Shown: positions 1 through 64,000 of the stretch, piece after piece
Layout: each line of letters opens with the position of its first letter
Numbering within the stretch: the stretch's first letter is position 1
NCBI RefSeq assembly: GCF_900890425.1
Contig: NZ_CAAHFG010000001.1
Location: 806,001 to 870,000 of the forward strand
DNA length: 64,000 nt
Reading direction: 5' to 3'
DNA from: Pontiella desulfatans
GTDB lineage: Bacteria > Verrucomicrobiota > Kiritimatiellia > Kiritimatiellales > Pontiellaceae
The notes under the pieces: generated by a model
Told to the model about the DNA's origin: nothing
Database searches by the model: none
What the model saw: the letters and a program-made list of their open reading frames with translations, nothing else
Translations under genes and position numbers: made by a program

Positions 1-2
1 AC

Positions 3-542
3 CTCGGGGAAGGGGCCGGCGTGTTGATTCTCGAGACCGCCGAAAGCGCCGCCCGGCGCGGTGCTGAAGCCAACCTGCGGGTTTGCGGCTACGGCTCCTA
101 TGCCGATGCCTACCATCTCACCGCGCCGCATCCCGAAGGGGAGGGGCTGGTGCGCGCCATCGAAATGGCGCTGGGCCAGGCGGGTATTTCGAAGGATGAA
201 ATCGCCTTCGTGAATGCCCATGGAACATCGACCCCGGACAACGACAAGGTCGAGGGCCGCACGTTGCTGAAACTGTTCGGCGCCGGCATCAAGGTGCTGT
301 CCACCAAAGGCTACACCGGCCACACGCTGGGCGGGGCCGGCGGGATCGAGGCCGTCTTTTCCGCCGCCGGACTCGCCGAAGGCTGGATTCCCGGAAGTGC
401 CGGCTTCGAGACGGTCGATGAGGAAATCGGTTTGGTTCCAACAACCGGTAAAACCGAGATCACCGGAAACTATGCGCTCTCCACCTCGCTCGCCTTCGGC
501 GGCAACAATGCGGCGTTGGTGCTGGGACGGGACGACTCATGA
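3..542 (+). CDS. beta-ketoacyl synthase, C-terminal part (5' end outside window)
   Basis: The reading frame is already open at the window edge, so only the last 179 residues are seen. They cover the C-terminal thiolase lobe of a FabF-type condensing enzyme, which extends acyl chains on an acyl carrier protein. Both catalytic histidines are visible, in NAHGTSTPDND and in KGYTGHTLGGAGG; the nucleophilic Cys would lie upstream. The stop codon overlaps the ATG of the next gene (ATGA), so the two are translationally coupled. The partner looks like a Cys-less chain-length factor, and such pairs are typical of aryl-polyene or other type II polyketide/fatty-acid clusters rather than of housekeeping fabF. 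The family call is secure; the pathway is inferred. Confidence 0.88.
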   Translation, partial: LGEGAGVLILETAESAARRGAEANLRVCGYGSYADAYHLTAPHPEGEGLVRAIEMALGQAGISKDEIAFVNAHGTSTPDNDKVEGRTLLKLFGAGIKVLSTKGYTGHTLGGAGGIEAVFSAAGLAEGWIPGSAGFETVDEEIGLVPTTGKTEITGNYALSTSLAFGGNNAALVLGRDDS

Positions 543-1303
543 AGGTTTTAGGAACAGGTTTGGTTTGTGCGCGGGGGCGGGGAGCGGAGGCCGCTTCGCG
601 GGAGTGGCGGGAGCCGACGTTTCTTGAGGTGCCGTTCCAGGACGAGCCGTTCCCGGCTTACGTCATCGATGCGGAAACGCTGAAGGATCCGGTGTTGAAG
701 GGCATGCGCCGCGCCGATCGCTTTTCCAAGATGGCGACGTTGGCGGCTTGCGATGCCGTGGCCGATAGCGGGCAGGCGGTCGAGGATTCCGATCGGGTCG
801 GGATCATTTTTGCAACGGCGCTGGGGCCGCACAACACGACGTTCAAGTTCCAGGACGACATCATCGACTATGGCGATGCCGGCGTTTCGCCCACCATTTT
901 TTCCAACTCGGTGCACAATGCCGCGGTTTCCTACATTTCGCGTACGTTGAAGATCAAGGGTCCCACCTGGACGGTGACCGGATTCGAAAACCCTTTCGAG
1001 GAAGCGGTGCTGCTTGCGCAGGCCTGGCTCGAGGAAGGCCGGTGCGACCAGGTGCTGCTGGGAGGCGGCGACGAGTGCGGTACGGTCATGGAATATATTT
1101 GTTCCCAAAAGCTATTGATCGCCACCGATGGCCGGATTACGGCGGATGCCTATGTGCCGGGCGAGGGCGCCGCCTTTTTCCTGGTGGGGAAAGGCGATGG
1201 AAATCTACTGGCGGGTGCGGACGAGGCCTGGACTCCGCTCTTCGGAAACATGCTTACGGGTTCGGCGCTGGCCTGCGCGGCGTCGTTGATGAGTGAAAAC
1301 TAA
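539..1303 (+). CDS. beta-ketoacyl synthase-like protein (chain-length-factor type)
   Basis: A 254-residue protein with only the N-terminal ketosynthase lobe, coupled by ATGA overlap to the ketosynthase before it. Ketosynthase landmarks are present (RADRFSKMA near residue 60, SNSVHNAAVSYISRTL near 125, LLGGGDE near 175). The site where the catalytic Cys normally sits reads GPTWTVTGFENPFEEA and has no Cys. It therefore probably cannot form an acyl-enzyme. It fits the ketosynthase-like chain-length factors (Pfam ketoacyl-synt_2 type) that dimerise with an active ketosynthase and set product length. The shortness is normal for that subfamily. Which product is made cannot be told from this window. 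Confidence 0.75.
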   Translation: MKVLGTGLVCARGRGAEAASREWREPTFLEVPFQDEPFPAYVIDAETLKDPVLKGMRRADRFSKMATLAACDAVADSGQAVEDSDRVGIIFATALGPHNTTFKFQDDIIDYGDAGVSPTIFSNSVHNAAVSYISRTLKIKGPTWTVTGFENPFEEAVLLAQAWLEEGRCDQVLLGGGDECGTVMEYICSQKLLIATDGRITADAYVPGEGAAFFLVGKGDGNLLAGADEAWTPLFGNMLTGSALACAASLMSEN

Positions 1304-1322
1304 AATAGTTAGGAGAAGATCA

Positions 1323-1868
1323 ATGACATTAAGTAGAAGGCGGATGGTTGCTCTTGGTGCGGTTTCCTGTTTGCCAGGTCTGGGTGCCTTTGCCGCTGAG
1401 AAAGGCACCTATTTCACGACGGCCAACATTTGGTACGAGGTGCCGCAAAAAATCTATTCCACCAACTACCACGTGGGGCGGATTATTCCCGCCGGTTCCG
1501 AGATCGAGGTTTCCTCCATCAGCCGGAACCGAGTCGCGTTCAAGGTGAAGGGCAATGATGCGGAGTATCTGTGGACGTTCTTTGTGAAGCACAGCTCGCT
1601 GGATTTCGAAAAGGAATTCGCCCGCCTGTTTTCCAAGACCAACACGTTTTCCGAGCTGGCCAAGAAGCTGGACGAGAAGACCCTTTCCGCCATCCAGAAA
1701 GGCAAGGTTGAGGATGGCATGGCGCGCGAAGCCGTGCTGGCGTCCTATGGCTATCCGCCCTCGCACCGCACGCCGGATCTCGACGACGATGTCTGGGTCT
1801 ACTGGATCAATCGCTTTAAAACCAGAAGTGTGAATTTTGAGGACGGGAAGGTCGCTCCGTCCGAGTAG
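1323..1868 (+). CDS. secreted protein with BamE/OmlA-like C-terminal region
   Basis: An upstream in-frame ATG exists, but the start chosen here follows AGGAGAAG at normal spacing and begins directly with a basic n-region (MTLSRRR), a hydrophobic stretch and a cleavage site after GAFA. The middle (about residues 30-95) has alternating short strands, resembling a small SH3-like fold. The C-terminal part, with KVEDGMAREAVLASYGYPP followed by DDDVWVYW, matches the GMt-eeVl-llGpP...W-Y pattern of BamE/OmlA-type lipoprotein domains. No lipobox Cys is seen, so it is probably periplasmic rather than lipid-anchored. It follows the ketosynthase genes by 19 bp and may be co-transcribed. Exact function unknown. 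Confidence 0.72.
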   Translation: MTLSRRRMVALGAVSCLPGLGAFAAEKGTYFTTANIWYEVPQKIYSTNYHVGRIIPAGSEIEVSSISRNRVAFKVKGNDAEYLWTFFVKHSSLDFEKEFARLFSKTNTFSELAKKLDEKTLSAIQKGKVEDGMAREAVLASYGYPPSHRTPDLDDDVWVYWINRFKTRSVNFEDGKVAPSE

Positions 1869-1947
1869 AATGCCGGGGTGGAAACGCACGGCTTCCGGGG
1901 GCTTTCCGGGGAGGGGAACCGGGATGAAAAATTTCTCCATCCTCCGG

Positions 1948-1976
1948 TTGACACACCCCGGGGCCATGCGTATATT
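1948..1976 (+). promoter_or_regulatory. sigma-70-type promoter of tRNA-Val
   Basis: TTGACA and TATATT are separated by exactly 17 bp, and the -10 lies 16 bp before the tRNA 5' end. This is a near-consensus housekeeping promoter. Confidence 0.8.
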
Positions 1977-1992
1977 CCGTGCTTCTTTCATT

Positions 1993-2069
1993 GGGCGATT
2001 AACTCAGTTGGCTAGAGTGTCACCTTGACATGGTGGAAGTCGGAGGTTCGAGTCCTCTATCGCCCACCA
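1993..2069 (+). tRNA. tRNA-Val (anticodon GAC), CCA encoded
   Basis: A full cloverleaf can be drawn by hand. The acceptor GGGCGAT pairs with ATCGCCC, the D arm is ACTC/GAGT, and the anticodon stem TCACC/GGTGG holds loop TTGACAT with anticodon GAC. The T arm GGAGG/CCTCT holds loop TTCGAGT. The 3' ACCA is encoded. A strong promoter precedes it and a terminator follows directly. Confidence 0.96.
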
Positions 2070-2073
2070 CCTT

Positions 2074-2110
2074 AAAAAGGCGCTGATTCTTACGAGTCAG
2101 CGCCTTTTTT
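2074..2110 (+). terminator. Rho-independent terminator after tRNA-Val
   Basis: AAAAAGGCGCTGA and TCAGCGCCTTTTTT form a perfect GC-rich stem ending in a T run. With A and T tracts on both sides it could also terminate the convergent methyltransferase gene. Confidence 0.9.
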
Positions 2111-2129
2111 CTTTGTGCCGCAGGAGGGC

Positions 2130-3275
2130 TCAATACAGCTCGTATTTGCAGAGCACGCCGTCGAGGCCGCCGGCGCGGAGCTCGTGGCGCCATTCGGGTT
2201 TGAGGCCGAGTTTTTTGACGAGGGTTTTGTCGCCGTAGTAGATGAAGGCGGTGGAGCCGGTGCATTTTTGTTTCAGGAAATCGCCGAATTCCTTGAGCAG
2301 GTGTGCCACCTCGGCCGTATTGCCCAAACGGATGCCGTAGGGCGGGTTGGTGACTATGGTGGTGTTGTTGAAGCCTTCGAGGTCGCGGAAGTCGGCGCGG
2401 CGCACCTTGATGGTTCCAATCTCCGGAAGCTCGTTGCGGTTGGCGCGGACGGCCTTGACGGCGTCGGCGCTGAGGTCGCTCCCTTTGATCAATTCTTCCG
2501 CAATTTCGACCGTCTCATGGTTGGCCTTGGTTTTGACCTGGTTCCAGACGGCGGCATCGAAGTCGGGCAGGCGCAGGAATCCGAATTTGCGGCGCAAATA
2601 GGCGGCGGGAATGTTGCCGGCTTTCATGAAGGCTTCGCAAAGAATGGTGCCGGAACCGCAGAACGGGTCGTAGAGCGGGCGCTCACCGTTCCATTCGGAG
2701 AGCCGCAGGATGGTGGCGGCGAGGGTTTCCTGCATGGGGGCTTCGACCGATTCGGTGCGGTAGCCGCGCTTGTGCAGCGAGCCGCCGCCGAGATCGACGC
2801 TGATGCGCGCCTTGTTTTCGTGGATGTAGAGGTTGAGCAGCAGGTCGGGGAAGCGGGTGTCGACATCCGGGCGCTTAGTGGTTTTTGTGCGGAACTGGTC
2901 GACGATGGCATCCTTGAGGATCTGCCCGGCATACTGCGAGTTGCGGATGTTGCTATCGGCGACATTGGAGGTGATGGCGAACGTCTTGGTGAGGGTCAGG
3001 AACTCCGACCAGTCGATGTTCTGCGCGGTCTTGTAGAGATATTTCTCGGAATGGCAGTCGAACGCCAGCAAAGGGGCGAGGATGCGCGAAAAGATCCGGG
3101 TGCGGTAGACGATGGTGTAGAGGGTTCGCTGGTCGGCGTAAAAATAGTAGCCCAGATAGCCCTTGCTGATCTTGGTGGCACCCAGCTGCTTGAGTTCGGC
3201 TTCGCCGCAGGCTTCGGCCCCGCCCGCGAGCTGCCCGAAATATTGTTGGGTCTTTTGGTAAAGGTATTCACTCAT
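2130..3275 (-). CDS. THUMP-domain class I SAM-dependent RNA methyltransferase (RlmL/YpsC family)
   Basis: A 381-residue protein expected to methylate a guanine of 23S rRNA using S-adenosylmethionine. The N-terminal 160 residues fit the ferredoxin-like plus THUMP RNA-binding region. The C-terminal half is a Rossmann methyltransferase with the SAM loop DPFCGSGTI (near residue 204) and the catalytic motif NPPYG (near 316). SVDLGGGSLHKRGYR joins the two halves, as in YpsC and the first half of RlmL. It lacks the second methyltransferase domain of enterobacterial RlmL, so single-activity YpsC-type is the better label. It converges on the tRNA-Val terminator. Confidence 0.9.
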   Translation of the reverse strand: MSEYLYQKTQQYFGQLAGGAEACGEAELKQLGATKISKGYLGYYFYADQRTLYTIVYRTRIFSRILAPLLAFDCHSEKYLYKTAQNIDWSEFLTLTKTFAITSNVADSNIRNSQYAGQILKDAIVDQFRTKTTKRPDVDTRFPDLLLNLYIHENKARISVDLGGGSLHKRGYRTESVEAPMQETLAATILRLSEWNGERPLYDPFCGSGTILCEAFMKAGNIPAAYLRRKFGFLRLPDFDAAVWNQVKTKANHETVEIAEELIKGSDLSADAVKAVRANRNELPEIGTIKVRRADFRDLEGFNNTTIVTNPPYGIRLGNTAEVAHLLKEFGDFLKQKCTGSTAFIYYGDKTLVKKLGLKPEWRHELRAGGLDGVLCKYELY

Positions 3276-3278
3276 GAG

Positions 3279-3362
3279 GGATTTATTTCACAGGACAATT
3301 GAATGACAGGACTATTTTTCTCCAAACCGGTAAATTGTCCTGTCATTAAATAGTCCTGTTTA
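3279..3362. repeat. palindromic intergenic repeat, ACAGGAC family, copy A
   Basis: An imperfect palindrome of about 80 bp. Each arm holds two ACAGGACnAT units: CACAGGACAATTGAATGACAGG... on the left, and ...TGTCCTGTCATTAAATAGTCC on the right. A related copy lies about 37 kb away, between the second sigma gene and its FHA gene. It is non-coding and sits between two leftward genes. Confidence 0.8.
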
Positions 3363-3716
3363 ATCTTTCTGAACGGGGCGGTTGTTTTCATCAACGAAGA
3401 CCACGATCGGCTCCAGCTTGCGGGCTTCCTCGTCGTCATAGTTCCCGTAGGAAATAATGATGATCCTGTCGCCCCGGGCCGCCAGGCGGGCGGCGGGGCC
3501 GTTGAGTTCGATGGCACCGGAGCCGCGTTCGCCCGAAATGGTGTAGGTGACAAAGCGCTGGCCATTGTTGAGATTGACGATTTGGACTTGTTCGCCCGGC
3601 AGCATGTCGGCCAGGTCCATCAGATCGCGGTCGATCGTAACGCTGCCTTCGTAATACAACTCCAGTCCCGTGATGGTGGCCGTGTGTATTTTCGATTTTT
3701 TCATGATTCGCTGCAT
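3360..3716 (-). CDS. panD: aspartate 1-decarboxylase
   Basis: Makes beta-alanine from L-aspartate for pantothenate and coenzyme A synthesis. The proenzyme cleaves itself between Gly and Ser to create a pyruvoyl group; the YEGSVTID site is at residues 21-28, as in E. coli PanD. Further family marks are [10 protein letters not shown], the [16 protein letters not shown] block and GDRIIIISY. The start was placed at [11 protein letters not shown], which aligns with the start of known PanD proteins and is preceded by AGAGGA; a longer upstream start is unlikely. Length, 118 residues, is normal. It lies alone between a repeat and a divergent helicase gene. Confidence 0.95.
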
Positions 3717-3939
3717 GGACAAATCCTCTGGTTCAAAAACGGCGCGCATAATGTGCCCACCCTGCGCCCTGCGTCAATAACTAGTTTGAGTCGATTTCCC
3801 CCGGAATGCTCAACAAAAACGCCTGCAAAAAACAATGTTAGGGATTTGTTAGTGTAAAAAAGATAAATTTTTGTGGATTTCTACCCGAAAGTGGCGAGAA
3901 TGGAGCCTATTTCCCGCTAGTTAGAAATCAATGTAGACA

Positions 3940-6900
3940 ATGAGTGATACACTTCCATATACCGAAAAAAAGCTAAAGGATTGGGCCGGTTGGCGGGCAT
4001 ACCGCGACGGAAAGGCCCTGTTCGAGCGCGGCGTTGTGGAAAAAGTGACCTTTGAGCACCCGTACATCACCGGCATCCTGAACCTCGGGCCGCGCGGCAT
4101 GCGCAGCAAATTCGAGATTCTCAAGAACGGGTTGGTGGAAAACCACTGCCCCTGCCGCGACAACCAGGAGCGCGGTTTGATCTGTTCGCATCTCGTTGCC
4201 ATGGGGCTTGAGGTGATCCGCCGCCACACCGACCCCGCACGGAACGAACGGGCAACCGCCGAAAAACAGCGTATCGACCGCATTGCCAAGGCGGCGGAAG
4301 GTACCCGCATCCAGCGCGTCAAAAAAACAGCCCCCGGCGCGGTCAAGGCCCTCCTGATCATTGAATTGGACGAGCAGTGGCAGGAGCAGCTGCAGGGGCA
4401 ACGCATTGGAATCCATGTTTCGGTGGAATACGAAGGCGCCCGGAAGCCGGCCGCCGATGTGCCGACCGATGTCCCGTTCTCCTTCACCTACCGCGATGAA
4501 AACCTGCTCTATGTGCTAGAGGATGTTTGCGGCGGCGCCATCAAGAGCGAGATGCAGATTTCGGTCTACGACCTCATCAACATCCTCCGTCTGCACCACG
4601 GGAAGTCGATCCACCACAAAGGGAAAAAGAAGGGCTACCCGGTCAATAACGGCATGCTCGATTCCGTGGTCGAAATGGATATGGACCGGGAAAATGGCGA
4701 GCTGCTGCTCAATGTTGCAACCCAACTCCCGGATGGTTTGGTGGACATGTTCCCCACCTACATCATCGGGCAAAGCACCGGATGGATCTTCAGCGCCGGG
4801 CAGTTTTGGCCGATCAGCAGCATTTTGCCCAAACCACTGCAGGAGGTCTATCGCAACCGGTTGGTCATCCCGCGCGAAAGCGTTCCCGCCTTCCTGATGA
4901 CCGAACTCGCACAGGTCGAAAAGCTGATGGCGGTCCGTACCGACATCACTCCCGACCTGTTCCACATGAAGCCCGCCAAACCCACCTTCCGGCTTGTGGT
5001 GCGGGGGAGTCCCGCATCGCTGGCCGCCACGCTCTACGCCGAATACAACGACGAAGTCGAGCTGGTTGCGGGCCGGGCCGACATGAAGGGCAACTTCGCC
5101 ATCCCCGACCCGCGCGACCTGCTGCGCTACCGTATCCGCAACATGGCCGCCGAAAAGGAGGCCGTTGAAAAGCTCCATGCGGTCGGTTTCGATGGCCGGG
5201 CCGGGGATACGCTCAAGAACATCGTCGGGCCGCGCGAAGTGCTTAACTTCCTCGGAACGGGGGTGCCGCAGGTGCGCCGCTTCGGTTGGCGGGTCGAACT
5301 TGAAGGCCGCGTCAAGCCCTTTGCAGAAAAGGCCGACTATGTGATGCCCATCGTCCATGTGGATGAGTCCGAGGGCGGCGACTATTTCGATGTCAGCTAC
5401 GAATACGACATTGGAACCGGCAGCATTTCCGAGCGCGACATCCAACGCGCGTTGATGAAAGGCGACTCGTTCATCGAGCGCAACGGACGCACCATACTGC
5501 TCGATGGCGATGCCATCCTGCAGGCGCGCGAGGTGTTCGAGGACTGCGCGGTCGGCACCGGCGACAAGCCCGGATCGTTCCGCATGAGCGGAATCTATGG
5601 TAGCTATGTCCAATCGTCGCTCGGTGCGCTCGAAGGCATCGGCATCGAAGCCACGCCAAACTGGATGGAGCGGGCCAAGCAGCAGAACGAGCAGGAATCG
5701 GTAGAGGATGTACAATTGCATCCGCAGATGAAGGCGACGTTGCGTTCCTATCAGCAGGAAGGCGTCAACTGGTTGCGCTTCCTCGAAAACCGCGGCTTCT
5801 GCGGCATCCTTGCCGACGAAATGGGATTGGGTAAAACCCTCCAAACCCTGGCCTGGATCCAGCTCGGCCGTACCGACGAAGACCACCAGGGCAAGCCCGC
5901 CCTGATCATCTGCCCGACCAGCCTTGTGGAAAACTGGCGGGAGGAAGCGGCCAAGTTCACGCCCAATCTCAAGGTGTTGACCCTCCACGGCACCGACCGC
6001 CATCGCAAATGGAAAAAGGTTGAAAAGGTCGATCTTGTCATCACGTCCTATGCCCTGATGCGACGCGATATTGATAAGCACTTGGAATACGTCTATTCCA
6101 TCGCCATTCTCGATGAGGCGCAGCACATCAAGAACCGCGCCACGCAGAATGCGCTCGCCGCAAAGAAGATCAAGGCCGACCACCGGCTGGTGCTCACGGG
6201 AACGCCGATTGAAAATGGCGTGACCGACCTCTGGTCGATCATGGATTATTTAATGCCGGGCTACCTCGGGCACCACAAGGACTTCCGCGAATACTACGAG
6301 CTGCCGATCCTCAACGGCGGGGCCGATGGCGACCACGCCCAGTTCAAGTTGCGGCGCAAGTTGCATCCGTTCCTTTTGCGCCGCCTGAAAAAACACGTTG
6401 CCAAGGATCTGCCGGCCAAGATCGAGCGCATCGCCCCGTGCAAGCTCACGCAGGATCAGCACAAGGTCTACAAGTCGCTGCTCGAGGAGTCGAAGGCCAA
6501 GATCAACGAAATGGTCGAGAAGGAAGGCTTCAACAAGAGCCGCATGGAAATCCTCAAGACGCTGCTGCGCTTGCGCCAGACCTGCAACCACATTGACCTG
6601 CTCAAGCTCGAAGGGGTCAAGAGCAAGCACCCGTCCGCCAAGATGGAGCTGTTCTTCGAACTCATGAACGAGGCGTTGGACAGCAAGCACCGTGTGCTTG
6701 TCTTCAGCCAGTTCACCTCCATGCTGGCCATCCTTAAAAAGGAAATGGATGAACGCGGCATTAAATACTGCTACCTCGACGGCAGCACCAAGGATCGCCA
6801 GGAGGTCGTCCGTCGGTTCAACAAGGACCACTCCATCCCGATCTTCCTCATGAGCCTCAAGGCCGGCGGAACCGGTCTCAACCTTACCGGCGCCGACATG

Positions 6901-7143
6901 GTGATCCATTTCGACCCGTGGTGGAACCCGGCCGTGGAAGACCAGGCCACCGACCGCGCGCACCGCATTGGCCAGAAGCGTACGGTCTACTCGGTCAAGC
7001 TCATCACCAAGGGCACCGTCGAGGAAAAGGTCGTCGCCATGCAGCAGCGCAAGAAGATGGTTATCGATGCCACCCTCACGACCGACGAACAGGTCATGCA
7101 AAAGCTCACCTGGGAAGACGTGCAGGAGCTGTTGAGCCTATAA
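3940..7143 (+). CDS. SWIM zinc-finger SNF2-family ATPase/helicase
   Basis: A 1067-residue DNA-dependent ATPase of the Swi2/Snf2 superfamily. The N-terminus has a SWIM zinc finger (C-x-C-x9-C-x-H, Cys70 to His84). A long middle region of unknown fold follows. The motor domain begins near residue 590 with Walker A DEMGLGKT (about 625), a DEAQ Walker B box (about 722), LTGTPIENG, and the helicase C lobe with GGTGLNLTGAD and QATDRAHRIGQ (about 975-1010). Such proteins remodel nucleoprotein or assist transcription and repair, but the bacterial SWIM/SNF2 group has no settled role. The start follows a weak ribosome site. It stands alone, divergent from panD. Confidence 0.9.
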   Translation: MSDTLPYTEKKLKDWAGWRAYRDGKALFERGVVEKVTFEHPYITGILNLGPRGMRSKFEILKNGLVENHCPCRDNQERGLICSHLVAMGLEVIRRHTDPARNERATAEKQRIDRIAKAAEGTRIQRVKKTAPGAVKALLIIELDEQWQEQLQGQRIGIHVSVEYEGARKPAADVPTDVPFSFTYRDENLLYVLEDVCGGAIKSEMQISVYDLINILRLHHGKSIHHKGKKKGYPVNNGMLDSVVEMDMDRENGELLLNVATQLPDGLVDMFPTYIIGQSTGWIFSAGQFWPISSILPKPLQEVYRNRLVIPRESVPAFLMTELAQVEKLMAVRTDITPDLFHMKPAKPTFRLVVRGSPASLAATLYAEYNDEVELVAGRADMKGNFAIPDPRDLLRYRIRNMAAEKEAVEKLHAVGFDGRAGDTLKNIVGPREVLNFLGTGVPQVRRFGWRVELEGRVKPFAEKADYVMPIVHVDESEGGDYFDVSYEYDIGTGSISERDIQRALMKGDSFIERNGRTILLDGDAILQAREVFEDCAVGTGDKPGSFRMSGIYGSYVQSSLGALEGIGIEATPNWMERAKQQNEQESVEDVQLHPQMKATLRSYQQEGVNWLRFLENRGFCGILADEMGLGKTLQTLAWIQLGRTDEDHQGKPALIICPTSLVENWREEAAKFTPNLKVLTLHGTDRHRKWKKVEKVDLVITSYALMRRDIDKHLEYVYSIAILDEAQHIKNRATQNALAAKKIKADHRLVLTGTPIENGVTDLWSIMDYLMPGYLGHHKDFREYYELPILNGGADGDHAQFKLRRKLHPFLLRRLKKHVAKDLPAKIERIAPCKLTQDQHKVYKSLLEESKAKINEMVEKEGFNKSRMEILKTLLRLRQTCNHIDLLKLEGVKSKHPSAKMELFFELMNEALDSKHRVLVFSQFTSMLAILKKEMDERGIKYCYLDGSTKDRQEVVRRFNKDHSIPIFLMSLKAGGTGLNLTGADMVIHFDPWWNPAVEDQATDRAHRIGQKRTVYSVKLITKGTVEEKVVAMQQRKKMVIDATLTTDEQVMQKLTWEDVQELLSL

Positions 7144-7192
7144 AGGGTGGGCGGTGTGTCCTTTCGCCGCCGGGAGGCTGGGGCAGCCGTCC

Positions 7193-8014
7193 CTACCGAA
7201 TCCGATCAATCGCATCCAGCTTTTTCCAAAGCTTCGGCAAGTCCTTCGTCGGAATCATGTTGGGGCCGTCGGAGAGGGCTTCCGCCGGATTCGGGTGGGT
7301 TTCGATGAACATGCCGTCCACGCCCACTGCCGCAGCCGCCTTCGCGAGGTAGGGCGCATAGCGCCCGTCGCCGCCGGAGGTGTCGCCTTGGCCGCCGGGC
7401 GACTGCACCGAGTGGGTGGCATCGAAGATGACCGGATAGCCCATCTCGCCCATGATGATCAGGCTGCGCATGTCGGCCACGAGGGTGTTGTAGCCGAACG
7501 ATGCACCGCGTTCCGTCAGCATGATTTTTGTGTTGCCGGTCGATTCGATTTTTTTCACGACGTTGGCCATGTCCCACGGGGCGGCAAACTGCGCCTTCTT
7601 CACGTTCACCACCGCGCCGCTTTCACCCGCCGCCACCACGATGTCGGTTTGGCGGATCAGGAACGCGGGCAGCTGGATAATGTCGACCACCTTCGAGGCT
7701 ATCTTGATCTCCTCGACGCTATGCACGTCGGTCAGTACCGGCACGTTGTATTTTTCCCGGATCTCGGCGAGGATTTCGAGACCCTGTTCGATGCCGGGGC
7801 CGCGGTAGGAATGGATCGAGGTGCGGTTCGCCTTGTCGTACGAAGCCTTGAAGACGAAGGGGATGTTCTGCTTCTTCGATAGCTTCACGAGCTTGTCGGC
7901 AATCGCCATGCAGCCCTCGCGGCTTTCGATCACGCAGGGCCCCGCAATCATCGCCAGCGGATTCTTGCCACCAAACTTCACCCCATTAACGTTTATTGTC
8001 TTAGTCATGGTCAA
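7193..8014 (-). CDS. kdsA: 3-deoxy-8-phosphooctulonate synthase
   Basis: Condenses phosphoenolpyruvate with arabinose 5-phosphate to give Kdo-8-phosphate, the committed step to the Kdo sugar of LPS. The 273-residue protein has the family start MIAGPCVIES, KASYDKANRTS (about residue 60), LTDVHSVEEI, the GxSFGYNTL block near 165 and DATHSVQSPGG near 200. NGVKFGG at the N-terminus is also usual. It is on the same strand as kdsB and rfaE1 but is separated from kdsB by a transposase gene, so the original lipopolysaccharide operon has been interrupted. Confidence 0.96.
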   Translation of the reverse strand: MTMTKTINVNGVKFGGKNPLAMIAGPCVIESREGCMAIADKLVKLSKKQNIPFVFKASYDKANRTSIHSYRGPGIEQGLEILAEIREKYNVPVLTDVHSVEEIKIASKVVDIIQLPAFLIRQTDIVVAAGESGAVVNVKKAQFAAPWDMANVVKKIESTGNTKIMLTERGASFGYNTLVADMRSLIIMGEMGYPVIFDATHSVQSPGGQGDTSGGDGRYAPYLAKAAAAVGVDGMFIETHPNPAEALSDGPNMIPTKDLPKLWKKLDAIDRIR

Positions 8015-8071
8015 ATTCCATTTTGATATTCATGTGTTGTTACAGCCAACGAACCGAACGACATTGATACC

Positions 8072-8087
8072 AGACCCCGGAGGGTCT
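8072..8087. repeat. REP-like hairpin, left of transposase
   Basis: AGACCC-CGGA-GGGTCT is a perfect hairpin just beyond the 3' end of the transposase gene. It shares the CCCCGGAGGG core, in inverted orientation, with the hairpin on the other side of that gene. Confidence 0.7.
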
Positions 8088-8094
8088 CCCAACA

Positions 8095-8541
8095 TCATTC
8101 AAAATATTCCACATCATATTCCACGCCGGTTTCGGCGAGCAATCGTTTCAGTTCGTCCGCCGAGGATTCCGTGGCATGGTGTTGTTCCTGGTTCAAGATG
8201 TATTCAGCGATCCGTTCCTTCGTTTCGGGAGAACAGGTGAATGCGCCATAGCCGCTTTGCCAATAACGGAAGTCGGGGAAGACGTTTTCCGATTTGATCC
8301 AGCTCGAAGACGCCGTTTTGATTTCCTTCACAAGGTCCGCCAAGGCGAGCGCTGGGTGAAGGGAGCATAGGATGTGCACATGATCCTCCGCGCCACCGAT
8401 GCAACAAAGGTGGCCATCCCGTTTCTGCACGATGTCCCCAATATAGGTATAGAGATCGGCGCGATGGTTTTTCCGTAAAACCGGTTCGCGGTTTTTCGTG
8501 GCAAAGACGATGTGGTACAGGATCTGTGTATACGTTGACAT
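8095..8541 (-). CDS. REP-associated tyrosine transposase (IS200-like, Y1_Tnp)
   Basis: A 148-residue HUH-superfamily single-strand transposase. The metal-binding histidines are in EDHVHIL (His54, His56), and the catalytic tyrosine is most likely Tyr98 in WQSGYGAF. Length is that of IS200/RAYT TnpA. The gene is framed closely by two hairpins with a common CCCCGGAGGG core in opposite orientation, the arrangement expected for a RAYT and its REP sequences. No accessory TnpB is present. It sits between kdsA and kdsB, in their direction, without breaking either. RAYT rather than mobile IS200 is inferred from the hairpins. Confidence 0.87.
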   Translation of the reverse strand: MSTYTQILYHIVFATKNREPVLRKNHRADLYTYIGDIVQKRDGHLCCIGGAEDHVHILCSLHPALALADLVKEIKTASSSWIKSENVFPDFRYWQSGYGAFTCSPETKERIAEYILNQEQHHATESSADELKRLLAETGVEYDVEYFE

Positions 8542-8546
8542 GGGGC

Positions 8547-8561
8547 AACCCCTCCGGGGTT
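8547..8561. repeat. REP-like hairpin, right of transposase
   Basis: AACCCC-TCC-GGGGTT is a perfect hairpin directly upstream of the transposase start. Read on the minus strand it gives AACCCCGGAGGGGTT, the inverted counterpart of the left hairpin. It also lies just past the kdsB stop. Confidence 0.72.
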
Positions 8562-8563
8562 TT

Positions 8564-9307
8564 CTACAGGTTGTTCAAAAGCACCTCGGCCTTTACCACG
8601 TCTTCCGGGGTATCGACGCCAATGCCGAAATCCTGCGTTTGGATCACCTTCATGCGGCACCCCATGTCGAGGGCGCGCAACTGTTCGAGCTTTTCGAGGT
8701 TTTCCAGCGCGCAGGGGGGCTCGGCCACCAGCTTGAGCAGGTAGTCGCGGCGGTAGGCGTAGATGCCGATGTGCCGCCAATAGATGCCTGGTTCCGGCTC
8801 TCCGGTTACATCGCGGATGTGGGGGATGGAGGAGCGCGAAAAATAGAGGGCCTGCCCATGGCGGTTGAAGACCGCCTTCACCACGGAGGGATCCTCGATC
8901 TGGTCTTCGTTGTCGATCGGTGTGGCGGCGGTCGCCATGTCCCATTCGCCGCTCGAGATGACATCGGCCAAGTCATCGATCAACGCCGGGTCGATCAGCG
9001 GCTCGTCGCCCTGCACATTGATCACCGCATCGATATCCATGTCCTGCACCGCCTCCGCAATGCGGTCGGTGCCCGATGGATGGTCGGGGCGCGTCATGGC
9101 CACGGTCACGCCATCCATGTTCAGGCCGTTCACGCAATCGGCAATCCGTTCATCGTCCGTCGCCACAATCACGGCATCCAGCTTCTGCGCCTGCTTCACG
9201 CGCTCCACCACCCATTGCACCATCGGCTTGCCCGAAATCATCGCCAGACTCTTGCCCGGAAACCGCGTCGAGCCCCACCGCGACGGAATTACGCCAACTA
9301 TTTTCAT
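8564..9307 (-). CDS. kdsB: 3-deoxy-manno-octulosonate cytidylyltransferase (CMP-Kdo synthetase)
   Basis: Activates Kdo with CTP to CMP-Kdo for transfer to lipid A. The 247-residue protein starts MKIVGVIPSRWGSTRFPGKSL, the nucleotide-binding signature. It continues with ATDDERIADCV, MTRPDHPSGTDRIAE and NVQGDEPLI, and ends with the usual GIGVDTPEDV. The frame remains open upstream for another 98 codons that encode a DUF2442 domain, so the translated product may be longer. I chose this ATG because the family begins exactly here; the ribosome site before it is weak (AAAGA). Confidence 0.93.
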   Translation of the reverse strand: MKIVGVIPSRWGSTRFPGKSLAMISGKPMVQWVVERVKQAQKLDAVIVATDDERIADCVNGLNMDGVTVAMTRPDHPSGTDRIAEAVQDMDIDAVINVQGDEPLIDPALIDDLADVISSGEWDMATAATPIDNEDQIEDPSVVKAVFNRHGQALYFSRSSIPHIRDVTGEPEPGIYWRHIGIYAYRRDYLLKLVAEPPCALENLEKLEQLRALDMGCRMKVIQTQDFGIGVDTPEDVVKAEVLLNNL

Positions 9308-9601
9308 TTTTCTATCTTTGGCAATGTATGTCGGAGAGCTCTCGGCGACCATTCGTCCATGGTTTCCGGCCGGAACACTCTCGTCATAGAGCACTTCCGG
9401 GCATAGGTCGGCCCCGTTGTTCCATTCGATGGTGTCGAAGCTGACCCGCGCGCTATTGAAAAGGGTGTCATCCTTTAATTCCTTGAAAATCCCGGTATCT
9501 AGATAGGGGGCGACATCGAACTCGCGCTCTTCACCATTATCGTAGGTGAGCAATAATCGGTGGTTCGAGATGGGATGGACTTTGGTAAGGGTGGGTTGCA
9601 C
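9308..9601 (-). CDS. DUF2442 domain, reading in frame into kdsB
   Basis: Starts at GTG after AGAGGAACGCCC, a good ribosome site. Residues 1-76 match DUF2442: LLLTYDNGEEREFDVAPYL, then GIFKELKDDTLFN, then SFDTIEWNNGADLCPE, then LYDES. There is no stop codon; about 22 linker residues follow, then KdsB begins. Either this is a real DUF2442-KdsB fusion or the DUF2442 gene has lost its stop. Upstream lies the C-terminal scrap of a DUF4160 gene, the usual partner of DUF2442 in small toxin-antitoxin-like pairs. The family match is strong; function is unknown. Confidence 0.65.
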
Positions 9602-9611
9602 GGGCGTTCCT

Positions 9612-9699
9612 CTACTTCAACGGTTCGATTTTAAAGGGAAGCTCGCCCTTCGAGGCAAGTTCCCAGTCCGCTTTAAGTTCGTCCTGATGGTTGGCATGG
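9612..9699 (-). pseudogene. DUF4160 gene remnant (C-terminal 27 codons)
   Basis: Between the rfaE1 stop and the DUF2442 start, one frame reads NHQDELKADWELASKGELPF then KIEPLK and stop. This is the typical C-terminus of DUF4160 proteins (HQDEL...W...KIEPL). No start or N-terminal part remains; the upstream sequence runs straight into the end of rfaE1. It looks like a deletion that removed most of the gene. Confidence 0.62.
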
Positions 9700-10719
9700 T
9701 TACAACTCTTCCGTATGGGTGGTCATGTAGTCGATGAGCTCTTTTTGGGAGCAGGTGGCGGTGCCGAGTTTGCCGACGACGACGCCGGCGGCAAAGTTGG
9801 AGAGCTCGGCGGCTTCGAGATAGGTGGCACCGCAGGCGAGGGCGAGGACATAGGTGGCGATGACGGTGTCGCCGGCGCCGCTGACATCGAACACCTCGCG
9901 GGCGCGGGTGGGAATGTGCTTTGGTTCGTCGCCCTGATTGAGCAGGAGCATGCCGTGCGGCCCGAGGGTGATGAGGGTGTGGCGCGCTTTCCATTTTTCG
10001 TCGAGGATGCGGCCAACTTCGAGCAGGGCGGTGTCTACGAGCGGGTTGTCGCAGGGCTTGCCTTCGCTGATTCCGGCGGAGCCGAAGGCTTCCTTGCGGT
10101 TGGGGGTAACGACGGAGACGCCTTCCATTTTCAGGATGTGGTCGTCCTTGGGGTCGTAGCCAACGGGGATGCCTGATTGTTCGGCGGCAGCGAGTACGGT
10201 ATCGACGACCTGCTGCTGGACGGAGCCTTTGCCGTAGTCTTCGATGATCGCACCATCGGCCTTGGCCATTTCCTCTTTGATCAGTTTGCAGAAGCGGGCC
10301 ATCTCTTCCTCGGAAATACGGAGGTATTCCTCGCGATCGACGCGCACAACCTGCTGGCGCTCGGCGACGATGCGGGTTTTGACGCAGGTGGGGTGGTTTT
10401 CGGTGTCGATGACGGCGTGGAGCGATACGCCGGATTCGGTGAGCTGGCTTTTCAACTCGGCGCCAACCGCGTCGTGGCCAACCACGCCGGCCATGGCGGC
10501 CTTGCCGCCGAGGGCGAGCAGGTTGGAGGCGACGTTGCAGGCACCGCCGGGCATGGCCTTTTCGTGGGAGACATGCACGACGGGCACCGGGGCTTCGGGG
10601 GAAATCCGTGAGACGGATCCATAAACAAAGCGATCCATCATGAGATCGCCCACCACCAGGATCCGTTTTTTTTGTGCGCAGCAAAGCAAGTCCTTTGCGC
10701 GTTGAATGGTTATCTTCAT
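9700..10719 (-). CDS. rfaE1: D-glycero-beta-D-manno-heptose-7-phosphate kinase (pfkB family)
   Basis: Phosphorylates heptose 7-phosphate at C1 on the way to ADP-heptose for the LPS inner core. The 339-residue protein is a ribokinase-fold enzyme: LVVGDLMMDRFVYG at the start, the sugar-binding PGGACNVASNL (about residue 57), the DYGKGS block, and the ATP-site signature FDVSGAGDTVIA (about 282). It corresponds only to the kinase half of HldE; the adenylyltransferase half is absent here and must be encoded elsewhere. It lies in a leftward cluster with kdsB and kdsA. Confidence 0.9.
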   Translation of the reverse strand: MKITIQRAKDLLCCAQKKRILVVGDLMMDRFVYGSVSRISPEAPVPVVHVSHEKAMPGGACNVASNLLALGGKAAMAGVVGHDAVGAELKSQLTESGVSLHAVIDTENHPTCVKTRIVAERQQVVRVDREEYLRISEEEMARFCKLIKEEMAKADGAIIEDYGKGSVQQQVVDTVLAAAEQSGIPVGYDPKDDHILKMEGVSVVTPNRKEAFGSAGISEGKPCDNPLVDTALLEVGRILDEKWKARHTLITLGPHGMLLLNQGDEPKHIPTRAREVFDVSGAGDTVIATYVLALACGATYLEAAELSNFAAGVVVGKLGTATCSQKELIDYMTTHTEEL

Positions 10720-10720
10720 C

Positions 10721-11575
10721 TTATTCTTTTCTCCTCACCCAGAAATCGTTGCCGGGCCCCGAAACCTGCTGCAGTTTGACGCTGATTTTCCCGACGGCTA
10801 CCTTGGCATGGACACATGTAACCATACGGCGGTTTTGCTTTGAAATCCAAAAGAAGATTTTCCCCTCCCGCAGGAACAGGGCATCGAATTCGGCAATGGG
10901 TTCAACCTGGCTGCAGTCGATTTTTCCATAGTCTGGAAGTTTGATCTGCCCATCCTTGCGGATGGCCAGGCCCATTTCATGGATCTTTCCATCAACAAAG
11001 ACCGTGTGAACGTTTTCGGCCAGGATCTCGAGGTTGTCGTTGCGGATGGAATAGATGAACGAGAGGATATCCTGTGTCCGGCTTTCGATGGCCACAACAT
11101 GGGTCGTTCCGGCAATCCGGTCGTGGAAGGTAGCCGTTTTGTTGGCATGGTCGAACAGGGTCAGGTGGCTTTTTTGACGGCTACCTTCGTTGAGGACGAG
11201 GTCTAGGCGCAACGGGAGTGCGGTTTCAGGGTCAACGATCACTTCGGTTACATCATCCACCTTGTAGATGTGCGTATAGGCTTTATAGGTTTGCGAGACC
11301 ATCCGGATGCGGATCAGCTCCCGTCCGTTTTCGGTGATGGTTTCCGTGGATGATTTTGACCAGGCCAGCGGGATGCCCATCCAGGAAACCTTGTATTCCG
11401 TTACTTCGCCGGGGATGAAGCAGTTGGCGAAGTTGGCGGTCTTTCCAAGGGCGCTTGGCGCGCAGGAAGACAAGGCAACGGCCAGGGTGAACATGAATCC
11501 CAGAGCGGTTGGACGCATACGGGTATGCGGGGCGGTCTTGTTCGCCCGGTCGCCTCTTCTCCCATACTTCAACAT
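10721..11575 (-). CDS. DUF3108 lipoprotein
   Basis: A 284-residue secreted protein. The start overlaps the end of the dCMP deaminase gene by a few bases and follows GCAGGAA. The leader has a long basic n-region and the hydrophobic core FMFTLAVALSSC, with LSSC as a good lipobox, so it is probably a lipoprotein. The mature part (ITENGRELIRIRM, ETALPLRLDLVLNEG, IESRTQDILSFIYSIR) matches DUF3108, a beta-rich fold related to periplasmic lipid-binding proteins. Position beside heptose and Kdo genes suggests an envelope role, but no function is established. A shorter start 19 codons later is possible. Confidence 0.75.
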   Translation of the reverse strand: MLKYGRRGDRANKTAPHTRMRPTALGFMFTLAVALSSCAPSALGKTANFANCFIPGEVTEYKVSWMGIPLAWSKSSTETITENGRELIRIRMVSQTYKAYTHIYKVDDVTEVIVDPETALPLRLDLVLNEGSRQKSHLTLFDHANKTATFHDRIAGTTHVVAIESRTQDILSFIYSIRNDNLEILAENVHTVFVDGKIHEMGLAIRKDGQIKLPDYGKIDCSQVEPIAEFDALFLREGKIFFWISKQNRRMVTCVHAKVAVGKISVKLQQVSGPGNDFWVRRKE

Positions 11576-12057
11576 GGTTCCTGCTTCCGTTTGAACTGTC
11601 GGCAAAGGACGCCGGCGGCGGCGAAGAGGTCGCGCGCCTGCAGGGTGAAGTGGTATTCGGTTTCGTAGACCACTTCCTTGATGCCGGCATTGATGATCAT
11701 CTTGGTGCACATCAGGCACGGGCTCAATGTGCAATAGAGCGAACCATCTTTCACGCTGATGCCATGGTAGGCCGCCTGGACAATGGCGTTTTCCTCAGCA
11801 TGGGCGCAGATGCATTCCCCGAGGCTCTTGCCCGAGGGGGCGTCGGACGCGCAACGCGGGCAGCCCCCCTCGTAGCAGTTGTCGATGCCGCGCGGCGTGC
11901 CGTTGTAGCCGGTGGAAATAATCCGCCGGTCGCGCACGATCAGCGCCGCCACCTTGCGCCGGCAGCAGTTCCCCCGCTTGGAGACCACATGTGCGATATC
12001 CATGAAATATTCGTCCCAGTCCGGACGTTTGGTTGGTTCCTGAGTCATAGGGCGCAT
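11569..12057 (-). CDS. dCMP deaminase (ComEB type)
   Basis: Deaminates dCMP to dUMP to supply dTMP synthesis. Zinc-site motifs are clear: HAEENAIVQA (catalytic Glu) and LSPCLMCTKM. A cluster of extra cysteines before them (CYEGGCPRCASD) is usual in dCMP deaminases. The start MRPMTQEPTKRPDW was selected because GGAAG lies six bases upstream; an ATG three codons later is equally compatible with the family. Length is about 162 residues. It is coupled to the downstream DUF3108 gene by overlap. Confidence 0.9.
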   Translation of the reverse strand: MRPMTQEPTKRPDWDEYFMDIAHVVSKRGNCCRRKVAALIVRDRRIISTGYNGTPRGIDNCYEGGCPRCASDAPSGKSLGECICAHAEENAIVQAAYHGISVKDGSLYCTLSPCLMCTKMIINAGIKEVVYETEYHFTLQARDLFAAAGVLCRQFKRKQEPC

Positions 12058-12192
12058 ACCATACTTCCGGATTTGCGAGTGTTCAAGCGGCATATATTCT
12101 TGTTGAAGTCATCATTCGGATTTGAAACACTCGCTCCATACGTCGGCATTGTGCATGTTGAGGGGAAAAGGATTTAACCAAGGGAGAGTTCA

Positions 12193-12789
12193 ATGAAAAT
12201 GAATCGTGTAGCCATTGTGGCATCTGTTTTTGTGTTGTCTGGAATTTTTGCGCAAGCCGAAGGGCTTTGGCCAAAGCCGAATCTGTTGCTGGAGACCGTG
12301 GGCGGCGTCTGGTTTGTTCCCGATGCCGAGCAATTTTTCGTGAACGGGGAAAACTACAGCCCCGACCTGGCCTACAATATTGACTTTAAGGTGGGCTTGG
12401 AGTTTGAGGATGACCTTTATGTTGCCGATATTGCCGGACTCGTTGGTCCGTACATTGGACCGGTCGTTGGTGTGAATGTTGGTGCCGATGCCTCTTTCCG
12501 TTTCAAGGTCAGTGAAAAGACGGGTTCTTTGGCCATCGGGCCGCATGCCGGCTATAATTGGTATTTGTTTCCGACTTGGACGGGCGACAATGATGCCTAC
12601 GTCGAGTTTGAGAATTTGGAACCGGGCTGGATGGTTGGCCTGAAGGCCACCTGGGGCAGCGAAAAGATCCGCGGTGTGGTTTCGATCGACTATGTCGATG
12701 TCTGGTTTGATGCGAAAGATGGCAGCACCGTCAGCAAGAAGGATCTCTCCATGCAAGGCCTTTTGCTGCAGGGCGGTATCCAGTTCTAG
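12193..12789 (+). CDS. predicted outer-membrane or periplasmic beta-barrel-like protein
   Basis: A 198-residue protein with a clean signal peptide (MKMNRVAIVASVFVLSGIFA, cleavage after AQA). The rest consists of alternating, aromatic- and glycine-rich strands (GVWFVPDAEQFF, VGPYIGPVVGVNVGADASF, GPHAGYNWYLF, VSIDYVDVWF) and ends in Phe, as transmembrane barrels often do. It follows GGGAGAG. I do not recognise a named family. It is alone on this strand and closed by a strong terminator. Confidence 0.6.
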   Translation: MKMNRVAIVASVFVLSGIFAQAEGLWPKPNLLLETVGGVWFVPDAEQFFVNGENYSPDLAYNIDFKVGLEFEDDLYVADIAGLVGPYIGPVVGVNVGADASFRFKVSEKTGSLAIGPHAGYNWYLFPTWTGDNDAYVEFENLEPGWMVGLKATWGSEKIRGVVSIDYVDVWFDAKDGSTVSKKDLSMQGLLLQGGIQF

Positions 12790-12813
12790 AAAAACCGTCT
12801 GGCTATTTTTTTG

Positions 12814-12838
12814 AAGGGAGCCGTTCGGCTCCCTTTTT
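12814..12838 (+). terminator. Rho-independent terminator
   Basis: AAGGGAGCCG-TT-CGGCTCCCTT followed by T residues forms a strong hairpin between two convergent genes and probably serves both. Confidence 0.9.
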
Positions 12839-13701
12839 CATGGTTCCATGAACCGTTCAAGGATGGCCGGGGTGACGTCGGTGATGCTTTCCAGGTTTCG
12901 GAAGCGTTCCGCACCTGCTCCCAAGGCGATGAGCGGGACGGGATTGCGGGTGTGGGTGAAAGTGGAGAGGTCTTCAATGTTCCCGTGGTCGCTTGATAGG
13001 AGAAACAGGTGGTCTGGTTGTGCGGCGAAAGACGCCACCTTGGGCAGGAAACGTTCGAGCGTTTCAAGGCATTGGCCGACCAGTTCCGGGTTGCCTGAAT
13101 GACCGGCACGGTCGGTCAGGAAATATTCGAAGAGGGTAAAGTCGTGTTCCTCTGCCACGGCCAGTAGATGGCCGGCCGCGGTTTCCGGCGAGACCAGTTC
13201 TCCATCGTAGCCGCGTGTGTGCATGGTCCATCGCGTGATGTCGTGGTTAACGGCCATGCCCGTGAGTAATTCTTCCTTATGCCGTACTCCTCCAAGTGCC
13301 GAAAGCGTCATGACGGTGGTAACGGACTGACGGCGCAACGGAATCTTGTGAGGATCGTCGATCCAGTAGGAATTGGCAAAGGTGGGTTTTTTTCCCATCT
13401 TCCGAAGCTTGCCAAACAGGTTTTCGTGCTCGATCAGTTTTTTCAAGGTCGGCGGTGGGAAGCCTTCGATGTGCCGGCCCATGGCCTTGGCCGCATTCAC
13501 GCCGGTCAGCAACGCGGCCTGCCCCGTGGCGCTTTGGGGTTTGCCTTCAACGCCAAGGTTTGCATCGAGCGGAATGGCGGAATCCAGGAGTTTTGCGAGA
13601 TCCGGATAGCGCGGGTCGCGCAAGGGATTGATGGCCGGATCATCGGAACCCAGCCCGACCCCGTCCACGAAAATGAATATGATCTTCAAATCATCGGTCA
13701 T
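12838..13701 (-). CDS. metalloenzyme-superfamily protein (phosphoglyceromutase/alkaline phosphatase fold)
   Basis: A 287-residue protein with the metal-site pattern of the superfamily. IIFIFVDGVGLG is near the N-terminus, SATGQAALLTGVNA (about residue 57) carries the expected nucleophile region, and FLLSSDHGNIED (about 235) and TRNPVPLIALG follow. This matches PF01676-type proteins, which include cofactor-independent phosphoglycerate mutase and phosphopentomutase. It is shorter than either, so the substrate cannot be assigned. I chose the ATG giving MTDDLKI; an upstream TTG is possible. It is divergent from queG, with only about 40 bp between the starts. Confidence 0.78.
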   Translation of the reverse strand: MTDDLKIIFIFVDGVGLGSDDPAINPLRDPRYPDLAKLLDSAIPLDANLGVEGKPQSATGQAALLTGVNAAKAMGRHIEGFPPPTLKKLIEHENLFGKLRKMGKKPTFANSYWIDDPHKIPLRRQSVTTVMTLSALGGVRHKEELLTGMAVNHDITRWTMHTRGYDGELVSPETAAGHLLAVAEEHDFTLFEYFLTDRAGHSGNPELVGQCLETLERFLPKVASFAAQPDHLFLLSSDHGNIEDLSTFTHTRNPVPLIALGAGAERFRNLESITDVTPAILERFMEP

Positions 13702-13741
13702 GTTGGGTACTTTGCTAGCGATTTTCAGTGCTGGACGCAAA

Positions 13742-14770
13742 ATGAATTTTGGAAACTTTCAGGAGTGGTTGCAGGAAACGTCGATGCGGGGCGGGGCCCA
13801 TTCGGCGGCTTGTATCCGTATGGACAACCCGTTGCTCAGGCAACGGATTGAGGAAAACAATGCTCTGATGGCCCGTTGGCTGGAAGCCGGGCTACACGGG
13901 GAGATGGACTATCTCGAGCGCATGTTTCCGGAAAAGGCAGATCCGTGGAAAACCTTCCCGTTCGCCAAGTCGGTGATTGTGCTGGCCTTCACCAACCGGT
14001 GGGGCGACCCGGAGGCCAAACACCCGTTTCCTGCGCCGGCCGACGATGCCCTGCTGGGCTACATCTCGGCCTATGCCAAGGAGGTCGACTACCATTCGAC
14101 CGGTCAGGCGATGCTGGCCGAGCTGAAAGCGTTGCTGGGCGGGGGGGGCGAGGCCGAGGCGGCGGTGGACACCAAGGCGGTCTATGAGCGGTTGTTTGCG
14201 ACCGTTGGCGGCTTGGGGATCATCGGCGGCAACGATTTGCTGCGGGTGCCCGACCGTACCAATGTCCGCGTATTCATCGGCTGCCTGTTTATCGATGCCG
14301 AACTACCGGAGGTGATCCACGAAACCCGCATGCCGTTCACGTGCGATGACTGCCTGGCCTGCATTAAGAAATGCCCGACCAACGCCATTGAATCTGGAAA
14401 GCCCATCGATGCGCGCAAGTGCATCAGCTATCTCACAATTGAGAAGCGAAGCGTCTTGAATCGCGAAGAAAGCGAAATGATCGGCGACTGGCTGTTTGGT
14501 TGCGATGATTGCACGAAGGTCTGTCCACCCCGCGACAAGATCGATACCCGCATCCCGGTCGATCTCGAATGGTTGCTGAAAACCCCGGCCGGGGCGTTGC
14601 GTAGATTGCTCAAAGGCAATGCGGTTTCCTATGCCGGTGTGACGCAGTTGCGCAAAAATGCCGTGGTGGTGCTAAAGAAGAGGAAGACGCCTCGCGCCCG
14701 GGAGCTGCTCGATTGGGTGGAAAAGAATTCGGGCAGCAAACTGGTCCTTGACCAGCTTGCCGCCCGATGA
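13742..14770 (+). CDS. queG: epoxyqueuosine reductase
   Basis: Reduces epoxyqueuosine to queuosine in the wobble base of certain tRNAs, using cobalamin and two [4Fe-4S] clusters. GEMDYLERM, the conserved HGEMDWM-like patch, lies near residue 50. The ferredoxin motifs are CDDCLACIKKCP (about 200) and CDDCTKVCP (about 255), and RKNAVVVL near the C-terminus fits the HEAT-like tail. Length, 342 residues, is slightly short for the family but complete. Upstream in-frame ATGs lie inside the divergent gene and were rejected. Confidence 0.9.
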   Translation: MNFGNFQEWLQETSMRGGAHSAACIRMDNPLLRQRIEENNALMARWLEAGLHGEMDYLERMFPEKADPWKTFPFAKSVIVLAFTNRWGDPEAKHPFPAPADDALLGYISAYAKEVDYHSTGQAMLAELKALLGGGGEAEAAVDTKAVYERLFATVGGLGIIGGNDLLRVPDRTNVRVFIGCLFIDAELPEVIHETRMPFTCDDCLACIKKCPTNAIESGKPIDARKCISYLTIEKRSVLNREESEMIGDWLFGCDDCTKVCPPRDKIDTRIPVDLEWLLKTPAGALRRLLKGNAVSYAGVTQLRKNAVVVLKKRKTPRARELLDWVEKNSGSKLVLDQLAAR

Positions 14771-14816
14771 GGAGGAGATGTACATGTTTAGAGCAATCCC
14801 CATGCCAGGTTGTGGC

Positions 14817-14861
14817 GTCCGTCCATGCTCACGATCGTGAGCGCGGACGTGCATGCGTTGG
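14817..14861. repeat. nested palindrome between convergent queG and ispA
   Basis: A perfect 16-bp palindrome GCTCACGATCGTGAGC sits within outer arms CGTCCG and CGGACG. It lies between two convergent genes and may act as a weak bidirectional terminator, though there is no T tract. Confidence 0.5.
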
Positions 14862-14876
14862 GGGCGCTTTGGCGGT

Positions 14877-15740
14877 CTAGAATTCCCGATCCATCAGGTA
14901 TTCGGCAATGGCGCGCAGGGCGGAGGTTTCGCGCCGCAGCATGTCGAGCGCAGCGATGGCCTCGCGGGTGAGTTTTTTCACTTCGGCGTGTGCGGCCTTC
15001 ATTCCATGCACGGCGGGGTAGGTCATTTTATGGAGCTCCAGGTCGGACCCCGTGGGTTTTCCCAGCACTTCGTCGGATGAGGTTTCGTCCAGGATGTCGT
15101 CGATGATTTGGAAGACCATGCCGGTTTTTTCACCAAAGCTGCTGAGGTTTTCCAGCTCGTCTTCCTTGGCTCCTCCGGCGATGGCGCCCATGCGAACGGC
15201 CGCGCGGATGAGGACGGCGGTTTTGTTCATGTGAATGAAATCGATCAGGGAGGCGTTGGGAGCCCGGCCTTCGGCCGCGAGGTCTTCCACTTGGCCGGCA
15301 ATCACGCCCAGTGAGCCGGCGGCTTTGGCCAGTTCGAGCGACAGCCTGGACTGGCCGGTTTCCGCCAGCATTTGGAAGGCATGGATCATCAGGGCATCGC
15401 CGGCCAGCACGGCGTTGGCTTCGCCGAACTTGATGTGGCAGGTGGGCATGCCGCGGCGCAGGTCGTCGTCGTCCATGCAGGGCAGGTCGTCGTGCACGAG
15501 CGTGGAGCAATGGAACAGTTCGACGGCAATGGCGGCGGAAATGACGGTTTGGGAAGGAACCCGGAACGGTTCGGCTGCGGCCATGCAAAGGATGGGGCGG
15601 ATGCGCTTGCCGCCGTTGAGTACGCTGTAGCGCATGGCTTCGTGCAGCAGGGCCGGCCGGGTGCTTGCGGGGGGAAGGCAGTCATTCAGGGCCGTCTCAA
15701 TGATGGCCTGTTTTTGCTTGAGGTAGTTTGCGATGTTCAT
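14877..15740 (-). CDS. ispA: farnesyl/geranylgeranyl diphosphate synthase
   Basis: Builds C15-C20 isoprenoid diphosphates for quinones and lipid carriers. The 287-residue protein has NGGKRIRPIL, the first Asp-rich motif DDLPCMDDDD (about residue 84), FGEANAVLAGDAL, and the second motif DDILDE (about 225), in the order usual for trans-prenyltransferases. The two residues between the Asp pairs of the first motif place it in the bacterial FPP-synthase group, so farnesyl diphosphate is the likely main product. The start ATG gives MNIANYL. It follows the FmdB gene on the same strand. Confidence 0.92.
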   Translation of the reverse strand: MNIANYLKQKQAIIETALNDCLPPASTRPALLHEAMRYSVLNGGKRIRPILCMAAAEPFRVPSQTVISAAIAVELFHCSTLVHDDLPCMDDDDLRRGMPTCHIKFGEANAVLAGDALMIHAFQMLAETGQSRLSLELAKAAGSLGVIAGQVEDLAAEGRAPNASLIDFIHMNKTAVLIRAAVRMGAIAGGAKEDELENLSSFGEKTGMVFQIIDDILDETSSDEVLGKPTGSDLELHKMTYPAVHGMKAAHAEVKKLTREAIAALDMLRRETSALRAIAEYLMDREF

Positions 15741-15766
15741 GGGCACGTAATCCGTATTTCGTAATG

Positions 15767-15994
15767 CTAACCACCAACCGGGCAGCTGCCGGCGCAGCCG
15801 GTGCCGGCTTTGCCGCATCCCATTTCGGCGCAGGGCGAGGCGGTGGGCGCGGCTGTGGTGGCGCTGAAGGTGGAGAGCTGTTTTTCAACCTGCCTGGAAC
15901 CACACGATTCACAGGCGGCCTTGGCATCGGCGGTTGGCACCAGCGCCTCGTAGCGGGTGCCGCATTTTTTGCATTGGTATTCGAATATCGGCAT
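15767..15994 (-). CDS. FmdB-family zinc ribbon protein
   Basis: A 75-residue protein with MPIFEYQCKKCG, then ALVP and CESCG, the two CxxC knuckles of the FmdB/CxxC zinc ribbon. The C-terminal tail is Cys- and Gly-rich (PCAEMGCGKAGTGCAGSCP), as in many family members. AGGAAAA precedes the ATG. A long ORF in the same frame extends upstream antisense-like into the next gene and is not real. Role unknown; the family is thought to include small regulators. Confidence 0.9.
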   Translation of the reverse strand: MPIFEYQCKKCGTRYEALVPTADAKAACESCGSRQVEKQLSTFSATTAAPTASPCAEMGCGKAGTGCAGSCPVGG

Positions 15995-16067
15995 GTTTTT
16001 TCCTGGTTGAGTCCCGTGTGTATAGGGAAATTCGCGGAGGTTGGAAATGTTCAAACGGGGAAAAGCG

Positions 16068-18518
16068 TTAGTCGGGCTTGAATTGGTCGAGGATGGTGCC
16101 CCAGCTTTCGCCGGTTTCAAATTTTTGCAGGGTGTCGCCCAATCCCCAGAAAACGACGGCGGCTTTTTCCTCCACAGGATCGCGCCAGACATAGGCCACG
16201 GCCTTTTGCGTGCCGCGCACCTCGTCGTCGGAAATGGTGCCGTCGCCGTCGACATCGGTTCCGGTCTGGGCCGCGAGCAGGATCGTGTAGAGCGTGTCGT
16301 GCGGATTGAACAGCTCGAAGGTGTTGCGGAAAAAGGCCTCCATTTCCCATGGGTTGGCCGTGTCGGAGTCGGGGTCCTTGGCCAGATTGAGTAGTTTTTC
16401 CATGAAGCCGGCGTCCATGGGTTCGTCGTTCTCGAACAGGTCGGCGGCATGGTCGGGCCAGCCATGTTCGGCGACATAGTCCATGAACATTCCTGCGGCC
16501 TGCGATGCTTGGGCCGAGCTGAGGTGGCGTTTGGCCGGCATGTTGAACTCGTCGAGAGGGATGCCCATGAACACCGATGCAATGACATTGGTGTGCGGGG
16601 AATAGGGGTTCACCAAGCCGTGCCGCGGCCTGGTGCCCGAGGGATGCGGGGAGAGGCTTTCCATGATCATCCGGGAGCCGTTGCCATCATTGGCCTTGAG
16701 CATTTGCTTGGTTTGCCAAGGCTGGGCGGTGTCGTAGAGGAAATAGGTGAATTCCCACGGGGTGTCGATCCGGTCTTCGTTGCGGACAAATATGACGGTG
16801 GTTTGGTTCGAGATGGTTGAGTTCACGGCGCCGAGGGTGTCGGCGACACTGGCGGTTTCGTTGGAGGGGTAGGCGCTGGACTCATCCACCCACTGGTGGT
16901 CGGAGAATTCATTGCCATCGCCATCCCAGTTGAGGCGGGGATCGTTGACCGACATGCTGATGTTGAAGACCAGCGAGGTGATCGTCTCCGGGTTGTTCGC
17001 ATTGAACAGGTAGGCGGCATAGTCATCGACCGAGTCCATGAACCCGCTTTTGTCGATGGCCTCGTCGATCGGGAATTCGAGAGCCACCACGCGGTCGGCC
17101 AGGAAGTTCTTGGAGTCGTTCCAGCATTCGATCAGCGGAAACTGGATGTCGCTGCGCATCTCTTCGAAGATATCAATGAGATCTTCGGGGTTATCGAAGG
17201 AGACGCTGTAGGGTTCTTCGTTCTCGAAGAAGATGAAGTCGATCGGGGCGGAGTTGGGTTCCCAGCCATTGCCTAGTGCAACCTCGGCATTCATCCATTC
17301 GCCAATATCGCCGAACAAGTCGGTGGGCAACGCTCCGGTTTCAATCGGGGCCATGGTGCTGCGGATGGAAAAGTCGTCCGGGTTGGTATAGCCTGCGAAC
17401 GGATACCAGACCTCGATTTCGAGGACATAGTTGTTGGTCACATAGACGGTTATATTCGTGTCGAAGGAGCCGTCGCCGTTGTCCACCACCTCGGTTTCGT
17501 TCGTGAAAATAAAGGTGCTGGTGAGTGCGAACTCGTTGATCAGTGGAACAGGTTCGACCGAATAGTCGATGTCCGTGGGTTCCGTGTCGGTGTCGAGATA
17601 GTCCGTGAGCTGGTTCATGACATATTGGCTGTCGACTCCGGGGATTTTTACAAGTTCATCTTCGATGGTTTTTTCCGCAAGAGTGCTTTGGTTCGTGCCC
17701 ATGAACGTGCGCCCGTCGTCCCATCCCGGCCGGGTGAACGAGAAGGTGGAGAAGGAGGCGACGCTGGAGGGGATGATCCTGTTCCCGGTTGTATCGTTCA
17801 GGGCTTGCACGTCGCGCAGCGATTCAAAGCGCCGCCAGGCATTGTTGCGGTTGTGGGCGAAGGCCAGTCCGGGGGAGAGCTCGGCAACGGATGCGGATTG
17901 GCCTGGATTACCGTCCTGGTGGTCCATGCCATAGTGGTTGAAAGACGATCCCGTTGAGAATTCGGGGATGATGTTGGCCGAGTTGGAGAGCTGGATCTCT
18001 TTCGGGGACAGGCCGGCTTCGCGTGCAATGTAGTCGCCGGCGCCATCGGTTCCGCCCACCTGGTTGGCATCGAGGAAGCCCGAGGAGTTGATGATGAAAT
18101 AGCCGATGCGCCCGACCACGTCCCCGTTTCCGGCCTGTACCGTTTCCCATGTGGCGACATCCTGCTCGCTGCGGAAGGCGCTTGCAATGGCCGCGTTGCC
18201 CGACTGGAAAAAAGCCTTCTCCATGGTGAAGTCCACCGTGTCGGCAATCGGTTCGGACGTGTCGCCCACGGTGCCCAGCACCAGGTTGGTGGAAGAGGGG
18301 GGGGCGGTTCCGATGGATTGGTCGATATCCTCCATGGCGCGGGCCAATGCGGTTTGAAGCAGGTGGTTGTTGTGGGCCGAGGTGAGGAACGAACGTCCGG
18401 AAATGCGTTCGGTCCGGGTCTGCACGGCGAACGCAATAATCATGATGGTCAGGATCGCCAGGAACCCGAGGGCGATCACCAGAGCCGCCCCGCTTTTGGA
18501 TGGTTGTTGTTTTTTCAT
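16068..18518 (-). CDS. GspK/PilX-like minor pseudopilin, very large
   Basis: An 816-residue protein whose N-terminus (GAALVIALGFLAILTIMIIAF after a short basic leader) is a type IV pilin-like membrane helix. The residues after it (RTERISGRSFLTSAHNNHLLQTALARAMEDID) resemble GspK/PilX. It is the last gene of a leftward series of minor pseudopilins in the order H-I-J-K, where GspK would cap the pseudopilus of a type II secretion machine. Usual GspK has about 300 residues; the extra 500 are unrecognised. Near the C-terminus DVDGDGTISDDE looks like an EF-hand/dockerin calcium loop. The secretion ATPase and secretin genes are not in the window. Confidence 0.75.
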   Translation of the reverse strand: MKKQQPSKSGAALVIALGFLAILTIMIIAFAVQTRTERISGRSFLTSAHNNHLLQTALARAMEDIDQSIGTAPPSSTNLVLGTVGDTSEPIADTVDFTMEKAFFQSGNAAIASAFRSEQDVATWETVQAGNGDVVGRIGYFIINSSGFLDANQVGGTDGAGDYIAREAGLSPKEIQLSNSANIIPEFSTGSSFNHYGMDHQDGNPGQSASVAELSPGLAFAHNRNNAWRRFESLRDVQALNDTTGNRIIPSSVASFSTFSFTRPGWDDGRTFMGTNQSTLAEKTIEDELVKIPGVDSQYVMNQLTDYLDTDTEPTDIDYSVEPVPLINEFALTSTFIFTNETEVVDNGDGSFDTNITVYVTNNYVLEIEVWYPFAGYTNPDDFSIRSTMAPIETGALPTDLFGDIGEWMNAEVALGNGWEPNSAPIDFIFFENEEPYSVSFDNPEDLIDIFEEMRSDIQFPLIECWNDSKNFLADRVVALEFPIDEAIDKSGFMDSVDDYAAYLFNANNPETITSLVFNISMSVNDPRLNWDGDGNEFSDHQWVDESSAYPSNETASVADTLGAVNSTISNQTTVIFVRNEDRIDTPWEFTYFLYDTAQPWQTKQMLKANDGNGSRMIMESLSPHPSGTRPRHGLVNPYSPHTNVIASVFMGIPLDEFNMPAKRHLSSAQASQAAGMFMDYVAEHGWPDHAADLFENDEPMDAGFMEKLLNLAKDPDSDTANPWEMEAFFRNTFELFNPHDTLYTILLAAQTGTDVDGDGTISDDEVRGTQKAVAYVWRDPVEEKAAVVFWGLGDTLQKFETGESWGTILDQFKPD

Positions 18519-18519
18519 T

Positions 18520-19356
18520 TTAATAGGAAAGCCGTTCAACCCCTCGGTTGGGCATGAAAATCCGGCGGGAATAGACCCGTTCGTTTTCGGCAACCAGGTC
18601 GCGCCCCCGCAGGGGGGTCGCCGCGTTGAACAATTGCATCGCCTTCTCCATGGTGGTCGAGGGCACGAGGCCGATGGTAACATCGACGAAGCGCGGCAAG
18701 TCGTCGGGGTCGGGCAGCCCGTCCGGGCTTCCGCCCGTCCACGCATCGTCGCCGTTCACGGCAATCTGGAACGTGGTAAGCACGGCGTGGTCGGCAATAT
18801 TGCCCAGGAGCGGTTGGGTGTAGTCGATTGAAGTGCTTGTGATTTCGCCGTTTTCGCCCCCCATCGCGTGGGCGGCGCGGAAGTCGATGGACTTCTGGCC
18901 GGGGGCGCTGTGATAGTAGTCCGACATGCGAACCACATTGTCGATGGTGTTCGCATCCACGCCCTCGTATGGGGCTTCGATGGTTAGCCAATGGTGCCAG
19001 GTTCCAGCGGCATCCGCCTTCCAGCGCATGGGCGCGGTGTCGCGCAGGATGCCTTCGAGCTGGCGGCGCGCGCCGGTGGAGACAAAATAGAGGGAATCGA
19101 GCTCGAGGGCAGCGTCGTCCTGATGAACCCGGAACGCAACGTTGCTGCGGATGAGCGCCTGGCCAATGTCCTGCTCCACATAGTCGAGCAGCCGGCGCGC
19201 GGCATCGTCGAGCATCGCTTGGTCCTTGCCCTGGTTGACGGCGCGGTCGCTGGCGGAAAAGATATGCGCGAGCATCAGGGCCATCAGCGCGAGGATCGAG
19301 ATCGAAACCACGAGCTCCATCAGCGTGAAACCTGACCTGTTGTTTGCGTTCGCCAT
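18520..19356 (-). CDS. GspJ-like minor pseudopilin
   Basis: A 278-residue protein with the prepilin signature GFTLMELVVSISILALMALM at residues 9-28 (cleavage after Gly, Glu at +5). The length and the position between GspI-like and GspK-like genes identify it as the J component. The start ATG overlaps the stop of the upstream gene, so translation is coupled. The downstream gene begins immediately after the stop codon. The remainder has no other recognised motif. Confidence 0.82.
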   Translation of the reverse strand: MANANNRSGFTLMELVVSISILALMALMLAHIFSASDRAVNQGKDQAMLDDAARRLLDYVEQDIGQALIRSNVAFRVHQDDAALELDSLYFVSTGARRQLEGILRDTAPMRWKADAAGTWHHWLTIEAPYEGVDANTIDNVVRMSDYYHSAPGQKSIDFRAAHAMGGENGEITSTSIDYTQPLLGNIADHAVLTTFQIAVNGDDAWTGGSPDGLPDPDDLPRFVDVTIGLVPSTTMEKAMQLFNAATPLRGRDLVAENERVYSRRIFMPNRGVERLSY

Positions 19357-19826
19357 CAGAGCCTGTCCCAGTTGTAGAGTTCCGTATAGAAGGTGCGGGA
19401 GGTTCCGTTGGCGCTGAAGCCCGGCCACACCTGGAGCGTGACCGCTTTAACATTGCCGTCGGCCACGATGTCGAGCCGGTAGGTCACCGTATATTCCTGC
19501 GCCTGGCCGCCGAAGGTGATGGTGGATCGGGGCAGGCGTCCGGGGAATTGTGCCACGGCGCCCAGCGACAGGCTCACGTCGGATTGTTCGTGGTCGGGCA
19601 GGCTGAGGCTTCCGCTGGTCGGGATGGCATCGAAGTCCGCGGCCTGGCAATAGTTGAGCACCAGGTCGGCAAAGCAGACCGCGTCCAGGTCGCTGTGGGT
19701 TTTGGCGGTGGCATCGAGCGAGCTGCCCAGCACACCCGTAATGGCCACAACGCCGATCGTAATGACCAAGAGCGCCAGCAGGATCTCAATCAGCGTGAAG
19801 CCGCCTTTCTTCTGGAGGGGGGTCAT
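19356..19826 (-). CDS. GspI-like minor pseudopilin
   Basis: A 156-residue protein with prepilin leader MTPLQKKGG and FTLIEILLALLVITIGVVAI (Glu at +5). The short size and place directly before the J-like gene fit GspI/PilV. Both ends overlap neighbouring genes by a few bases, so the four pseudopilin genes form one tight operon. Confidence 0.82.
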   Translation of the reverse strand: MTPLQKKGGFTLIEILLALLVITIGVVAITGVLGSSLDATAKTHSDLDAVCFADLVLNYCQAADFDAIPTSGSLSLPDHEQSDVSLSLGAVAQFPGRLPRSTITFGGQAQEYTVTYRLDIVADGNVKAVTLQVWPGFSANGTSRTFYTELYNWDRL

Positions 19827-20518
19827 TGGGCAACCTCCCCGTATCCGCCGTCATCGTCGAAGACGACGGCGGTAATCCGGCTGTCGCCATTGCTTTGGAA
19901 ACGGATGCGCATCCCTTGTTCCGAAGCATTCACCAATGCGCCGGTTTCCGTGAAGAAGCCTTCCGCCAGAAAAATGTCGTGTTCCCAGTCTTGCCGTTGC
20001 GTCCCCCTTGGTTTGAAGCCTAGGGCAATGTGGTTTTGGCTACCGATTTTCAGCTGGCGGTTCCGGCTAAAACCGCCGCCCCAACTTCCTCCGCCCACAT
20101 AAAACACGTTTTGTTTGTCGTCGTCGTCTTCTTTCGCGGTGGCGTTGAACACCACGCCCTCCGGCAACACCTCCCAGTCGGTGAGGAACAGGCCGTCGGA
20201 TTGCCGGACGTTGTTGATGTCGCGGTGGGTGTTGATGGTGAAGACGGCGAAGGAACGGAATTGCAGGTTGGGGTCGGCCGTTGAGAGGGCATCGTTGAAA
20301 ACCAGGTAGGTGGGCTGGTTGTTGGCAAGGGCGTGTTGGCGCGCCATCTTGGCCGCCGCATGCACGGCGTTGGCGGCGGCTTCGAGCTTGGATTGTCCGG
20401 CAATGTTGGTGACGGCCGGGAGGGCGACCAGGAACATGATCGCGATGATGGCAATCACCACCAGCAACTCGGCGAGCGTGAACCCTGCACTGGCCCTGTT
20501 TTGTTCCTTCATCTCCAT
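19823..20518 (-). CDS. GspH-like minor pseudopilin
   Basis: A 231-residue protein with prepilin signature AGFTLAELLVVIAIIAIMFL near residue 10, followed by the helical KLEAAANAVHAAAKMARQHA usual in GspH/FimT proteins. It is the first gene of the leftward minor pseudopilin operon. Two ATGs two codons apart are possible starts and neither has a strong ribosome site; the upstream one is given. Confidence 0.83.
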   Translation of the reverse strand: MEMKEQNRASAGFTLAELLVVIAIIAIMFLVALPAVTNIAGQSKLEAAANAVHAAAKMARQHALANNQPTYLVFNDALSTADPNLQFRSFAVFTINTHRDINNVRQSDGLFLTDWEVLPEGVVFNATAKEDDDDKQNVFYVGGGSWGGGFSRNRQLKIGSQNHIALGFKPRGTQRQDWEHDIFLAEGFFTETGALVNASEQGMRIRFQSNGDSRITAVVFDDDGGYGEVAQ

Positions 20519-20633
20519 GGGGAATGAAACATATCCCAAAACCAGCCGCTGTGCGTATGTTTTTTTGCGTAATTTCAAGCCGATGGAATTACGCGGGTTT
20601 CCACCCGTAATTTGTTTTAAACATGGGGTGGCC

Positions 20634-20662
20634 TTGACTCTGTTTTGCGCTCTGTTAAATAT
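20634..20662 (+). promoter_or_regulatory. candidate sigma-70 promoter of ppdK
   Basis: TTGACT is followed 16-17 bp later by TAAATAT, about 50 bp before the start codon of ppdK. Good -35, acceptable -10. Confidence 0.6.
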
Positions 20663-20711
20663 AGGACGTTTTTTGCTCTAATTGGCGTTGTAAAACAAAG
20701 GAGAAATTCAA

Positions 20712-23465
20712 ATGGCTCAGAAAAAATATGTCTACTTCTATGGTGTTTCGAAAGAACTCACGGAAGGCGATAGCAGCATGAAGGCAATTCTCGGCGGCAA
20801 GGGTGCCAACCTGGCCGAGATGGCAAACGCAAACCTCCCCGTACCGCCGGGTCTCACCATTTCAACCGAAGCCTGCGCATACTACTCCAAGACCGGCGGC
20901 AAATATGCCCCCGAAATGGAAAAGCAACTCAAGGCGCAACTCAAAAAACTTGAAGACAACATGGGCAAGAAACTCGGCGATCCCAAGGACCCGCTGCTCG
21001 TTTCCGTCCGCTCCGGCGCAGCCGTCTCCATGCCCGGCATGATGGACACCGTCCTCAACCTCGGCCTGACCGATAAGTCCGTCCTCGGCTTCATCGAGCA
21101 GACCGGCAACGAACGCACCGGGTGGGACTGCTACCGCCGCTTCATCGACATGTTCGGCGATGTGGTCATGGGCCCCTACACCGGCCTGACCCACCACGAC
21201 TTCGAAGTCGAGCTCGAAGCCATCAAGAAAAAATACAAGGCCGCCGAAGACACCGACCTGACCGCGGAACAGCTCAAGGAGCTGACCGAGGTCTATAAGA
21301 AGGTCTACCAAAACAAGGTCAAGAAACCCTTCCCGCAGGATCCGGTTGAACAGCTCGATCTCTCCATCCGTGCCGTCTTTGGTTCGTGGGGGTCCGAGCG
21401 CGCCGAGAAATATCGCCAGATCAACAAGATCAGCGGCCTGCTCGGCACCGCCGTGAATGTCCAGGTGATGGTCTTCGGCAACATGGGCTCCCAATCCGGC
21501 ACCGGCGTGGCCTTCACCCGCGATGGCGGCACCGGCCACAGCAAGCCGATGGGCGAATATTTGGTCGATGCCCAGGGCGAAGACGTGGTGGCCGGCATAC
21601 GTACGCCGAAGCACCTCGACGACATGCCCAACGAGGAATCGCCCATCTGGAAAAAGGCCTATGCCGACCTCCAGAAAATCATGGCGCGCCTCGAAAAGCA
21701 CTACAAGTATCCGCAGGACGTCGAGTTCACCGTGCAGGAAGGCAAGCTCTTCATGCTGCAGACCCGCAATGCAAAACGCACCGGCCTGGCCGGCGTTCGC
21801 TGGGCGGTTGAAATGGCGACCGGAATGGATTTCTTCACCGGCGAAAAACAAGCGAAGATCCTCAACCAGAAGGAAGCGCTCATGACGCTTTCCGGCGACG
21901 ACCTCGAACAGCTGCTGTTCCCGATCTTCGACATTGCGGCGGAGAAGAAGGGCAAGGTGCTCACCACCGCATTGCCTGCGGGCCCCGGCGCCGCCGTGGG
22001 TAAAATCGTCTTCGAAGCCGCCGAGGCCGAAGCGGCCGTGGCAAAGAACCCCGACGAGAAAGTGATCCTCGTCCGCCACGAAACCAGCCCGGAAGACGTG
22101 GGCGGCATGTGGGCGGCGCAGGGCGTCCTGACCTCCACCGGCGGAATGACCTCCCACGCAGCGGTGGTTGCGCGTGGCTGGGGCAAGTGCTGCATCTGCG
22201 GTGCGGGCGACCTCAAGATCGACTATGCGAAAAAGACGGTCGGCATTGGTGGCAAGCTCTACAAGCAGGGCGACTGGATCAGCCTGAACGGATCCACCGG
22301 TATCGTCTACGACGGCCAAATCCCGACCCAGGTCAGCCCGGTGGTATCCGCCGTCGTCGACGGCAAGGCCTCCGCCAAGAACGACCCGATCTACAAAATG
22401 TACGAACAAGTCTCCAAATGGTCGGATTCCAACCGCACCATCAACGTGCGCACCAACGCCGATACGCCGAAGGATTCCAAGGCCGCCCGTTCATTCGGCG
22501 CCGAGGGTATCGGCCTCTGCCGGACCGAGCATATGTTCTTCGAGGGCGACCGCATCTGGGCGATCCGCGAGTTCATCCTGGCCGAGGACGAAATATCCCG
22601 CAAGTCCGCTTTGGCCAAGTTGCTCAAGCACCAGCAGAAGGACTTCGAAGGCATCTTCAAGGCCATGGACGGCCTGCCGGTCACCGTGCGCCTGCTCGAT
22701 CCCCCGTTGCACGAGTTTGTGCCGCACACCAAGAAGGACCAGCAGGAAATGGCCAAGCGCCTCGGCGTTCCGCTGAAAAAGGTGACCGAACGCGTGCAGG
22801 AACTGCACGAATTCAACCCGATGCTCGGCCACCGCGGTTGCCGCCTGTCGATCACCTTTCCGGAACTCTGCGTCATGCAAACCAAGGCCATCATCGGCGC
22901 CGCCTGCAAGGTGGCCAAGCTGAAGAAGGCGGTCAAGGTGCTTCCGGAAATCATGATTCCGCTCATCGGCACCAAGGCCGAGCTGGACTTCCTCGAAAAG
23001 ATCGTCCGCGAGAATGCGGAAGAGATCATCGCCAAGACCGGCTCCAAGGTAACCTACCTGGTCGGTACCATGATCGAAATCCCGCGGGCCGCCCTGACGG
23101 CCGACGAGATTGCCGAAACCGCCGAGTTCTTCAGCTTCGGCACCAACGACCTGACGCAGATGACCTTCGGCTACAGCCGCGACGACATCGGCACCTTCCT
23201 GCCGGATTATCTCGGCGAAAAGATCCTGCCTTCGGATCCGTTCCAGCATCTCGACCAAACCGGCGTCGGCCAGTTGGTCAAGATCGGCGTCGAGCGCGGT
23301 CGCGAAACCCGTCCGGGCCTGAAGTGCGGCATCTGCGGCGAGCACGGTGGAGACCCCGAAAGCGTGAAGTTCTGCGTGAAGGCCGGCCTCAACTATGTGA
23401 GTTGCTCGCCGTACCGTGTTCCGATCGCCCGTCTGGCCGCCGCGCAGGCAGCCATCAAGGGCTAG
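20712..23465 (+). CDS. ppdK: pyruvate, phosphate dikinase
   Basis: Interconverts pyruvate, ATP and phosphate with phosphoenolpyruvate, AMP and pyrophosphate; it can serve glycolysis or gluconeogenesis. All domains are present. The N-terminal ATP-grasp has GGKGANLAEMA (residue 28 on). The swivelling phospho-His domain has GGMTSHAAVVARGWGK (about 480, catalytic His). The C-terminal PEP barrel has GCRLSITFPE, FGTNDLTQ and CGICGEHGGDP with the catalytic Cys. Length, 917 residues, is slightly above the common 870-890. AGGAGA precedes the ATG. It has its own promoter and terminator. Confidence 0.97.
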   Translation: MAQKKYVYFYGVSKELTEGDSSMKAILGGKGANLAEMANANLPVPPGLTISTEACAYYSKTGGKYAPEMEKQLKAQLKKLEDNMGKKLGDPKDPLLVSVRSGAAVSMPGMMDTVLNLGLTDKSVLGFIEQTGNERTGWDCYRRFIDMFGDVVMGPYTGLTHHDFEVELEAIKKKYKAAEDTDLTAEQLKELTEVYKKVYQNKVKKPFPQDPVEQLDLSIRAVFGSWGSERAEKYRQINKISGLLGTAVNVQVMVFGNMGSQSGTGVAFTRDGGTGHSKPMGEYLVDAQGEDVVAGIRTPKHLDDMPNEESPIWKKAYADLQKIMARLEKHYKYPQDVEFTVQEGKLFMLQTRNAKRTGLAGVRWAVEMATGMDFFTGEKQAKILNQKEALMTLSGDDLEQLLFPIFDIAAEKKGKVLTTALPAGPGAAVGKIVFEAAEAEAAVAKNPDEKVILVRHETSPEDVGGMWAAQGVLTSTGGMTSHAAVVARGWGKCCICGAGDLKIDYAKKTVGIGGKLYKQGDWISLNGSTGIVYDGQIPTQVSPVVSAVVDGKASAKNDPIYKMYEQVSKWSDSNRTINVRTNADTPKDSKAARSFGAEGIGLCRTEHMFFEGDRIWAIREFILAEDEISRKSALAKLLKHQQKDFEGIFKAMDGLPVTVRLLDPPLHEFVPHTKKDQQEMAKRLGVPLKKVTERVQELHEFNPMLGHRGCRLSITFPELCVMQTKAIIGAACKVAKLKKAVKVLPEIMIPLIGTKAELDFLEKIVRENAEEIIAKTGSKVTYLVGTMIEIPRAALTADEIAETAEFFSFGTNDLTQMTFGYSRDDIGTFLPDYLGEKILPSDPFQHLDQTGVGQLVKIGVERGRETRPGLKCGICGEHGGDPESVKFCVKAGLNYVSCSPYRVPIARLAAAQAAIKG

Positions 23466-23484
23466 CCGTTCCACGCGAATGGAT

Positions 23485-23519
23485 GAAAAAAGCCGGGGCC
23501 ATGCGCTCCGGCTTTTTTC
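23485..23519 (+). terminator. Rho-independent terminator after ppdK
   Basis: GAAAAAAGCCGG and CCGGCTTTTTTC make a perfect stem with T tract, between ppdK and a convergent gene. Confidence 0.92.
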
Positions 23520-23562
23520 ATGGGTGCGCCCGGCGTCCGCGCCGGTGCCTCTTTCGGCGGAG

Positions 23563-24429
23563 TTAAAGGGCCGCTTTCAGCGCCCGGATGAAGTCCGGGC
23601 TTGTACCGCAGCACCCGCCGATAAAGTCGGCGCCGGCGTCGAGCAGGGGCGTTGCATAAACCGCGAAATCCGCAGCCGTGGTCTTGTAGACCGTTTGGCC
23701 GTTCACCATTTGCGGCAAGCCCGCATTGCCCTTGATCCAGATCGGCAGGTGGGTCGCGGCCTTCATGCGCGCGGCCAGCTTAACGAAACCCTCGATGCCC
23801 TGGCCGCAGTTGGAGCCAATGATGTCGGCGCCCGCCGCGGTCAGCTCCTCGGCCGCCTGTTCAACGGTGGTGCCCATCATGGTGCGGTCGAGGTCGGCCC
23901 CCGAGTCGTAGATCATCGAAACACAAACCGGCAGGCCGGTTTCCTTGGCGGCCTTGAGCGCAAGGATTGCCTCCTCAAGGTCGGCCATGGTTTCCACCAC
24001 CAGTCCGTCGGCTCCGCCGGCGGCCAGCGCCTGGGCTTGTTCCGAGAACGCGGCGAACAGTTCGTCTTCTTCGACGTCGCCCATCATGAGAATCTTGCCC
24101 GTGGGGCCCATCGAAGCGAAGACCAGCGCCTGGTCGCCGGCGGCCCGTTTCGAAATCTCCGCGCCAAGGCGGTTGACCTCCGCCACCTGGTCGGCCAAGC
24201 CATGGCGCTGGAGGGTGAACGACGTGCCGCCGAACGTATTGGTGATGATGATGCGGCTTCCAGCCTCGACGTAGGCCTTTGCGACGGCCTCCACGATCTC
24301 CGGTTTTTCCAGGTTCAGCGCTTCGGGCGATTCCCCTGGCTTCAACCCCTGCTTCTGTAGTTCGGTGCCCCAGGCACCGTCGATCAGGACGGGCCGTTCG
24401 TTCAGTAGTTTTTCAACGGTCGTGTGCAT
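23563..24429 (-). CDS. homocysteine S-methyltransferase family protein
   Basis: A 288-residue barrel enzyme of the Hcy-binding family (MetH N-terminal module / MmuM / BHMT). It starts LIDGAWGTELQKQGL, has TNTFGGTSF (about residue 82), the first zinc ligand in GSNCGQG (about 200), and the paired ligands in GGCCGTSPDFI near the C-terminus. It would move a methyl group to homocysteine, making methionine. Cobalamin- and folate-binding modules of MetH are absent here, so either the donor is a small methyl compound or partner subunits are encoded elsewhere. AGAGGA precedes the start. Confidence 0.87.
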   Translation of the reverse strand: MHTTVEKLLNERPVLIDGAWGTELQKQGLKPGESPEALNLEKPEIVEAVAKAYVEAGSRIIITNTFGGTSFTLQRHGLADQVAEVNRLGAEISKRAAGDQALVFASMGPTGKILMMGDVEEDELFAAFSEQAQALAAGGADGLVVETMADLEEAILALKAAKETGLPVCVSMIYDSGADLDRTMMGTTVEQAAEELTAAGADIIGSNCGQGIEGFVKLAARMKAATHLPIWIKGNAGLPQMVNGQTVYKTTAADFAVYATPLLDAGADFIGGCCGTSPDFIRALKAAL

Positions 24430-24518
24430 AATGAGGTTCCTCTGTTCCAATGGTTGCGGCAACATAACCCATACCCCGTTGCGAAACAACCGCCGCTTCC
24501 AAGGATTTCGCTAAAGCC

Positions 24519-24546
24519 TTGTTTCACAGTTCCCCATCCGTATACT
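24519..24546 (+). promoter_or_regulatory. candidate sigma-70 promoter before the mscS remnant and Nudix gene
   Basis: TTGTTT and TATACT are separated by 16 bp, about 35 bp before the small open frame that leads to the Nudix gene. Confidence 0.55.
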
Positions 24547-24581
24547 CCGCCGGACTGTTTTAAGTCATAGGCGGACAATCG

Positions 24582-24776
24582 ATGGAAACAAATACAATCG
24601 CAGGAGTGGAATTCAGTCCCGAAATGGCCGATGGCAGCGTCACCTTCAAGGTGCGTCCCTGGTGCAAGCCAGCCGACTATTTCACAGTCAGGTCCGGCGT
24701 CACCATTCCGTTCCCGCAGCGCGGTGTGCATCTCACGAACATAAGGAAGGGTAGGCTCCCATGTACAAAACGGTAA
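24582..24776 (+). pseudogene. mscS-like fragment (C-terminal domain with internal deletion)
   Basis: A 64-codon open frame with ATG and AGGCGG. Residues 15-32 (MADGSVTFKVRPWCKPADYF) and 40-51 (VTIPFPQRGVHL) match the conserved C-terminal domain of small mechanosensitive channels (SSV-F-VR-W-K-aDYW...IPFPQR-VHL). In real MscS about 25 residues lie between these blocks; here there are only a few. No pore helices are found upstream. The frame overlaps the start of the Nudix gene by 16 bp. I read it as a deleted remnant that may still be translated. Confidence 0.6.
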
Positions 24777-25252
24777 ACGATGTCGATTGGGCCAACTGGG
24801 ATCCGGTCACGGTGGCCACCTTGATGTTTGTGATCAAAGACGGCCAGATCCTGCTCATCCATAAGAAACGGGGGTTTGGCAAGGGCAAGATCAACGGCCC
24901 CGGCGGCAAACTCGAACCCGGTGAAACCACGGAAGAGTGCGCCATCCGCGAAACGCAGGAGGAACTCTGCATCACCCCGACCGGCGTCGAATTCGCCGGC
25001 GAGCTCCATTTCCAGTTCACCGACAACAACTCCATCCATGGCTATGTCTACACCGCAACCGGTTACGAGGGCGAACCCACCGAAACCGACGAAGCCGATC
25101 CCCTCTGGTGCTCGATCGACGAGCTGCCGTTCGAGCACATGTGGGAAGACGACTCCACCTGGTTCCCCCACATGCTCGAAGGCCGCCCCTTTTCCGCCCG
25201 CTACATCTTCGACGGCGACCGCATGCTCGACGCCGTCATCGACCTGCTCTAG
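24761..25252 (+). CDS. Nudix hydrolase (MutT / 8-oxo-dGTP diphosphatase-like)
   Basis: A 163-residue enzyme with a full Nudix box, GGKLEPGETTEECAIRETQEEL (residues about 46-67), including the REtQEE metal-binding core. The following FAGELHFQFTDN and the WCSIDELPFEHMW-DD segment resemble MTH1-type 8-oxo-dGTP diphosphatases, which clean oxidised nucleotides. AAGGAAGGG lies before the ATG. It stands downstream of the mscS remnant, probably under the same promoter. Confidence 0.88.
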   Translation: MYKTVNDVDWANWDPVTVATLMFVIKDGQILLIHKKRGFGKGKINGPGGKLEPGETTEECAIRETQEELCITPTGVEFAGELHFQFTDNNSIHGYVYTATGYEGEPTETDEADPLWCSIDELPFEHMWEDDSTWFPHMLEGRPFSARYIFDGDRMLDAVIDLL

Positions 25253-25346
25253 TTTCACACCTGCGCAGGGGTGTGAGCATGGGCAATCCGGGATCAGCCC
25301 TCAAAATACCATTTAACGCCGGTTTTTGTCGTGCGCCGGAAGGCTT

Positions 25347-25374
25347 CCAAGCACACTTGCGCAAGTGTGCTTGG
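25347..25374. repeat. perfect 28-bp palindrome upstream of the first sigma gene
   Basis: CCAAGCACACTTGC is followed at once by its exact reverse complement. It lies about 30 bp before the promoter-like motif of the first sigma gene. It could be a hairpin terminator for the upstream gene, a repeat, or an operator. Confidence 0.7.
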
Positions 25375-25404
25375 CGGGGGGTGCCGCATCTTTTTAGGGA
25401 ATGC

Positions 25405-25432
25405 GTGCAAGATTCCCGCAGGTTCTGCGTAT
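25405..25432 (+). promoter_or_regulatory. ECF-type promoter motif, copy 1 (sigma gene 1)
   Basis: GTGCAAGATTC and TGCGTAT are separated so that AAG precedes TGCGTAT by 14 bp. The TGCGTAT ends 19 bp before the sigma ATG, exactly as in copy 2. Confidence 0.65.
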
Positions 25433-25450
25433 ATGGTTTCAAAGGTACCG

Positions 25451-26071
25451 ATGCGAAATCTTGATTCCAGCGAAACGCTTGCCCGCTACCAGACGCGCGA
25501 AAGCCTGCTGTTGCGTTTGAAGGACAAGGCCGATGAATATGCGTGGCGCGAGTTCCACGCCATCTATGGGCGCTTGATCTTCGGCTATTCCCTCCACTAC
25601 GGCATTGGCTATGCCGAGGCGGAGGATATTGTGCAGGAGGTGTGCATCAAGGTGTTCCGCCAGATCCTCCAGTTCGACTACGCGCCGGAGCGCGGCCGGT
25701 TCCGGGGATGGTTGAAGACCATCACGCGGAATACGGTTGTGGACTATCTGCGTCGCCGCCGAAGCCGAACGAACACCAGCCGCGAGTTTCGCGAGTTGAG
25801 CGAGCTGGAAGCCGAATCCAGTGCGGAAGCCGACGAGGAACTCTGGCGAATGGAATGGCGCAAGGCGCTTTATGAAACCGCGATGGAGCGGGTGCGCAAA
25901 AGGGTGGGGGAGCAAACCTTCCGGATTTTCAACGAGCATGTGTTGGGGCAGCGCCCCGCGGATGAATTGGCCGATGACACCTCGATGGATGTGGGTTCCA
26001 TCTATTCGGTGAAACACCGCGTCCTGAAGTACATCAAGCAAGAGGTGAAGAATATCCTGGAAAACGAGTGA
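25451..26071 (+). CDS. ECF-like RNA polymerase sigma factor, module 1
   Basis: A 206-residue sigma-70 family protein. Region 2 spans about residues 30-105 (YGRLIFGYSLHY, AEDIVQEVCIKVFRQI, RFRGWLKTITRNTVVDYLRR), the core- and -10-binding part. Region 4 lies at about 140-206 (AMERVRKRVGEQTFRIF through YSVKHRVLKYIKQEVK). Region 3 is absent, as in ECF factors. The start was chosen because it gives the same length as its paralogue about 14 kb downstream and lies at the same distance from the promoter motif. No anti-sigma gene is adjacent; instead an FHA protein and a Ser/Thr kinase follow. Control by phosphorylation, as known for ECF43/PknT pairs, is inferred. Confidence 0.88.
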   Translation: MRNLDSSETLARYQTRESLLLRLKDKADEYAWREFHAIYGRLIFGYSLHYGIGYAEAEDIVQEVCIKVFRQILQFDYAPERGRFRGWLKTITRNTVVDYLRRRRSRTNTSREFRELSELEAESSAEADEELWRMEWRKALYETAMERVRKRVGEQTFRIFNEHVLGQRPADELADDTSMDVGSIYSVKHRVLKYIKQEVKNILENE

Positions 26072-26080
26072 GGTGGTGCG

Positions 26081-26530
26081 ATGAAGCAACATGAAACCAA
26101 CAACGACGAACTTTCGGACACGCAGATCATCAAAACCCTTCAGGATGCCGCCGACTCCGGGGATGTGTTTGCCTCCACCCGCGAGTGGAGCCTTGAAAAA
26201 ATGCGTGAGTCCATCAATTCCCGTGGCGACTATTTCGACCGCAACGGAGCCGTGGTGTTTGAACTGGAGGGCCGGGAGGTTTTCCGAATCAGCGTGAACA
26301 GCCTGCCGGTCACCATTGGCAGTGGCGAATACGCCGACTTCCGCCTCGATTATGCCGGGATTTCCCGGGTGCATTGCCGGTTGGTGGCGGTTGGGAATTT
26401 GGTGCGCATTTCCGACGACCATTCCAAGAACGGCGTGCGGTTGAATGGGAAAAGCATTGAAGCCGAAGATTTGTGCGATGGCGATGTGCTCCAGCTCGGC
26501 ACCGTGCAACTCCGGGTTGGCCGCGTCTGA
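26081..26530 (+). CDS. FHA-domain protein, module 1
   Basis: A 149-residue cytoplasmic protein. The C-terminal 80 residues are a forkhead-associated domain, which binds phosphothreonine peptides: VTIGSGEYADFRL, ISRVHCRL (the SxxH pair) and DHSKNGVRLNGK. The first 65 residues have no known fold but are strikingly conserved in the module 2 paralogue (STREWSLEKMR, SRGDYFDR). It starts 9 bp after the sigma stop and is followed by the kinase gene. It probably reads phosphorylation by that kinase and links it to the sigma factor; this link is inferred from order only. Confidence 0.87.
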   Translation: MKQHETNNDELSDTQIIKTLQDAADSGDVFASTREWSLEKMRESINSRGDYFDRNGAVVFELEGREVFRISVNSLPVTIGSGEYADFRLDYAGISRVHCRLVAVGNLVRISDDHSKNGVRLNGKSIEAEDLCDGDVLQLGTVQLRVGRV

Positions 26531-26605
26531 ATCTTTTATGGTTGAGAAAGAAATCGATTGAATATTTTTCGTTTCTTTGGGCTTGGTTTTTCTTAGGGTC
26601 TGTCC

Positions 26606-29600
26606 ATGGCTGAATGGCGACAGGGGGACTTGGGGGATTGGGAAGCAACGCTTACCCTCTGGCAGGAAAATATTCCAGTGGATGCCACCTCCGAGACCTC
26701 CCTCCGCGCACCGCGAAAGTCCGTTGCTTTGTTAGATGGCCGCATGCCCGGCAGCCGTAGCCTTAGGAAGGATTCCGCCGGACGGAATGTTGATTTCCTG
26801 TTGGGGGAACGGCTGGGTTCCGGCGGGATGGGGGTGGTCTATACCGCCAAACAAACCCTCTTCGATCGACAGGTGGCCGTGAAAATGGCCAAGCCGGGGC
26901 GGCGCGGGCAAGCCGCCGCCGATGCGCTGATGGCCGAGGCCGTGGTGACCAGTCAGCTAGAGCATCCGAACGTGGTGCCCATCTACGATCTGGGGATCGA
27001 TGAAGACGGCAACCTTTTTTACGCCATGAAGGAGATGCAGGGATTCCCATGGTCGGACCGGATGCCGGGAAAGAGCCTCGATGAGAACCTCGATATCTTG
27101 CTGCGGGTGGCCGACACGATTTCGTTTTCCCATTCCCGCGGCATTCTTCACCGCGACCTCAAACCCCACAACATTATGCTCGGCGAGTTCGGCGAGGTGA
27201 TGGTGATGGACTGGGGCGCATCGTGCGCCGTGCCGGACTCCGGAGCCCATGGCGTCTGCCCGGCGGATTCTTCCTATTGCGGTACGCCGGCCTACATGCC
27301 GCCGGAAGTCGCCCGGGCCGATGTGAACCGAATGGGGACGGGGAGCGATGTCTATCTGCTCGGTGCCATGCTCTACCAGATTATCGCCGGCCACCCGCCG
27401 CGCACCGAGCCGGATCCGTTGCTCTGCCTGTCGCTGGCCGCTGAAAACCATATCGAACCCGTGGAGGCTGGCGGCGAGCTGCTTCAGATCTCATTGAAGG
27501 CAATGGCCACTGCGCCCTATGACCGCTACCCGGATGTGCGGGGCTTCCAGCAGTCAATCCTCGACTATCGCTCCCATTCCGAAAGCCTGCGCGTGCTCGA
27601 AAATGCCAAGGCCAACCTGAAACAGGCGAAAGCCAACCAGGACTACGACCTGTTCAGCCGAGCCATTCATGGGTTCCGCGAGGCCTTGGAGCTGTGGCCG
27701 GAAAATCCCGATGCCCCGAGCGGTCGCACTGCGGCCGAACTCGACTATGCCCGTTGCGCGTTCGATAACAACGACTACGAGCTCGCCCAGTCCCTGCTTG
27801 ATCCCGCGGATCCCGTCCACCGGCAGTTGCTTGATCTGGTCGGCAACGCCATCCACGACCGCGATGCCCACAAGCGGCGCAACCGAAGGCTGCTGTTTGC
27901 AGTCCGTCTATTCATCGTCTTGTTCCTGGTTCTTTTCGCCATCGCCTTCTTCATCGTTCGCAACGAGCACCGCAAAAACCTCGCCACCCTCATCGGCGCG
28001 CACTATGGCGAACAAAACTACGAAGCCACCGTCGCCGCCTTCTGGGAATACCACGACCGCTATGGCATGGATTCGCTCGACCACGAAACCCTGCTCGATG
28101 TCCGCATCGCCGCCAACATGAACCCGTGGCGTGGTGAAATTGAGACCGGCATCGAAAACCCGCTCCGCATCATGCCTGCTGCCGAATCCAACTGCGTCTG
28201 GGTCGTTGGCGAAAGAGAGCTGAAGAAAATCAGATTACATCCTGAAACCGGCTACGATTCTCAAACGACCGTTGCCATCCACCACTACAAATTCGGCAAA
28301 CACCTCCCGCCGGGCCAGGTGGTCGAATCCATCCAACTCCCCTTCGCCCTCGCCACCGGTCAGGCCATCCACGAGAGCCCCGACGGCACGCTCTGGGCGG
28401 GCAGTGGATCGCTGGTTTGGCGACGGAGTTCCGGTGGGTGGGAGGAAGCGTTGAATATTGCCGAACTGGACATTTCACCGCTGTCGCCGGACTTTGAAAC
28501 CGCCGATGATTCCAAGCGCGACGCGTATCGCGAATGGATGGAACGCGAGGGGCGAACGCTATCCGTTACGGGGATTATCGCGAACCGAAGCCAGGACAGG
28601 GCTGCTGTGGCGCTCGGCCGGGGGGCACTATGCTGGATCGATGTTGAAAACAAGAAGTGCCTAGGGTGGTTTTTTGTTGGTATGGAGTATGGGGAAGAGT
28701 GGTTGGACTATCGGGAATCCGAACTCAACAAAGCCGAGCCGCTTCGCAACAATCCGCTGTTGGTGTTTTCCCCGGAAGAGCAGTGGTTGCTGTATCGCGA
28801 AGGATATTGGCAGAGAAATGTTTACGCCATGGAACTTCCGCAATTCCTTCGGAAAAAATATTTTCTGCAAGGCGGGACTGAATGTCTTGATCTGGTGTTT
28901 CCGAACGAACGGCGGTGCTGGGGGGTGCTCTCCCACGGACGTTCGGTTTTTTCGCCCACGGTTTCGGCCCTGTCCAAATATTGGGGCACCTATACGCCCT
29001 GGTTCCCGATCCAATGGCGCGTATGCGATTTGTTTGAAAAGCGAAAGCTGCCATCCCTGAACTGGAGTACGGTGGCGCTCGCTGCCGATGGTTCGGAATG
29101 TTTGACCATCGATAAAAAGGGTTCCCTGTTTGCTGGATCAACCATCGAGGGAACGGGGTTTGATCTTGGCGCCAAAATCTTAAAGCGGGAGTGGGCGGAC
29201 AGTGCAATTGAACCGGGCGGGCAAGGCCTTTGCCTGGCAACCGACGGCTCGCTGCACGTCTACCATCTTCACCGCCATGCCGTGGCGGAGCTGGAATTGG
29301 GGGGCTTTGTGGTGGATGTTAGCAGCGGATACCATCCGGATCATTGCTTTGCCATTGTGGAAAAGCCGCACGGGAAGAACGATGTGGTCGAAATTACGGG
29401 AATCAGGTCTGCTGCACCGCAGGCGCGGATCATGGCCACCAACAGCGCGGCCGCCAGGATATGCTGCGACCCCCAAGGCCGGTGGTTGGTTGCATTGGAA
29501 CCCCATGGGTTGCAGGTCCTCGATTTGAAAACCGGGGCATCCGTCGTTTCGTTGGATAGCGGTGTCAGCTCGGTGTGTCCGGTTCGGTTTGATGAGGCGG

Positions 29601-31075
29601 GTGAATACCTTGTCGTGGGTGGGGACTGGAGTAGTTCACGCATCCTCAAGACCGGTTCGTGGAAGATTGTCGATCAGGCCACAACGCATGAAGCAAAAGA
29701 GCACGTTGAGGTTCATGGTGGAACCATCCTGGAAATCCATAAGTATCGTTTAAGGTGCCGGCCCATCGGGCAAACCAACTTGGTGTGGAAGGTTCCGGGC
29801 GGTCGTTCGTCAAAATGGATCCTGCCTTACACCGATCCGGAAACGGGGCAACTGCGGTATTGGCACCAGGACGGATATGATCGTTTCGAGAACTTTGATG
29901 CATCAACCGGTGAATTCCATCCCGGCAGACAGGAGTATTGGCGGATGAAGGGTTCCCGTGTTCCGGTTTCCAACGCGAAAGACAAACACGCATTGCTTCC
30001 CCTGGAAACCGGACAGCTGGAAATCATCCTTAAATCGGATCTGTATCCGCTGTTTGATTCCAGTTTCTTGAAGCACGAGGTGGAGAGAACGGCGATGGAT
30101 TCCGAGACGGTCAAGGTGGAGAAAACGGTGATGAATTCCGATGCATCCACGGCGGTTATGGCAAACGGCAGCAGCTTGGTGCTCATGAATCTCGACGGAG
30201 CGCTATGGCCTCGGGCAACGGAAGAGACGCCGGTGCACTATGTTTCCCCTAACGGATTAGGACTCTGGCCCTATGCTTCGTGGGCAACCGCCGCCCGAAG
30301 CCCCCACGCCGCAGTGGCTGCGGCAGACCAGGGCGACGAGGTGGTTTTTGACCGGGGGGTGTTCCAAATCAACCAAAAGATCGACGTGTGCAAGCCGTTG
30401 ACCTTGCGCGGTCGCGACGGGGCGGAATCGACTGTAATCGATGCGGGCGGAAGCGCTCCGGTCTTTGAATTGATGTGGATTGACGGGCCATGCCGCATTG
30501 AGGGACTCACCCTGACGGGCGGCAGCAGCTGGGGCGGTGGCGGGCTTCTTTTCCGGAATTGCCGGGATTTCGTGGTGAGCGGCTGTGTGTTCGCAACCAA
30601 CACGGCCGGAAATGGTGGGGCGATCGATGTGGTCATGGAGACGTCTCTCAAAGCCGGCGTTTCGGACAACGATTTGCTGGCTGCGGGAAAAGCCGTTCAG
30701 GACGACTTCGGGCTCATGATCATCTCGAACTGTGTTATCCGCGGAAACCACGCGGTTTATCCGGGGGGAGGGATCAATTTTGTTGACGAGGCCCATGTGA
30801 ACAGCCGGCTCCTGATCGTCGATTCGGAGATTTCAGGTAATTCCGCTGGTGCGGGTGGCGGTGGGATCCGCGCCGACCATAAAAGCGCTGGAGGACGGGT
30901 GGAGGTGGTCGATTGTCGGATTTCCGGCAACACCGCAAAATCAGGGGGTGGCGTGTGCGTTACGGGTTTCAAGGGGAACACATCCATCAGCAACACCGTT
31001 TTCACAGGAAACAGCTCCGGCAAAGGGAAGAATGTGGTTGGCGCGAAACTGATCGACTGCACCTTTTCTCCCTGA
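26606..31075 (+). CDS. membrane Ser/Thr protein kinase with beta-propeller-like and beta-helix sensor, module 1
   Basis: A 1489-residue receptor-type kinase. The cytoplasmic Hanks kinase domain covers about residues 64-330: glycine loop GSGGMGVVY (71-79), VAVKMAK lysine, HRDLKPHN catalytic loop (182-189), DWG in place of DFG (202-204), GTPAYMPPE. A helical TPR-like stretch follows (330-410). One transmembrane helix lies at about 429-451. The outside part has about 700 residues of repeated beta sheet, probably a propeller. A parallel beta-helix from about 1230 ends it, with SGNTA.SGGG and TGNSSGKG turns. It is the third gene of the sigma-FHA-kinase operon. Confidence 0.87.
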   Translation: MAEWRQGDLGDWEATLTLWQENIPVDATSETSLRAPRKSVALLDGRMPGSRSLRKDSAGRNVDFLLGERLGSGGMGVVYTAKQTLFDRQVAVKMAKPGRRGQAAADALMAEAVVTSQLEHPNVVPIYDLGIDEDGNLFYAMKEMQGFPWSDRMPGKSLDENLDILLRVADTISFSHSRGILHRDLKPHNIMLGEFGEVMVMDWGASCAVPDSGAHGVCPADSSYCGTPAYMPPEVARADVNRMGTGSDVYLLGAMLYQIIAGHPPRTEPDPLLCLSLAAENHIEPVEAGGELLQISLKAMATAPYDRYPDVRGFQQSILDYRSHSESLRVLENAKANLKQAKANQDYDLFSRAIHGFREALELWPENPDAPSGRTAAELDYARCAFDNNDYELAQSLLDPADPVHRQLLDLVGNAIHDRDAHKRRNRRLLFAVRLFIVLFLVLFAIAFFIVRNEHRKNLATLIGAHYGEQNYEATVAAFWEYHDRYGMDSLDHETLLDVRIAANMNPWRGEIETGIENPLRIMPAAESNCVWVVGERELKKIRLHPETGYDSQTTVAIHHYKFGKHLPPGQVVESIQLPFALATGQAIHESPDGTLWAGSGSLVWRRSSGGWEEALNIAELDISPLSPDFETADDSKRDAYREWMEREGRTLSVTGIIANRSQDRAAVALGRGALCWIDVENKKCLGWFFVGMEYGEEWLDYRESELNKAEPLRNNPLLVFSPEEQWLLYREGYWQRNVYAMELPQFLRKKYFLQGGTECLDLVFPNERRCWGVLSHGRSVFSPTVSALSKYWGTYTPWFPIQWRVCDLFEKRKLPSLNWSTVALAADGSECLTIDKKGSLFAGSTIEGTGFDLGAKILKREWADSAIEPGGQGLCLATDGSLHVYHLHRHAVAELELGGFVVDVSSGYHPDHCFAIVEKPHGKNDVVEITGIRSAAPQARIMATNSAAARICCDPQGRWLVALEPHGLQVLDLKTGASVVSLDSGVSSVCPVRFDEAGEYLVVGGDWSSSRILKTGSWKIVDQATTHEAKEHVEVHGGTILEIHKYRLRCRPIGQTNLVWKVPGGRSSKWILPYTDPETGQLRYWHQDGYDRFENFDASTGEFHPGRQEYWRMKGSRVPVSNAKDKHALLPLETGQLEIILKSDLYPLFDSSFLKHEVERTAMDSETVKVEKTVMNSDASTAVMANGSSLVLMNLDGALWPRATEETPVHYVSPNGLGLWPYASWATAARSPHAAVAAADQGDEVVFDRGVFQINQKIDVCKPLTLRGRDGAESTVIDAGGSAPVFELMWIDGPCRIEGLTLTGGSSWGGGGLLFRNCRDFVVSGCVFATNTAGNGGAIDVVMETSLKAGVSDNDLLAAGKAVQDDFGLMIISNCVIRGNHAVYPGGGINFVDEAHVNSRLLIVDSEISGNSAGAGGGGIRADHKSAGGRVEVVDCRISGNTAKSGGGVCVTGFKGNTSISNTVFTGNSSGKGKNVVGAKLIDCTFSP

Positions 31076-31076
31076 A

Positions 31077-31149
31077 CCCTCCAATCCTTGGAGGGCGACG
31101 CTTTGTCGGAGCCGTTCCAAGCACTGGCTCGGACGGAGCCTCGCCCTCC
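31077..31149. repeat. palindromic element after kinase 1
   Basis: A short hairpin CCCTCCAA-TCC-TTGGAGGG overlaps a larger imperfect palindrome whose 24-bp arms read GGAGGGCGACGCTTTGTCGG... and ...CCGTCCGAGCC when reversed. A run of A follows. It may end transcription of the kinase operon and has the look of a dispersed repeat. Confidence 0.65.
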
Positions 31150-31231
31150 AGCTAAAAAAAACGGTTCTCCGTATAATTTTGTGGTGAAAGATCCCTTTCA
31201 AGCGGCTCAGAATCCGCTCATCTGGAATTTT

Positions 31232-31398
31232 TTGGCAACGAATGTAGGAAAAGCAACGAATGATTCGGCGGAATGGATTCGCTATGGATACGGTTCCCGG
31301 GCATAGACCAGCATTTTTCCTGTCTTTAGCCTCCGTTTTGGAAAACCGGAATCATCCCAGTCCATTGGATTCGTTGCTTTTCCTACATTCGTTGCCAA
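31232..31398. repeat. element with perfect 30-bp inverted repeats, GCAACGAATG family
   Basis: TTGGCAACGAATGTAGGAAA and the following AGCAACGAAT form a 30-bp arm whose exact reverse complement lies 107 bp downstream. No coding frame is found inside. A related element with GCAACGCATG arms lies in the respiratory cluster before the polyferredoxin gene. It is probably a non-autonomous mobile or REP-like element. Confidence 0.75.
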
Positions 31399-31480
31399 CA
31401 GTCTTCATGGTTCCAGTCGTTGCAAAGCCGCACCATGAAAATATTCGAAGAGCCAAAAAACGCACAAAATCACGTATAGT

Positions 31481-31508
31481 GTGAAAGGAATTCAGCGCGC
31501 GTGCGTAT
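31481..31508 (+). promoter_or_regulatory. ECF-type promoter motif, copy 5 (lipoprotein operon)
   Basis: GTGAAAGGAATTC, then TGCGTAT, with AAG again 14 bp before TGCGTAT. The start codon of the first lipoprotein gene is 80 bp after the motif. Confidence 0.65.
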
Positions 31509-31587
31509 GGGGTGGTATAGGGCAGGTGGGATGCCATCCGGGAGAGCCGCCTCCTCCGCCCGTGAATCCATGAATGGGAGTTGGACT
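31509..31587 (+). promoter_or_regulatory. conserved 5' leader, copy 1
   Basis: This untranslated stretch contains GGTATAGGGC and GTGGGATGCCATCCGGGAGA, then GCCGC. Nearly the same sequence, at the same distance from promoter and start codon, precedes the beta-helix/Ig gene; a looser version precedes another lipoprotein. It may be a structured RNA leader. Confidence 0.5.
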
Positions 31588-31974
31588 ATGAAGATCCGGG
31601 GAATCAGTAAACGTATATTGCTCATGCTTGTTGGATTTTGCCTGCTGGGGTTGTTGGCCGGCTGCGGGGGCGACGACGATGGCGGCGGGGGTGGCAGCAG
31701 TGGCGACGGTTCGGCATTGGTCGGGACTTGGAAGTATACGGAAGATGCGTCAGAGGGACGGTATGCCGTGTTTACCTTCAATTCCGGTGGTTCGTATGAC
31801 TATGAAGCCTATGCTTATCATAACTTGATCATGGGTGGTAGCGGCACCTGGGTTGTGAACGGGAACAAGTTGATTTTGGATGGCTTTGACGAAGCAACCT
31901 ACTCGATCAGCGGCGACACGTTGACCATCGTCTATTCCGATAGCGGCGATTCGATGGTCTGGAAACGGCAATAA
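31588..31974 (+). CDS. small lipoprotein with lipocalin-like domain, paralogue 1
   Basis: A 128-residue lipoprotein: basic start MKIRGISKR, hydrophobic core, lipobox LLAGC, then a GGDDDGGGGGSSG linker that would reach off the membrane. The mature part (LVGTWKYT, FTFNSGGSYDY, GSGTWVVNGNKLILDG, YSISGDTLTIVY) has the strand pattern of small lipocalin-like stress domains that begin with GTW. GGGAG precedes the ATG; an upstream ATG is possible. It is first in a three-gene lipoprotein operon. Confidence 0.75.
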   Translation: MKIRGISKRILLMLVGFCLLGLLAGCGGDDDGGGGGSSGDGSALVGTWKYTEDASEGRYAVFTFNSGGSYDYEAYAYHNLIMGGSGTWVVNGNKLILDGFDEATYSISGDTLTIVYSDSGDSMVWKRQ

Positions 31975-31988
31975 CCAGGAGAGCGATC

Positions 31989-32375
31989 ATGAAAAAGAAT
32001 AGTAATGGATGGACGAGACGGTTGGCGGTGGCATTGGTTTTGATTGGCTCTTCCGTGATGCTATCGGGATGCGGGGGCGACGATGGCGGTGGCGACGGGG
32101 AGTTTGTCGGATCGACCTGGAGGGTTACCGATGAAAATGGTCAGTCGGCCGATTTCACGATCGAGGATGGTAGCAGCTTTAAGCTGGTGATGAACGACTC
32201 GGGGCGCAGTGGAAGTGGAACCTACACGCTTTCCGGCGAAAAGATCACCTTTATGTTCCTGGATGCCGATGGAAACGACTGCGAATTTACCGGAACCATT
32301 TCCGGCAATACCATGAAAGGAACGTGGACGTGCACGAACGGGAGATCCGGCACGTGGCAAGCCACCCGGCGGTAA
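31989..32375 (+). CDS. small lipoprotein with lipocalin-like domain, paralogue 2
   Basis: A 128-residue lipoprotein with lipobox LSGC, a GGDDGGGDG linker and a beta-rich mature part (STWRVTDENG, FKLVMNDSGRSGSGTYTLSG, FTGTISGNTMKGTWTC, GTWQATRR). CAGGAG lies before the ATG, 14 bp after the previous gene. Same architecture as its two neighbours, with different sequence after the linker. Confidence 0.75.
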   Translation: MKKNSNGWTRRLAVALVLIGSSVMLSGCGGDDGGGDGEFVGSTWRVTDENGQSADFTIEDGSSFKLVMNDSGRSGSGTYTLSGEKITFMFLDADGNDCEFTGTISGNTMKGTWTCTNGRSGTWQATRR

Positions 32376-32400
32376 CTAAACCCAGCAAAGGAGACAACAG

Positions 32401-32817
32401 ATGAACAAGTGGACACGACGAATGGTATGGGCGGCGGCGATCATCAGTGTATTTGCCCTGTCGGGGTGCGGTGGCGATGACGGTGGTGGCGACTCCAACG
32501 GTATTGCCGGAAGATGGGTTGGCGACTTTAACAACAAGGAAGCTTCCCATTCCTTCGATGCAACCTTTTCGGGTTCCGGCAATGTCGATTTACAAAATGG
32601 GCCCGATAACTGGAATGCAACGATCACTGTTTCCGGTTCCGAGATTCAGATCAACTATTCGTATTATGACGATGAGTACGACGAGACGGAAACCGGTACC
32701 ATTTATGGCACGCTCTCTTCGGATAAGAAAACGATCACCTTTAGCAGGGTAACCTTCTGTCGACCAAGCGAAGGCAATCACGATTGGGACGCCTGGGGAA
32801 CCATCCAAAAGCAGTGA
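32401..32817 (+). CDS. small lipoprotein with lipocalin-like domain, paralogue 3
   Basis: A 138-residue lipoprotein with lipobox LSGC and linker GGDDGGGDS. The mature part (IAGRWVGDFNN, WNATITVSGSEIQINYSYYD, GTIYGTLSSDKKTITFSRV) is again beta-rich. Its ribosome site, signal peptide and linker are almost identical in DNA to those of another lipoprotein gene about 4.2 kb downstream, while the mature parts are unrelated in sequence. AAAGGAGA precedes the ATG. It is last in the operon. Confidence 0.75.
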   Translation: MNKWTRRMVWAAAIISVFALSGCGGDDGGGDSNGIAGRWVGDFNNKEASHSFDATFSGSGNVDLQNGPDNWNATITVSGSEIQINYSYYDDEYDETETGTIYGTLSSDKKTITFSRVTFCRPSEGNHDWDAWGTIQKQ

Positions 32818-32884
32818 CGCATGGTTTTCGGTAGGGTATCTTTTGTTTAAATTTGGGTTCTTCGTGGAATTTTGTGGGGATAAA

Positions 32885-33067
32885 TGTGCCAACGGTACAA
32901 CACAATTTAGCATGGGGCGAAGCCCTATGGTTCGGGGCATCCCCTATTTCTGCCCTGTAGGGGCAGCACAACAGCCGTCTTGTGTTGCCCATTCAGGGCA
33001 AATATTTATCTTTCGCCAGACCCCTTGGACTGCGTCCAAGGCTAAGTTGTGTTGTGCCGTTGGCACA
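32885..33067. repeat. 183-bp palindromic element (TGTGCCAACGG arms)
   Basis: The 27-bp terminal arms TGTGCCAACGGTACAACACA... and ...TGTGTTGTGCCGTTGGCACA match at 25 of 27 positions when reversed. Inside is a second hairpin, TGCCC-TGTA-GGGGCA. No gene is seen. The form is that of a MITE or REP cluster. Confidence 0.7.
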
Positions 33068-33136
33068 TGAGCCATGGATTGCTCCCATAAAAATCTACGT
33101 AGACCCGTCATACCAAATTAAACTGATTCGTTTTTT

Positions 33137-33207
33137 ACCACGGAGGGCACTGAGGCGCAGAGGAGCGGGGTTGCTATAGTTCTCTGTGCCTCGGTGTCCT
33201 CTGTGGT
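33137..33207. repeat. intergenic palindrome, ACCAC-AGG family
   Basis: ACCACGGAGGGCACTGAGGC... pairs with ...GCCTCGGTGTCCTCTGTGGT across a short loop. It is built of tandem CAC-GAGG units like other palindromes in this window. Confidence 0.7.
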
Positions 33208-33306
33208 GAGACCATTCAAGTTAAGTTCCTATCAGTCCAATGCGACAAGTTAAACCGAAGTTGCGGTTTGATTCGCTGCGCCAGGCGGTTGTTCGGAAGG
33301 TAGAAC

Positions 33307-33352
33307 AAGCGTCCCGCTTGTTTCCCGCACTGGAAAAGCAAGCGGGACGCTT
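33307..33352. repeat. hairpin AAGCGTCCCGCTTG
   Basis: AAGCGTCCCGCTTG and its exact reverse complement flank an 18-bp loop. It is the third palindromic element in the 760-bp gene-free stretch between the lipoprotein operon and the beta-helix gene; nothing coding is seen there. Confidence 0.7.
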
Positions 33353-33472
33353 ACTCTACATCATTTTGGCGAACCCCCGTCAGTATACCCCTTTCATATA
33401 CGAACATGATAAATGTGTTAATGGTGATATCTTTGCTCAACAAAAATAAATAAATAAAAAATATCACAACCC

Positions 33473-33500
33473 GTGAAAGGAATTCCAGATGGCTGCGTAT
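33473..33500 (+). promoter_or_regulatory. ECF-type promoter motif, copy 6 (beta-helix/Ig gene)
   Basis: GTGAAAGGAATTCC, then TGCGTAT at the same spacing as the other copies. The start codon lies 81 bp after it, and the leader between is conserved with copy 5. Confidence 0.65.
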
Positions 33501-33580
33501 AGGGGGTATAGGGCCAGTGGGATGCCATCCGGGAGAGCCGCAACCCCCGCCCGAAAACCAAAACCGAAGGGAGTATTGCC
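33501..33580 (+). promoter_or_regulatory. conserved 5' leader, copy 2
   Basis: GGTATAGGGC and GTGGGATGCCATCCGGGAGA then GCCGC are identical to leader copy 1; the rest is freer. GAAGGGAG near its end is the ribosome site. Confidence 0.5.
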
Positions 33581-34229
33581 ATGTGGGGAAAACATCATTG
33601 GAATAAATCAGCGGTGGTCTTGGGTGCCGCATTGCTGGCGGTTATCGCATCATCTGTGGTCGTTCAGGCGGCCACGATTCCTCCTCCATATCCTGAGGGA
33701 ACGTGGACATCGGCGGGGAATCCATATTATGTGAGTTCGGATATTGAGATACAGGTAGGCAAGACCCTAGTCATAGAGCCTGGAGTAGAAGTAGTTATGG
33801 GCCCTGGGGTTCAAATGCTTGTGAATGGGCAACTTAATGCTGTCGGAACTTATGATGTTCCTATTACTTTTAGGGGGGTCACTGATTCGAACTATTGGAA
33901 CACTATCCGAATAAACTACAACCAGACACGATCCGAAAGTAAAATTGAGTATTGCAACTTTTCCGATTCATCGAATGCGATATTTCTACACGTCGATAGT
34001 ATTGGAGTTTCCGAAATGGAAATCCAAAATTGTACCTTCAAAAACATAATAGGTAGTGGGGTTTATTCATACATAGTTGGCAATAGTTCTACACAGCCAC
34101 CTCATTGTATTGCGAAGATAAGAAACTGTAGGTTCGAAGAGCTGAATTATGGTTGTTACTTGATTTCCGAACATTACTATCACGTGGCATTTCAGAGTTC
34201 GGTTGTTGAAGGCAATATATTCAGTAATA
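33581..34229 (+). pseudogene. beta-helix/Ig surface protein gene, 5' fragment (split by IS)
   Basis: Encodes a signal peptide (VVLGAALLAVIASSVVVQA) and the first part of a right-handed beta-helix: IEIQVGKTLVIEPGVEVVMG, MLVNGQLNAVGT, then pectate-lyase-like turns (IEYCNFSDSSNAIFL, IQNCTFKNIIGSGVYSY, IRNCRFEEL). The frame is cut at an IS1595-type insertion. Removing the element and one 12-bp target copy restores one frame of 544 residues with the 3' fragment. Base composition is more AT-rich than the neighbours, suggesting transfer. A truncated product could still be made from the promoter motif upstream. Confidence 0.85.
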
Positions 34230-35251
34230 GGGGTATTCACTTCGCTGGACTAGACCCACATGTTGTGGTACACACGTTTCATGGAAGCGTATCCAAAGGA
34301 TCTGGAAGAATTGGAACTGAACTTTTCAAGTGAAGAAGCATGTCGCGACTATCTTGCATCATTGCGATGGCCGAACGGCTTCCTTTGCCCGGCCTGTGGC
34401 CATGGGGAGTCGTGGCGACTGGCAGACGGCCTTTTCAAGTGCAAGAAGTGCAGTCGTAAAACATCTGTAACCTCGGGTACGATCTTTGAGGGCACCCGCA
34501 AACCGCTGGCGTCCTGGTTCAGGGCGATCTGGTGGGTGACAAGCCAGAAGAACGGAGCCAGCGCCCTGGGACTGATGCGCGTTCTCGGCCTCGGAAGCTA
34601 CAAGACCGCATGGACGTGGCTGCACAAGCTCCGCCGGGCGATGGTACGTCCGGGACGGGAAAGACTGACCGGAACCGTGCAGGTGGATGAAACCTTCATA
34701 GGCGGCACAAGGCCCGGGAAACGGGGGCGCGGAGCCGAAGGTAAGACCCTTGTGCTGATCGTGGCGCAGGAGAATGGTAAGGCCGTCGGTCGCATTCGCC
34801 TTGTAAAAATACCCGATGCCTCATCCAAAAGTCTTGAAGGGGCCATCCGAGAAACAGTTGATCCGGGTACGCAGGTGAAGACGGACGGGTGGAAGGGGTA
34901 CAATGGTTTGGGAGCTTTGGGCTACGACCATAAAGTCGTTCGGAAATCCGAGGATGTTGGCGCGAACCTGCTCCCCCTTTGCCATCGAGTCGCCAGTTTG
35001 CTTAAGCGGTGGCTTGGCGGAACACATCAGGGCGCAGTAAGTCACGAGCATTTGGCATACTATCTCGACGAATACACGTTCCGCTTCAACCGGCGCACTT
35101 CCCGCTCGCGGGGAATGCTGTTTTACCGTCTGCTACAAAATGCAGTCGCTATGGAACCCGTTCGGTTCAAGGAAATATCCCTGTCGGTCAGGGGAAGAAA
35201 CCACAAGATACAGACTTAGTCCAGCGAAGTGAATACCCCTATTCAGTAATA
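34218..35251 (+). mobile_element. IS1595-family (ISXO2-like) insertion sequence with 12-bp target repeats
   Basis: The 1010-bp element is bounded by perfect 23-bp terminal inverted repeats (GGGGTATTCACTTCGCTGGACTA) and flanked by 12-bp direct repeats TATTCAGTAATA. It carries one transposase gene and splits a beta-helix gene. The intact ends, repeats and transposase suggest a recent insertion. The family normally duplicates 8 bp; 12 bp is what the sequence shows. Confidence 0.93.
34281..35219 (+). CDS. IS1595-family transposase
   Basis: A 312-residue DDE-type transposase. The N-terminal zinc ribbon has CPACGHGESWRLADGLFKCKKC (Cys at about 42, 45, 62, 65). The ISXO2-like catalytic domain starts with VQVDETFIGG (first Asp, about residue 136) and includes TDGWKGY (second Asp, about 205) and the HRVASLLKRWLGGTHQGAVSHEHL region before the C-terminal helix. 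The start MEAYPKDLEEL is close to the left end of the element. The frame is intact, so the element could be active. Confidence 0.93.
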   Translation: MEAYPKDLEELELNFSSEEACRDYLASLRWPNGFLCPACGHGESWRLADGLFKCKKCSRKTSVTSGTIFEGTRKPLASWFRAIWWVTSQKNGASALGLMRVLGLGSYKTAWTWLHKLRRAMVRPGRERLTGTVQVDETFIGGTRPGKRGRGAEGKTLVLIVAQENGKAVGRIRLVKIPDASSKSLEGAIRETVDPGTQVKTDGWKGYNGLGALGYDHKVVRKSEDVGANLLPLCHRVASLLKRWLGGTHQGAVSHEHLAYYLDEYTFRFNRRTSRSRGMLFYRLLQNAVAMEPVRFKEISLSVRGRNHKIQT

Positions 35252-36237
35252 TTTATTCTGATGCAATATGTGTTGATTACCATCCCAGCCATCCGAATGC
35301 ACAGGGAACTCCAACAATCCGAAACAATGTGATTATTGATTGTGGTGGTGGAGTGAATATTCGGCATAATAATTTCGATACGGAAGTGATTAACAACATC
35401 TTTGTAGCGTGTTCAAATGCTGTTTCTCGTCCTGGGCCATCCACCGGAAATGTTAATAACCAAGCAGTTTACTACAATTGCTTTTTCGGCAATCTAACAG
35501 ACTTTGTTAACTATCCTTCCACGTACGGACAAATCTTGATCACGAATTACAACGGCGATCCATGCGACCTGTTGTTCAACATCTTTCTCGATCCGCAGTT
35601 TACCAATGTTGTTTATGACGGAGTAAATGATCCATTCCATCTAGGAGCTGATTCCCCCTGCATCGATGCTGGCGATCCTTCAATCTTGGATTATTATGAC
35701 CCGATCCTAGGTGGCGAAATATCCGACATGGGGGCGTATGGCGGAGAAGAACCTGGGGCAGGAGTTCCGCCGTCGCCGCCGGTGATTATTGCGCAACCGC
35801 AGAGTCTGTCGGTGTTCATTGGGCAGGATGTAACATTTGCGGTTGAGGCGGTTGGTTATGACCTCTACTACCAGTGGTATTTTGGCGGTTCCGAGTTGGC
35901 GGGCGAAACGAGCGATACGCTGGAGTTGCTGTCGGTCGATTATGACGATGCGGGCAACTATTATTGTACGGTATCGAATGTGTATGACGTGGTGAACAGC
36001 GCGACCGCCAACCTGCGGGTGACGGAGATCGGGCTGGACATCATGATGCACGCTGGGCTGCACATGACCAACCTGGTGGTGGGCACCAACTATTCCGTGC
36101 AATGCGTCTATTCGCTGACCGCCACCAACTGGGTCGAGATCGACAACTTCGAAGCGGCGTTCGACAACGAAGTCTGGTTCGATCCGGAACCGGCGAACCA
36201 GGCGTCGAAATTCTACCAGGTGAAATCGCAACCGTAG
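35240..36237 (+). pseudogene. beta-helix/Ig surface protein gene, 3' fragment
   Basis: The distal half of the split gene: the end of the beta-helix (CGGGVNIRHNNF, INNIFVACSNAV, DSPCIDAGDPSI, ISDMGAYGG, the usual tail of such domains) and a Pro-rich hinge (PPSPPVI). An immunoglobulin-like domain follows (QPQSLSVFIGQDVTFAVEA through DAGNYYCTVSN). A final sandwich segment with TATNWVEIDNF and FYQVKSQP resembles the Verrucomicrobial/Kiritimatiellal secreted-protein tail. It has no start of its own after the insertion. Confidence 0.85.
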
Positions 36238-36640
36238 AAGCCATGTGGTGCAGGCATTCCTGCCTGCCCAGCACCCGCGCGGAAATTGGCAGCTAAGCAA
36301 CGCGAAGGCGTGAAGGACAGGCAACTTTGCTTCTTTGCGTCTTGCGGTCACAACCTCGAAGGAGCAACGGGGAGTTAAGCAAAATGATTATGAGCAAAAT
36401 GTTGAACTCTCAATCATTTCAGTCGAAGCCAGCATTTGACCCACTTCGTTATTTGCTTTGCAAACCTTACTGTCGCTCAGCAGGTCACGGATGGTTTGTT
36501 TTTAAACGTAAAATGGTAGGTCGTGAGAAAGCAGGAATTCATCTTCCCCAAAGCGCGGGTCTTTCCCTTCGGGGGGAGGCCCGTTGCTTCGTGGATTGCA
36601 ACCTATATGCGGTAACGAAACCCAACAAAGGAGACAGCAG
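36238..36640. other. gene-free stretch with small hairpins
   Basis: About 400 bp without a convincing gene. It starts with a hairpin of GGTGCAGGCATTCCTGCCTGC type, followed by CACGAAG-like repeat scraps (CGCGAAGGCGTGAAGG, CTTTGCGTCTTGCGG). The last 30 bp are the copied ribosome-site cassette shared with the third lipoprotein gene. Confidence 0.5.
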
Positions 36641-37027
36641 ATGAACAAGTGGACAAGACGAATGGTATGGGCGGCGGCGATCATCAGTGTATTTGCCCTG
36701 TCGGGGTGCGGTGGCGATGACGGTGGTGGTGGGGACAACGGAGAATTGAGGGCGGACTTGATTGGAACGTGGAAAGTAATGCCCGACAACAATCCAACGG
36801 GATTCTATTATATCAACACCTACCATGACGATGGAACGACGCTATCGGAAGAGCATATCCCCGGTGATCCGGTGGAAATCTATCAAGGAACCTTCACCGT
36901 GTCTGGCAACAAGCTGCATCTGGACTGGGGAGGCGGAGATACCTATACCACTACCATCTCCATTGATGGCGACACCCTTCGGGGAACGGATATGGATGGT
37001 GGCACCTTTACGGGCATCCGACAGTAG
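36641..37027 (+). CDS. small lipoprotein with lipocalin-like domain, paralogue 4
   Basis: A 128-residue lipoprotein. The first 30 residues (MNKWTRRMVWAAAIISVFAL, lipobox LSGC, GGDDGGG linker) are identical in protein and nearly identical in DNA to the third lipoprotein of the earlier operon. The mature part (LIGTWKVMPDNN, FTVSGNKLHLDWGGGD, TISIDGDTLRGTDMDGG, FTGIRQ) is different but has the same lipocalin-like layout. AAAGGAGA precedes the ATG. It is monocistronic, with a terminator directly downstream; no copy of the promoter motif is seen before it. Confidence 0.75.
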   Translation: MNKWTRRMVWAAAIISVFALSGCGGDDGGGGDNGELRADLIGTWKVMPDNNPTGFYYINTYHDDGTTLSEEHIPGDPVEIYQGTFTVSGNKLHLDWGGGDTYTTTISIDGDTLRGTDMDGGTFTGIRQ

Positions 37028-37040
37028 ATCGCTAGGTTGC

Positions 37041-37078
37041 GCCCTCCCGACTTTCTGCTAGTCCGGAGGGCTTGTTTG
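37041..37078 (+). terminator. probable Rho-independent terminator
   Basis: GCCCTCC...GGAGGGC with a 17-base loop, followed by TTGTTTGT. It lies 14 bp after the lipoprotein stop. The rest of the gap up to the next promoter motif shows no gene. Confidence 0.7.
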
Positions 37079-37372
37079 TGGATTACCTTTTTATCGTGTG
37101 ACGCCGCACTCAATATTTTTTTCTTCCTACACAATAATCCTGTCATCCCATGATCCTGTCCAATTTCCCATCTTCTGGATGCCGTTCCATCGGCCAAGCG
37201 GTGAGGGCACCGCGTCGACGTAACAGGACGAGTCCAAGCCGCCGGTGGAGTCCACATCCATGTATCGGTTGCCGGCATTCGGGCGCAATGGCCTGTTAAG
37301 CGAAGAACTGGGTTAATGTGTGAATGGTGATAACTTTGGATATGCAAAAAAATGGAATAAAATAGCATGCAT

Positions 37373-37401
37373 CATAAAAGGAAATCACAGGGTGTGCGTA
37401 T
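37373..37401 (+). promoter_or_regulatory. ECF-type promoter motif, copy 7 (lipoprotein pair)
   Basis: CATAAAAGGAAATC, then TGCGTAT, with AAG 14 bp before it. The start codon is 79 bp after the motif. The region upstream (ATGTGTGAATGGTGATAACTTTGG) also resembles that upstream of copy 6. Confidence 0.6.
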
Positions 37402-37479
37402 TGGGTAGTGTAGGGCGGGTGGTGTGTTGCGAGGGCACCGTTTCCTCATCCGAGAGATACGACGCAAGGGAGAGAAGGT
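37402..37479 (+). promoter_or_regulatory. conserved 5' leader, copy 3 (diverged)
   Basis: Begins TGGGTAGTGTAGGGCGGGTGG, similar to the first third of the other two leaders and of the same length. The inner hairpin part differs. AGGGAGAG is the ribosome site. Confidence 0.4.
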
Positions 37480-37869
37480 ATGATGAGTAATTCTGGTAAA
37501 TGGACAAGATGGCTGGCCATGTTGCTGGTGGTTTGCTTTGTGGAACTGTTTTCGGGATGCGGCGACGAGGAACACCACGACCCTGTTGATGAGCGTGTTG
37601 CCGGAAGGTGGCAGGTCGAATGGAAGTTCAGCACGCAAGTCGATTATTTTGTCCTCAATTTCACCAACGGGGATTTGGTTGGTTTGGAGTTTCCCGAAGG
37701 AGGTTCGGGGCAGGCCGAATACCACCTGACCGGAGACCAGATAGGAATTTACTATAACTACGACACGCTCATGACGGGTGTTGTTAGTGGTGGAACCATG
37801 TCGGGGACGGTTGAACTTAAAGGTGGAAACAACGGCGGCACATGGACGGCCACCAGGATTTCCAATTAA
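37480..37869 (+). CDS. small lipoprotein with lipocalin-like domain, paralogue 5
   Basis: A 129-residue lipoprotein with KWTRWLAMLLVVCFVELFSGC as leader and lipobox, then an acidic-His linker (GDEEHHDP) in place of the Gly-Asp linker. The mature part (VAGRWQVEWKF, FTNGDLVGLEF, YHLTGDQIGIYYNY, GTMSGTVELKGGNNGGTWTATR) follows the same pattern as the other small lipoproteins here. AGGGAGAG precedes the ATG. It is first of two genes; the next starts 17 bp after its stop. Confidence 0.73.
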   Translation: MMSNSGKWTRWLAMLLVVCFVELFSGCGDEEHHDPVDERVAGRWQVEWKFSTQVDYFVLNFTNGDLVGLEFPEGGSGQAEYHLTGDQIGIYYNYDTLMTGVVSGGTMSGTVELKGGNNGGTWTATRISN

Positions 37870-37886
37870 CAGGAAAGGGCGGAGCG

Positions 37887-38696
37887 ATGAAAAAGTGCGG
37901 ATGGATGGTTCTGTTGTTGGGGATGGCAGTGCTGTCGTCGGGATGCGTGAGCGGGCGGAAGGTGCGGTCGGCGGAAAAAATGAAGAGTTCAAACCCGATG
38001 CGGAATATTGCGATTTTCGGCGGGGGGCGGGTGTTCTATCCGAGACAGATGGGCATGGGGGTGTTGTTGTGCTCAACGCAGACCGACCGGGCGATCAAGG
38101 CCTTGCTGGCGCAGACGACCACGGCGTTCCAGATGAAGGGCTACAGCGTTGTCCTCGCGCAACCGGCGGGCATCGGGTTCTTCGATACAGCGCATAGGGA
38201 TTATTGGGCCTATAGCGATTTGGAAGGGAACAGCCCAAAGGTGCGTCATGATACGGAGGTTCCGGTTTATGTCTATCCCTATGTAAAAACCCGCCCGGAT
38301 TTGGAGCAGGCGCTGCGCAAGCTTTATCGTGGGCTGAACGACGGGCATCGGTTCGAACCCTCGGTGGACGACCTTGCGGTTGTCCGGAAATACACCGGCG
38401 CGGACACCGTGGCGCTGGTACGCATGCGAGGAATCGAGTACACGGCTGAACGCAAGGTGGGTGTCGCCATGTTGGGCGTGGCTGCCGCTGCGTTGGGATC
38501 GTATAACTCATCCACTCCCAAGGAAACCACCGAGGCCATTGTAGTATGCATGGAGGTGGCAACCGGCGAGGTTCTCTGGCAGTCGGGAATGTGGTTGCAG
38601 ACCGTTCCCGCCAAGCCGGATCCGCTCTTAATGATCGAGTTGCTGGAGCCTTTGCCCAAGGCCGGTTATGCGATTAATCCAAAATATGTCAATTAG
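37887..38696 (+). CDS. lipoprotein of unknown function
   Basis: A 269-residue protein with leader MKKCGWMVLLLGMAVLSSGC (lipobox SSGC). The mature part contains FGGGRVFYPRQMG, a helix TDRAIKALLAQTTTAFQMKG, then an alternating region and VALVRMRGIEY. Near the C-terminus EAIVVCMEVATGEVLWQSG suggests a small beta sheet. I do not recognise the family; the layout resembles lipoproteins that help assemble surface structures. GGAGCG precedes the ATG. It follows the small lipoprotein gene in the same transcript. Confidence 0.68.
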   Translation: MKKCGWMVLLLGMAVLSSGCVSGRKVRSAEKMKSSNPMRNIAIFGGGRVFYPRQMGMGVLLCSTQTDRAIKALLAQTTTAFQMKGYSVVLAQPAGIGFFDTAHRDYWAYSDLEGNSPKVRHDTEVPVYVYPYVKTRPDLEQALRKLYRGLNDGHRFEPSVDDLAVVRKYTGADTVALVRMRGIEYTAERKVGVAMLGVAAAALGSYNSSTPKETTEAIVVCMEVATGEVLWQSGMWLQTVPAKPDPLLMIELLEPLPKAGYAINPKYVN

Positions 38697-38840
38697 GATA
38701 AGAATACTTCCGTATGAGCAAGGATGTTGATTTTCTTGACGGGCTTTGTTGAATCGTTAGGCTGTCAGTCACGTTCCGGTGCAAGCCGCCGCTCCGGATG
38801 AAATGGCATAATGGCGGTCGAACAGGGAAAGGATACGGGG

Positions 38841-39410
38841 ATGAGAATGAAAGCATGGATTGGTCTGTTGATGGCAATGCTGGTGGTTGCCTCGGGGTAT
38901 GGTGCGGAGGAGGAAAACCAATGGGATTTCGTGGTTGGGGCGAGTTTTGTTTCCAAGGACTTCTTCGCCGATTCCGACGAGATATTCAACGACTATGGCT
39001 GGCTAGGGGTTAGCTTGGGCTTTGAACATTGGGTGGGTCGGAACATCTCGGTGCGCGGGAGTTGCGACGTTCTTTTCAGTGGTGACGACTACGATTATGC
39101 CGATGGCTCCTACATGAATACCATGGTGGTTCCATCGATTTACGGACAGTGGTTTTTTGCCGGGGACAGGTTGCTGTATCTCTCGGTTGGCGCGAGCATT
39201 GCGTTTCCGTTTACCAATAGCGATTATTTCGACTATTCCACCGGTGGTTTTGGCGCCGGAGGAGGCCTCGGGGTGGCATTCCTTGATGGAAGGCAAAAGG
39301 TTGAGATTGGCTACTTTTATTTGCCGGTCAATGTCGAGGCAACTGAGTCCGGGATAATCGACGACTACAACTTTGGCGGCCCTATGATTCGTTACTTCGC
39401 TGGGTTCTAG
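38841..39410 (+). CDS. predicted outer-membrane beta-barrel protein
   Basis: A 189-residue protein with signal peptide (MRMKAWIGLLMAMLVVASGYG, cleavage before AEEENQ). Eight or so amphipathic, aromatic-rich strands follow (WDFVVGASFVSKDFF, GWLGVSLGFEHWVG, ISVRGSCDVLF, LLYLSVGASIAFPF, GGFGAGGGLGVAF, KVEIGYFYLPV), and it ends RYFAGF with terminal Phe. This is the pattern of small OmpA/OmpW-like barrels. GGAAAGG and GGGG lie before the ATG. Confidence 0.68.
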   Translation: MRMKAWIGLLMAMLVVASGYGAEEENQWDFVVGASFVSKDFFADSDEIFNDYGWLGVSLGFEHWVGRNISVRGSCDVLFSGDDYDYADGSYMNTMVVPSIYGQWFFAGDRLLYLSVGASIAFPFTNSDYFDYSTGGFGAGGGLGVAFLDGRQKVEIGYFYLPVNVEATESGIIDDYNFGGPMIRYFAGF

Positions 39411-39719
39411 GGCAAGGCACCAAAAACAGTAGCCACGGATAATCCCAGCGCAGATTCTCAGCAACCGAATTTAAACCCGAAGACACAAAGCACACCAAGT
39501 TTAGTGTTCTTGGTGTCTTGAGCGCCGAGCGAAGCGAAGATAATTTGCGGAGCAAATAGTGGCGGAGCCACGGTTCACCGGGTGTTTAAAACATTCTGGA
39601 AAACAAGAAAATGTCGGATTGTAGTACGGAATAACACAGAAGGAAGGAATCCGTGTGGGTCGGTGTTCATCTGTGGCTGTGGGCAATTCCGGTAAGCGGC
39701 GAAGTTTTTCTGGAAACTC
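39411..39719. other. gene-free stretch with palindromes before sigma gene 2
   Basis: About 310 bp. It contains the AAGACAC...CACCAAG / CTTGGTGTCTT palindrome and a tract of GAGCGAAGCGAAGA, TGCGGAGCAAA and GGCGGAGCC units that looks like degenerate repeat DNA. No supportable gene. Confidence 0.5.
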
Positions 39720-39747
39720 GTGTAAGATTCTCGCATGGCGTGCGTAT
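39720..39747 (+). promoter_or_regulatory. ECF-type promoter motif, copy 2 (sigma gene 2)
   Basis: GTGTAAGATTC, then TGCGTAT, same spacing as copy 1; the motif ends 19 bp before the sigma ATG. Confidence 0.65.
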
Positions 39748-39765
39748 AGGGGTTTTACATACGTT

Positions 39766-40386
39766 ATGGAAACGACGGAAACCAGCGAACTGTTATCGGC
39801 CTACCACACGCGGGAAAGCCTGCTGCTGCGCTTGAAGCAGGGGGAGGACGGCGTGGCGTGGCGGGAGTTCTACGAAATCTACGGTCGCCTGATTTTCGGG
39901 TATTCGCTCCACTACGACATCAGCCATTCCGAGGCGGAGGATATTGTGCAGGAGGTGTGCATCAAGGTGTTCCGCCAGATTATCCGGTTCGACTATTCGC
40001 CGGAGCGCGGCCGGTTCCGTGGCTGGCTCAAGACCATTACGCGCCATGCGGTGGTGGACTACCTCCGCCGCAAGAACAGTCGTCAGAAAACCTCGAAGGA
40101 ATACTGGACGCGGTTGGAGCAGGAGCTGGATGCCAAGGCGGCGGTGGATGAGGAAATCTGGCGGTTGGAATGGGAGAAGGCGGTCTATGAAACCGCGCTT
40201 GAACGGGTGCGCAAGCGCGTGGGCGAGGCGACCTTCGACGTGTTCAAGCGCTATGTGCTCGACGACCAGTCGGCGGTGGAGGTTTCGGAGGAGACCACGT
40301 TGGATGCCAACGCCATCTATGCCGTGAAGCACCGCGTACTGAAATTCATCCGCCAGGAGGTGGCGGATATTCTCGAAGACGAGTGA
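39766..40386 (+). CDS. ECF-like RNA polymerase sigma factor, module 2
   Basis: A 206-residue paralogue of the sigma factor of module 1, same length, with long identical runs (YGRLIFGYSLHY, EAEDIVQEVCIKVFRQI, PERGRFRGWLKTITR). Region 4 (ALERVRKRVGEATFDVFKRYV, AVKHRVLKFIRQEVADIL) is more diverged, so promoter preference or regulation may differ slightly. The start was set by alignment and by the equal distance to the promoter motif. It is followed by an FHA gene and a kinase gene in the same order as module 1. Confidence 0.88.
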   Translation: METTETSELLSAYHTRESLLLRLKQGEDGVAWREFYEIYGRLIFGYSLHYDISHSEAEDIVQEVCIKVFRQIIRFDYSPERGRFRGWLKTITRHAVVDYLRRKNSRQKTSKEYWTRLEQELDAKAAVDEEIWRLEWEKAVYETALERVRKRVGEATFDVFKRYVLDDQSAVEVSEETTLDANAIYAVKHRVLKFIRQEVADILEDE

Positions 40387-40387
40387 T

Positions 40388-40475
40388 TTTTACAGGACGA
40401 TGGATGACAGGACTATTTAACAATGGCGATTGCGGGAATAGTCCTGTTATCAATAGTCCTGTTTGAAGGCGGAGT
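40388..40475. repeat. palindromic intergenic repeat, ACAGGAC family, copy B
   Basis: ACAGGACGATGGATGACAGG... and ...AATAGTCCTGTTATCAATAG with TCCTGTTT correspond unit by unit to copy A next to panD. It widens the gap between sigma gene 2 and FHA gene 2, which in module 1 is only 9 bp. Confidence 0.78.
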
Positions 40476-40511
40476 TCGGCTTCGCTGTTCGAAGGATTGA
40501 GAGGTGATGGA

Positions 40512-40958
40512 ATGAATGCGGATGCACAGTGCAGGAATCTTTCGGACAACCAGATCATTGAGCGGTTGCAGGATGCCGCCGAGGCGGAGGATGTGTTCTC
40601 GGCAACGCGGGAGTGGAGCCTGGAAAAGATGCGCCTTTCGATCCATTCGCGCGGCGACTATTTCGACCGGCAGGGTCTGGTTTCTTTCGAGCGGGATGGC
40701 AACGAGGCGTTGCGTGTTGAATTGAGCAGCATGCCGGCCACCATCGGACGCGGGGAGAAGGCCGACTGCAAGCTCGATTTCGGAGGGGTATCCCGCCTGC
40801 ATTGCCGGTTGGAGCGGGTTGGCAACCTGGTGCGCATTTGCGATGCCGGTTCGAAGAACGGAACGATCCTCAACGGAAAAAAGATTGATTTCGAGGATCT
40901 GTGCGACGGCGACGAACTCCAGCTCGGCTCCGTTCTCCTGCGAATCCGGCGCGCATGA
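40512..40958 (+). CDS. FHA-domain protein, module 2
   Basis: A 148-residue paralogue of the module 1 FHA protein. The FHA core is intact: ATIGRGEKADCKL, VSRLHCRL, DAGSKNGTILNGK. The N-terminal segment with QIIERLQDAAEAEDVFSATR, EWSLEKMR and HSRGDYFDR is nearly the same as in module 1, which points to a conserved binding partner. GAGGTGATGG precedes the ATG; a slightly longer start is possible. It lies between sigma and kinase genes. Confidence 0.87.
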   Translation: MNADAQCRNLSDNQIIERLQDAAEAEDVFSATREWSLEKMRLSIHSRGDYFDRQGLVSFERDGNEALRVELSSMPATIGRGEKADCKLDFGGVSRLHCRLERVGNLVRICDAGSKNGTILNGKKIDFEDLCDGDELQLGSVLLRIRRA

Positions 40959-41022
40959 TCGGAAACATTTCTTTTAGTCCCTCTCTATTCAAATGCTATC
41001 ATGCTTGCGAAGGATTTATTCT

Positions 41023-41087
41023 ACAGAAGGACGCAAAGTGCGCAAAGGAAACAAATACCATGCTTCGCGAACTTTGCGTCCTTCTGT
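41023..41087. repeat. intergenic palindrome between FHA 2 and kinase 2
   Basis: ACAGAAGGACGCAAAGT and its exact reverse complement, with an inner GCGCAAAG / CTTCGCG pair. It makes up most of the 220-bp gap, which in module 1 is 75 bp and has no repeat. Confidence 0.78.
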
Positions 41088-41179
41088 TAAAAAATGGTTC
41101 CGGTTCTGTCGGGTTAGGCTCATAACGAATCTGTAGTTATTGACGTTCATTTGCAGTTTTCTTTTTCTAAGGTTTGAAT

Positions 41180-44100
41180 ATGGATGGAAGTGATCAGAAA
41201 TGGGATGCGGATGCAACAGTGACCCTGTGGCAAAAATCGGTTCCCGCCGGTGCCTCTTCCGAAGATTCGATCCGCACCGGCTACGATACCTTTTCCTCGG
41301 TTGGCAAAACCAAACCCCGGCTCCGGACGCTTGAGCCGCGGGCCGAGGATGAACCCGATTTCGAGCTGGGCGAAAAGCTCGGCTCCGGCGGCATGGGCGT
41401 GGTCTATTCCGCCAACCAGACCGCCTTCAACCGCGAGGTGGCCGTCAAGATGCTCAAGCCGGATCGACAGGCATCGGCCGCGGCGGCCGACGCGCTGATG
41501 GCCGAGGCGGTCGTGACCGGCCACCTGGAGCACCCCAACGTGATTCCGGTCTATGACCTCGGCGTCGATGCCGAGGGCAACCTGTTCTATGCCATGAAGG
41601 AGGTGCACGGCGCCCCGTGGTCGAAGCGGATGGCCACAAGAAGCCTCGATGAAAACCTCGACATCCTGCTGCGCGTGGCCGACACGATTTCGTTCGCCCA
41701 TTCGCGCGGCATCCTCCACCGCGACCTCAAGCCGCACAACATCATGCTCGGCGAGTTTGGCGAGGTGATGGTGATGGACTGGGGTGCATCCTGTTCCACC
41801 GAAATCGGGACGGGGGCACAGGCATCCGATTCCTCGTTCTGCGGCACGCCCGCCTACATGCCGCCCGAAATGGCGCGCGGCGACCTGAACCGGCAGGGGG
41901 AGGGCACCGATGTCTACCTGCTCGGCGCCATGCTTTACCAAATCATTTCCGGCCATCCGCCGCGCCTCGAAAAAGATGCCGTGCTCTGCATCAACCTCGC
42001 TTCGGAAAACCATATCGATCCGCTCGGGCAGGAGGGCGAGCTGGTGCGCATTGCCCTCAAGGCCATGGCCACCCTCCCGACCGAACGCTTTCCCCACGTC
42101 CGCGACTTCCAGCAAGCCATCCGCAACTACCGCTCGCACTCCGAAAGCCTGCTGCTGCTTGAAAACGCAAAGGTCAGCTTGGCAAGGGCCCGGCAGGAGC
42201 AGGACTACGATTTGTTCAACCGCGCCATCTACGCCTTCCGCGAGGCGCTGGAGCTGTGGCCGGAAAACGAGGAGGCCGAAACCCTGCGCCTGGAAGCGGT
42301 GCTGGGCTATGCCCGCTGCGCGTTCGGCAACGCCGATTTCGAACTCGCCCAGTCGCTGCTCGATTCCGGCAATGCGACGCACCGCGAACTGCTGGAGCTG
42401 ATCGCCAAGGCCATTCGCGACCGCGACGCCCACAAGCGACGCAGCAAACGTTTCCTGCTGATTGCCCAGATTCTGGGCGGCTTCCTCCTGCTATTGTTCC
42501 TTTTGGCCTTCCTGCTCATCCGCGTCGAGCAACGCAGAACCGCCGACCAGCACCGACAGGGGCTGGCCAACCTGATCTCCGCCTATTATGGCGAACAAAA
42601 CCATGAAGCCACCGTGGCCACCTTCTGGGAACTGCACGACCAATACGGCATGGACACGCTCGATCCCGAAGCCCTGCTCGATGTCCGCGTTGCCGCCGCC
42701 ATGAATCCGTGGTGCGGCTCCATTGTAACGGGGATCAATGAACCCGTCGGATTGGCCCGCGCTGCGGAGATGGATTGCGTGTGGGTTGTCGGGGGAGACC
42801 GTATGGCGAAAGTCCGAATTCAACCGGCGCAGGGCTATGAACCGAAGAGCATGGTTGGCATCCATGAATACTGTTTCGGCAAGAGGATGGCTCCCGGTGT
42901 GGTGGTTGACGAAGTTGGGTTGCCGTTTCCTCCTGCAGGCAGCGCTGCCATGCATGAGGGCGCTGACGGAACCCTATGGCTCGCCAGCGGTTCATGTATT
43001 TACCACCGGATAGGCAATGGATGGAAGGTCGTCCTGGATGCCGGCAAGATCGACTACCCGCCGCTTCCGGCCACCTACAACATCGAACGGAAGCAGGTCG
43101 AGGAATGGATGGGGTCGGCCGGCCGGTTGCAGCCCATCACCGGCATAGTGTTGAATCATGGCCAGACCCACGCTGCGGTTGCCTTGGGCAACAACACCGT
43201 CGGATGGTTTGACCTGGAGAACAAACGGTGCCTCGGGTGGTTGGCGGTTGGGCATGGTACCCGCTATGGCGAATTGCTGGATGGCGGCGAGCCGGGGGAT
43301 GTGGAACTCGCCCTCTCCCCGGACGAAACCCGGCTGGCCTACAAGCCTCCCGTCAGGGGCGAATCATTTGTGTTCTCCTTTGAACTGCCTTCCATGCGGA
43401 GAGATTGCTACGTCTATAATCGGGACTATCCGATCCAGTCGATTGCGTTCGCCGGCGGGGACGACGACGTACGCGGGATTACCATGGATGGCTTCGTGTT
43501 CTCACCCGATGATGAATACCGGGCGGCCTTTTCAACCTTCTTTAAAGGCCCCGACGCGAAAAACCACGTGCGGTGGGGGAGGGAGCGTGCCGATGTTCGG
43601 GAGTTGCACCAGTCCGATATCGCGTTTGCATCGTTTTCGCCCCAGGGCGGCCAGTGTTGCACGCTCACCGAAGACGGACTGCTGTATGTCGGCGGCGCGG
43701 GAGGGGAACCTGGCTTTGAATTGGTCCGGCGCATTGTGGATCACGATCCGGCAGCTTGCCTCCTTATGGAACGGCGGAAGGTGGCTCTGCTCTCATCCGA
43801 TGGGCAAGTCCACGTGTACGACATGCAGGACTATGCATTATCCGCCGTTGACCTTGGCGGGGATGTCGAGGCGTTGTGCCGAACTCCCGAGGCGGGGCGG
43901 GTGTATGTGCTGGAAAACGATGGGCAAAAAAAGACGGTTCGCAATGTAACGCTTCGGGACAGCGGTGCGTGGTCCACCGATCCCCTGATCGATTGGGATT
44001 GCTCCTTTATTTGCGTGGATTCCAATGAAAAATACCTGGCCTGCCTGGAAGGCCAGACCACCGCCGTTTTCGAGGTCGAATCCCATAAGCTGTTGCATCG

Positions 44101-44779
44101 GTTCAGGGTCGAGAGCGGCGAGCCGCCCTCGGAAGCCGGTTTCGACGCTACCGGTCGCTATTTTTACATTGGCGCGGGAATTGATGCCGGCTGGCGCAAG
44201 GGAATGCGGCTCTTCTCCACCGCAACGTGGGAAGAAATACTCGCGCGCCCCCACGGGGGCAAAGCCCGGTCGCAGTTCAACGACATTGTGTTCGACCGGT
44301 GTGGCGGATCGACGCGGTTCCTGTTTCTACATCCCTCCCCTAAAATATTCGGTTCCTATTCCATCGGCGTGGACGGGCAAGCCCCGGTCGAGAACTGGAG
44401 TGTGGATACGGGGAGCACACCTACTGCAATCATTCCCTTCTTGGATCCCCGCACCGGAGAGCAAAGCTACTGGTGCCAACTTTGGTTCAAGCAATTCCAG
44501 CAATACGATGCCGGCACCGGGGAGGCATCGCGTTTCCAGACGCATTGGGTCCGTACAGGGCTCCGCCACCCGGAATTCACCGCATCGGATCCACGGGTTG
44601 TGTTCCCCATGGAGGACGGCCGAATGCAGGTGGCACTGAAGCAAGACCTCTACCCTGTCTTCGACCCCCGCGCATTGGCTCCAAAGATCGAACGTGCTGT
44701 GCTCAGCACCGACGCCACCCGTCTCTACCTGCTGTCCGACGGAAAGCTCTATTGCATGCAGATGCCGGAAGCACCATAA
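41180..44779 (+). CDS. membrane Ser/Thr protein kinase, module 2
   Basis: A 1199-residue paralogue of the module 1 kinase. Kinase domain: GSGGMGVVYSA loop (about residue 68), VAVKMLKP, HRDLKPHN (about 180), DWG instead of DFG, GTPAYMPPE. The TPR-like region and a transmembrane helix (LLIAQILGGFLLLLFLLAFL, about 425-447) follow. The outer part has the same propeller-like character but stops where the module 1 kinase continues into a beta-helix. The start ATG gives MDGSDQKWDADATVTLWQ, matching the other kinase's start; an upstream TTG is less likely. Confidence 0.87.
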   Translation: MDGSDQKWDADATVTLWQKSVPAGASSEDSIRTGYDTFSSVGKTKPRLRTLEPRAEDEPDFELGEKLGSGGMGVVYSANQTAFNREVAVKMLKPDRQASAAAADALMAEAVVTGHLEHPNVIPVYDLGVDAEGNLFYAMKEVHGAPWSKRMATRSLDENLDILLRVADTISFAHSRGILHRDLKPHNIMLGEFGEVMVMDWGASCSTEIGTGAQASDSSFCGTPAYMPPEMARGDLNRQGEGTDVYLLGAMLYQIISGHPPRLEKDAVLCINLASENHIDPLGQEGELVRIALKAMATLPTERFPHVRDFQQAIRNYRSHSESLLLLENAKVSLARARQEQDYDLFNRAIYAFREALELWPENEEAETLRLEAVLGYARCAFGNADFELAQSLLDSGNATHRELLELIAKAIRDRDAHKRRSKRFLLIAQILGGFLLLLFLLAFLLIRVEQRRTADQHRQGLANLISAYYGEQNHEATVATFWELHDQYGMDTLDPEALLDVRVAAAMNPWCGSIVTGINEPVGLARAAEMDCVWVVGGDRMAKVRIQPAQGYEPKSMVGIHEYCFGKRMAPGVVVDEVGLPFPPAGSAAMHEGADGTLWLASGSCIYHRIGNGWKVVLDAGKIDYPPLPATYNIERKQVEEWMGSAGRLQPITGIVLNHGQTHAAVALGNNTVGWFDLENKRCLGWLAVGHGTRYGELLDGGEPGDVELALSPDETRLAYKPPVRGESFVFSFELPSMRRDCYVYNRDYPIQSIAFAGGDDDVRGITMDGFVFSPDDEYRAAFSTFFKGPDAKNHVRWGRERADVRELHQSDIAFASFSPQGGQCCTLTEDGLLYVGGAGGEPGFELVRRIVDHDPAACLLMERRKVALLSSDGQVHVYDMQDYALSAVDLGGDVEALCRTPEAGRVYVLENDGQKKTVRNVTLRDSGAWSTDPLIDWDCSFICVDSNEKYLACLEGQTTAVFEVESHKLLHRFRVESGEPPSEAGFDATGRYFYIGAGIDAGWRKGMRLFSTATWEEILARPHGGKARSQFNDIVFDRCGGSTRFLFLHPSPKIFGSYSIGVDGQAPVENWSVDTGSTPTAIIPFLDPRTGEQSYWCQLWFKQFQQYDAGTGEASRFQTHWVRTGLRHPEFTASDPRVVFPMEDGRMQVALKQDLYPVFDPRALAPKIERAVLSTDATRLYLLSDGKLYCMQMPEAP

Positions 44780-44839
44780 GAACCATTGCATTCCGAATGG
44801 CGATCCATTTGCCGAATGTCCAAAATTAAACAGAATTCC

Positions 44840-44866
44840 ACATAAGATTCTCGGATGGGTGCGTAC
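44840..44866 (+). promoter_or_regulatory. ECF-type promoter motif, copy 3 (before beta-helix remnant)
   Basis: ACATAAGATTC, then TGCGTAC; spacing is one base shorter than in the other copies. It stands before a broken beta-helix fragment, so it may be a leftover. Confidence 0.5.
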
Positions 44867-44870
44867 CTTG

Positions 44871-45032
44871 TTGTCGAAGCAAGGGAGGTGTTCCGCCGCC
44901 AAGGAGGGCGGCGGCATCTGGGCGAACGCCAACGGCTCGGACTGCCTGGTGACCAACACGCTCTTCAAGGGCAACCGCGCGGGCGAATCCGGCAACGACG
45001 CACAAAACTGCACCGTGGAAGCCGGCCCGTAG
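44871..45032 (+). pseudogene. beta-helix C-terminal remnant
   Basis: One frame here reads AAKEGGGIWANANGSDCLVT, then NTLFKGNRAGESGNDAQNC and TVEAGP stop. This matches the last turn of the module 1 kinase (SGGGVCVTG...ISNTVFTGNSSGKGKNV...DCTF). No start codon or signal peptide is attached. It is best read as the tail of a lost beta-helix protein or of the missing sensor tip of kinase 2. Confidence 0.62.
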
Positions 45033-45074
45033 CGTGGATATCCGATCCGCGTTTCCTGTTTTTTTTCATCTCCC

Positions 45075-45102
45075 GTGTAAGATTCCCGGATGTGGTGCGT
45101 AC
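45075..45102 (+). promoter_or_regulatory. ECF-type promoter motif, copy 4
   Basis: GTGTAAGATTCC, then TGCGTAC at standard spacing, 29 bp before the start of a small hypothetical gene. Confidence 0.62.
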
Positions 45103-45130
45103 TTGTTTGTAGATGCGAGGGAGACGGGCC

Positions 45131-45496
45131 ATGGTGATTCAGGTGATTAAGGATGTGGTGAGGCGGTTCGATGCCGCTTTGGCCGGATATGGCGAATGCC
45201 GCGGGCAGTTCCGGATTACGGACGTGGATGGAAATCCGTTGGGCGGGGTCGAGGTGAGCTACCGGGTGGGGCATTCGGAGTGGATTCCGTGCGGGCGAAG
45301 CCGGAAAAGGTTCAAGAGTTCGCGGAATTATTGCCAATTGTCCACGGTGTACTATCGCATTGGGGAACCGGTGGCGTGGCGCTTTTCGAAACCCGGCTAC
45401 ACCGATAAGCAATTGATCCGCTATACGGCGGGGACGGAGTTCGATGTTGAATTGAACTCGGTCGCCATGACCCGTTGCGCGATCGCCGATGCCTAG
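45131..45496 (+). CDS. hypothetical protein, carboxypeptidase-regulatory-like fold
   Basis: A 121-residue protein without signal peptide. Residues 25-50 (GQFRITDVDGNPLGGVEVSYRVG) have the DxxGxPLxGVxV pattern of carboxypeptidase-regulatory-like beta sandwiches; the remainder (KFSKPGYTDKQLIRYTAGTE-like strands near the C-terminus) agrees. I do not recognise the family further. GAGGGAG lies before this ATG; another ATG six codons earlier is possible and would make an almost leaderless mRNA. It is preceded by a copy of the island promoter motif. Confidence 0.6.
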   Translation: MVIQVIKDVVRRFDAALAGYGECRGQFRITDVDGNPLGGVEVSYRVGHSEWIPCGRSRKRFKSSRNYCQLSTVYYRIGEPVAWRFSKPGYTDKQLIRYTAGTEFDVELNSVAMTRCAIADA

Positions 45497-45515
45497 GTGG
45501 CCTCTATCCCGGAGC

Positions 45516-46928
45516 CTATGCGCTTGGTTGCAGTATGCCGAGCGGGTGGGGGGTTGCAACGGGGTCGAAAAAGTTTTCGGCGTTGGGGAAGATGGTGCCG
45601 ATCTCGCTCGGCGGAACCCCGAACCAGGATGCGAGGTCGGCGCAATATTCATCGATCGAGGTGGTGGGAAGCAAGCGGGCGCGTCCGACGTCCAGCGGGC
45701 CATTGCTCGCCAGCACCGGATATTCGCCATAGATCTTCCCGCCGTTGACATCGCCGCCGATTACAAAGGCGTTGCCGCCCCAGGCGTGGTCGGAGCCGCG
45801 GCCATTGGAGGTTAGCGTGCGGCCAAAGTCGGTGGCGCTGAACAGGACAACGTCGTTCTCGATGCCGAGTGCCACCAGCTTGTTCCAGAAGGCTTCGATG
45901 GCCGCGTTGATTTCGGTGAACAGGCCTTCCTGGGCCAGGATGACTTCGTTGTGATGATCCCATCCCCCGCGGCTGACAAAGAAGACCTGCCGGTTCATGG
46001 AGAGATTGTCTTTGGCGGCGAGAATTTCGGCCACGTTCCGTAGCTTTTTCCCGGTTTGGGTGTCCGGGAAGTCGGCAGCAAAATCGAAGGGGGAAACGGC
46101 GTCGGCAAACGCGACCGAGGTGTCGATTGCGCTTCGGTTGCTGGTGGCCAGCTTGGATTGGTAGAGGTTGCCGTATGGCTGGGCGAGGAGGGAGTCGATG
46201 GCGTTGGTGACCGAAGCGGTTTCGTTGAACTTGGTCTTGAGCAACACGACGCCGGCGGGGTCGGTGATGTAGGGGATGGATGCGGGGCCGATCTGCATGG
46301 TGTTGTTGCCGGAGACGGAAATGTTCATGCCGACCGTGCTGTTGAGGTTGGCCTGGGTGAGGCAGTCGGCCATGCGGCCGGCCCAGCCTTTCGGGCTGGC
46401 GCCGCGCACCTGGGGCACCACGGTTTGCCAGTGCACCTGTTCGTCGGCGTGGGAAAACAGGCCCACGGGCAAGGCGGTGCTTTTGGCTTGGTATTGCGCG
46501 AGGGTGGTGGGTTCGATCAATGTTCCGACGTTGCTGACAAAGGCGCAGTTGCCGGAGTGGTATAGGCTTTGAAGGATGGGAAGCTTGTGGTGGATGCCGT
46601 AGCCCCCGGAGTAGGGTTGCGCGGTGTCGAGGATCGGGAGCAGCTCGCCGGTTGTGTCCAGCGCCAGTCCGGTCGGGTTGGTGTTGATGTCGTAAAGACC
46701 TCCCCGGACGGTGGTGTATTCGCCGTAGGCCTCGGTGTCGGTTGGGACCAGCATGTTGAACGAATCGTTGCCGCCCAGGAAGAAGAGGCAGACCAGTGCC
46801 TTATGATCGGGGAACGATTCGCCGGATGCGGCGCCCGCGGTCATTTTAAGCGAGAACAGGGCGGAGGCCATGGCCGTACTGGAGGCGGCGTAGCCGGCTT
46901 GCTTGAAGAAGTGTCGTCGTGTGTTCAT
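45516..46928 (-). CDS. DUF1501 protein
   Basis: A 470-residue exported protein. The N-terminus MNTRRHFFKQAGYAASSTAM has paired arginines and a moderately hydrophobic stretch, so Tat-type export is likely. Family marks: LVCLFFLGGNDSFNMLVPTD, GIHHKLPILQSLYHSGNCAF, GGWDHHNE, TDFGRTLTSNGRGSDHAWGG. DUF1501 proteins have an alkaline-phosphatase-like fold and nearly always follow a DUF1800 gene, as here. They are common in planctomycetes and relatives; function is not established, though a sulfatase-like or surface-associated role has been suggested. Confidence 0.9.
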   Translation of the reverse strand: MNTRRHFFKQAGYAASSTAMASALFSLKMTAGAASGESFPDHKALVCLFFLGGNDSFNMLVPTDTEAYGEYTTVRGGLYDINTNPTGLALDTTGELLPILDTAQPYSGGYGIHHKLPILQSLYHSGNCAFVSNVGTLIEPTTLAQYQAKSTALPVGLFSHADEQVHWQTVVPQVRGASPKGWAGRMADCLTQANLNSTVGMNISVSGNNTMQIGPASIPYITDPAGVVLLKTKFNETASVTNAIDSLLAQPYGNLYQSKLATSNRSAIDTSVAFADAVSPFDFAADFPDTQTGKKLRNVAEILAAKDNLSMNRQVFFVSRGGWDHHNEVILAQEGLFTEINAAIEAFWNKLVALGIENDVVLFSATDFGRTLTSNGRGSDHAWGGNAFVIGGDVNGGKIYGEYPVLASNGPLDVGRARLLPTTSIDEYCADLASWFGVPPSEIGTIFPNAENFFDPVATPHPLGILQPSA

Positions 46929-46937
46929 GGGGAGTCC

Positions 46938-49043
46938 TCAGTAAAGCACATTGAATTCAGGCAACATTGAAAAGAGCCACAGCGCCCGCCGGGCGCGTTC
47001 CGCCCGTTCGGCTTCCGTTCCACCGGGCATGGCATCGACAACCCCGATGAGCGTTGCGCGGTTGGATGCACGCAGCCGGCCGGCGGTTAGCATGGTGTCC
47101 AGATGGTCGATCAATGCGGCGGCATCGGCGGCCAGTGCGGTTTCGTGGGTCAGGTCGAGGTCGCCCTGGCTATACCACCGTTGCCCGATTCCCACCTCCA
47201 GGTCGCGGGTTATGCCTTCATGGACCAGCCACCAAAGGGCATTGGGTAGGCTGAGTGCCGTGACGTCGTTGTGGATCTGGAATTCGGGGGCGTTCAGGTT
47301 GCGGTCGAGAAGGGGGCCGATGGGCTGGTAGTCGGGCAGGTAGAAGCTGAAGACCGATGGATAGTCGTAGGGGGATTGGGCGAAGACCTCGGCCAAGTCG
47401 TGGAAGGGGAAGAACCCATAGGTTTGCGGGGAGGTGATCTCGAACGCGCGCGCATAGTTCATGAGGCGGATGAGCGGTTCGTGCAATTTGCCGTGGGCGG
47501 CATCGTTGGCCAGCGCGGTTTCGCGCGCCTCCGGATGAAGCAGGATGGCCTTGGCCACCGCTCCCAGGTCGCCTCGGATTCCGGAACCTTCCCCGGTGTA
47601 GGTTCCGTCGATGAAGGCCTGCGCCACATCGAAGATATATTGGGGCGACGGGTTGGAAATGGTGAAGCGCTGGATGAGGATCCGCGCAATGAACGGCGGT
47701 GTGTTGGGATGGTTGTGCAGGTGGTCGAGCAAGCCGTCGATGTCGTCGCGCACGCCTTGCTCGGTTTCGGGGAAGGGGCCCTGGACGCTTCCGTCGAGCA
47801 ACGTTTTTTGTGAGAGGTCGTGCCAGTCCGGACGGATCAACGACGGGTCGATGTAGTTGTCGGCATTCTCGGTGTTGCCGCGTTTGGGGTGCCGCTTCAG
47901 TCCGGTGAATATTTTTGCGAACTCGGTGATGTCGTCGTTGTCGTAGGTGGGGATCAGGTTGCCGCCGGCGTCCAGAACCGGGGTGCCGTCCTGGTTCAGC
48001 TCCCAGAGGCCGATGGTGAACAATTGCATGATTTCGCGGGCATAGTTTTCGTCGGGGAAGGTTCCGGCCGACTCGTCGGCTTTCTTGTTGCTATCGAAGG
48101 TGAGGTAGCGCCCCATGTGCGGGCTGTAGGTCACTTCCCCCAGGATGTCCCGGAAGTTGCCGAACGCGTTCCGCACGAAGATGTCGTAATAGGTCACCCA
48201 GCGTCCCGTGTAGCTGGCCTGGTTAGACCCGTTTTCCCCGACCACGAAGATTTGGCTCAGCGCCCAGGCCATGCGCTGGCGCAGCTGGTCCTCGGCGGTG
48301 ATCGCCATCTGGTACCAGACGATCTTTTTGGTGTTTTCGGTGTTGAACTCAACGTCGTTGTATTTTCGTCCAACGGCAATGGCATCGTTTGTGTCCGCCT
48401 TGTAGGGAATGGATCCGTTGCCATCGTCGTTGTTCCAATAGTAGGTCAACTGTTGGCCGATGCTGGTGTTGTGCCCGATTTCATAAAGGGGGGCATTGGC
48501 CGGATTGTTGGTGAAGGCCGGGTTGCTCCGTTCCCGCCAAAACGCGCGGTGGGAGTTGGTGGGCAGGGCCATTTGGTCGTCGATCCAGGCCAGGTAGTTG
48601 GTGTAGGGCGGATCATTGAGATTCGGATCATCGAGCCCAGGGAAGCCGGCGATCGATGAGCGCGTGGGGCCGAAGGTCGCTTGCTGAAGGAAGCGCGATA
48701 CCGAGTTCGTGTTGTCCAGGCCGCTGGTGGCGGAGCTGACCACGCGGTAGAACCGGCTCATCCCGCTGGTAGGATCGGACAGCACCTGGTGGACGCCACC
48801 GGTTGAAATGGGCAGGGCGTGGGGGAAGGCGTTGCCCCAGTCGAAGCCATAGTCGCGGGCAACCGGTTCCCAGTTGACCAAGTCCGTCGACCATTCGACC
48901 ATCCGGAGCTGGTTGGAGGTTGCCGCCGAAGGGAGGATGACCGCGAATTGGCCGTTTGAAACCGTCTGGCCCAGCTCGTTTTCCGATTGGCAGAGGGGGG
49001 CGAGGAGCGATAGTGCCGCAATTACAGGAAGGGTTGTTTTCAT
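46938..49043 (-). CDS. DUF1800 protein
   Basis: A 701-residue secreted protein with signal peptide MKTTLPVIAALSLLAPLC. After a small beta domain (about residues 25-105) comes DUF1800: SRFLQQATFGPTRSSI, RQRMAWALSQIFVVGE, YAREIMQLFTIGLWELNQDG, ITEFAKIFTGL, GLLDHLHNHPNTPPFIARIL. The partner DUF1501 gene starts nine bases after the stop, the standard arrangement. Function unknown; the pair is often large in number in PVC genomes. Confidence 0.92.
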   Translation of the reverse strand: MKTTLPVIAALSLLAPLCQSENELGQTVSNGQFAVILPSAATSNQLRMVEWSTDLVNWEPVARDYGFDWGNAFPHALPISTGGVHQVLSDPTSGMSRFYRVVSSATSGLDNTNSVSRFLQQATFGPTRSSIAGFPGLDDPNLNDPPYTNYLAWIDDQMALPTNSHRAFWRERSNPAFTNNPANAPLYEIGHNTSIGQQLTYYWNNDDGNGSIPYKADTNDAIAVGRKYNDVEFNTENTKKIVWYQMAITAEDQLRQRMAWALSQIFVVGENGSNQASYTGRWVTYYDIFVRNAFGNFRDILGEVTYSPHMGRYLTFDSNKKADESAGTFPDENYAREIMQLFTIGLWELNQDGTPVLDAGGNLIPTYDNDDITEFAKIFTGLKRHPKRGNTENADNYIDPSLIRPDWHDLSQKTLLDGSVQGPFPETEQGVRDDIDGLLDHLHNHPNTPPFIARILIQRFTISNPSPQYIFDVAQAFIDGTYTGEGSGIRGDLGAVAKAILLHPEARETALANDAAHGKLHEPLIRLMNYARAFEITSPQTYGFFPFHDLAEVFAQSPYDYPSVFSFYLPDYQPIGPLLDRNLNAPEFQIHNDVTALSLPNALWWLVHEGITRDLEVGIGQRWYSQGDLDLTHETALAADAAALIDHLDTMLTAGRLRASNRATLIGVVDAMPGGTEAERAERARRALWLFSMLPEFNVLY

Positions 49044-49188
49044 TAAAACCTCGGATGCATGTGCTTGAACGCATCAAATAGGTAACACAATACCTGTTTG
49101 AGGGCAATCTTTCTCTTGATACCCGTTGAAATGGATTGTCTTGTCGGCAGGGAATAGTAGGGTTTGGTTGATTTGGGAGGAAATTCAC

Positions 49189-49611
49189 ATGACGCTTATC
49201 AAGGCAACAAGCTTTATCATATCGATTGCAATGCTCACGGGGTGCGCCTCCACCGGGCCGAAAGGCGGGGCGAACGGCCCCAGGCTGGTTGGATCGGGCC
49301 GAAGCACCCCGTCCGGCGCGCATTATGCGGAAGTGGGGGTTGAGTTTTCGACCGGGGGCGACTTTGTTGCGCTATTCGCTCCAACCCGTTGGAAAAAACC
49401 GACCCAAACCGGCGGAAGCCTTTCATGGATGAATCCGGCGGCCTGGAACGAGGATGCCGGCCGAACCGGACGTGTGCTGCTGGGCGAAGCGGTAGTGGTT
49501 GGCGTTGTGGTGGCGGCTGCGCTGGCCAGCGGTAGCGGGGGTGATGATGGTGGAGGGCCAACACCTCCACCGGATCCAGTACCGCCGGATCCGCCGCCTA
49601 CTCCTGAATAA
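49189..49611 (+). CDS. small lipoprotein of unknown function
   Basis: A 140-residue protein with leader ATSFIISIAMLTGC (lipobox LTGC). The mature part has GAHYAEVGVEFSTGGDFVALF and a hydrophobic VLLGEAVVVGVVVAAALASG helix, then an Asp/Gly run and a Pro-rich tail of PPPDPVPPD type. The second helix could anchor or pass a membrane. GGGAGGAAA precedes the ATG; a longer upstream start is unlikely. No family recognised. Confidence 0.68.
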   Translation: MTLIKATSFIISIAMLTGCASTGPKGGANGPRLVGSGRSTPSGAHYAEVGVEFSTGGDFVALFAPTRWKKPTQTGGSLSWMNPAAWNEDAGRTGRVLLGEAVVVGVVVAAALASGSGGDDGGGPTPPPDPVPPDPPPTPE

Positions 49612-49620
49612 GCGCTGGAG

Positions 49621-49656
49621 TTTTAGTGCCAGCTGCGTATTTGAAGGGCACTAAAA
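49621..49656. terminator. bidirectional terminator hairpin 1
   Basis: TTTTAGTGCC and GGCACTAAAA form a perfect stem with T and A tracts on the two sides, between convergent genes. Confidence 0.75.
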
Positions 49657-49657
49657 A

Positions 49658-49694
49658 TTCCAAGGCTGAAGGCGCATGGCCTCAGCCCTTGGAA
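49658..49694. terminator. bidirectional terminator hairpin 2
   Basis: TTCCAAGGCTGA and TCAGCCCTTGGAA form a second stem right after the first; probably used by the cold shock gene. Confidence 0.65.
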
Positions 49695-49719
49695 CATTGA
49701 GAATGGGGATCAGCGGTGG

Positions 49720-49935
49720 TTAGCCGATGATGCTGACGTTGCTCGCCTGCGGGCCCTTCTGTCCGCTTTCAACTTCAAAGCGGACGCTCTGGCCTTCGAG
49801 CAGCGTGCGGCGGCCTTCGGCCTGGATTGCTGTGAAATGAACGAATACGTCTTCACCGCTTTCGCGGGCAATGAATCCATATCCTTTTTCGTCGTTGAAC
49901 CATTTTACGGTACCGGTCTCTAGCTGGTCTGACAT
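49720..49935 (-). CDS. cold shock protein (CspA family)
   Basis: A 71-residue OB-fold nucleic-acid chaperone: [15 protein letters not shown] (RNP1 region), DVFVHFTAI (RNP2 region), [27 protein letters not shown] lies before the ATG. The leader is long, about 100 bases from the likely promoter, as is usual for temperature-regulated csp mRNAs, and contains a CCCCGGAGGGG hairpin of the REP type. Confidence 0.95.
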
Positions 49936-50023
49936 AACTTGCTTTGCTCCTAAACGGGCCGTTGCCGGCCATTCTTTCTTCTTTGACCAATCCCCCTTAA
50001 AGAACCGGTCGTTCATTACTCAT

Positions 50024-50034
50024 CCCCGGAGGGG
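50024..50034. repeat. REP-like CCCCGGAGGGG hairpin in csp leader
   Basis: The same core as the hairpins around the REP-associated transposase. It lies in the 5' leader of the cold shock gene. Confidence 0.5.
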
Positions 50035-50044
50035 CGTATTGTAT

Positions 50045-50073
50045 TTAATACAAATAAAAGGCTAAAGAGGCAA
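50045..50073 (-). promoter_or_regulatory. candidate promoter of the cold shock gene
   Basis: On the minus strand TTGCCT and TATTAA are separated by 17 bp, in an AT-rich stretch about 110 bp before the start codon. Confidence 0.45.
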
Positions 50074-50235
50074 AAGACGAATTGCGAGAACTGTTTTTGC
50101 TTTATTTTGTTAGGGTTTCCTTTCGGGAAAGGCCGCGCGTAGCCGTGGGATCGGCCCTGGGCATCCGGTTGGAAACGGTCCGGGCCATCAAATCGGTATA
50201 TAAATACCAAATTAAGATTGATGTTGAACCGAAGT

Positions 50236-50253
50236 GGTGCGATAAAACGCACC
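50236..50253. promoter_or_regulatory. inverted repeat upstream of the respiratory cluster
   Basis: GGTGCG-ATAAAA-CGCACC is a perfect inverted repeat about 65 bp before the first gene of the respiratory cluster. It could be an operator or a small hairpin. It is not an FNR-type site (TTGAT-N4-ATCAA). Confidence 0.4.
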
Positions 50254-50317
50254 AATAAAGACGTGATTAAAGTGCGCACGTTTATTAGGGTATTCTGCAA
50301 CCAAGGAGGCGCGCACC

Positions 50318-52105
50318 ATGGCATTAGAGAGGATCAAGGTCGAATTACCCACCGCCGACTACTATGAAGCCGAGGTGAAATGCCGTAATTCATGTCCGGT
50401 TAGGACGGATGCACGAGGCTATTTGATGGCCACCGTCGCCGGAAAGTATGAAGAAGCGTACGCCATTTCCCGCGCCACGAACCCGTTCGCCTCCATCTGC
50501 GGCAAGGTCTGCGGCGCCCCCTGCGAAAAGGGCTGCCGCCGTTCGGATGTGGACGAAGCTGTCGTCATCCGCAACATCAAAGGATACCTGACCGACAAGC
50601 ACGGCCCGGAAGCCGGGGATCTTAAAACCCCGCTGACCTATTCCATCGCCCCCGGTTCGCTTGAGCCGGAACTGAACGGAAAATCCGTTGGCATCATTGG
50701 CGGTGGATGCGCGGGCTACACCGCCGCGCACGACCTCGCCCGGCTGGGCTACAGCGTTACGGTTTATGAGCGCTGGGAAAAATCCGGCGGGCAGCTGGTG
50801 CAGGGCGTTCCCATCAACCGACTCTCCCGCAAGGTGGTGGCCGACGAACTCGCCTCCATCGAGCTGTTCGACAATATCGAAGTCAAGAATGGCGTCGATG
50901 TCGGCAAGGATATCACGTTCGCCGAGTTGGAGAAAAAACACGATGCGGTCTTCGTTGGTGTTGGCCTTGCAAAAGGGAAGAAAATCCCGTTGCCGGGAGC
51001 CGATCACGACGAGGTCCACATCGGCCTGGCCTTCCTGTTTGATTTCAACATGCGTGAAAAGTGGGATCTGAGCACCCGGCGATCGATCGTGATTGGTGGC
51101 GGCGACGTGGCGTTCGACGTTGCCCGTTCGGCCTTGCGCTGCGGTTCGCCGGAAGTGCAGCTGGCCTGCTTGGAGCGGGAGCATCTCAACGAAATGACCG
51201 GTTCGGTTGATGAACGCGAAGGCGGCCGCCGCGAAGGCGTGGTGATCAACGATGGCTGGGGACCGCGCGAGATTGTCGTTGAAAACGGCAAGATCAAGGG
51301 GTTGGTCGTCAGCAAGGTGATCCGCGTTTTTGATGAAGACGGAAAGTTTTCCCCGCAGATGGAAGAGGAAACCCGCCTGATCGAAGGCGATGCCGTTTTC
51401 TTCGCCGTGGGGCAGGGATCCGACCTCGCCTTCCTCGAAAACTCAGGCGTTGAAATGACGCCGCAGGGCTGGGTGAAGGTTGAAAACGAGGAAACGCTGC
51501 AGACCAGCAAACCGAACGTTTTTGTCGGCGGCGACATTGCCCATGGGCCGAAGCTGTTCATCGATGCGGTGGCCTCCGGTAGCAAGGCGGCGCAGGGCAT
51601 CCACGCCTACATTTCCGGAAGCAAGCCCTTGTCGCTCAAACGCAAGCTCACCTTTACCGATCTACCGGACTATGGACGCGGTTCCGTCTATGTGGACGAA
51701 GAACGCGAGGAGCGCGAAGAGCTTCCCGTCAAGACCGCCGAACAGCCCGAGTTGAACACGACGGTCGAATATCCCGAAAAAGAGGCGAAAGAGCAGTCCG
51801 CACGCTGCCTCGAATGCCACATCCACCCGACGTTCGAGGGCGACATCTGCATCCTCTGCGGCGGTTGCGTGGATGTCTGCCCGTCCTATTGCCTTTCCAT
51901 GAAGACGGTCGATCGCGTCGATGGCGGCGAAGAGTTGAAGGTGCTGGCCGAAATGGAATTTGGCAGCATGGAAGTGGCGGAAGCGGAAGGGTCGGTCATG
52001 CTGTTCGATCCGCTCAAGTGCATTCGTTGCGGCATGTGCGCGCAAAAGTGCCCGACGGGTGCCTGCAAAATGTCGGTGAATAGTTTCGAGGACTGCTTTG
52101 CATGA
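50318..52105 (+). CDS. GltD-like FAD/NAD(P) oxidoreductase with C-terminal ferredoxin domains
   Basis: A 595-residue flavoprotein. The N-terminal Cys-rich helical domain (CRNSCPVRTDARGYL, CGKVCGAPCEKGCRR) is that of glutamate synthase small subunit-type proteins. FAD site: GIIGGGCAGYTAAHDLARLG (about residue 125). NAD(P) site: VIGGGDVAFDVARSALRCG (about 260). VGGDIAHGPKL closes the FAD fold. The C-terminal tail has two cluster motifs, CILCGGCVDVCP and CIRCGMCAQKCP. It probably moves electrons between NAD(P)H and ferredoxin or quinone. GGAGG precedes the ATG. The next gene overlaps its stop (ATGA), which ties it to the cbb3/bc cluster. Confidence 0.88.
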   Translation: MALERIKVELPTADYYEAEVKCRNSCPVRTDARGYLMATVAGKYEEAYAISRATNPFASICGKVCGAPCEKGCRRSDVDEAVVIRNIKGYLTDKHGPEAGDLKTPLTYSIAPGSLEPELNGKSVGIIGGGCAGYTAAHDLARLGYSVTVYERWEKSGGQLVQGVPINRLSRKVVADELASIELFDNIEVKNGVDVGKDITFAELEKKHDAVFVGVGLAKGKKIPLPGADHDEVHIGLAFLFDFNMREKWDLSTRRSIVIGGGDVAFDVARSALRCGSPEVQLACLEREHLNEMTGSVDEREGGRREGVVINDGWGPREIVVENGKIKGLVVSKVIRVFDEDGKFSPQMEEETRLIEGDAVFFAVGQGSDLAFLENSGVEMTPQGWVKVENEETLQTSKPNVFVGGDIAHGPKLFIDAVASGSKAAQGIHAYISGSKPLSLKRKLTFTDLPDYGRGSVYVDEEREEREELPVKTAEQPELNTTVEYPEKEAKEQSARCLECHIHPTFEGDICILCGGCVDVCPSYCLSMKTVDRVDGGEELKVLAEMEFGSMEVAEAEGSVMLFDPLKCIRCGMCAQKCPTGACKMSVNSFEDCFA

Positions 52106-52275
52106 TTTGGCTGACGATCATTCTGTTAATCACGACAACCCTGCTGGGCGGCATCTTTTTCGTGTTGTTCCGCTGGGCGGTGAAGGATGGCCAGTTCGAC
52201 GATCCCGAAGAGGCGAAGTATGTGATTTTCCGGGAAGATGAAGCAGGGAAGGGCGTTAAGCCACAAAGGCACTAA
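52102..52275 (+). CDS. ccoS: cbb3-type oxidase assembly protein CcoS
   Basis: A 57-residue protein with one transmembrane helix (MIWLTIILLITTTLLGGIFF) followed by RWAVKDGQFDDPEEAKYVIF, the hallmark FxWAvk-GQFDD of CcoS/FixS. CcoS is needed for heme/copper insertion into cbb3 oxidase. The start overlaps the stop of the flavoprotein gene. Its last codons (KPQRH) run into a CACAAAGGCACTAA repeat unit, so the extreme C-terminus seems derived from an intergenic palindrome fragment. Confidence 0.85.
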   Translation: MIWLTIILLITTTLLGGIFFVLFRWAVKDGQFDDPEEAKYVIFREDEAGKGVKPQRH

Positions 52276-52311
52276 CGGCACTAAGCCGGGGTTCAATTTG
52301 GAGGATAGGAT

Positions 52312-52788
52312 ATGGCGAATAAGGAAAAGAAAGACGGTAGGAGTCGCCGCGAGCTGATTACATTGGGATCGGCCTTCGGCTTGATGGGGATTGCGGGTTT
52401 GGGATCGGCCGGGGCGTTGTTTAAATACATGATGCCCGTGGTTTCCTATGGTACACCGCAAAAATTCCTGGTTCCGGTCGAAGATCTGCCGGATGTCGGG
52501 GATGAGATGATTTTCGACGACATGAAGGTTGTGGTCCGTCGGCAGACCGATAAGGAAGTTGCCGCCATCTCCTTGGTCTGCACGCACCTAGGCTGCACGG
52601 TCAACCGCGTGGAGACCGGTTTCCTGTGCCCGTGCCACGGTTCGCAATACGATTCCGACGGCATCGTGGTCGGTGGCCCCGCCCCGAAAACGCTGCCTTG
52701 GCTGGATATCAAGATCGTTCCCGGCGGGCAGATCGAGATCGATACGGGCACCTCGCTGCCGGAAAACAGTTTCTTCGAAGTCGCTTAA
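52312..52788 (+). CDS. Rieske iron-sulfur protein of a bc-type complex
   Basis: A 158-residue membrane-anchored protein. A twin-arginine-like start ([11 protein letters not shown]) and a hydrophobic helix ([18 protein letters not shown]) hold it in the membrane. The [2Fe-2S] ligands are in CTHLGC (about residue 90) and CPCHGS (about 108), followed by [10 protein letters not shown]. It takes electrons from quinol in complex III and passes them to cytochrome c. It lies directly before cytochrome b. Confidence 0.93.
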
Positions 52789-52801
52789 CAAGGGGAAGTG
52801 G

Positions 52802-54145
52802 ATGAATGAACTAATTCAACAGGCCAAGGAGTTCGGGAACAAGCTCTACTACTCGATCTTCCGGCATCGATTCGACAACACGGGGCTGACCAAGTCCAAG
52901 ATCATGTTCAGCAATGTGCTGCTGCATATCCAGCCCGTGAAAATCCATAAGCGCACGGTCAAGTTCAAAACCACGATGGGCCTGGGGCTGATTACCTTCT
53001 ATCTGTTCCTGATCCTGGCCCTGACCGGGATTTTGCTGATGTTCCACTATGTGCCATCGACCGCCATCGGCCCCGACGGGTTGCCGGACGCCTACAGCCG
53101 CATGCTCAACCTGCGCTCGAACGTCTTCTGGGGCGGCTTCATCCGCAACATGCACCGCTGGGCGGCGCACGGCATGGTGGCCTTCGTGGCGCTGCACATG
53201 TTGCGCGTCTATCTCGCCGGCGCGCACCGCGGCGGCCGCGAATTCAACTGGGTGATCGGCTGCATCCTCGGCCTCTTGACCGTCTTCCTGTCCTATACCG
53301 GCTATCTGCTGCCGTGGGACCAGCTGGCCTTCTGGGGCGTCAAGGTCGGCACCGAGATCGCCAAGATCGCACCTGGCGGCGCGTTGATCCGCGGCATCCT
53401 GCTGGGCGACACCGATGTCGGCGGCGAGGCGCTCATCCGCTTCTACGTTTTGCACGTCGCCGTTTTGCCGGCCGTGATGGGCTTCCTGATCGCCGTCCAC
53501 TTTTTCCGCATCCGCAAGGATGGCGGCCTGGCCAAGCCGGCGGATACCTCGAAGGAAAAACAGATTCCCGATGAGGAGTTCGGCGATGTGAAAAACAACT
53601 CCGTTTTCAAGACGGCCCGCAGCTACAAGCTGGTGGAGATCGTCAAGGGCAAGGAGCCCAAGGTGAACGAGGAGGTCGATCAAATGATGTTTGCCTGGCC
53701 CAAGCTGATCGTGCGCGAATTGATCGTGCTGCTTGGCGTGGTGGCTGTGCTAAGCGCCATCTCGGTTTTATTCGATGCGCCGCTCGAAGGGCCGGCCGAC
53801 CCGAACCACCCGACCAACCCGTCGAAGGCCCCGTGGTATTTCCTCGGCCTGCAAGAGCTGGTTTCCTACCACGGCTTCATCGGCGGCATTGTCATCCCCG
53901 GCATCCTGGCCGGCGGCGTGATGGTGCTTCCCTACATTGAAATGTTTTTCGAGACGTTCACCAAAACCTGGAAAACCAACGTTCCGGGCGTTTGGTTCGC
54001 CCGCGAGCGTGGATTGCTCAACGTGCTCTTTATCGGCATGTATCTGTTCATGTTGACGCTGATCATTATCGGGGTCTATTTCCGCGGCGAAAACTGGGAC
54101 GTAATCTATCCGTGGGTGCATGACGTGTCGGGGGGAGGTCACTAA
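52802..54145 (+). CDS. cytochrome b of a bc-type complex
   Basis: A 447-residue integral membrane protein combining the two heme-bearing halves. The N-terminal part (GLGLITFYLFLILALTGILL, RNMHRWAAHGMVAFVALHMLR with heme His pairs, YTGYLLPWDQLAFWGVKVG) is cytochrome b6-like. After a charged insert (about residues 240-290) comes the C-terminal part with the quinol-site signature PWYFLGLQEL (about 343). GGGGAAGTGG is the ribosome site. The stop overlaps the next start (TAATG). Confidence 0.93.
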   Translation: MNELIQQAKEFGNKLYYSIFRHRFDNTGLTKSKIMFSNVLLHIQPVKIHKRTVKFKTTMGLGLITFYLFLILALTGILLMFHYVPSTAIGPDGLPDAYSRMLNLRSNVFWGGFIRNMHRWAAHGMVAFVALHMLRVYLAGAHRGGREFNWVIGCILGLLTVFLSYTGYLLPWDQLAFWGVKVGTEIAKIAPGGALIRGILLGDTDVGGEALIRFYVLHVAVLPAVMGFLIAVHFFRIRKDGGLAKPADTSKEKQIPDEEFGDVKNNSVFKTARSYKLVEIVKGKEPKVNEEVDQMMFAWPKLIVRELIVLLGVVAVLSAISVLFDAPLEGPADPNHPTNPSKAPWYFLGLQELVSYHGFIGGIVIPGILAGGVMVLPYIEMFFETFTKTWKTNVPGVWFARERGLLNVLFIGMYLFMLTLIIIGVYFRGENWDVIYPWVHDVSGGGH

Positions 54146-55899
54146 TGATTAAGGACTATCGCATACTTGCCGCATTGGCTTTCGCCGGCTTCATCTTCTT
54201 CGCCCTTTCGATGATGAAGTCGATGGATCTGGAATTCGTGAAGCACCAGAAGGCCTACTATGCCGAGCTGGGCGAAGAGTTTCCGGGGATGGAATACAAG
54301 CAGATCAACGTCAAGACGTCGGGAGGCATCATGATCGACCGTTGCCAGACGTGCCACGTCGGGGCATCGAATCCGGATGCCTCCGGATTTGCGCAACCCT
54401 TGACCACACATCCGCCGATCGTGCCCGGAGCGGAAGAGGATCCGCACGACTTTGCCAAGATCGGCTGCACCGTCTGCCACGATGGAAACGGTCGCGCCGT
54501 GGAGATCCACGATGCCCATGGCGAATACCATGGCTGGCCGGCCCCGTTGCTTTCCGGGCAGCTGTCGCAGGCCAACTGCGTCCGGTGCCATGCCATGGAG
54601 AGCGGCCATCTGGCCGGCGCCGAGCTCTACGAAAAGGGCCGCACCCTCTTCCTTGAAAAGGCCTGCTGGGGCTGCCATACGATCGAAGGGATCTCCTCCT
54701 CGTCGCAGGCCCCCGAGCTGACCGATGCGGGCGGCAAGTTTTCGTATGGATACCTGGTCGAGTCGATCGTCGACCCTAAGGCCAACGACGTAAACTCGAA
54801 GATGCCGTTGTTCGACTGGGCGCACGACGAAGAGACCGTTGCCGCCATTGCAACCTATTTGAAAGGGCAGCAGAAAGAACGCCTTCGTTCCGCCGAGAGC
54901 GCTCCGATCGGCTACATCAAGCCGAAGTCCGAGCTGGCCCGGATCACCGAGCCCAGCGTGGCGGCCGGCATGAGCCTCTTCGCGGGCGCGCCCTTCGAGG
55001 GTTCCGTGGCCAAGGGCGGCTGCGTCAACTGCCATGCCATCCGCAATTCCGATGGCAACCTGGCCGGCGGCAACATCGGCCCGGAGCTGACGTGGACGAT
55101 CCGCCAGCGCGGGCGCGACTATGTCAAGGAGCACATCGTCAATTCGCGTTCGCACGTGGCCGATTCAATCATGCCGACCTTCAAGGACTACAACGATGCC
55201 GAACTCGAAAGCGTGGTTTCGTATCTCTCCACGCTCGACTATGAGCTGGGCGAGGCCGACGGGCAAAAGCTCTACGACACCTATTGCGTCTCCTGCCACG
55301 GCGACGACCTGAACGGACGCGGAAAGCTGGCCCCCATGCTCGACCCATTGCCGCGCGACTTCAGCAAGGGCCGGTTCGTCAGCTCCTATGAAACGCGCTT
55401 CACGGATTCGATCATGGAAGGTGTGGGCGGAACCTCGATGCCCGCCTGGAAAAACATCCTGAGCGATGAACAGGTTGGAACGCTGGTGGCCTTCATCAAG
55501 GAAAAGAGCCATGCCGCCGAGAAATCCTACACGCGCATGCAGGTCGCGTTGCCGAAGACCGGCGACCTGGAACGGCTCGACTTCAAGGGCAAGGGAACGC
55601 TGCTGGAAGCGGGCGATCCGGAAGAGGGCTTCGAGGCCTTCCAGAAATATTGCACCTCCTGCCATGGCAAGCTCGCCAACGGCAAGGGGCCGAACGCCTA
55701 CACGTTGGTTCATCCGTTGCCGCGCAACCTGATCAACCAGGATTTCATGAACCAAGTGGCCGTCTCGGATGAGCGCCTCTACCAGTCGATCCTGCTGGGC
55801 GTGCCGGATACCTCGATGCCGCCGCACGACCACCTGAAAGACCAGACCATTCTGGATATCATCGCCTTTATCCGGGCCAACACCGAGGAAGCCGAATAA
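54145..55899 (+). CDS. heptaheme c-type cytochrome, membrane-anchored
   Basis: A 584-residue protein with an N-terminal anchor helix (ILAALAFAGFIFFALSMM) and seven CxxCH heme sites: CQTCH, CTVCH, CVRCH, CWGCH, CVNCH, CVSCH and CTSCH. The first three lie in a compact multiheme part (about residues 60-155), the fourth and fifth in class I-like domains, and the last two in mono-heme domains of the CcoP kind (CVSCHGDDLNGRG, CTSCHGKLANGKG). It is coupled on both sides, with cytochrome b before and ccoN after. It probably replaces both cytochrome c1 and CcoP, carrying electrons from the bc complex to the oxidase. Confidence 0.88.
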   Translation: MIKDYRILAALAFAGFIFFALSMMKSMDLEFVKHQKAYYAELGEEFPGMEYKQINVKTSGGIMIDRCQTCHVGASNPDASGFAQPLTTHPPIVPGAEEDPHDFAKIGCTVCHDGNGRAVEIHDAHGEYHGWPAPLLSGQLSQANCVRCHAMESGHLAGAELYEKGRTLFLEKACWGCHTIEGISSSSQAPELTDAGGKFSYGYLVESIVDPKANDVNSKMPLFDWAHDEETVAAIATYLKGQQKERLRSAESAPIGYIKPKSELARITEPSVAAGMSLFAGAPFEGSVAKGGCVNCHAIRNSDGNLAGGNIGPELTWTIRQRGRDYVKEHIVNSRSHVADSIMPTFKDYNDAELESVVSYLSTLDYELGEADGQKLYDTYCVSCHGDDLNGRGKLAPMLDPLPRDFSKGRFVSSYETRFTDSIMEGVGGTSMPAWKNILSDEQVGTLVAFIKEKSHAAEKSYTRMQVALPKTGDLERLDFKGKGTLLEAGDPEEGFEAFQKYCTSCHGKLANGKGPNAYTLVHPLPRNLINQDFMNQVAVSDERLYQSILLGVPDTSMPPHDHLKDQTILDIIAFIRANTEEAE

Positions 55900-57251
55900 T
55901 GAAACAAGATACTGCTGCAAAAACGATGGTCATTGCATCGTGCGTCTACTTCGGTTTGGCGCTCACGATGGGAATCCTGACGGCGCTGAAGTTCGTGGTG
56001 CCGACGGTCGGGGAGATCGAATACCTATCGATGCCGCGCCTGCGCATGTTGCACACGAACATCAACCTGTTCGGTTGGCTGCTGCAGGCCAACATGGGCA
56101 TCCTGTTCTGGATCCTGCCGCGCATCCTGCACACCCGGCTCTTCTCCGAAAAGCTTGGGATGGCCATGGGCGTGCTCTACAACCTGACGGTGCTCGGTGG
56201 TTTCGCCGCCATTGTGATGGGCAACGTGAAGAACGTCGAGTATGGCGAAATCCCGGCACCGTTCGACTACCTGATCGCGGTCTGCTGGGTGATGTTCGCC
56301 ATCAACGTGTTCGGTACGGTGGCCATCCGGAAGGTGAAATACCTCTACGTCACGGTTTGGTACACGCTGGGCGCGGTGATCTGGACGACGTTCGTCTACA
56401 TCACGGGCAACATGCTCAGCCAGATGCCGATGGTCACCGGCATCAACCAGGCCAACCTGATCTGGTTCTACGTGCACAACGCCGTCGGTCTCATCTTTAC
56501 CCCGCTGGGTGTGGCGATCGCCTACTACATGATCCCGAAGCAGCTCGACACCCCGATCTATTCGCACAAGCTTTCGATGGTCGGCTTCTGGGTGATCTCC
56601 TTCGTCTATGTTTGGACGGGGGCGCACCACATGCTCAACGGCCCCATCTCGAACTGGTTGCAAACCGTGGCCAGCGTCTTTTCGTTCAGCCTCATCATTC
56701 CGGTGATGGCGGTGGTGACCAACTTTTTCGGAACCTTTGCCACGGCGCCGCGCCATACGCGCATGAAGGGGCCGATCCCCAAGCTGTTGATGATGGGCAC
56801 GGTCTACTATATCTTCACCTGCCTCCAGGGGCCCTTCCAGTCGATCCGCTCGGTGAGCGAAATCGTGAGCAAGACCGACTGGGTGGTCGGCCACGCGCAC
56901 ATGGCGTTGTTCGGCGCATTTTCATACTATGCCATGGCGGGCATCTGCTACGTGGCCCCGAAAATGGCCGGCCGCAAGCTCTATTCCGAAAAGCTCGGCG
57001 ATCTCCAGTTCTGGCTGATGACGCTCGCCAGCATTCCGTTCTTCGCCGTCCTTTGGATTGGTGGGGTGATCCAGGGCTATGCCTGGCTCAACCCGGAAAA
57101 CACGTTTGTGGAAACGTTGGAAGCGCTCAAGCATGCGCACTGGATGCGCTTCTCGACCGGCAGTGTTATTTTCATTGCCTACTTCCTGTTCCTGTACAAC
57201 ATCCTAATGACATTCTTCGGGAAATATCCTGCTGAAGAGGGGGCGGAATAA
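55899..57251 (+). CDS. ccoN: cbb3-type cytochrome c oxidase subunit I
   Basis: The 450-residue catalytic subunit with about 12 membrane helices. Heme b and b3 / CuB histidines are visible in LRMLHTNINLFGW (His52), WFYVHNAVGLIF, WTGAHHMLNGPISNW and VVGHAHMALFGAFSYY. The enzyme reduces oxygen to water with high affinity and pumps protons. The overlap with the previous stop and with the ccoO start shows tight coupling. Confidence 0.95.
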   Translation: MKQDTAAKTMVIASCVYFGLALTMGILTALKFVVPTVGEIEYLSMPRLRMLHTNINLFGWLLQANMGILFWILPRILHTRLFSEKLGMAMGVLYNLTVLGGFAAIVMGNVKNVEYGEIPAPFDYLIAVCWVMFAINVFGTVAIRKVKYLYVTVWYTLGAVIWTTFVYITGNMLSQMPMVTGINQANLIWFYVHNAVGLIFTPLGVAIAYYMIPKQLDTPIYSHKLSMVGFWVISFVYVWTGAHHMLNGPISNWLQTVASVFSFSLIIPVMAVVTNFFGTFATAPRHTRMKGPIPKLLMMGTVYYIFTCLQGPFQSIRSVSEIVSKTDWVVGHAHMALFGAFSYYAMAGICYVAPKMAGRKLYSEKLGDLQFWLMTLASIPFFAVLWIGGVIQGYAWLNPENTFVETLEALKHAHWMRFSTGSVIFIAYFLFLYNILMTFFGKYPAEEGAE

Positions 57252-57835
57252 TGAAAATCGATGTCGAAAAAAGCCTGATCTGGACGGCCGCAGGCGCGTT
57301 CATCCTCTTTGCCATCGGCGCGGTGCTCACCACCATTGTTCCGCCGATCGTCGACAAGACGCTGTGGACGTCCGAATACGATGTGCATGAATACACCGAG
57401 CAGGAGCAGCGCGGGATCGAAATCTACAAGCGCGAGGGGTGCGTCTATTGCCACACCCAGCAGATTCGCCAGCTCGATTCCGACCGCCGCCGCTATGGCT
57501 GGCGGCTGGTGGAGGCGCCCGACTCCGAGGCCTGGGAATATGTGAACGATAAATACCATTTCCTCGGCACCAAGCGCAGCGGGCCCGACCTGGCGCGCGT
57601 GGGGGGGAAATATTCGTCCGAGTGGCACTGGGCCCACTTCAAGAACCCGCGCGACATGGGCGAAAAGTTTCCCGACCGCAAAGGGATCTATGAAAAGGTT
57701 TCCATCATGCCCGCGTTCGACTATCTCAGCGACGAGGAGATCAAGGATCTCACCGCCTACATCCAGACGCTCGGCCGCAACAAGGATTGGCGTGTCGATA
57801 AAGACGGCAACCCGCTCAACGACTACGAGCAGTAA
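57251..57835 (+). CDS. ccoO: cbb3-type cytochrome c oxidase subunit II
   Basis: A 194-residue mono-heme cytochrome: N-terminal anchor (WTAAGAFILFAIGAVLTTIVP), heme site EGCVYCHTQQIRQLDSD (about residue 62), GTKRSGPDLARVGGKYS and IMPAFDYLSDEEI with the distal Met ligand. All are standard CcoO features. It follows ccoN with an ATG overlapping its stop (TAATG). Confidence 0.94.
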   Translation: MKIDVEKSLIWTAAGAFILFAIGAVLTTIVPPIVDKTLWTSEYDVHEYTEQEQRGIEIYKREGCVYCHTQQIRQLDSDRRRYGWRLVEAPDSEAWEYVNDKYHFLGTKRSGPDLARVGGKYSSEWHWAHFKNPRDMGEKFPDRKGIYEKVSIMPAFDYLSDEEIKDLTAYIQTLGRNKDWRVDKDGNPLNDYEQ

Positions 57836-57855
57836 TAAACAGGCGAATGTGATGA

Positions 57856-57942
57856 AACCGCGAAAGAACGCAAGGAACGCAAAGAAACCATCTGGAATTA
57901 TTTCTTGCTCTGCTTTTGCGTTCTCTGCGTTCTTTCGCGGTT
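57856..57942. repeat. intergenic palindrome, CGAAAGAACGCAAGG family
   Basis: AACCGCGAAAGAACGCAAGG plus AACGCAAAG pairs with the mirrored arm 28 bp later, with two or three mismatches. It lies inside the cbb3 operon, after ccoO. Short open frames across it (KPRKNARNAKK) are artefacts of the repeat. Confidence 0.78.
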
Positions 57943-57970
57943 AATAGAAATCCACGTATGGAGGTTTGCA

Positions 57971-58111
57971 ATGGGAGAGAAACAATACGAACTCGAGTCC
58001 ACCACCGAGATCAAGCAAGGCCATGCCGATATCGGCAAGTTCAACATTGCCGTCGAGGTGGTCCTGACGATTGTCTGCATCGTCTATCTGATCCTCAACT
58101 TCAATCCTTAA
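57971..58111 (+). CDS. 46-residue single-pass membrane protein in the cbb3 cluster
   Basis: MGEKQYELESTTEIKQGHAD followed by a C-terminal helix (FNIAVEVVLTIVCIVYLILNF). GGAGG precedes the ATG. Size and place recall CcoQ or other small oxidase subunits, but no sequence motif of CcoQ is seen. I treat it as a possible small subunit. Confidence 0.65.
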   Translation: MGEKQYELESTTEIKQGHADIGKFNIAVEVVLTIVCIVYLILNFNP

Positions 58112-58113
58112 GA

Positions 58114-58186
58114 TTTGGCAACGCATGCATGGAAGGCCGCGAATGTTCGTTCGTTGAGATTCGTTGCTTTCCATTCATGCGTTGCA
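58114..58186. repeat. palindromic element, GCAACGCATG family
   Basis: TTTGGCAACGCATGCATGGA... and ...TCCATTCATGCGTTGCAA are inverted copies, with GTTCGTTCGTTGAGATTCGTTGC between. Related to the 30-bp inverted-repeat element downstream of kinase 1. Confidence 0.7.
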
Positions 58187-58192
58187 ATCAAT

Positions 58193-58954
58193 ATGGCTAA
58201 GTCCAAATACACGAACCGGAGACGGATCATCCAGGCAGTGGCGATGATCATGCTCCTGAGCATCCCGCTCCGCTTGGTTTGCTTTGATTTGGAGAATGAA
58301 TGCATCCGCGTCTTCGGCGCGCGCTTTGGTCTCTCCACCATGTTCTATCCGTTGTTCACGATCGTGGCGCTGATCCTTTTCGTTGTGTTCCGGGGGATGA
58401 GCAAGGGTCGGATCTTCTGCTCGCACCTCTGCCCGATGCATCTCTTTTTGGAGATCGTCAATAGCCCGAAAAACAAAACGGCGGCTTCGCGTCCGGCAAA
58501 GGTTTGGGGCTGGTCGGTCTTTTTTGCGGTGCTCTCCGTCGAGGTCATCCTGTCGTTTTTCCAACCGTTGGATAACCAGCTCCGGCTGATCGCCTCCGGG
58601 CACTTGCCCATCATCGGGATTGCATCCGCGCTGTTCCTCGGCTTCCTGGGCCTGTTTGTGCACTACCAGGAGCACTTCTGCAAGAAGGGCTGCCCCTACG
58701 CACTGATCCAGATGCTGCTGCAGTCCGACACCACGCGCTACATGGAATTCGCCAACCCCGAAAAAACCTGCACCAATTGCCGGGGCTGCGACGATGTCTG
58801 CCCAATGCTGTTGCGCGCCCGTTTCGAGAGCAAAGGCACCGACTGCACCAACTGCAACCTCTGCGCCGAGGCCTGCACCTCCGAGCTCGGCGAAGGAAAC
58901 ACCCTCTTCCTCCTCACCGATCCACAGGTTGAGAGTGGGGAAGCCGGGCGTTGA
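58193..58954 (+). CDS. polyferredoxin-like membrane protein (CcoG/NapH-like)
   Basis: A 253-residue protein with four membrane helices (AVAMIMLLSIPLRLVCF; FTIVALILFVVF; SVFFAVLSVEVILSFF; IIGIASALFLGFLGLFVHY). It has CxxxCP motifs (FCSHLCPMH, CKKGCPYA) and two C-terminal [4Fe-4S] motifs (CTNCRGCDDVCP, CTNCNLCAEACT). Such proteins, including CcoG, reduce copper or pass electrons during cbb3 assembly. I put the start after the palindromic element; the longer frame through that element is not credible. Confidence 0.82.
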   Translation: MAKSKYTNRRRIIQAVAMIMLLSIPLRLVCFDLENECIRVFGARFGLSTMFYPLFTIVALILFVVFRGMSKGRIFCSHLCPMHLFLEIVNSPKNKTAASRPAKVWGWSVFFAVLSVEVILSFFQPLDNQLRLIASGHLPIIGIASALFLGFLGLFVHYQEHFCKKGCPYALIQMLLQSDTTRYMEFANPEKTCTNCRGCDDVCPMLLRARFESKGTDCTNCNLCAEACTSELGEGNTLFLLTDPQVESGEAGR

Positions 58955-59038
58955 TTTTGCCATTCAGTACCTGAATAGTCCTTTTTGTGCGGGTTCGAAT
59001 TGCAATTGCTCTGATAGGTGATAGGGTAACACGCAATT

Positions 59039-59719
59039 ATGAAAGAACTCATTGCCGCCATCATGCTAGGAGCCGGTTTGGGCTGGGTCGCCATTCCACA
59101 TTGCTACGCCATGTGCGGACCCCTGCATATTTCCGTCTGTGCGCTTCATCGAGAGAAAAGCTTTAAGGCGTTGTCGCTGTTCAACCTTGGTCGGATTGTT
59201 GGCTATACGCTGGCCGGGTTCCTGTTTGGCGCCTTTGGCGAATTCGTCAACATTGGCCCGGCGCACTTTTGTTGCCAGCAAGGCCAGTATCCATTGCGCG
59301 GCGCATTGCTTTCGTTGCTGTTTCCCGGTGTCATGATGTTTTTCATCGCGTTCTATGCCTTCCGGAAAAAGGGACTGAAGGCCCCCAAGACCAACTGGAT
59401 GTCGAAGCTCTTTAGCGGCAGTTTGGGCAAGCTGACGGTCGGCGGCGTCTGTTCGTCGCTGATCCCTTGCGGCATGCTCTACGCCGCCTATGCCATGGCG
59501 GTCGGACAGGGGAGCTGGTGGAAAGGCGGCGGCTTCATGTTCGCCTTCGTCGTCACCCAGACCTTCGTCATGCAGCTCGGCATTTCCCTCGGTCGCTTGG
59601 TCGACAAGAAATGGGGCGCCCGCTTCGAAAAGGCCTTCCCCTGGATCTGTTTGGTTATCGGTGTTGTCTATTGCGTCTTGTTTGTCCTCAAGCTCATTCC
59701 TGCCGAGGCGACGGGATAA
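59039..59719 (+). CDS. TauE/SafE-like (DsbD_2) membrane protein, probable cbb3 biogenesis factor
   Basis: A 226-residue protein with about six helices. HCYAMCGPLHISVC near residue 22 is the conserved H-C-x2-M-C-G-P motif of this group, and VCSSLIPCGMLYAAYAMA mirrors it in the second half. Members found next to CcoI ATPases (often named CcoH/'sulfite exporter TauE/SafE family') are linked with copper delivery to cbb3 oxidase. That role fits here but is inferred. Confidence 0.82.
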   Translation: MKELIAAIMLGAGLGWVAIPHCYAMCGPLHISVCALHREKSFKALSLFNLGRIVGYTLAGFLFGAFGEFVNIGPAHFCCQQGQYPLRGALLSLLFPGVMMFFIAFYAFRKKGLKAPKTNWMSKLFSGSLGKLTVGGVCSSLIPCGMLYAAYAMAVGQGSWWKGGGFMFAFVVTQTFVMQLGISLGRLVDKKWGARFEKAFPWICLVIGVVYCVLFVLKLIPAEATG

Positions 59720-59724
59720 TTTAC

Positions 59725-59793
59725 ACCACGAAGGCTCTAAGTACACGAAGAATTCAGCTTTGTGCAACTTGGTGACCTTCGTGTCTTTGTGGT
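59725..59793. repeat. intergenic palindrome, ACCACGAAG family
   Basis: ACCACGAAG...ACACGAAG pairs with CTTCGTGTCTTTGTGGT. It fills the gap before the copper ATPase gene and leaves that gene with a weak ribosome site. Confidence 0.75.
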
Positions 59794-59801
59794 TAGAAAA
59801 A

Positions 59802-62111
59802 ATGGCGGATCGTTGCATAGTTTGTAATCGGAGTGTTCCCGGCGGGGAAGGCGAGTTTTGCTGCCCGGGCTGCGCGGCGGTCTACACGATCGTCGGCAAG
59901 ATGGGGCTGGATGGCTCCGAGCGCGACGAGCGCATTGCCCAGCTGCTCGAGGGCGTCTTTCCCGGAGGGGAGGAAGCCGATGCCGAGCAAGCCGAAATCG
60001 AAAATGGACAGGAACTCTGTTTCCTCGTCGGCGGCATGGTGTGCCCCGCCTGCTCGTGGCTGGTGCACAACAGCCTCGGGAAGCTCAACGGCGTGGGGAA
60101 CGTCAACCTCAACTTTATCGCCGAAACCTGCACGCTCACCTACGACCCGATGAAGATCGGCAAGGACGACATCCATTCGAACGTCGAAAGACTCGGCTAT
60201 AAATACTACGAGGGCGAGGATGCCAGGCGCGATGGTTTCGACTATTTCCGCTTCGGCGCCGGCTGGTTCTTTGCGCTCAACAACATGATGATCTCGTTCG
60301 TGGTCTATTCCGCCGAGACCTGGGATGTCCCCTTTGCCATGCAGCTGGTCTGCTCGATCCTGCTCGCCGTCTTCGGCACACTCGTTCCGCTCTATGCCGC
60401 CCGCACCACCATGATCTATGGCTTCCGCCAAATCATGATGCGCCAATACCGCATGGAGAGCCTCGTGGTGCTCTCCACCACGGCGGCGTGGATCTATTCG
60501 GTCTATTCCATGGTCACCGGCGATTTCCACCGGCTCTATTTCGATGTCGTGACGCTCCTGTTGATGCTCATCGAAACCGGCAACCTGATCTCCGGCTCGT
60601 TCTATAAAAAGCTCAGCCGCCGCGTCAGCTCCCTCTCGTGGCAGTTGCCGAAAAAGGCGCGGGTTGAAAGCATCGATGTTGATGAGGATTATGCGGCGGT
60701 TGAGGATCTGAGCCCGGGGCAGGAGTTCCTCGTGAAGCGCGGCGAGTTTGTTCCGACCGACGGCATCCTGATGGCTCCGGCCGAGTTCGATTTCAGCCTG
60801 ATCACCGGCGAGTCGCACGGCGTTTCGCTGGAGCAGGGGCACTATGTCGGCGCCGGGGCCAAGCTGCTTTCCGAGGATGCGCGTCTTTCCGTTCCGGCAT
60901 CCGGCCAGAGCAACCTCATCAAAAAGATTGTCGAAAGCACCATCGAAGCCTTCAATACCCGCAAGGAGCAACTTTCGTTCGGCGACCGCATCAGCCAATA
61001 CTTCGTCCCCATCGTGGTCGGCGTTGCCCTGGTGGTGTTGTTCGGCAACCTCGTCATTGGCGACCGCGGCGACGCGATCATCCGCATGCTGAGCGTGTTG
61101 ATCGTCGCCTGTCCCTGCGCATTCGGGATCGCCGAGCCGCTGGTGCTCACCGCCGCCATCGAAAAGGTGCGCGGCTTAGGCATCCAGATCTTCAATGGCA
61201 CCGTGCTGGCGCTCAAGCCGGCGGTGGCGGTCTTCGATAAAACCGGTACGCTCACGCGCGGCGCACCCGAAGTGCACAAGGTGGTTTGGCTGGTTGAAAA
61301 GAACCAGAAGCAGCTCGACATCCTGGCCTCGCTCGAAAACGGCATCGAGCATCCGATTGCCCGTGCGTTGGCGCTGGTTGGAACGCCGTACCCGGTGGCC
61401 GACCGCACCATCGCCCGTACCGTGGTTTCCGCCAAGGTGGACGGAAAGCACTGGCTGGCCGGCAGTGCCGACCTGTTTCCGGATGTCGGCATTCCTCCCG
61501 ATCTGAAGGAGTCGACCATCGTCATGTTTGGCGATGCCGAGCGCTGCCATTGCATTGTTGGCCTCAAGGACACCGTGCGCGATGAGTCGAAGCAATTGGT
61601 GGCCGATCTCAAGGCGCAGGGGGTGAAATCGTACATTTTCTCGGGCGACCGCAAGGCGGTGGTCGAACAGGTGGCCGGCGAGCTGGGCATTGCCGACTTC
61701 CATGGCGAAATGGGCAGTACCGACAAGCAACGCGAGATTGCCGCGCTTCAGGCGCAGGGCAAGGCCGTGTTGATGGTGGGAGACGGCATCAACGACGCCC
61801 AGGCCCTGGCCGCGGCCGACTTCGGCCTCGCGGTGTTCTCCGGGCAAATCCCCGCCAAGATGAGTGCCGACGGCGTCTTCATGGTCCCCGAAATCGGCAA
61901 GCTGTGCGATCTCCCCTTCATGCAGCGCAAGGTGCGCCACAAGATCCGCCTCAACTATGGCTGGGCCTTTCTCTACAACATCGTCGGCATGTTCCTCGCG
62001 GGGGTGGGTTGGCTTTCGCCCAAATATTGCGCCGTCGGGATGGTCTTCTCCAACCTCGTCGTCATCTGGAACTCCATGCATGGCATGGCGCTCCCCGGGC
62101 GCAAGGCGTAA
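59802..62111 (+). CDS. ccoI: heavy-metal (copper) P1B-type ATPase, CcoI-like
   Basis: A 769-residue copper pump. The N-terminus has the CcoI-type Cys patch (FCCPGCAAVYTIV, residues 20-32) and a metal-binding domain with MVCPACSW (about 78). Then come LITGESH (about 330), the membrane metal site CPCAFG (about 434), the phosphorylation site DKTGTLTRG (about 477), HP loop EHPIARAL, and GDGINDAQAL (about 660). CcoI/FixI-type ATPases supply copper for the cbb3 active site. The ATG directly follows a palindrome and no clear ribosome site is seen. Confidence 0.9.
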   Translation: MADRCIVCNRSVPGGEGEFCCPGCAAVYTIVGKMGLDGSERDERIAQLLEGVFPGGEEADAEQAEIENGQELCFLVGGMVCPACSWLVHNSLGKLNGVGNVNLNFIAETCTLTYDPMKIGKDDIHSNVERLGYKYYEGEDARRDGFDYFRFGAGWFFALNNMMISFVVYSAETWDVPFAMQLVCSILLAVFGTLVPLYAARTTMIYGFRQIMMRQYRMESLVVLSTTAAWIYSVYSMVTGDFHRLYFDVVTLLLMLIETGNLISGSFYKKLSRRVSSLSWQLPKKARVESIDVDEDYAAVEDLSPGQEFLVKRGEFVPTDGILMAPAEFDFSLITGESHGVSLEQGHYVGAGAKLLSEDARLSVPASGQSNLIKKIVESTIEAFNTRKEQLSFGDRISQYFVPIVVGVALVVLFGNLVIGDRGDAIIRMLSVLIVACPCAFGIAEPLVLTAAIEKVRGLGIQIFNGTVLALKPAVAVFDKTGTLTRGAPEVHKVVWLVEKNQKQLDILASLENGIEHPIARALALVGTPYPVADRTIARTVVSAKVDGKHWLAGSADLFPDVGIPPDLKESTIVMFGDAERCHCIVGLKDTVRDESKQLVADLKAQGVKSYIFSGDRKAVVEQVAGELGIADFHGEMGSTDKQREIAALQAQGKAVLMVGDGINDAQALAAADFGLAVFSGQIPAKMSADGVFMVPEIGKLCDLPFMQRKVRHKIRLNYGWAFLYNIVGMFLAGVGWLSPKYCAVGMVFSNLVVIWNSMHGMALPGRKA

Positions 62112-62138
62112 CGAAGATTTAAAAAACCCCGCAGCGTG

Positions 62139-64000
62139 TCATTGCCGTGTTTCGAGGTAGTGCAGGAACTCGTTTTCCATGATGAACCCGTCGCCATTGG
62201 CGTCGATGGTCCCGAATTTTTCAAGCAACGTCCCGAGGGCTTCGTCGGTGGAGAGCTTGCCGTTGCGGTCGAGATCGAACCGCCGGAGCATGGCATCGAA
62301 TGCGCTGCCTTTCGGTTGGGCGGTCTTGGTGGCTCCGGTCACCGGCTTGGACGCCGAAACTTGGCGTCCAATGACCTGCCCGCCGAACGGATCCGGTTGG
62401 AGATAGATGTGGTATTGCTGCGTGGCTTCGATGTTCTTTCGCGCGGAGAGGGAGTGCACGGAATAGTTGACCTGCAGGATGAGCGGTTTGGAGGGGTCGA
62501 GTTTGCGTGCTTCCAGCAGGAACTCGCGGGGTTCGGCATCGGTGGCTTGGTCGGACACGCGGGGCGCGCTGTTCATGGACGGGGCAACCACCCCGACCGG
62601 GGTCTTCAGGGCATATTTCATCGGTTCGCCCAGGTTGTTCCAGGCCACGCCGTAGAGCGGGTCGATGTGGAAGCCGAGGTAGATCTTGCCATTGCCGCTT
62701 GCGAGCAGCTCCTTGTCGCCCTCGAAGCGGAGCTTCACATAGTGGGGCGAATTGGGATCGAGCGGGGTGGTTTCCAGCGGCAGGAAGCCACTGGCGATCA
62801 ATACCTTCGCGCGCTCGACCAGTTTGCTGTCCGGGGAGCCGGCGCCCAGCTCGGTGTTGGGCAAGGCGCTCGCGGTGGTCGGGATCTCGACTTCGCCGGC
62901 GATTTCCGCCAGCGCCTTGCGCAGGCCGGCTTCGTCGGAAATGGCACCGGCATAGACTTCCTCTCCGGCATTCGAAAAGATGAAAAGGTTGCTCTTGTTC
63001 GCTGGGGCCAGCGCTTCGGCGGCCTGGTTGTCCATCAGGTCGTACAACCACGGCACCGCCGTGAAAAGGAGTTCTTCGGCCACCTTGGCGTGGCGCGCTC
63101 GTTCCTGTTGCATGAAGGGTTCGATGTAGCCATTGCTTTCGGGATGGCGCAGGAAGCGGTAGAGGTAGAAAAAGTTGACACCCTTTGCCGTGTAGTCGCG
63201 CGCGGCGGCCTCCACATTCCGGTAGTGGCCAATAAAGTCCGGGTCGGTCAGGTCGCCCAGGGCAATGGCGGTATGGCCGGCATCCGCCACGATGCTACGG
63301 AGTTTCACCTTAATGTTTTGCGCATCGTGCACATAGACATCGGCCAGCTGTCGCTTGGGCTTCGATTCCGCTGGCGCGGCCGCCGGCGATGCCGAGCTTG
63401 AGCGGGGGATGGAGGCGCTTATTTTGGCGGCGGCATATTTGTCCGCCCGGTCGGCGGAGCGGAGGACGCGCGAAGCATCGTCCTTACCGATGTCGTCCTG
63501 CCCGGCCGCTCCGGCATTCTTGAAGAAGCTGGTGTCGGTGACGACGACGGAGGTGCCGGCCTCGATGCCGATGGCGCCCGCCCCCTTGCTGCAGAGGTTC
63601 TTGCTAAAGCTGCAGTTGGCGATGATCGGGACAAACTCGCCCTTGAGCGCAATGGCGCCGCCGTTGAGCTTTGCGCTGTTGTCGCTGAATTTCGTTTTAT
63701 GCAGCTCCAGGGCAATGCCTGCCTTCTTGCCGGTTGATGCCAGAATGGCGCCGCCGCTGGCGTCGGTGGAGTTGTAGGCAAAGCTGGCCCCGCTGATCCG
63801 GGCTTCCGAATCCGTCGGTAGCACGATGGCGCCGCCACCCTTCGGGGCAAAGTTGGAGGTGAATACGCAGTCGGTCGAATCGAACCAGCTACCCTTCGAC
63901 AACGAAACCGCGCCCCCCGTTTTGCCGGAGTTGGAGAAAAACGTGCAGTTGGTGGCCGTGAGTGCCGAGGATTCGCAATGGATGGCCCCCCCCGAAATGG
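62139..64000 (-). CDS. beta-helix / thioredoxin-like / EF-hand protein (N-terminus outside window)
   Basis: The frame is open to the window edge, so at least 620 residues remain. From the N-terminal side: beta-helix turns (NCTFFSNSGKTGGA, CVFTSNFAPKGGGA, TKFSDNSAKLNGGA, CSFSKNLCSKGAGA), a linker rich in Ala and Ser, then a region with AARDYTAKGVNFFYLYRFLR, HPESNGY, PFMQQERARHA. That region resembles the iodothyronine-deiodinase/redoxin type of thioredoxin fold, but no CxxC is visible. A beta domain follows, and last come two EF-hand loops (DLDRNGKLSTDE, DANGDGFIMENE). Probably exported and calcium-binding. It converges on the copper ATPase gene. Confidence 0.72.
   Translation of the reverse strand, partial: ISGGAIHCESSALTATNCTFFSNSGKTGGAVSLSKGSWFDSTDCVFTSNFAPKGGGAIVLPTDSEARISGASFAYNSTDASGGAILASTGKKAGIALELHKTKFSDNSAKLNGGAIALKGEFVPIIANCSFSKNLCSKGAGAIGIEAGTSVVVTDTSFFKNAGAAGQDDIGKDDASRVLRSADRADKYAAAKISASIPRSSSASPAAAPAESKPKRQLADVYVHDAQNIKVKLRSIVADAGHTAIALGDLTDPDFIGHYRNVEAAARDYTAKGVNFFYLYRFLRHPESNGYIEPFMQQERARHAKVAEELLFTAVPWLYDLMDNQAAEALAPANKSNLFIFSNAGEEVYAGAISDEAGLRKALAEIAGEVEIPTTASALPNTELGAGSPDSKLVERAKVLIASGFLPLETTPLDPNSPHYVKLRFEGDKELLASGNGKIYLGFHIDPLYGVAWNNLGEPMKYALKTPVGVVAPSMNSAPRVSDQATDAEPREFLLEARKLDPSKPLILQVNYSVHSLSARKNIEATQQYHIYLQPDPFGGQVIGRQVSASKPVTGATKTAQPKGSAFDAMLRRFDLDRNGKLSTDEALGTLLEKFGTIDANGDGFIMENEFLHYLETRQ

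Follow-up and report, generated by a model that had tools for sequence, protein, structure and literature searches.

Organization of the locus

The window analysed here, a stretch of 64,000 nucleotides from the anaerobic marine bacterium Pontiella desulfatans, carries a single run of genes on the + strand between positions 50318 and 57835 that encodes a Rieske protein, a cytochrome b, a heptaheme cytochrome c and the oxidase subunits CcoN and CcoO. The original prediction had placed these five genes in one run with mostly overlapping boundaries, and this arrangement is upheld, with the last four joined by 1-bp overlaps (TAATG) at the cytochrome b/heptaheme, heptaheme/ccoN and ccoN/ccoO junctions. 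Two further genes of the interval were absent from that reading. The first gene of the operon (50318..52105, +) encodes a GltD/NfnA-like FAD oxidoreductase with an N-terminal Fe-S region and C-terminal 2x[4Fe-4S], which forms a putative NAD(H) module. It is followed by ccoS (52102..52275, +), which encodes a cbb3 assembly protein of 57 aa (TIGR00847, 4.9e-9, above cut-off; FixS, 3.6e-12).

Downstream of ccoO, and also on the + strand, a 46-aa protein with one transmembrane segment occupies the position of CcoQ (57971..58111); it is kept in the congeners and has no family match. Next come genes for a CcoG/NapH-like ferredoxin membrane protein (58193..58954; TIGR02163, 1.4e-13, and TIGR02745, 1.3e-11, both below cut-off, including that of the equivalog), a DsbD_2 family membrane protein assigned to biogenesis (59039..59719; PF13386, 5.6e-26) and a CcoI-like P1B copper-transporting ATPase (59802..62111), which exceeds the cut-off of the general model TIGR01525 only (2.9e-109). 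Genes for cbb3 maturation are present in the form of ccoS and the CcoG-like and CcoI-like genes. A search for an FNR-like site (TTGAY-N4-RTCAA) upstream of the operon gave no match, either in the window or among the related loci for which upstream sequence exists. The same gene order is found in all congeners and in metagenome-assembled genomes (MAGs) placed in other phyla, and thus it is not a product of chance.

The oxidase subunits

The catalytic subunit CcoN (55899..57251, +; PF00115, 1.8e-77) has the complete ligand set for the low-spin heme b, heme b3 and CuB, together with the cross-link residue Tyr237. The corresponding residues (H52, H193, Y237, H243, H244, H332 and H334) align with those of 3mk7 and are invariant wherever aligned, and the CcoN clade is monophyletic with a support of 1.0. 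The membrane-anchored monoheme subunit CcoO (57251..57835, +; PF02433, 1.6e-34; 3mk7_B, 6.8e-22) carries its CVYCH motif at residue 64 and an invariant M153. This is the only heme-copper oxidase in the 95%-complete genome, which has a single COX1.

At the position of Glu323 in other CcoN proteins, the Pontiella subunit has Gln310. This substitution and the anaerobic growth of the organism would fit an enzyme that acts on NO or another substrate instead of O2. However, the enzyme retains every ligand to the hemes and CuB as well as the cross-link tyrosine, as O2 reductases do, and its maturation genes are cbb3-type genes, which makes a substrate other than O2 very improbable.

A heptaheme cytochrome made of two units

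The membrane-anchored heptaheme cytochrome c (54145..55899, +) has 584 aa and seven CXXCH motifs. All seven hemes are invariant among nine full-length homologues, as are the Met residues expected to ligate hemes 4-7. An AlphaFold2 model of the full-length protein was poor (pLDDT 52) and was set aside.

In the relative MED670 (L072), the heptaheme cytochrome is encoded by two genes, one for hemes 1-5 and one for hemes 6 and 7. A sequencing frameshift is a disfavoured explanation for this split because the diheme gene starts independently, with a TAATG overlap, and encodes a signal-like leader. The first half of the Pontiella protein (54145..55240, +), with three probably bis-His and two class-I hemes, is common to stand-alone Rieske/b complexes; these relatives lack ccoNO, and their c subunits carry 5, 6 or 10 hemes, built on a five-heme core to which further domains may be added. 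The second half (55252..55896, +) corresponds to the separate MED670 diheme gene and is seen only in ccoNO-linked loci. The two-gene form and the occurrence of the five-heme core in complexes without ccoNO indicate that the heptaheme cytochrome combines two units, a pentaheme that partners the bc complex and a diheme specific to the oxidase.

The last two heme domains had been thought to look like CcoP. Instead, the diheme unit matches best to Kuenenia Kustc0457 (PDB 6h5l; profile 5e-14, fold 1.2e-6), actinobacterial QcrC is the next match by fold, and the list of fold matches contains no CcoP chain. Similarity to CcoP is weak and confined to heme domain 6, and the CcoP membrane anchor (FixP_N) is absent from the heptaheme protein. 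A specific identity of these domains with CcoP is not supported by either the profile or the fold search.

Co-inheritance with the oxidase and absence of CcoP

The original prediction saw no separate cytochrome c1 or CcoP, and named a gene for either one elsewhere, co-expressed with the operon, as the case that would speak against its interpretation. Neither was found: on the basis of family searches, cytochrome c1 (PF02167) has no match in the run or anywhere in the 95%-complete genome, and CcoP is missing from the run and has no match over the TIGR00782 cut-off in the same genome. The remaining class-I cytochrome c domains above the family cut-off belong to two sugar-dehydrogenase-type proteins.

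Carriers of the heptaheme cytochrome comprise 19 GTDB genomes, among them MAGs labelled Chitinivibrionales, Bdellovibrionales and Lentisphaerae. In every case where the contig runs on, ccoN comes after the heptaheme gene, and the pairwise identities of the bc genes and the oxidase genes are correlated (0.92). A FixP-type CcoP is present in 45 of the 241 genomes of the phylum and in none of the 19 heptaheme-bearing genomes, where the lone match to the CcoP profile (G301) lies inside an 878-aa frame and covers the heme part only. The proposal that one cytochrome serves for both c1 and CcoP is supported by these absences.

These data bear on whether the quinol-oxidising and oxygen-reducing parts are simply separate, co-regulated complexes, in which case the heptaheme protein would serve the Rieske/b complex alone as its c subunit and would make passing contact with free CcoNO, without forming a stable supercomplex. 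Such an arrangement would be consistent with the pentaheme, hexaheme and decaheme relatives that work in Rieske/b complexes without ccoNO, from which it follows that the ancestral home of the heptaheme cytochrome is the bc complex, and with the MED670 diheme, which is a separate and probably exported protein. It is nonetheless unlikely, since the diheme unit was seen only in ccoNO-linked loci that all lack a FixP-type CcoP, and the oxidase therefore probably depends on the heptaheme protein as a subunit. A supercomplex that physically unites Rieske/b and CcoNO is a prediction from gene order, gene fusion and co-inheritance.

The Rieske/cytochrome b complex and its FAD subunit

What had been called a bc complex does contain a quinol-oxidising Rieske protein and cytochrome b, but it is not a plain bc1 complex; it is b6-like and is accompanied by the GltD-like NAD(H) module. 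The FAD subunit (595 aa) has matches to PF07992, PF14691 and Fer4_7, with PRK12771 below cut-off. Its Cys pattern and a Glu at the NAD(P) site are invariant; we take this Glu to occupy the position of an Arg in the NADPH-specific GltD/NfnL enzymes.

The one-piece cytochrome b (52802..54145, +; PF13631/PF00033) has an APWY motif and four heme-ligand His residues (H118, H132, H218 and H233) that are invariant, and its best PDB matches are to cytochrome b6. At the column of b6 Cys35, the Cys for heme cN is replaced by Gly in 24/24 aligned cytochromes b. His42 is likewise invariant (24/24) and lies 196 residues from an Arg-Lys pair, compared to 204 residues in both Kuenenia proteins, which are outside this alignment. 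Equivalence of His42 to Kuenenia His43/His62, the His proposed to hold a bridging heme b at the dimer interface, was considered and is not claimed because of this difference in spacing.

The Rieske [2Fe-2S] protein (52312..52788, +; PF00355, 7.4e-13, and alignment) carries the motifs CTHLGC and CPCHGSQY. All oxidase-linked forms shown have the Ser and Tyr of the second motif, where the stand-alone forms have Phe. This Ser/Tyr pair raises the potential of the Rieske center (PMC12954380).

Proposed electron route

The b6-like Rieske/cytochrome b complex would oxidise menaquinol, and the Rieske protein would deliver electrons to the membrane-anchored pentaheme half, in which the two class-I domains are of the His/Met type. 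The C-terminal diheme half, standing in CcoP's place, would pass them to CcoO, from which they would reach heme b and then the heme b3-CuB centre of CcoN for the reduction of O2. Maturation of the oxidase would involve the CcoS, CcoG-like, DsbD_2 and CcoI-like proteins. The FAD/Fe-S subunit may dock on the cytoplasmic side and shuttle electrons between the b hemes and NAD(H), a role already suggested for its anammox counterparts. With a probability of roughly two in three, we consider the product of the operon to be a menaquinol:O2 oxidoreductase with direct wiring, and the genetic evidence for such wiring from the quinone pool to oxygen is good.

Two variants of this route differ in the direction of the putative NAD(H) branch. 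The enzyme might be mainly an NADH:O2 oxidase, in which electrons would pass from NADH through the FAD/Fe-S subunit and the b hemes to menaquinone, and from there through the Rieske and heptaheme proteins to O2, disposing of both fermentation reductant and oxygen. The FAD subunit is encoded first in all loci that include the start of the operon, the invariant Glu replaces the Arg of NADPH-specific enzymes, and NuoH of complex I was not found in the genome, all of which are in keeping with this direction. The same is true of the gradient cultures described for Pontiella, which keep their own medium reduced (PMC7356697). However, the genome also encodes Nqr/Rnf-type complexes that could already supply menaquinone with NADH electrons, and the NADH-oxidising direction was judged wasteful by the authors who studied the anammox homologues (PMC12954380). 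This variant is a possibility that we hold tentatively, at somewhat below even odds.

Alternatively, menaquinol oxidation might be bifurcated, such that one electron travels via the high-potential Rieske and heptaheme proteins to O2 and the other via the low-potential b hemes to NAD+, so that O2 reduction pays for the formation of NADH. The high-potential Ser/Tyr pair is compatible with this scheme, and the subunit kit is the same as in Kuste4569-4574 and Kustd1480-1485, for which bifurcation was proposed (PMC12954380). We nevertheless consider bifurcation rather unlikely, given the missing heme cN Cys, the lack of a certain match to the residue for the bridging heme b, and the fact that NADH is seldom short in a fermenter.

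Within the menaquinol:O2 reading, we also suggest with some hesitation that NAD(H), menaquinone and O2 are linked in one natural assembly, in which the heptaheme protein hard-wires a bifurcating or NADH-fed Rieske/b complex to a cbb3 oxidase devoid of CcoP. This would be the first oxygen-linked example of an anammox-type NAD(P)-coupled Rieske/b complex.

Oxygen use and significance

High-affinity oxygen respiration had been called unexpected for a mainly anaerobic kiritimatiellote, which is not wholly so in this lineage. The description of Pontiella already lists cydAB and ccoNOP in addition to the medium-reducing gradient cultures, and hence the oxidase gene itself is a reported one (PMC7356697). 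Among the congeners, Pontiella sulfatireligans F21 is oxidase-positive. The literature searched held nothing specific on an architecture of quinol complex, heptaheme cytochrome and ccoNO, or on a cbb3 oxidase without CcoP. Because a bd oxidase and the Nqr/Rnf-type complexes are also encoded, the ccoNO operon need not be the main route to oxygen. It may serve in O2 removal or microaerobic respiration in an otherwise fermentative anaerobe, and could explain oxygen removal by a so-called obligate anaerobe.

If the proposed wiring is correct, O2 would provide a defined and easily assayed electron sink for the NAD(P)-coupled Rieske/cytochrome b complexes, which are otherwise puzzling; one of the two in Kuenenia lacks a proposed driving reaction (PMC12954380). 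Since cultivable bacteria carry the gene for the partner enzyme beside those of the complex, the question of bifurcation becomes testable.

Comparison with known systems

The anammox Rieske/b complexes with an NAD(P) oxidoreductase (Kuenenia Kuste4569-4574 and Kustd1480-1485; PMC12954380) are closest in design to the bc part. They share the Rieske protein, a b6-like cytochrome b, a multiheme cytochrome c and the GltD-like FAD/Fe-S subunit, and likewise occur in a menaquinone organism. However, their b6 and subunit-IV parts are separate genes, whereas the Pontiella cytochrome b is one polypeptide that lacks the heme cN Cys, and their partner is an HAO-like or unknown enzyme rather than a cbb3 oxidase core. 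Similarly, Kustc0457 is partnered with the HAO-like Kustc0458, whereas the Pontiella diheme is partnered with CcoNO.

On the oxidase side, a CcoN with all ligands, CcoO, CcoS and the CcoG-like and CcoI-like proteins are held in common with cbb3-type (C-family) CcoNOQP. The Pontiella system differs in having the heptaheme diheme in place of FixP_N/CcoP, Gln in place of Glu323 and an uncertain CcoQ. As in the actinobacterial bcc-aa3 III2-IV2 supercomplex, with its QcrC diheme bridge, the c subunit of the bc part would feed the oxidase directly with no soluble cytochrome c. In the predicted Pontiella assembly, the oxidase is cbb3 rather than aa3 and the c subunit has seven hemes. Finally, an engineered cytochrome c1-CcoP fusion in R. 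capsulatus also unites the cytochrome domains of the bc side and the oxidase side in a single chain (PMC7876108). Whereas that protein is a laboratory construct combining canonical c1 with CcoP, the Pontiella heptaheme protein is natural and built from other modules, and would be the natural counterpart of a fusion engineered to keep bc1-cbb3 supercomplexes together.

Gene organization and genome context

The operon lies on the forward strand. The operon opens with genes for a 595-aa FAD/Fe-S oxidoreductase (50318-52105) and ccoS (52102-52275), followed by those for a Rieske protein (52312-52788), cytochrome b (52802-54145), the heptaheme, a cytochrome of 584 aa that has seven CXXCH motifs (54145-55899), ccoN (55899-57251), and ccoO (57251-57835). 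The last three junctions of this series are 1-bp overlaps. The original prediction described the five genes from Rieske to ccoO correctly but overlooked the FAD protein and ccoS. Further downstream is a gene for a 46-aa one-TM protein in the ccoQ position (57971-58111), which is kept in congeners and lacked a match in a family search. Three more genes follow, encoding a ferredoxin of the CcoG/NapH-like type (58193-58954), a member of the DsbD_2 family (59039-59719), and a P-type ATPase resembling CcoI (59802-62111). Gaps between operon genes carry long, imperfect inverted repeats at 57856-57942 (28-nt arms, 93% complementary) and 58118-58185 (27-nt arms, 85%). A third similar repeat, at approximately 59724-59795, was spotted by eye.

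The best explanation, to which we assign a probability of about two in three, is that the heptaheme wires the quinol-oxidising part directly to the oxidase. Electrons most likely would enter by menaquinol oxidation and pass from the Rieske protein through the pentaheme and diheme halves of the heptaheme to CcoO and then CcoN, where O2 would be reduced. A ccoP or c1 gene elsewhere was the stated grounds for refuting this proposal; searches of the genome (8.66 Mb, 95% complete) did not refute it, revealing no cytochrome c1 family member and no CcoP above the cut-off. The genome encodes one heme-copper oxidase, a bd oxidase, and Nqr/Rnf-type membrane subunits; NuoH was looked for and not found. 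Above the family cut-off, class-I cytochrome c domains are otherwise confined to two sugar-dehydrogenase-like proteins on contig 5 that resemble each other. At locus L051, two near-identical proteins of the cytochrome c/sugar-dehydrogenase-like type (L051:6288-7751 and L051:9870-10718, one far shorter) share a region with a pair of similar radical-SAM-like genes, which probably reflects a duplication.

Anatomy of the heptaheme and its oxidase

The heptaheme begins with a single membrane helix. Its first three hemes are closely spaced near invariant His residues and, judged from sequence, are probably bis-His. Four class-I domains follow, for which the invariant M220, M343, M432, and M558 would be the expected Met ligands. 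Stand-alone Rieske/b complexes of other families, which have no ccoNO beside them, carry the same first five hemes, either alone or with one or five added domains. In MED670 (locus L072), two genes overlapping by 1 bp divide the hemes between them: the product of one has 376 aa and five hemes, and that of the other has 242 aa, two hemes, and a signal-like leader. This split naturally marks the junction between the two functional halves.

For the diheme half, Kuenenia Kustc0457 is the top match in both profile (5e-14) and fold (1.2e-6) searches, the latter using a predicted model with a mean pLDDT of 68. The next profile matches are CcoP and QcrC chains, covering part of the length. QcrC is also next by fold, and the 50 fold matches listed include no CcoP chain. 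Therefore, the earlier description of the last two heme domains as CcoP-like holds for position and probable function but does not extend to proven descent.

CcoN retains every ligand of the hemes and of CuB, along with the cross-link Tyr. Heptaheme-linked CcoN proteins group together in a single clade (17 of 17 tips, support 1.0) with a long stem. Residue 310, equivalent to E323 of the reference cbb3 structure 3mk7, is Gln in all 16 aligned members, and is Glu in 3mk7 and the 19 other alignable CcoN proteins of the phylum.

Distribution and co-inheritance

Among 289 genomes of the phylum, the full heptaheme is present in all eight of the genus, including this one, and in one of another family. 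A GTDB scan yielded 19 loci, including some from MAGs assigned by label only to Chitinivibrionales, Bdellovibrionales, and Lentisphaerae; the closest named genomes in it are of Pontiella. Wherever the contig reaches far enough, the FAD protein is upstream and ccoN downstream. Pairwise identities of bc and oxidase genes are correlated (rho 0.92 for cytochrome b versus ccoN, 136 pairs), indicating that the block is inherited as one unit. None of the 19 heptaheme genomes has a FixP-type CcoP, and in most of them the linked CcoN is the sole heme-copper oxidase. FixP-type CcoP occurs in 45 of 241 genomes of the phylum and in none of the genus; three genomes (G155, G093, and G187) combine it with stand-alone bc units.

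Electron entry, physiology, and known systems

The b6-like cytochrome b has APWY in place of PEWY, as expected of a menaquinol enzyme. Pontiella produces menaquinones (PMC7356697). The Rieske motif is CPCHGSQY in all oxidase-linked forms shown; stand-alone forms have Phe in place of its Tyr. Published measurements associate the Ser/Tyr pair with higher potential (PMC12954380). Decaheme relatives of the bc unit (L049:3967-9289 and L053:4050-9569) adjoin a molybdoenzyme of the NapA/Fdh-like type, and L049 also has a NapG-like protein. Thus, one bc front end seems to be plugged interchangeably into differing terminal enzymes.

The genus description already lists cydAB and ccoNOP (PMC7356697), so high-affinity O2 reduction has been claimed for the genus before and is less unexpected than it was first taken to be. 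What is new for the genus is the proposed hard-wired architecture, of which the part of the non-subscription literature that was searched yielded no description. Growth is confined to the reduced zone, gradient cultures show enlarged reduced zones, and strain F21 is oxidase-positive and F1 oxidase-negative (PMC7356697).

The nucleotide site of the FAD subunit has an invariant Glu, a residue that hints at NADH being favoured over NADPH. A joint NAD(H)-coupled machine is a more tentative proposal, in which the complex would act either as an NADH-fed NADH:O2 oxidase or as a bifurcating module making NADH at the expense of O2 reduction. Bifurcation has been proposed as the source of NAD(P)H for anammox complexes (PMC12954380). 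Both readings are variants within the best explanation and are compatible with direct wiring. Compared with the Kuenenia complexes, the cytochrome b encoded here is in one piece and lacks the heme cN Cys, and its bridging-heme His is of uncertain equivalence. In its FAD subunit and gene set, the quinol-oxidising part encoded here corresponds to the anammox complexes (PMC12954380).
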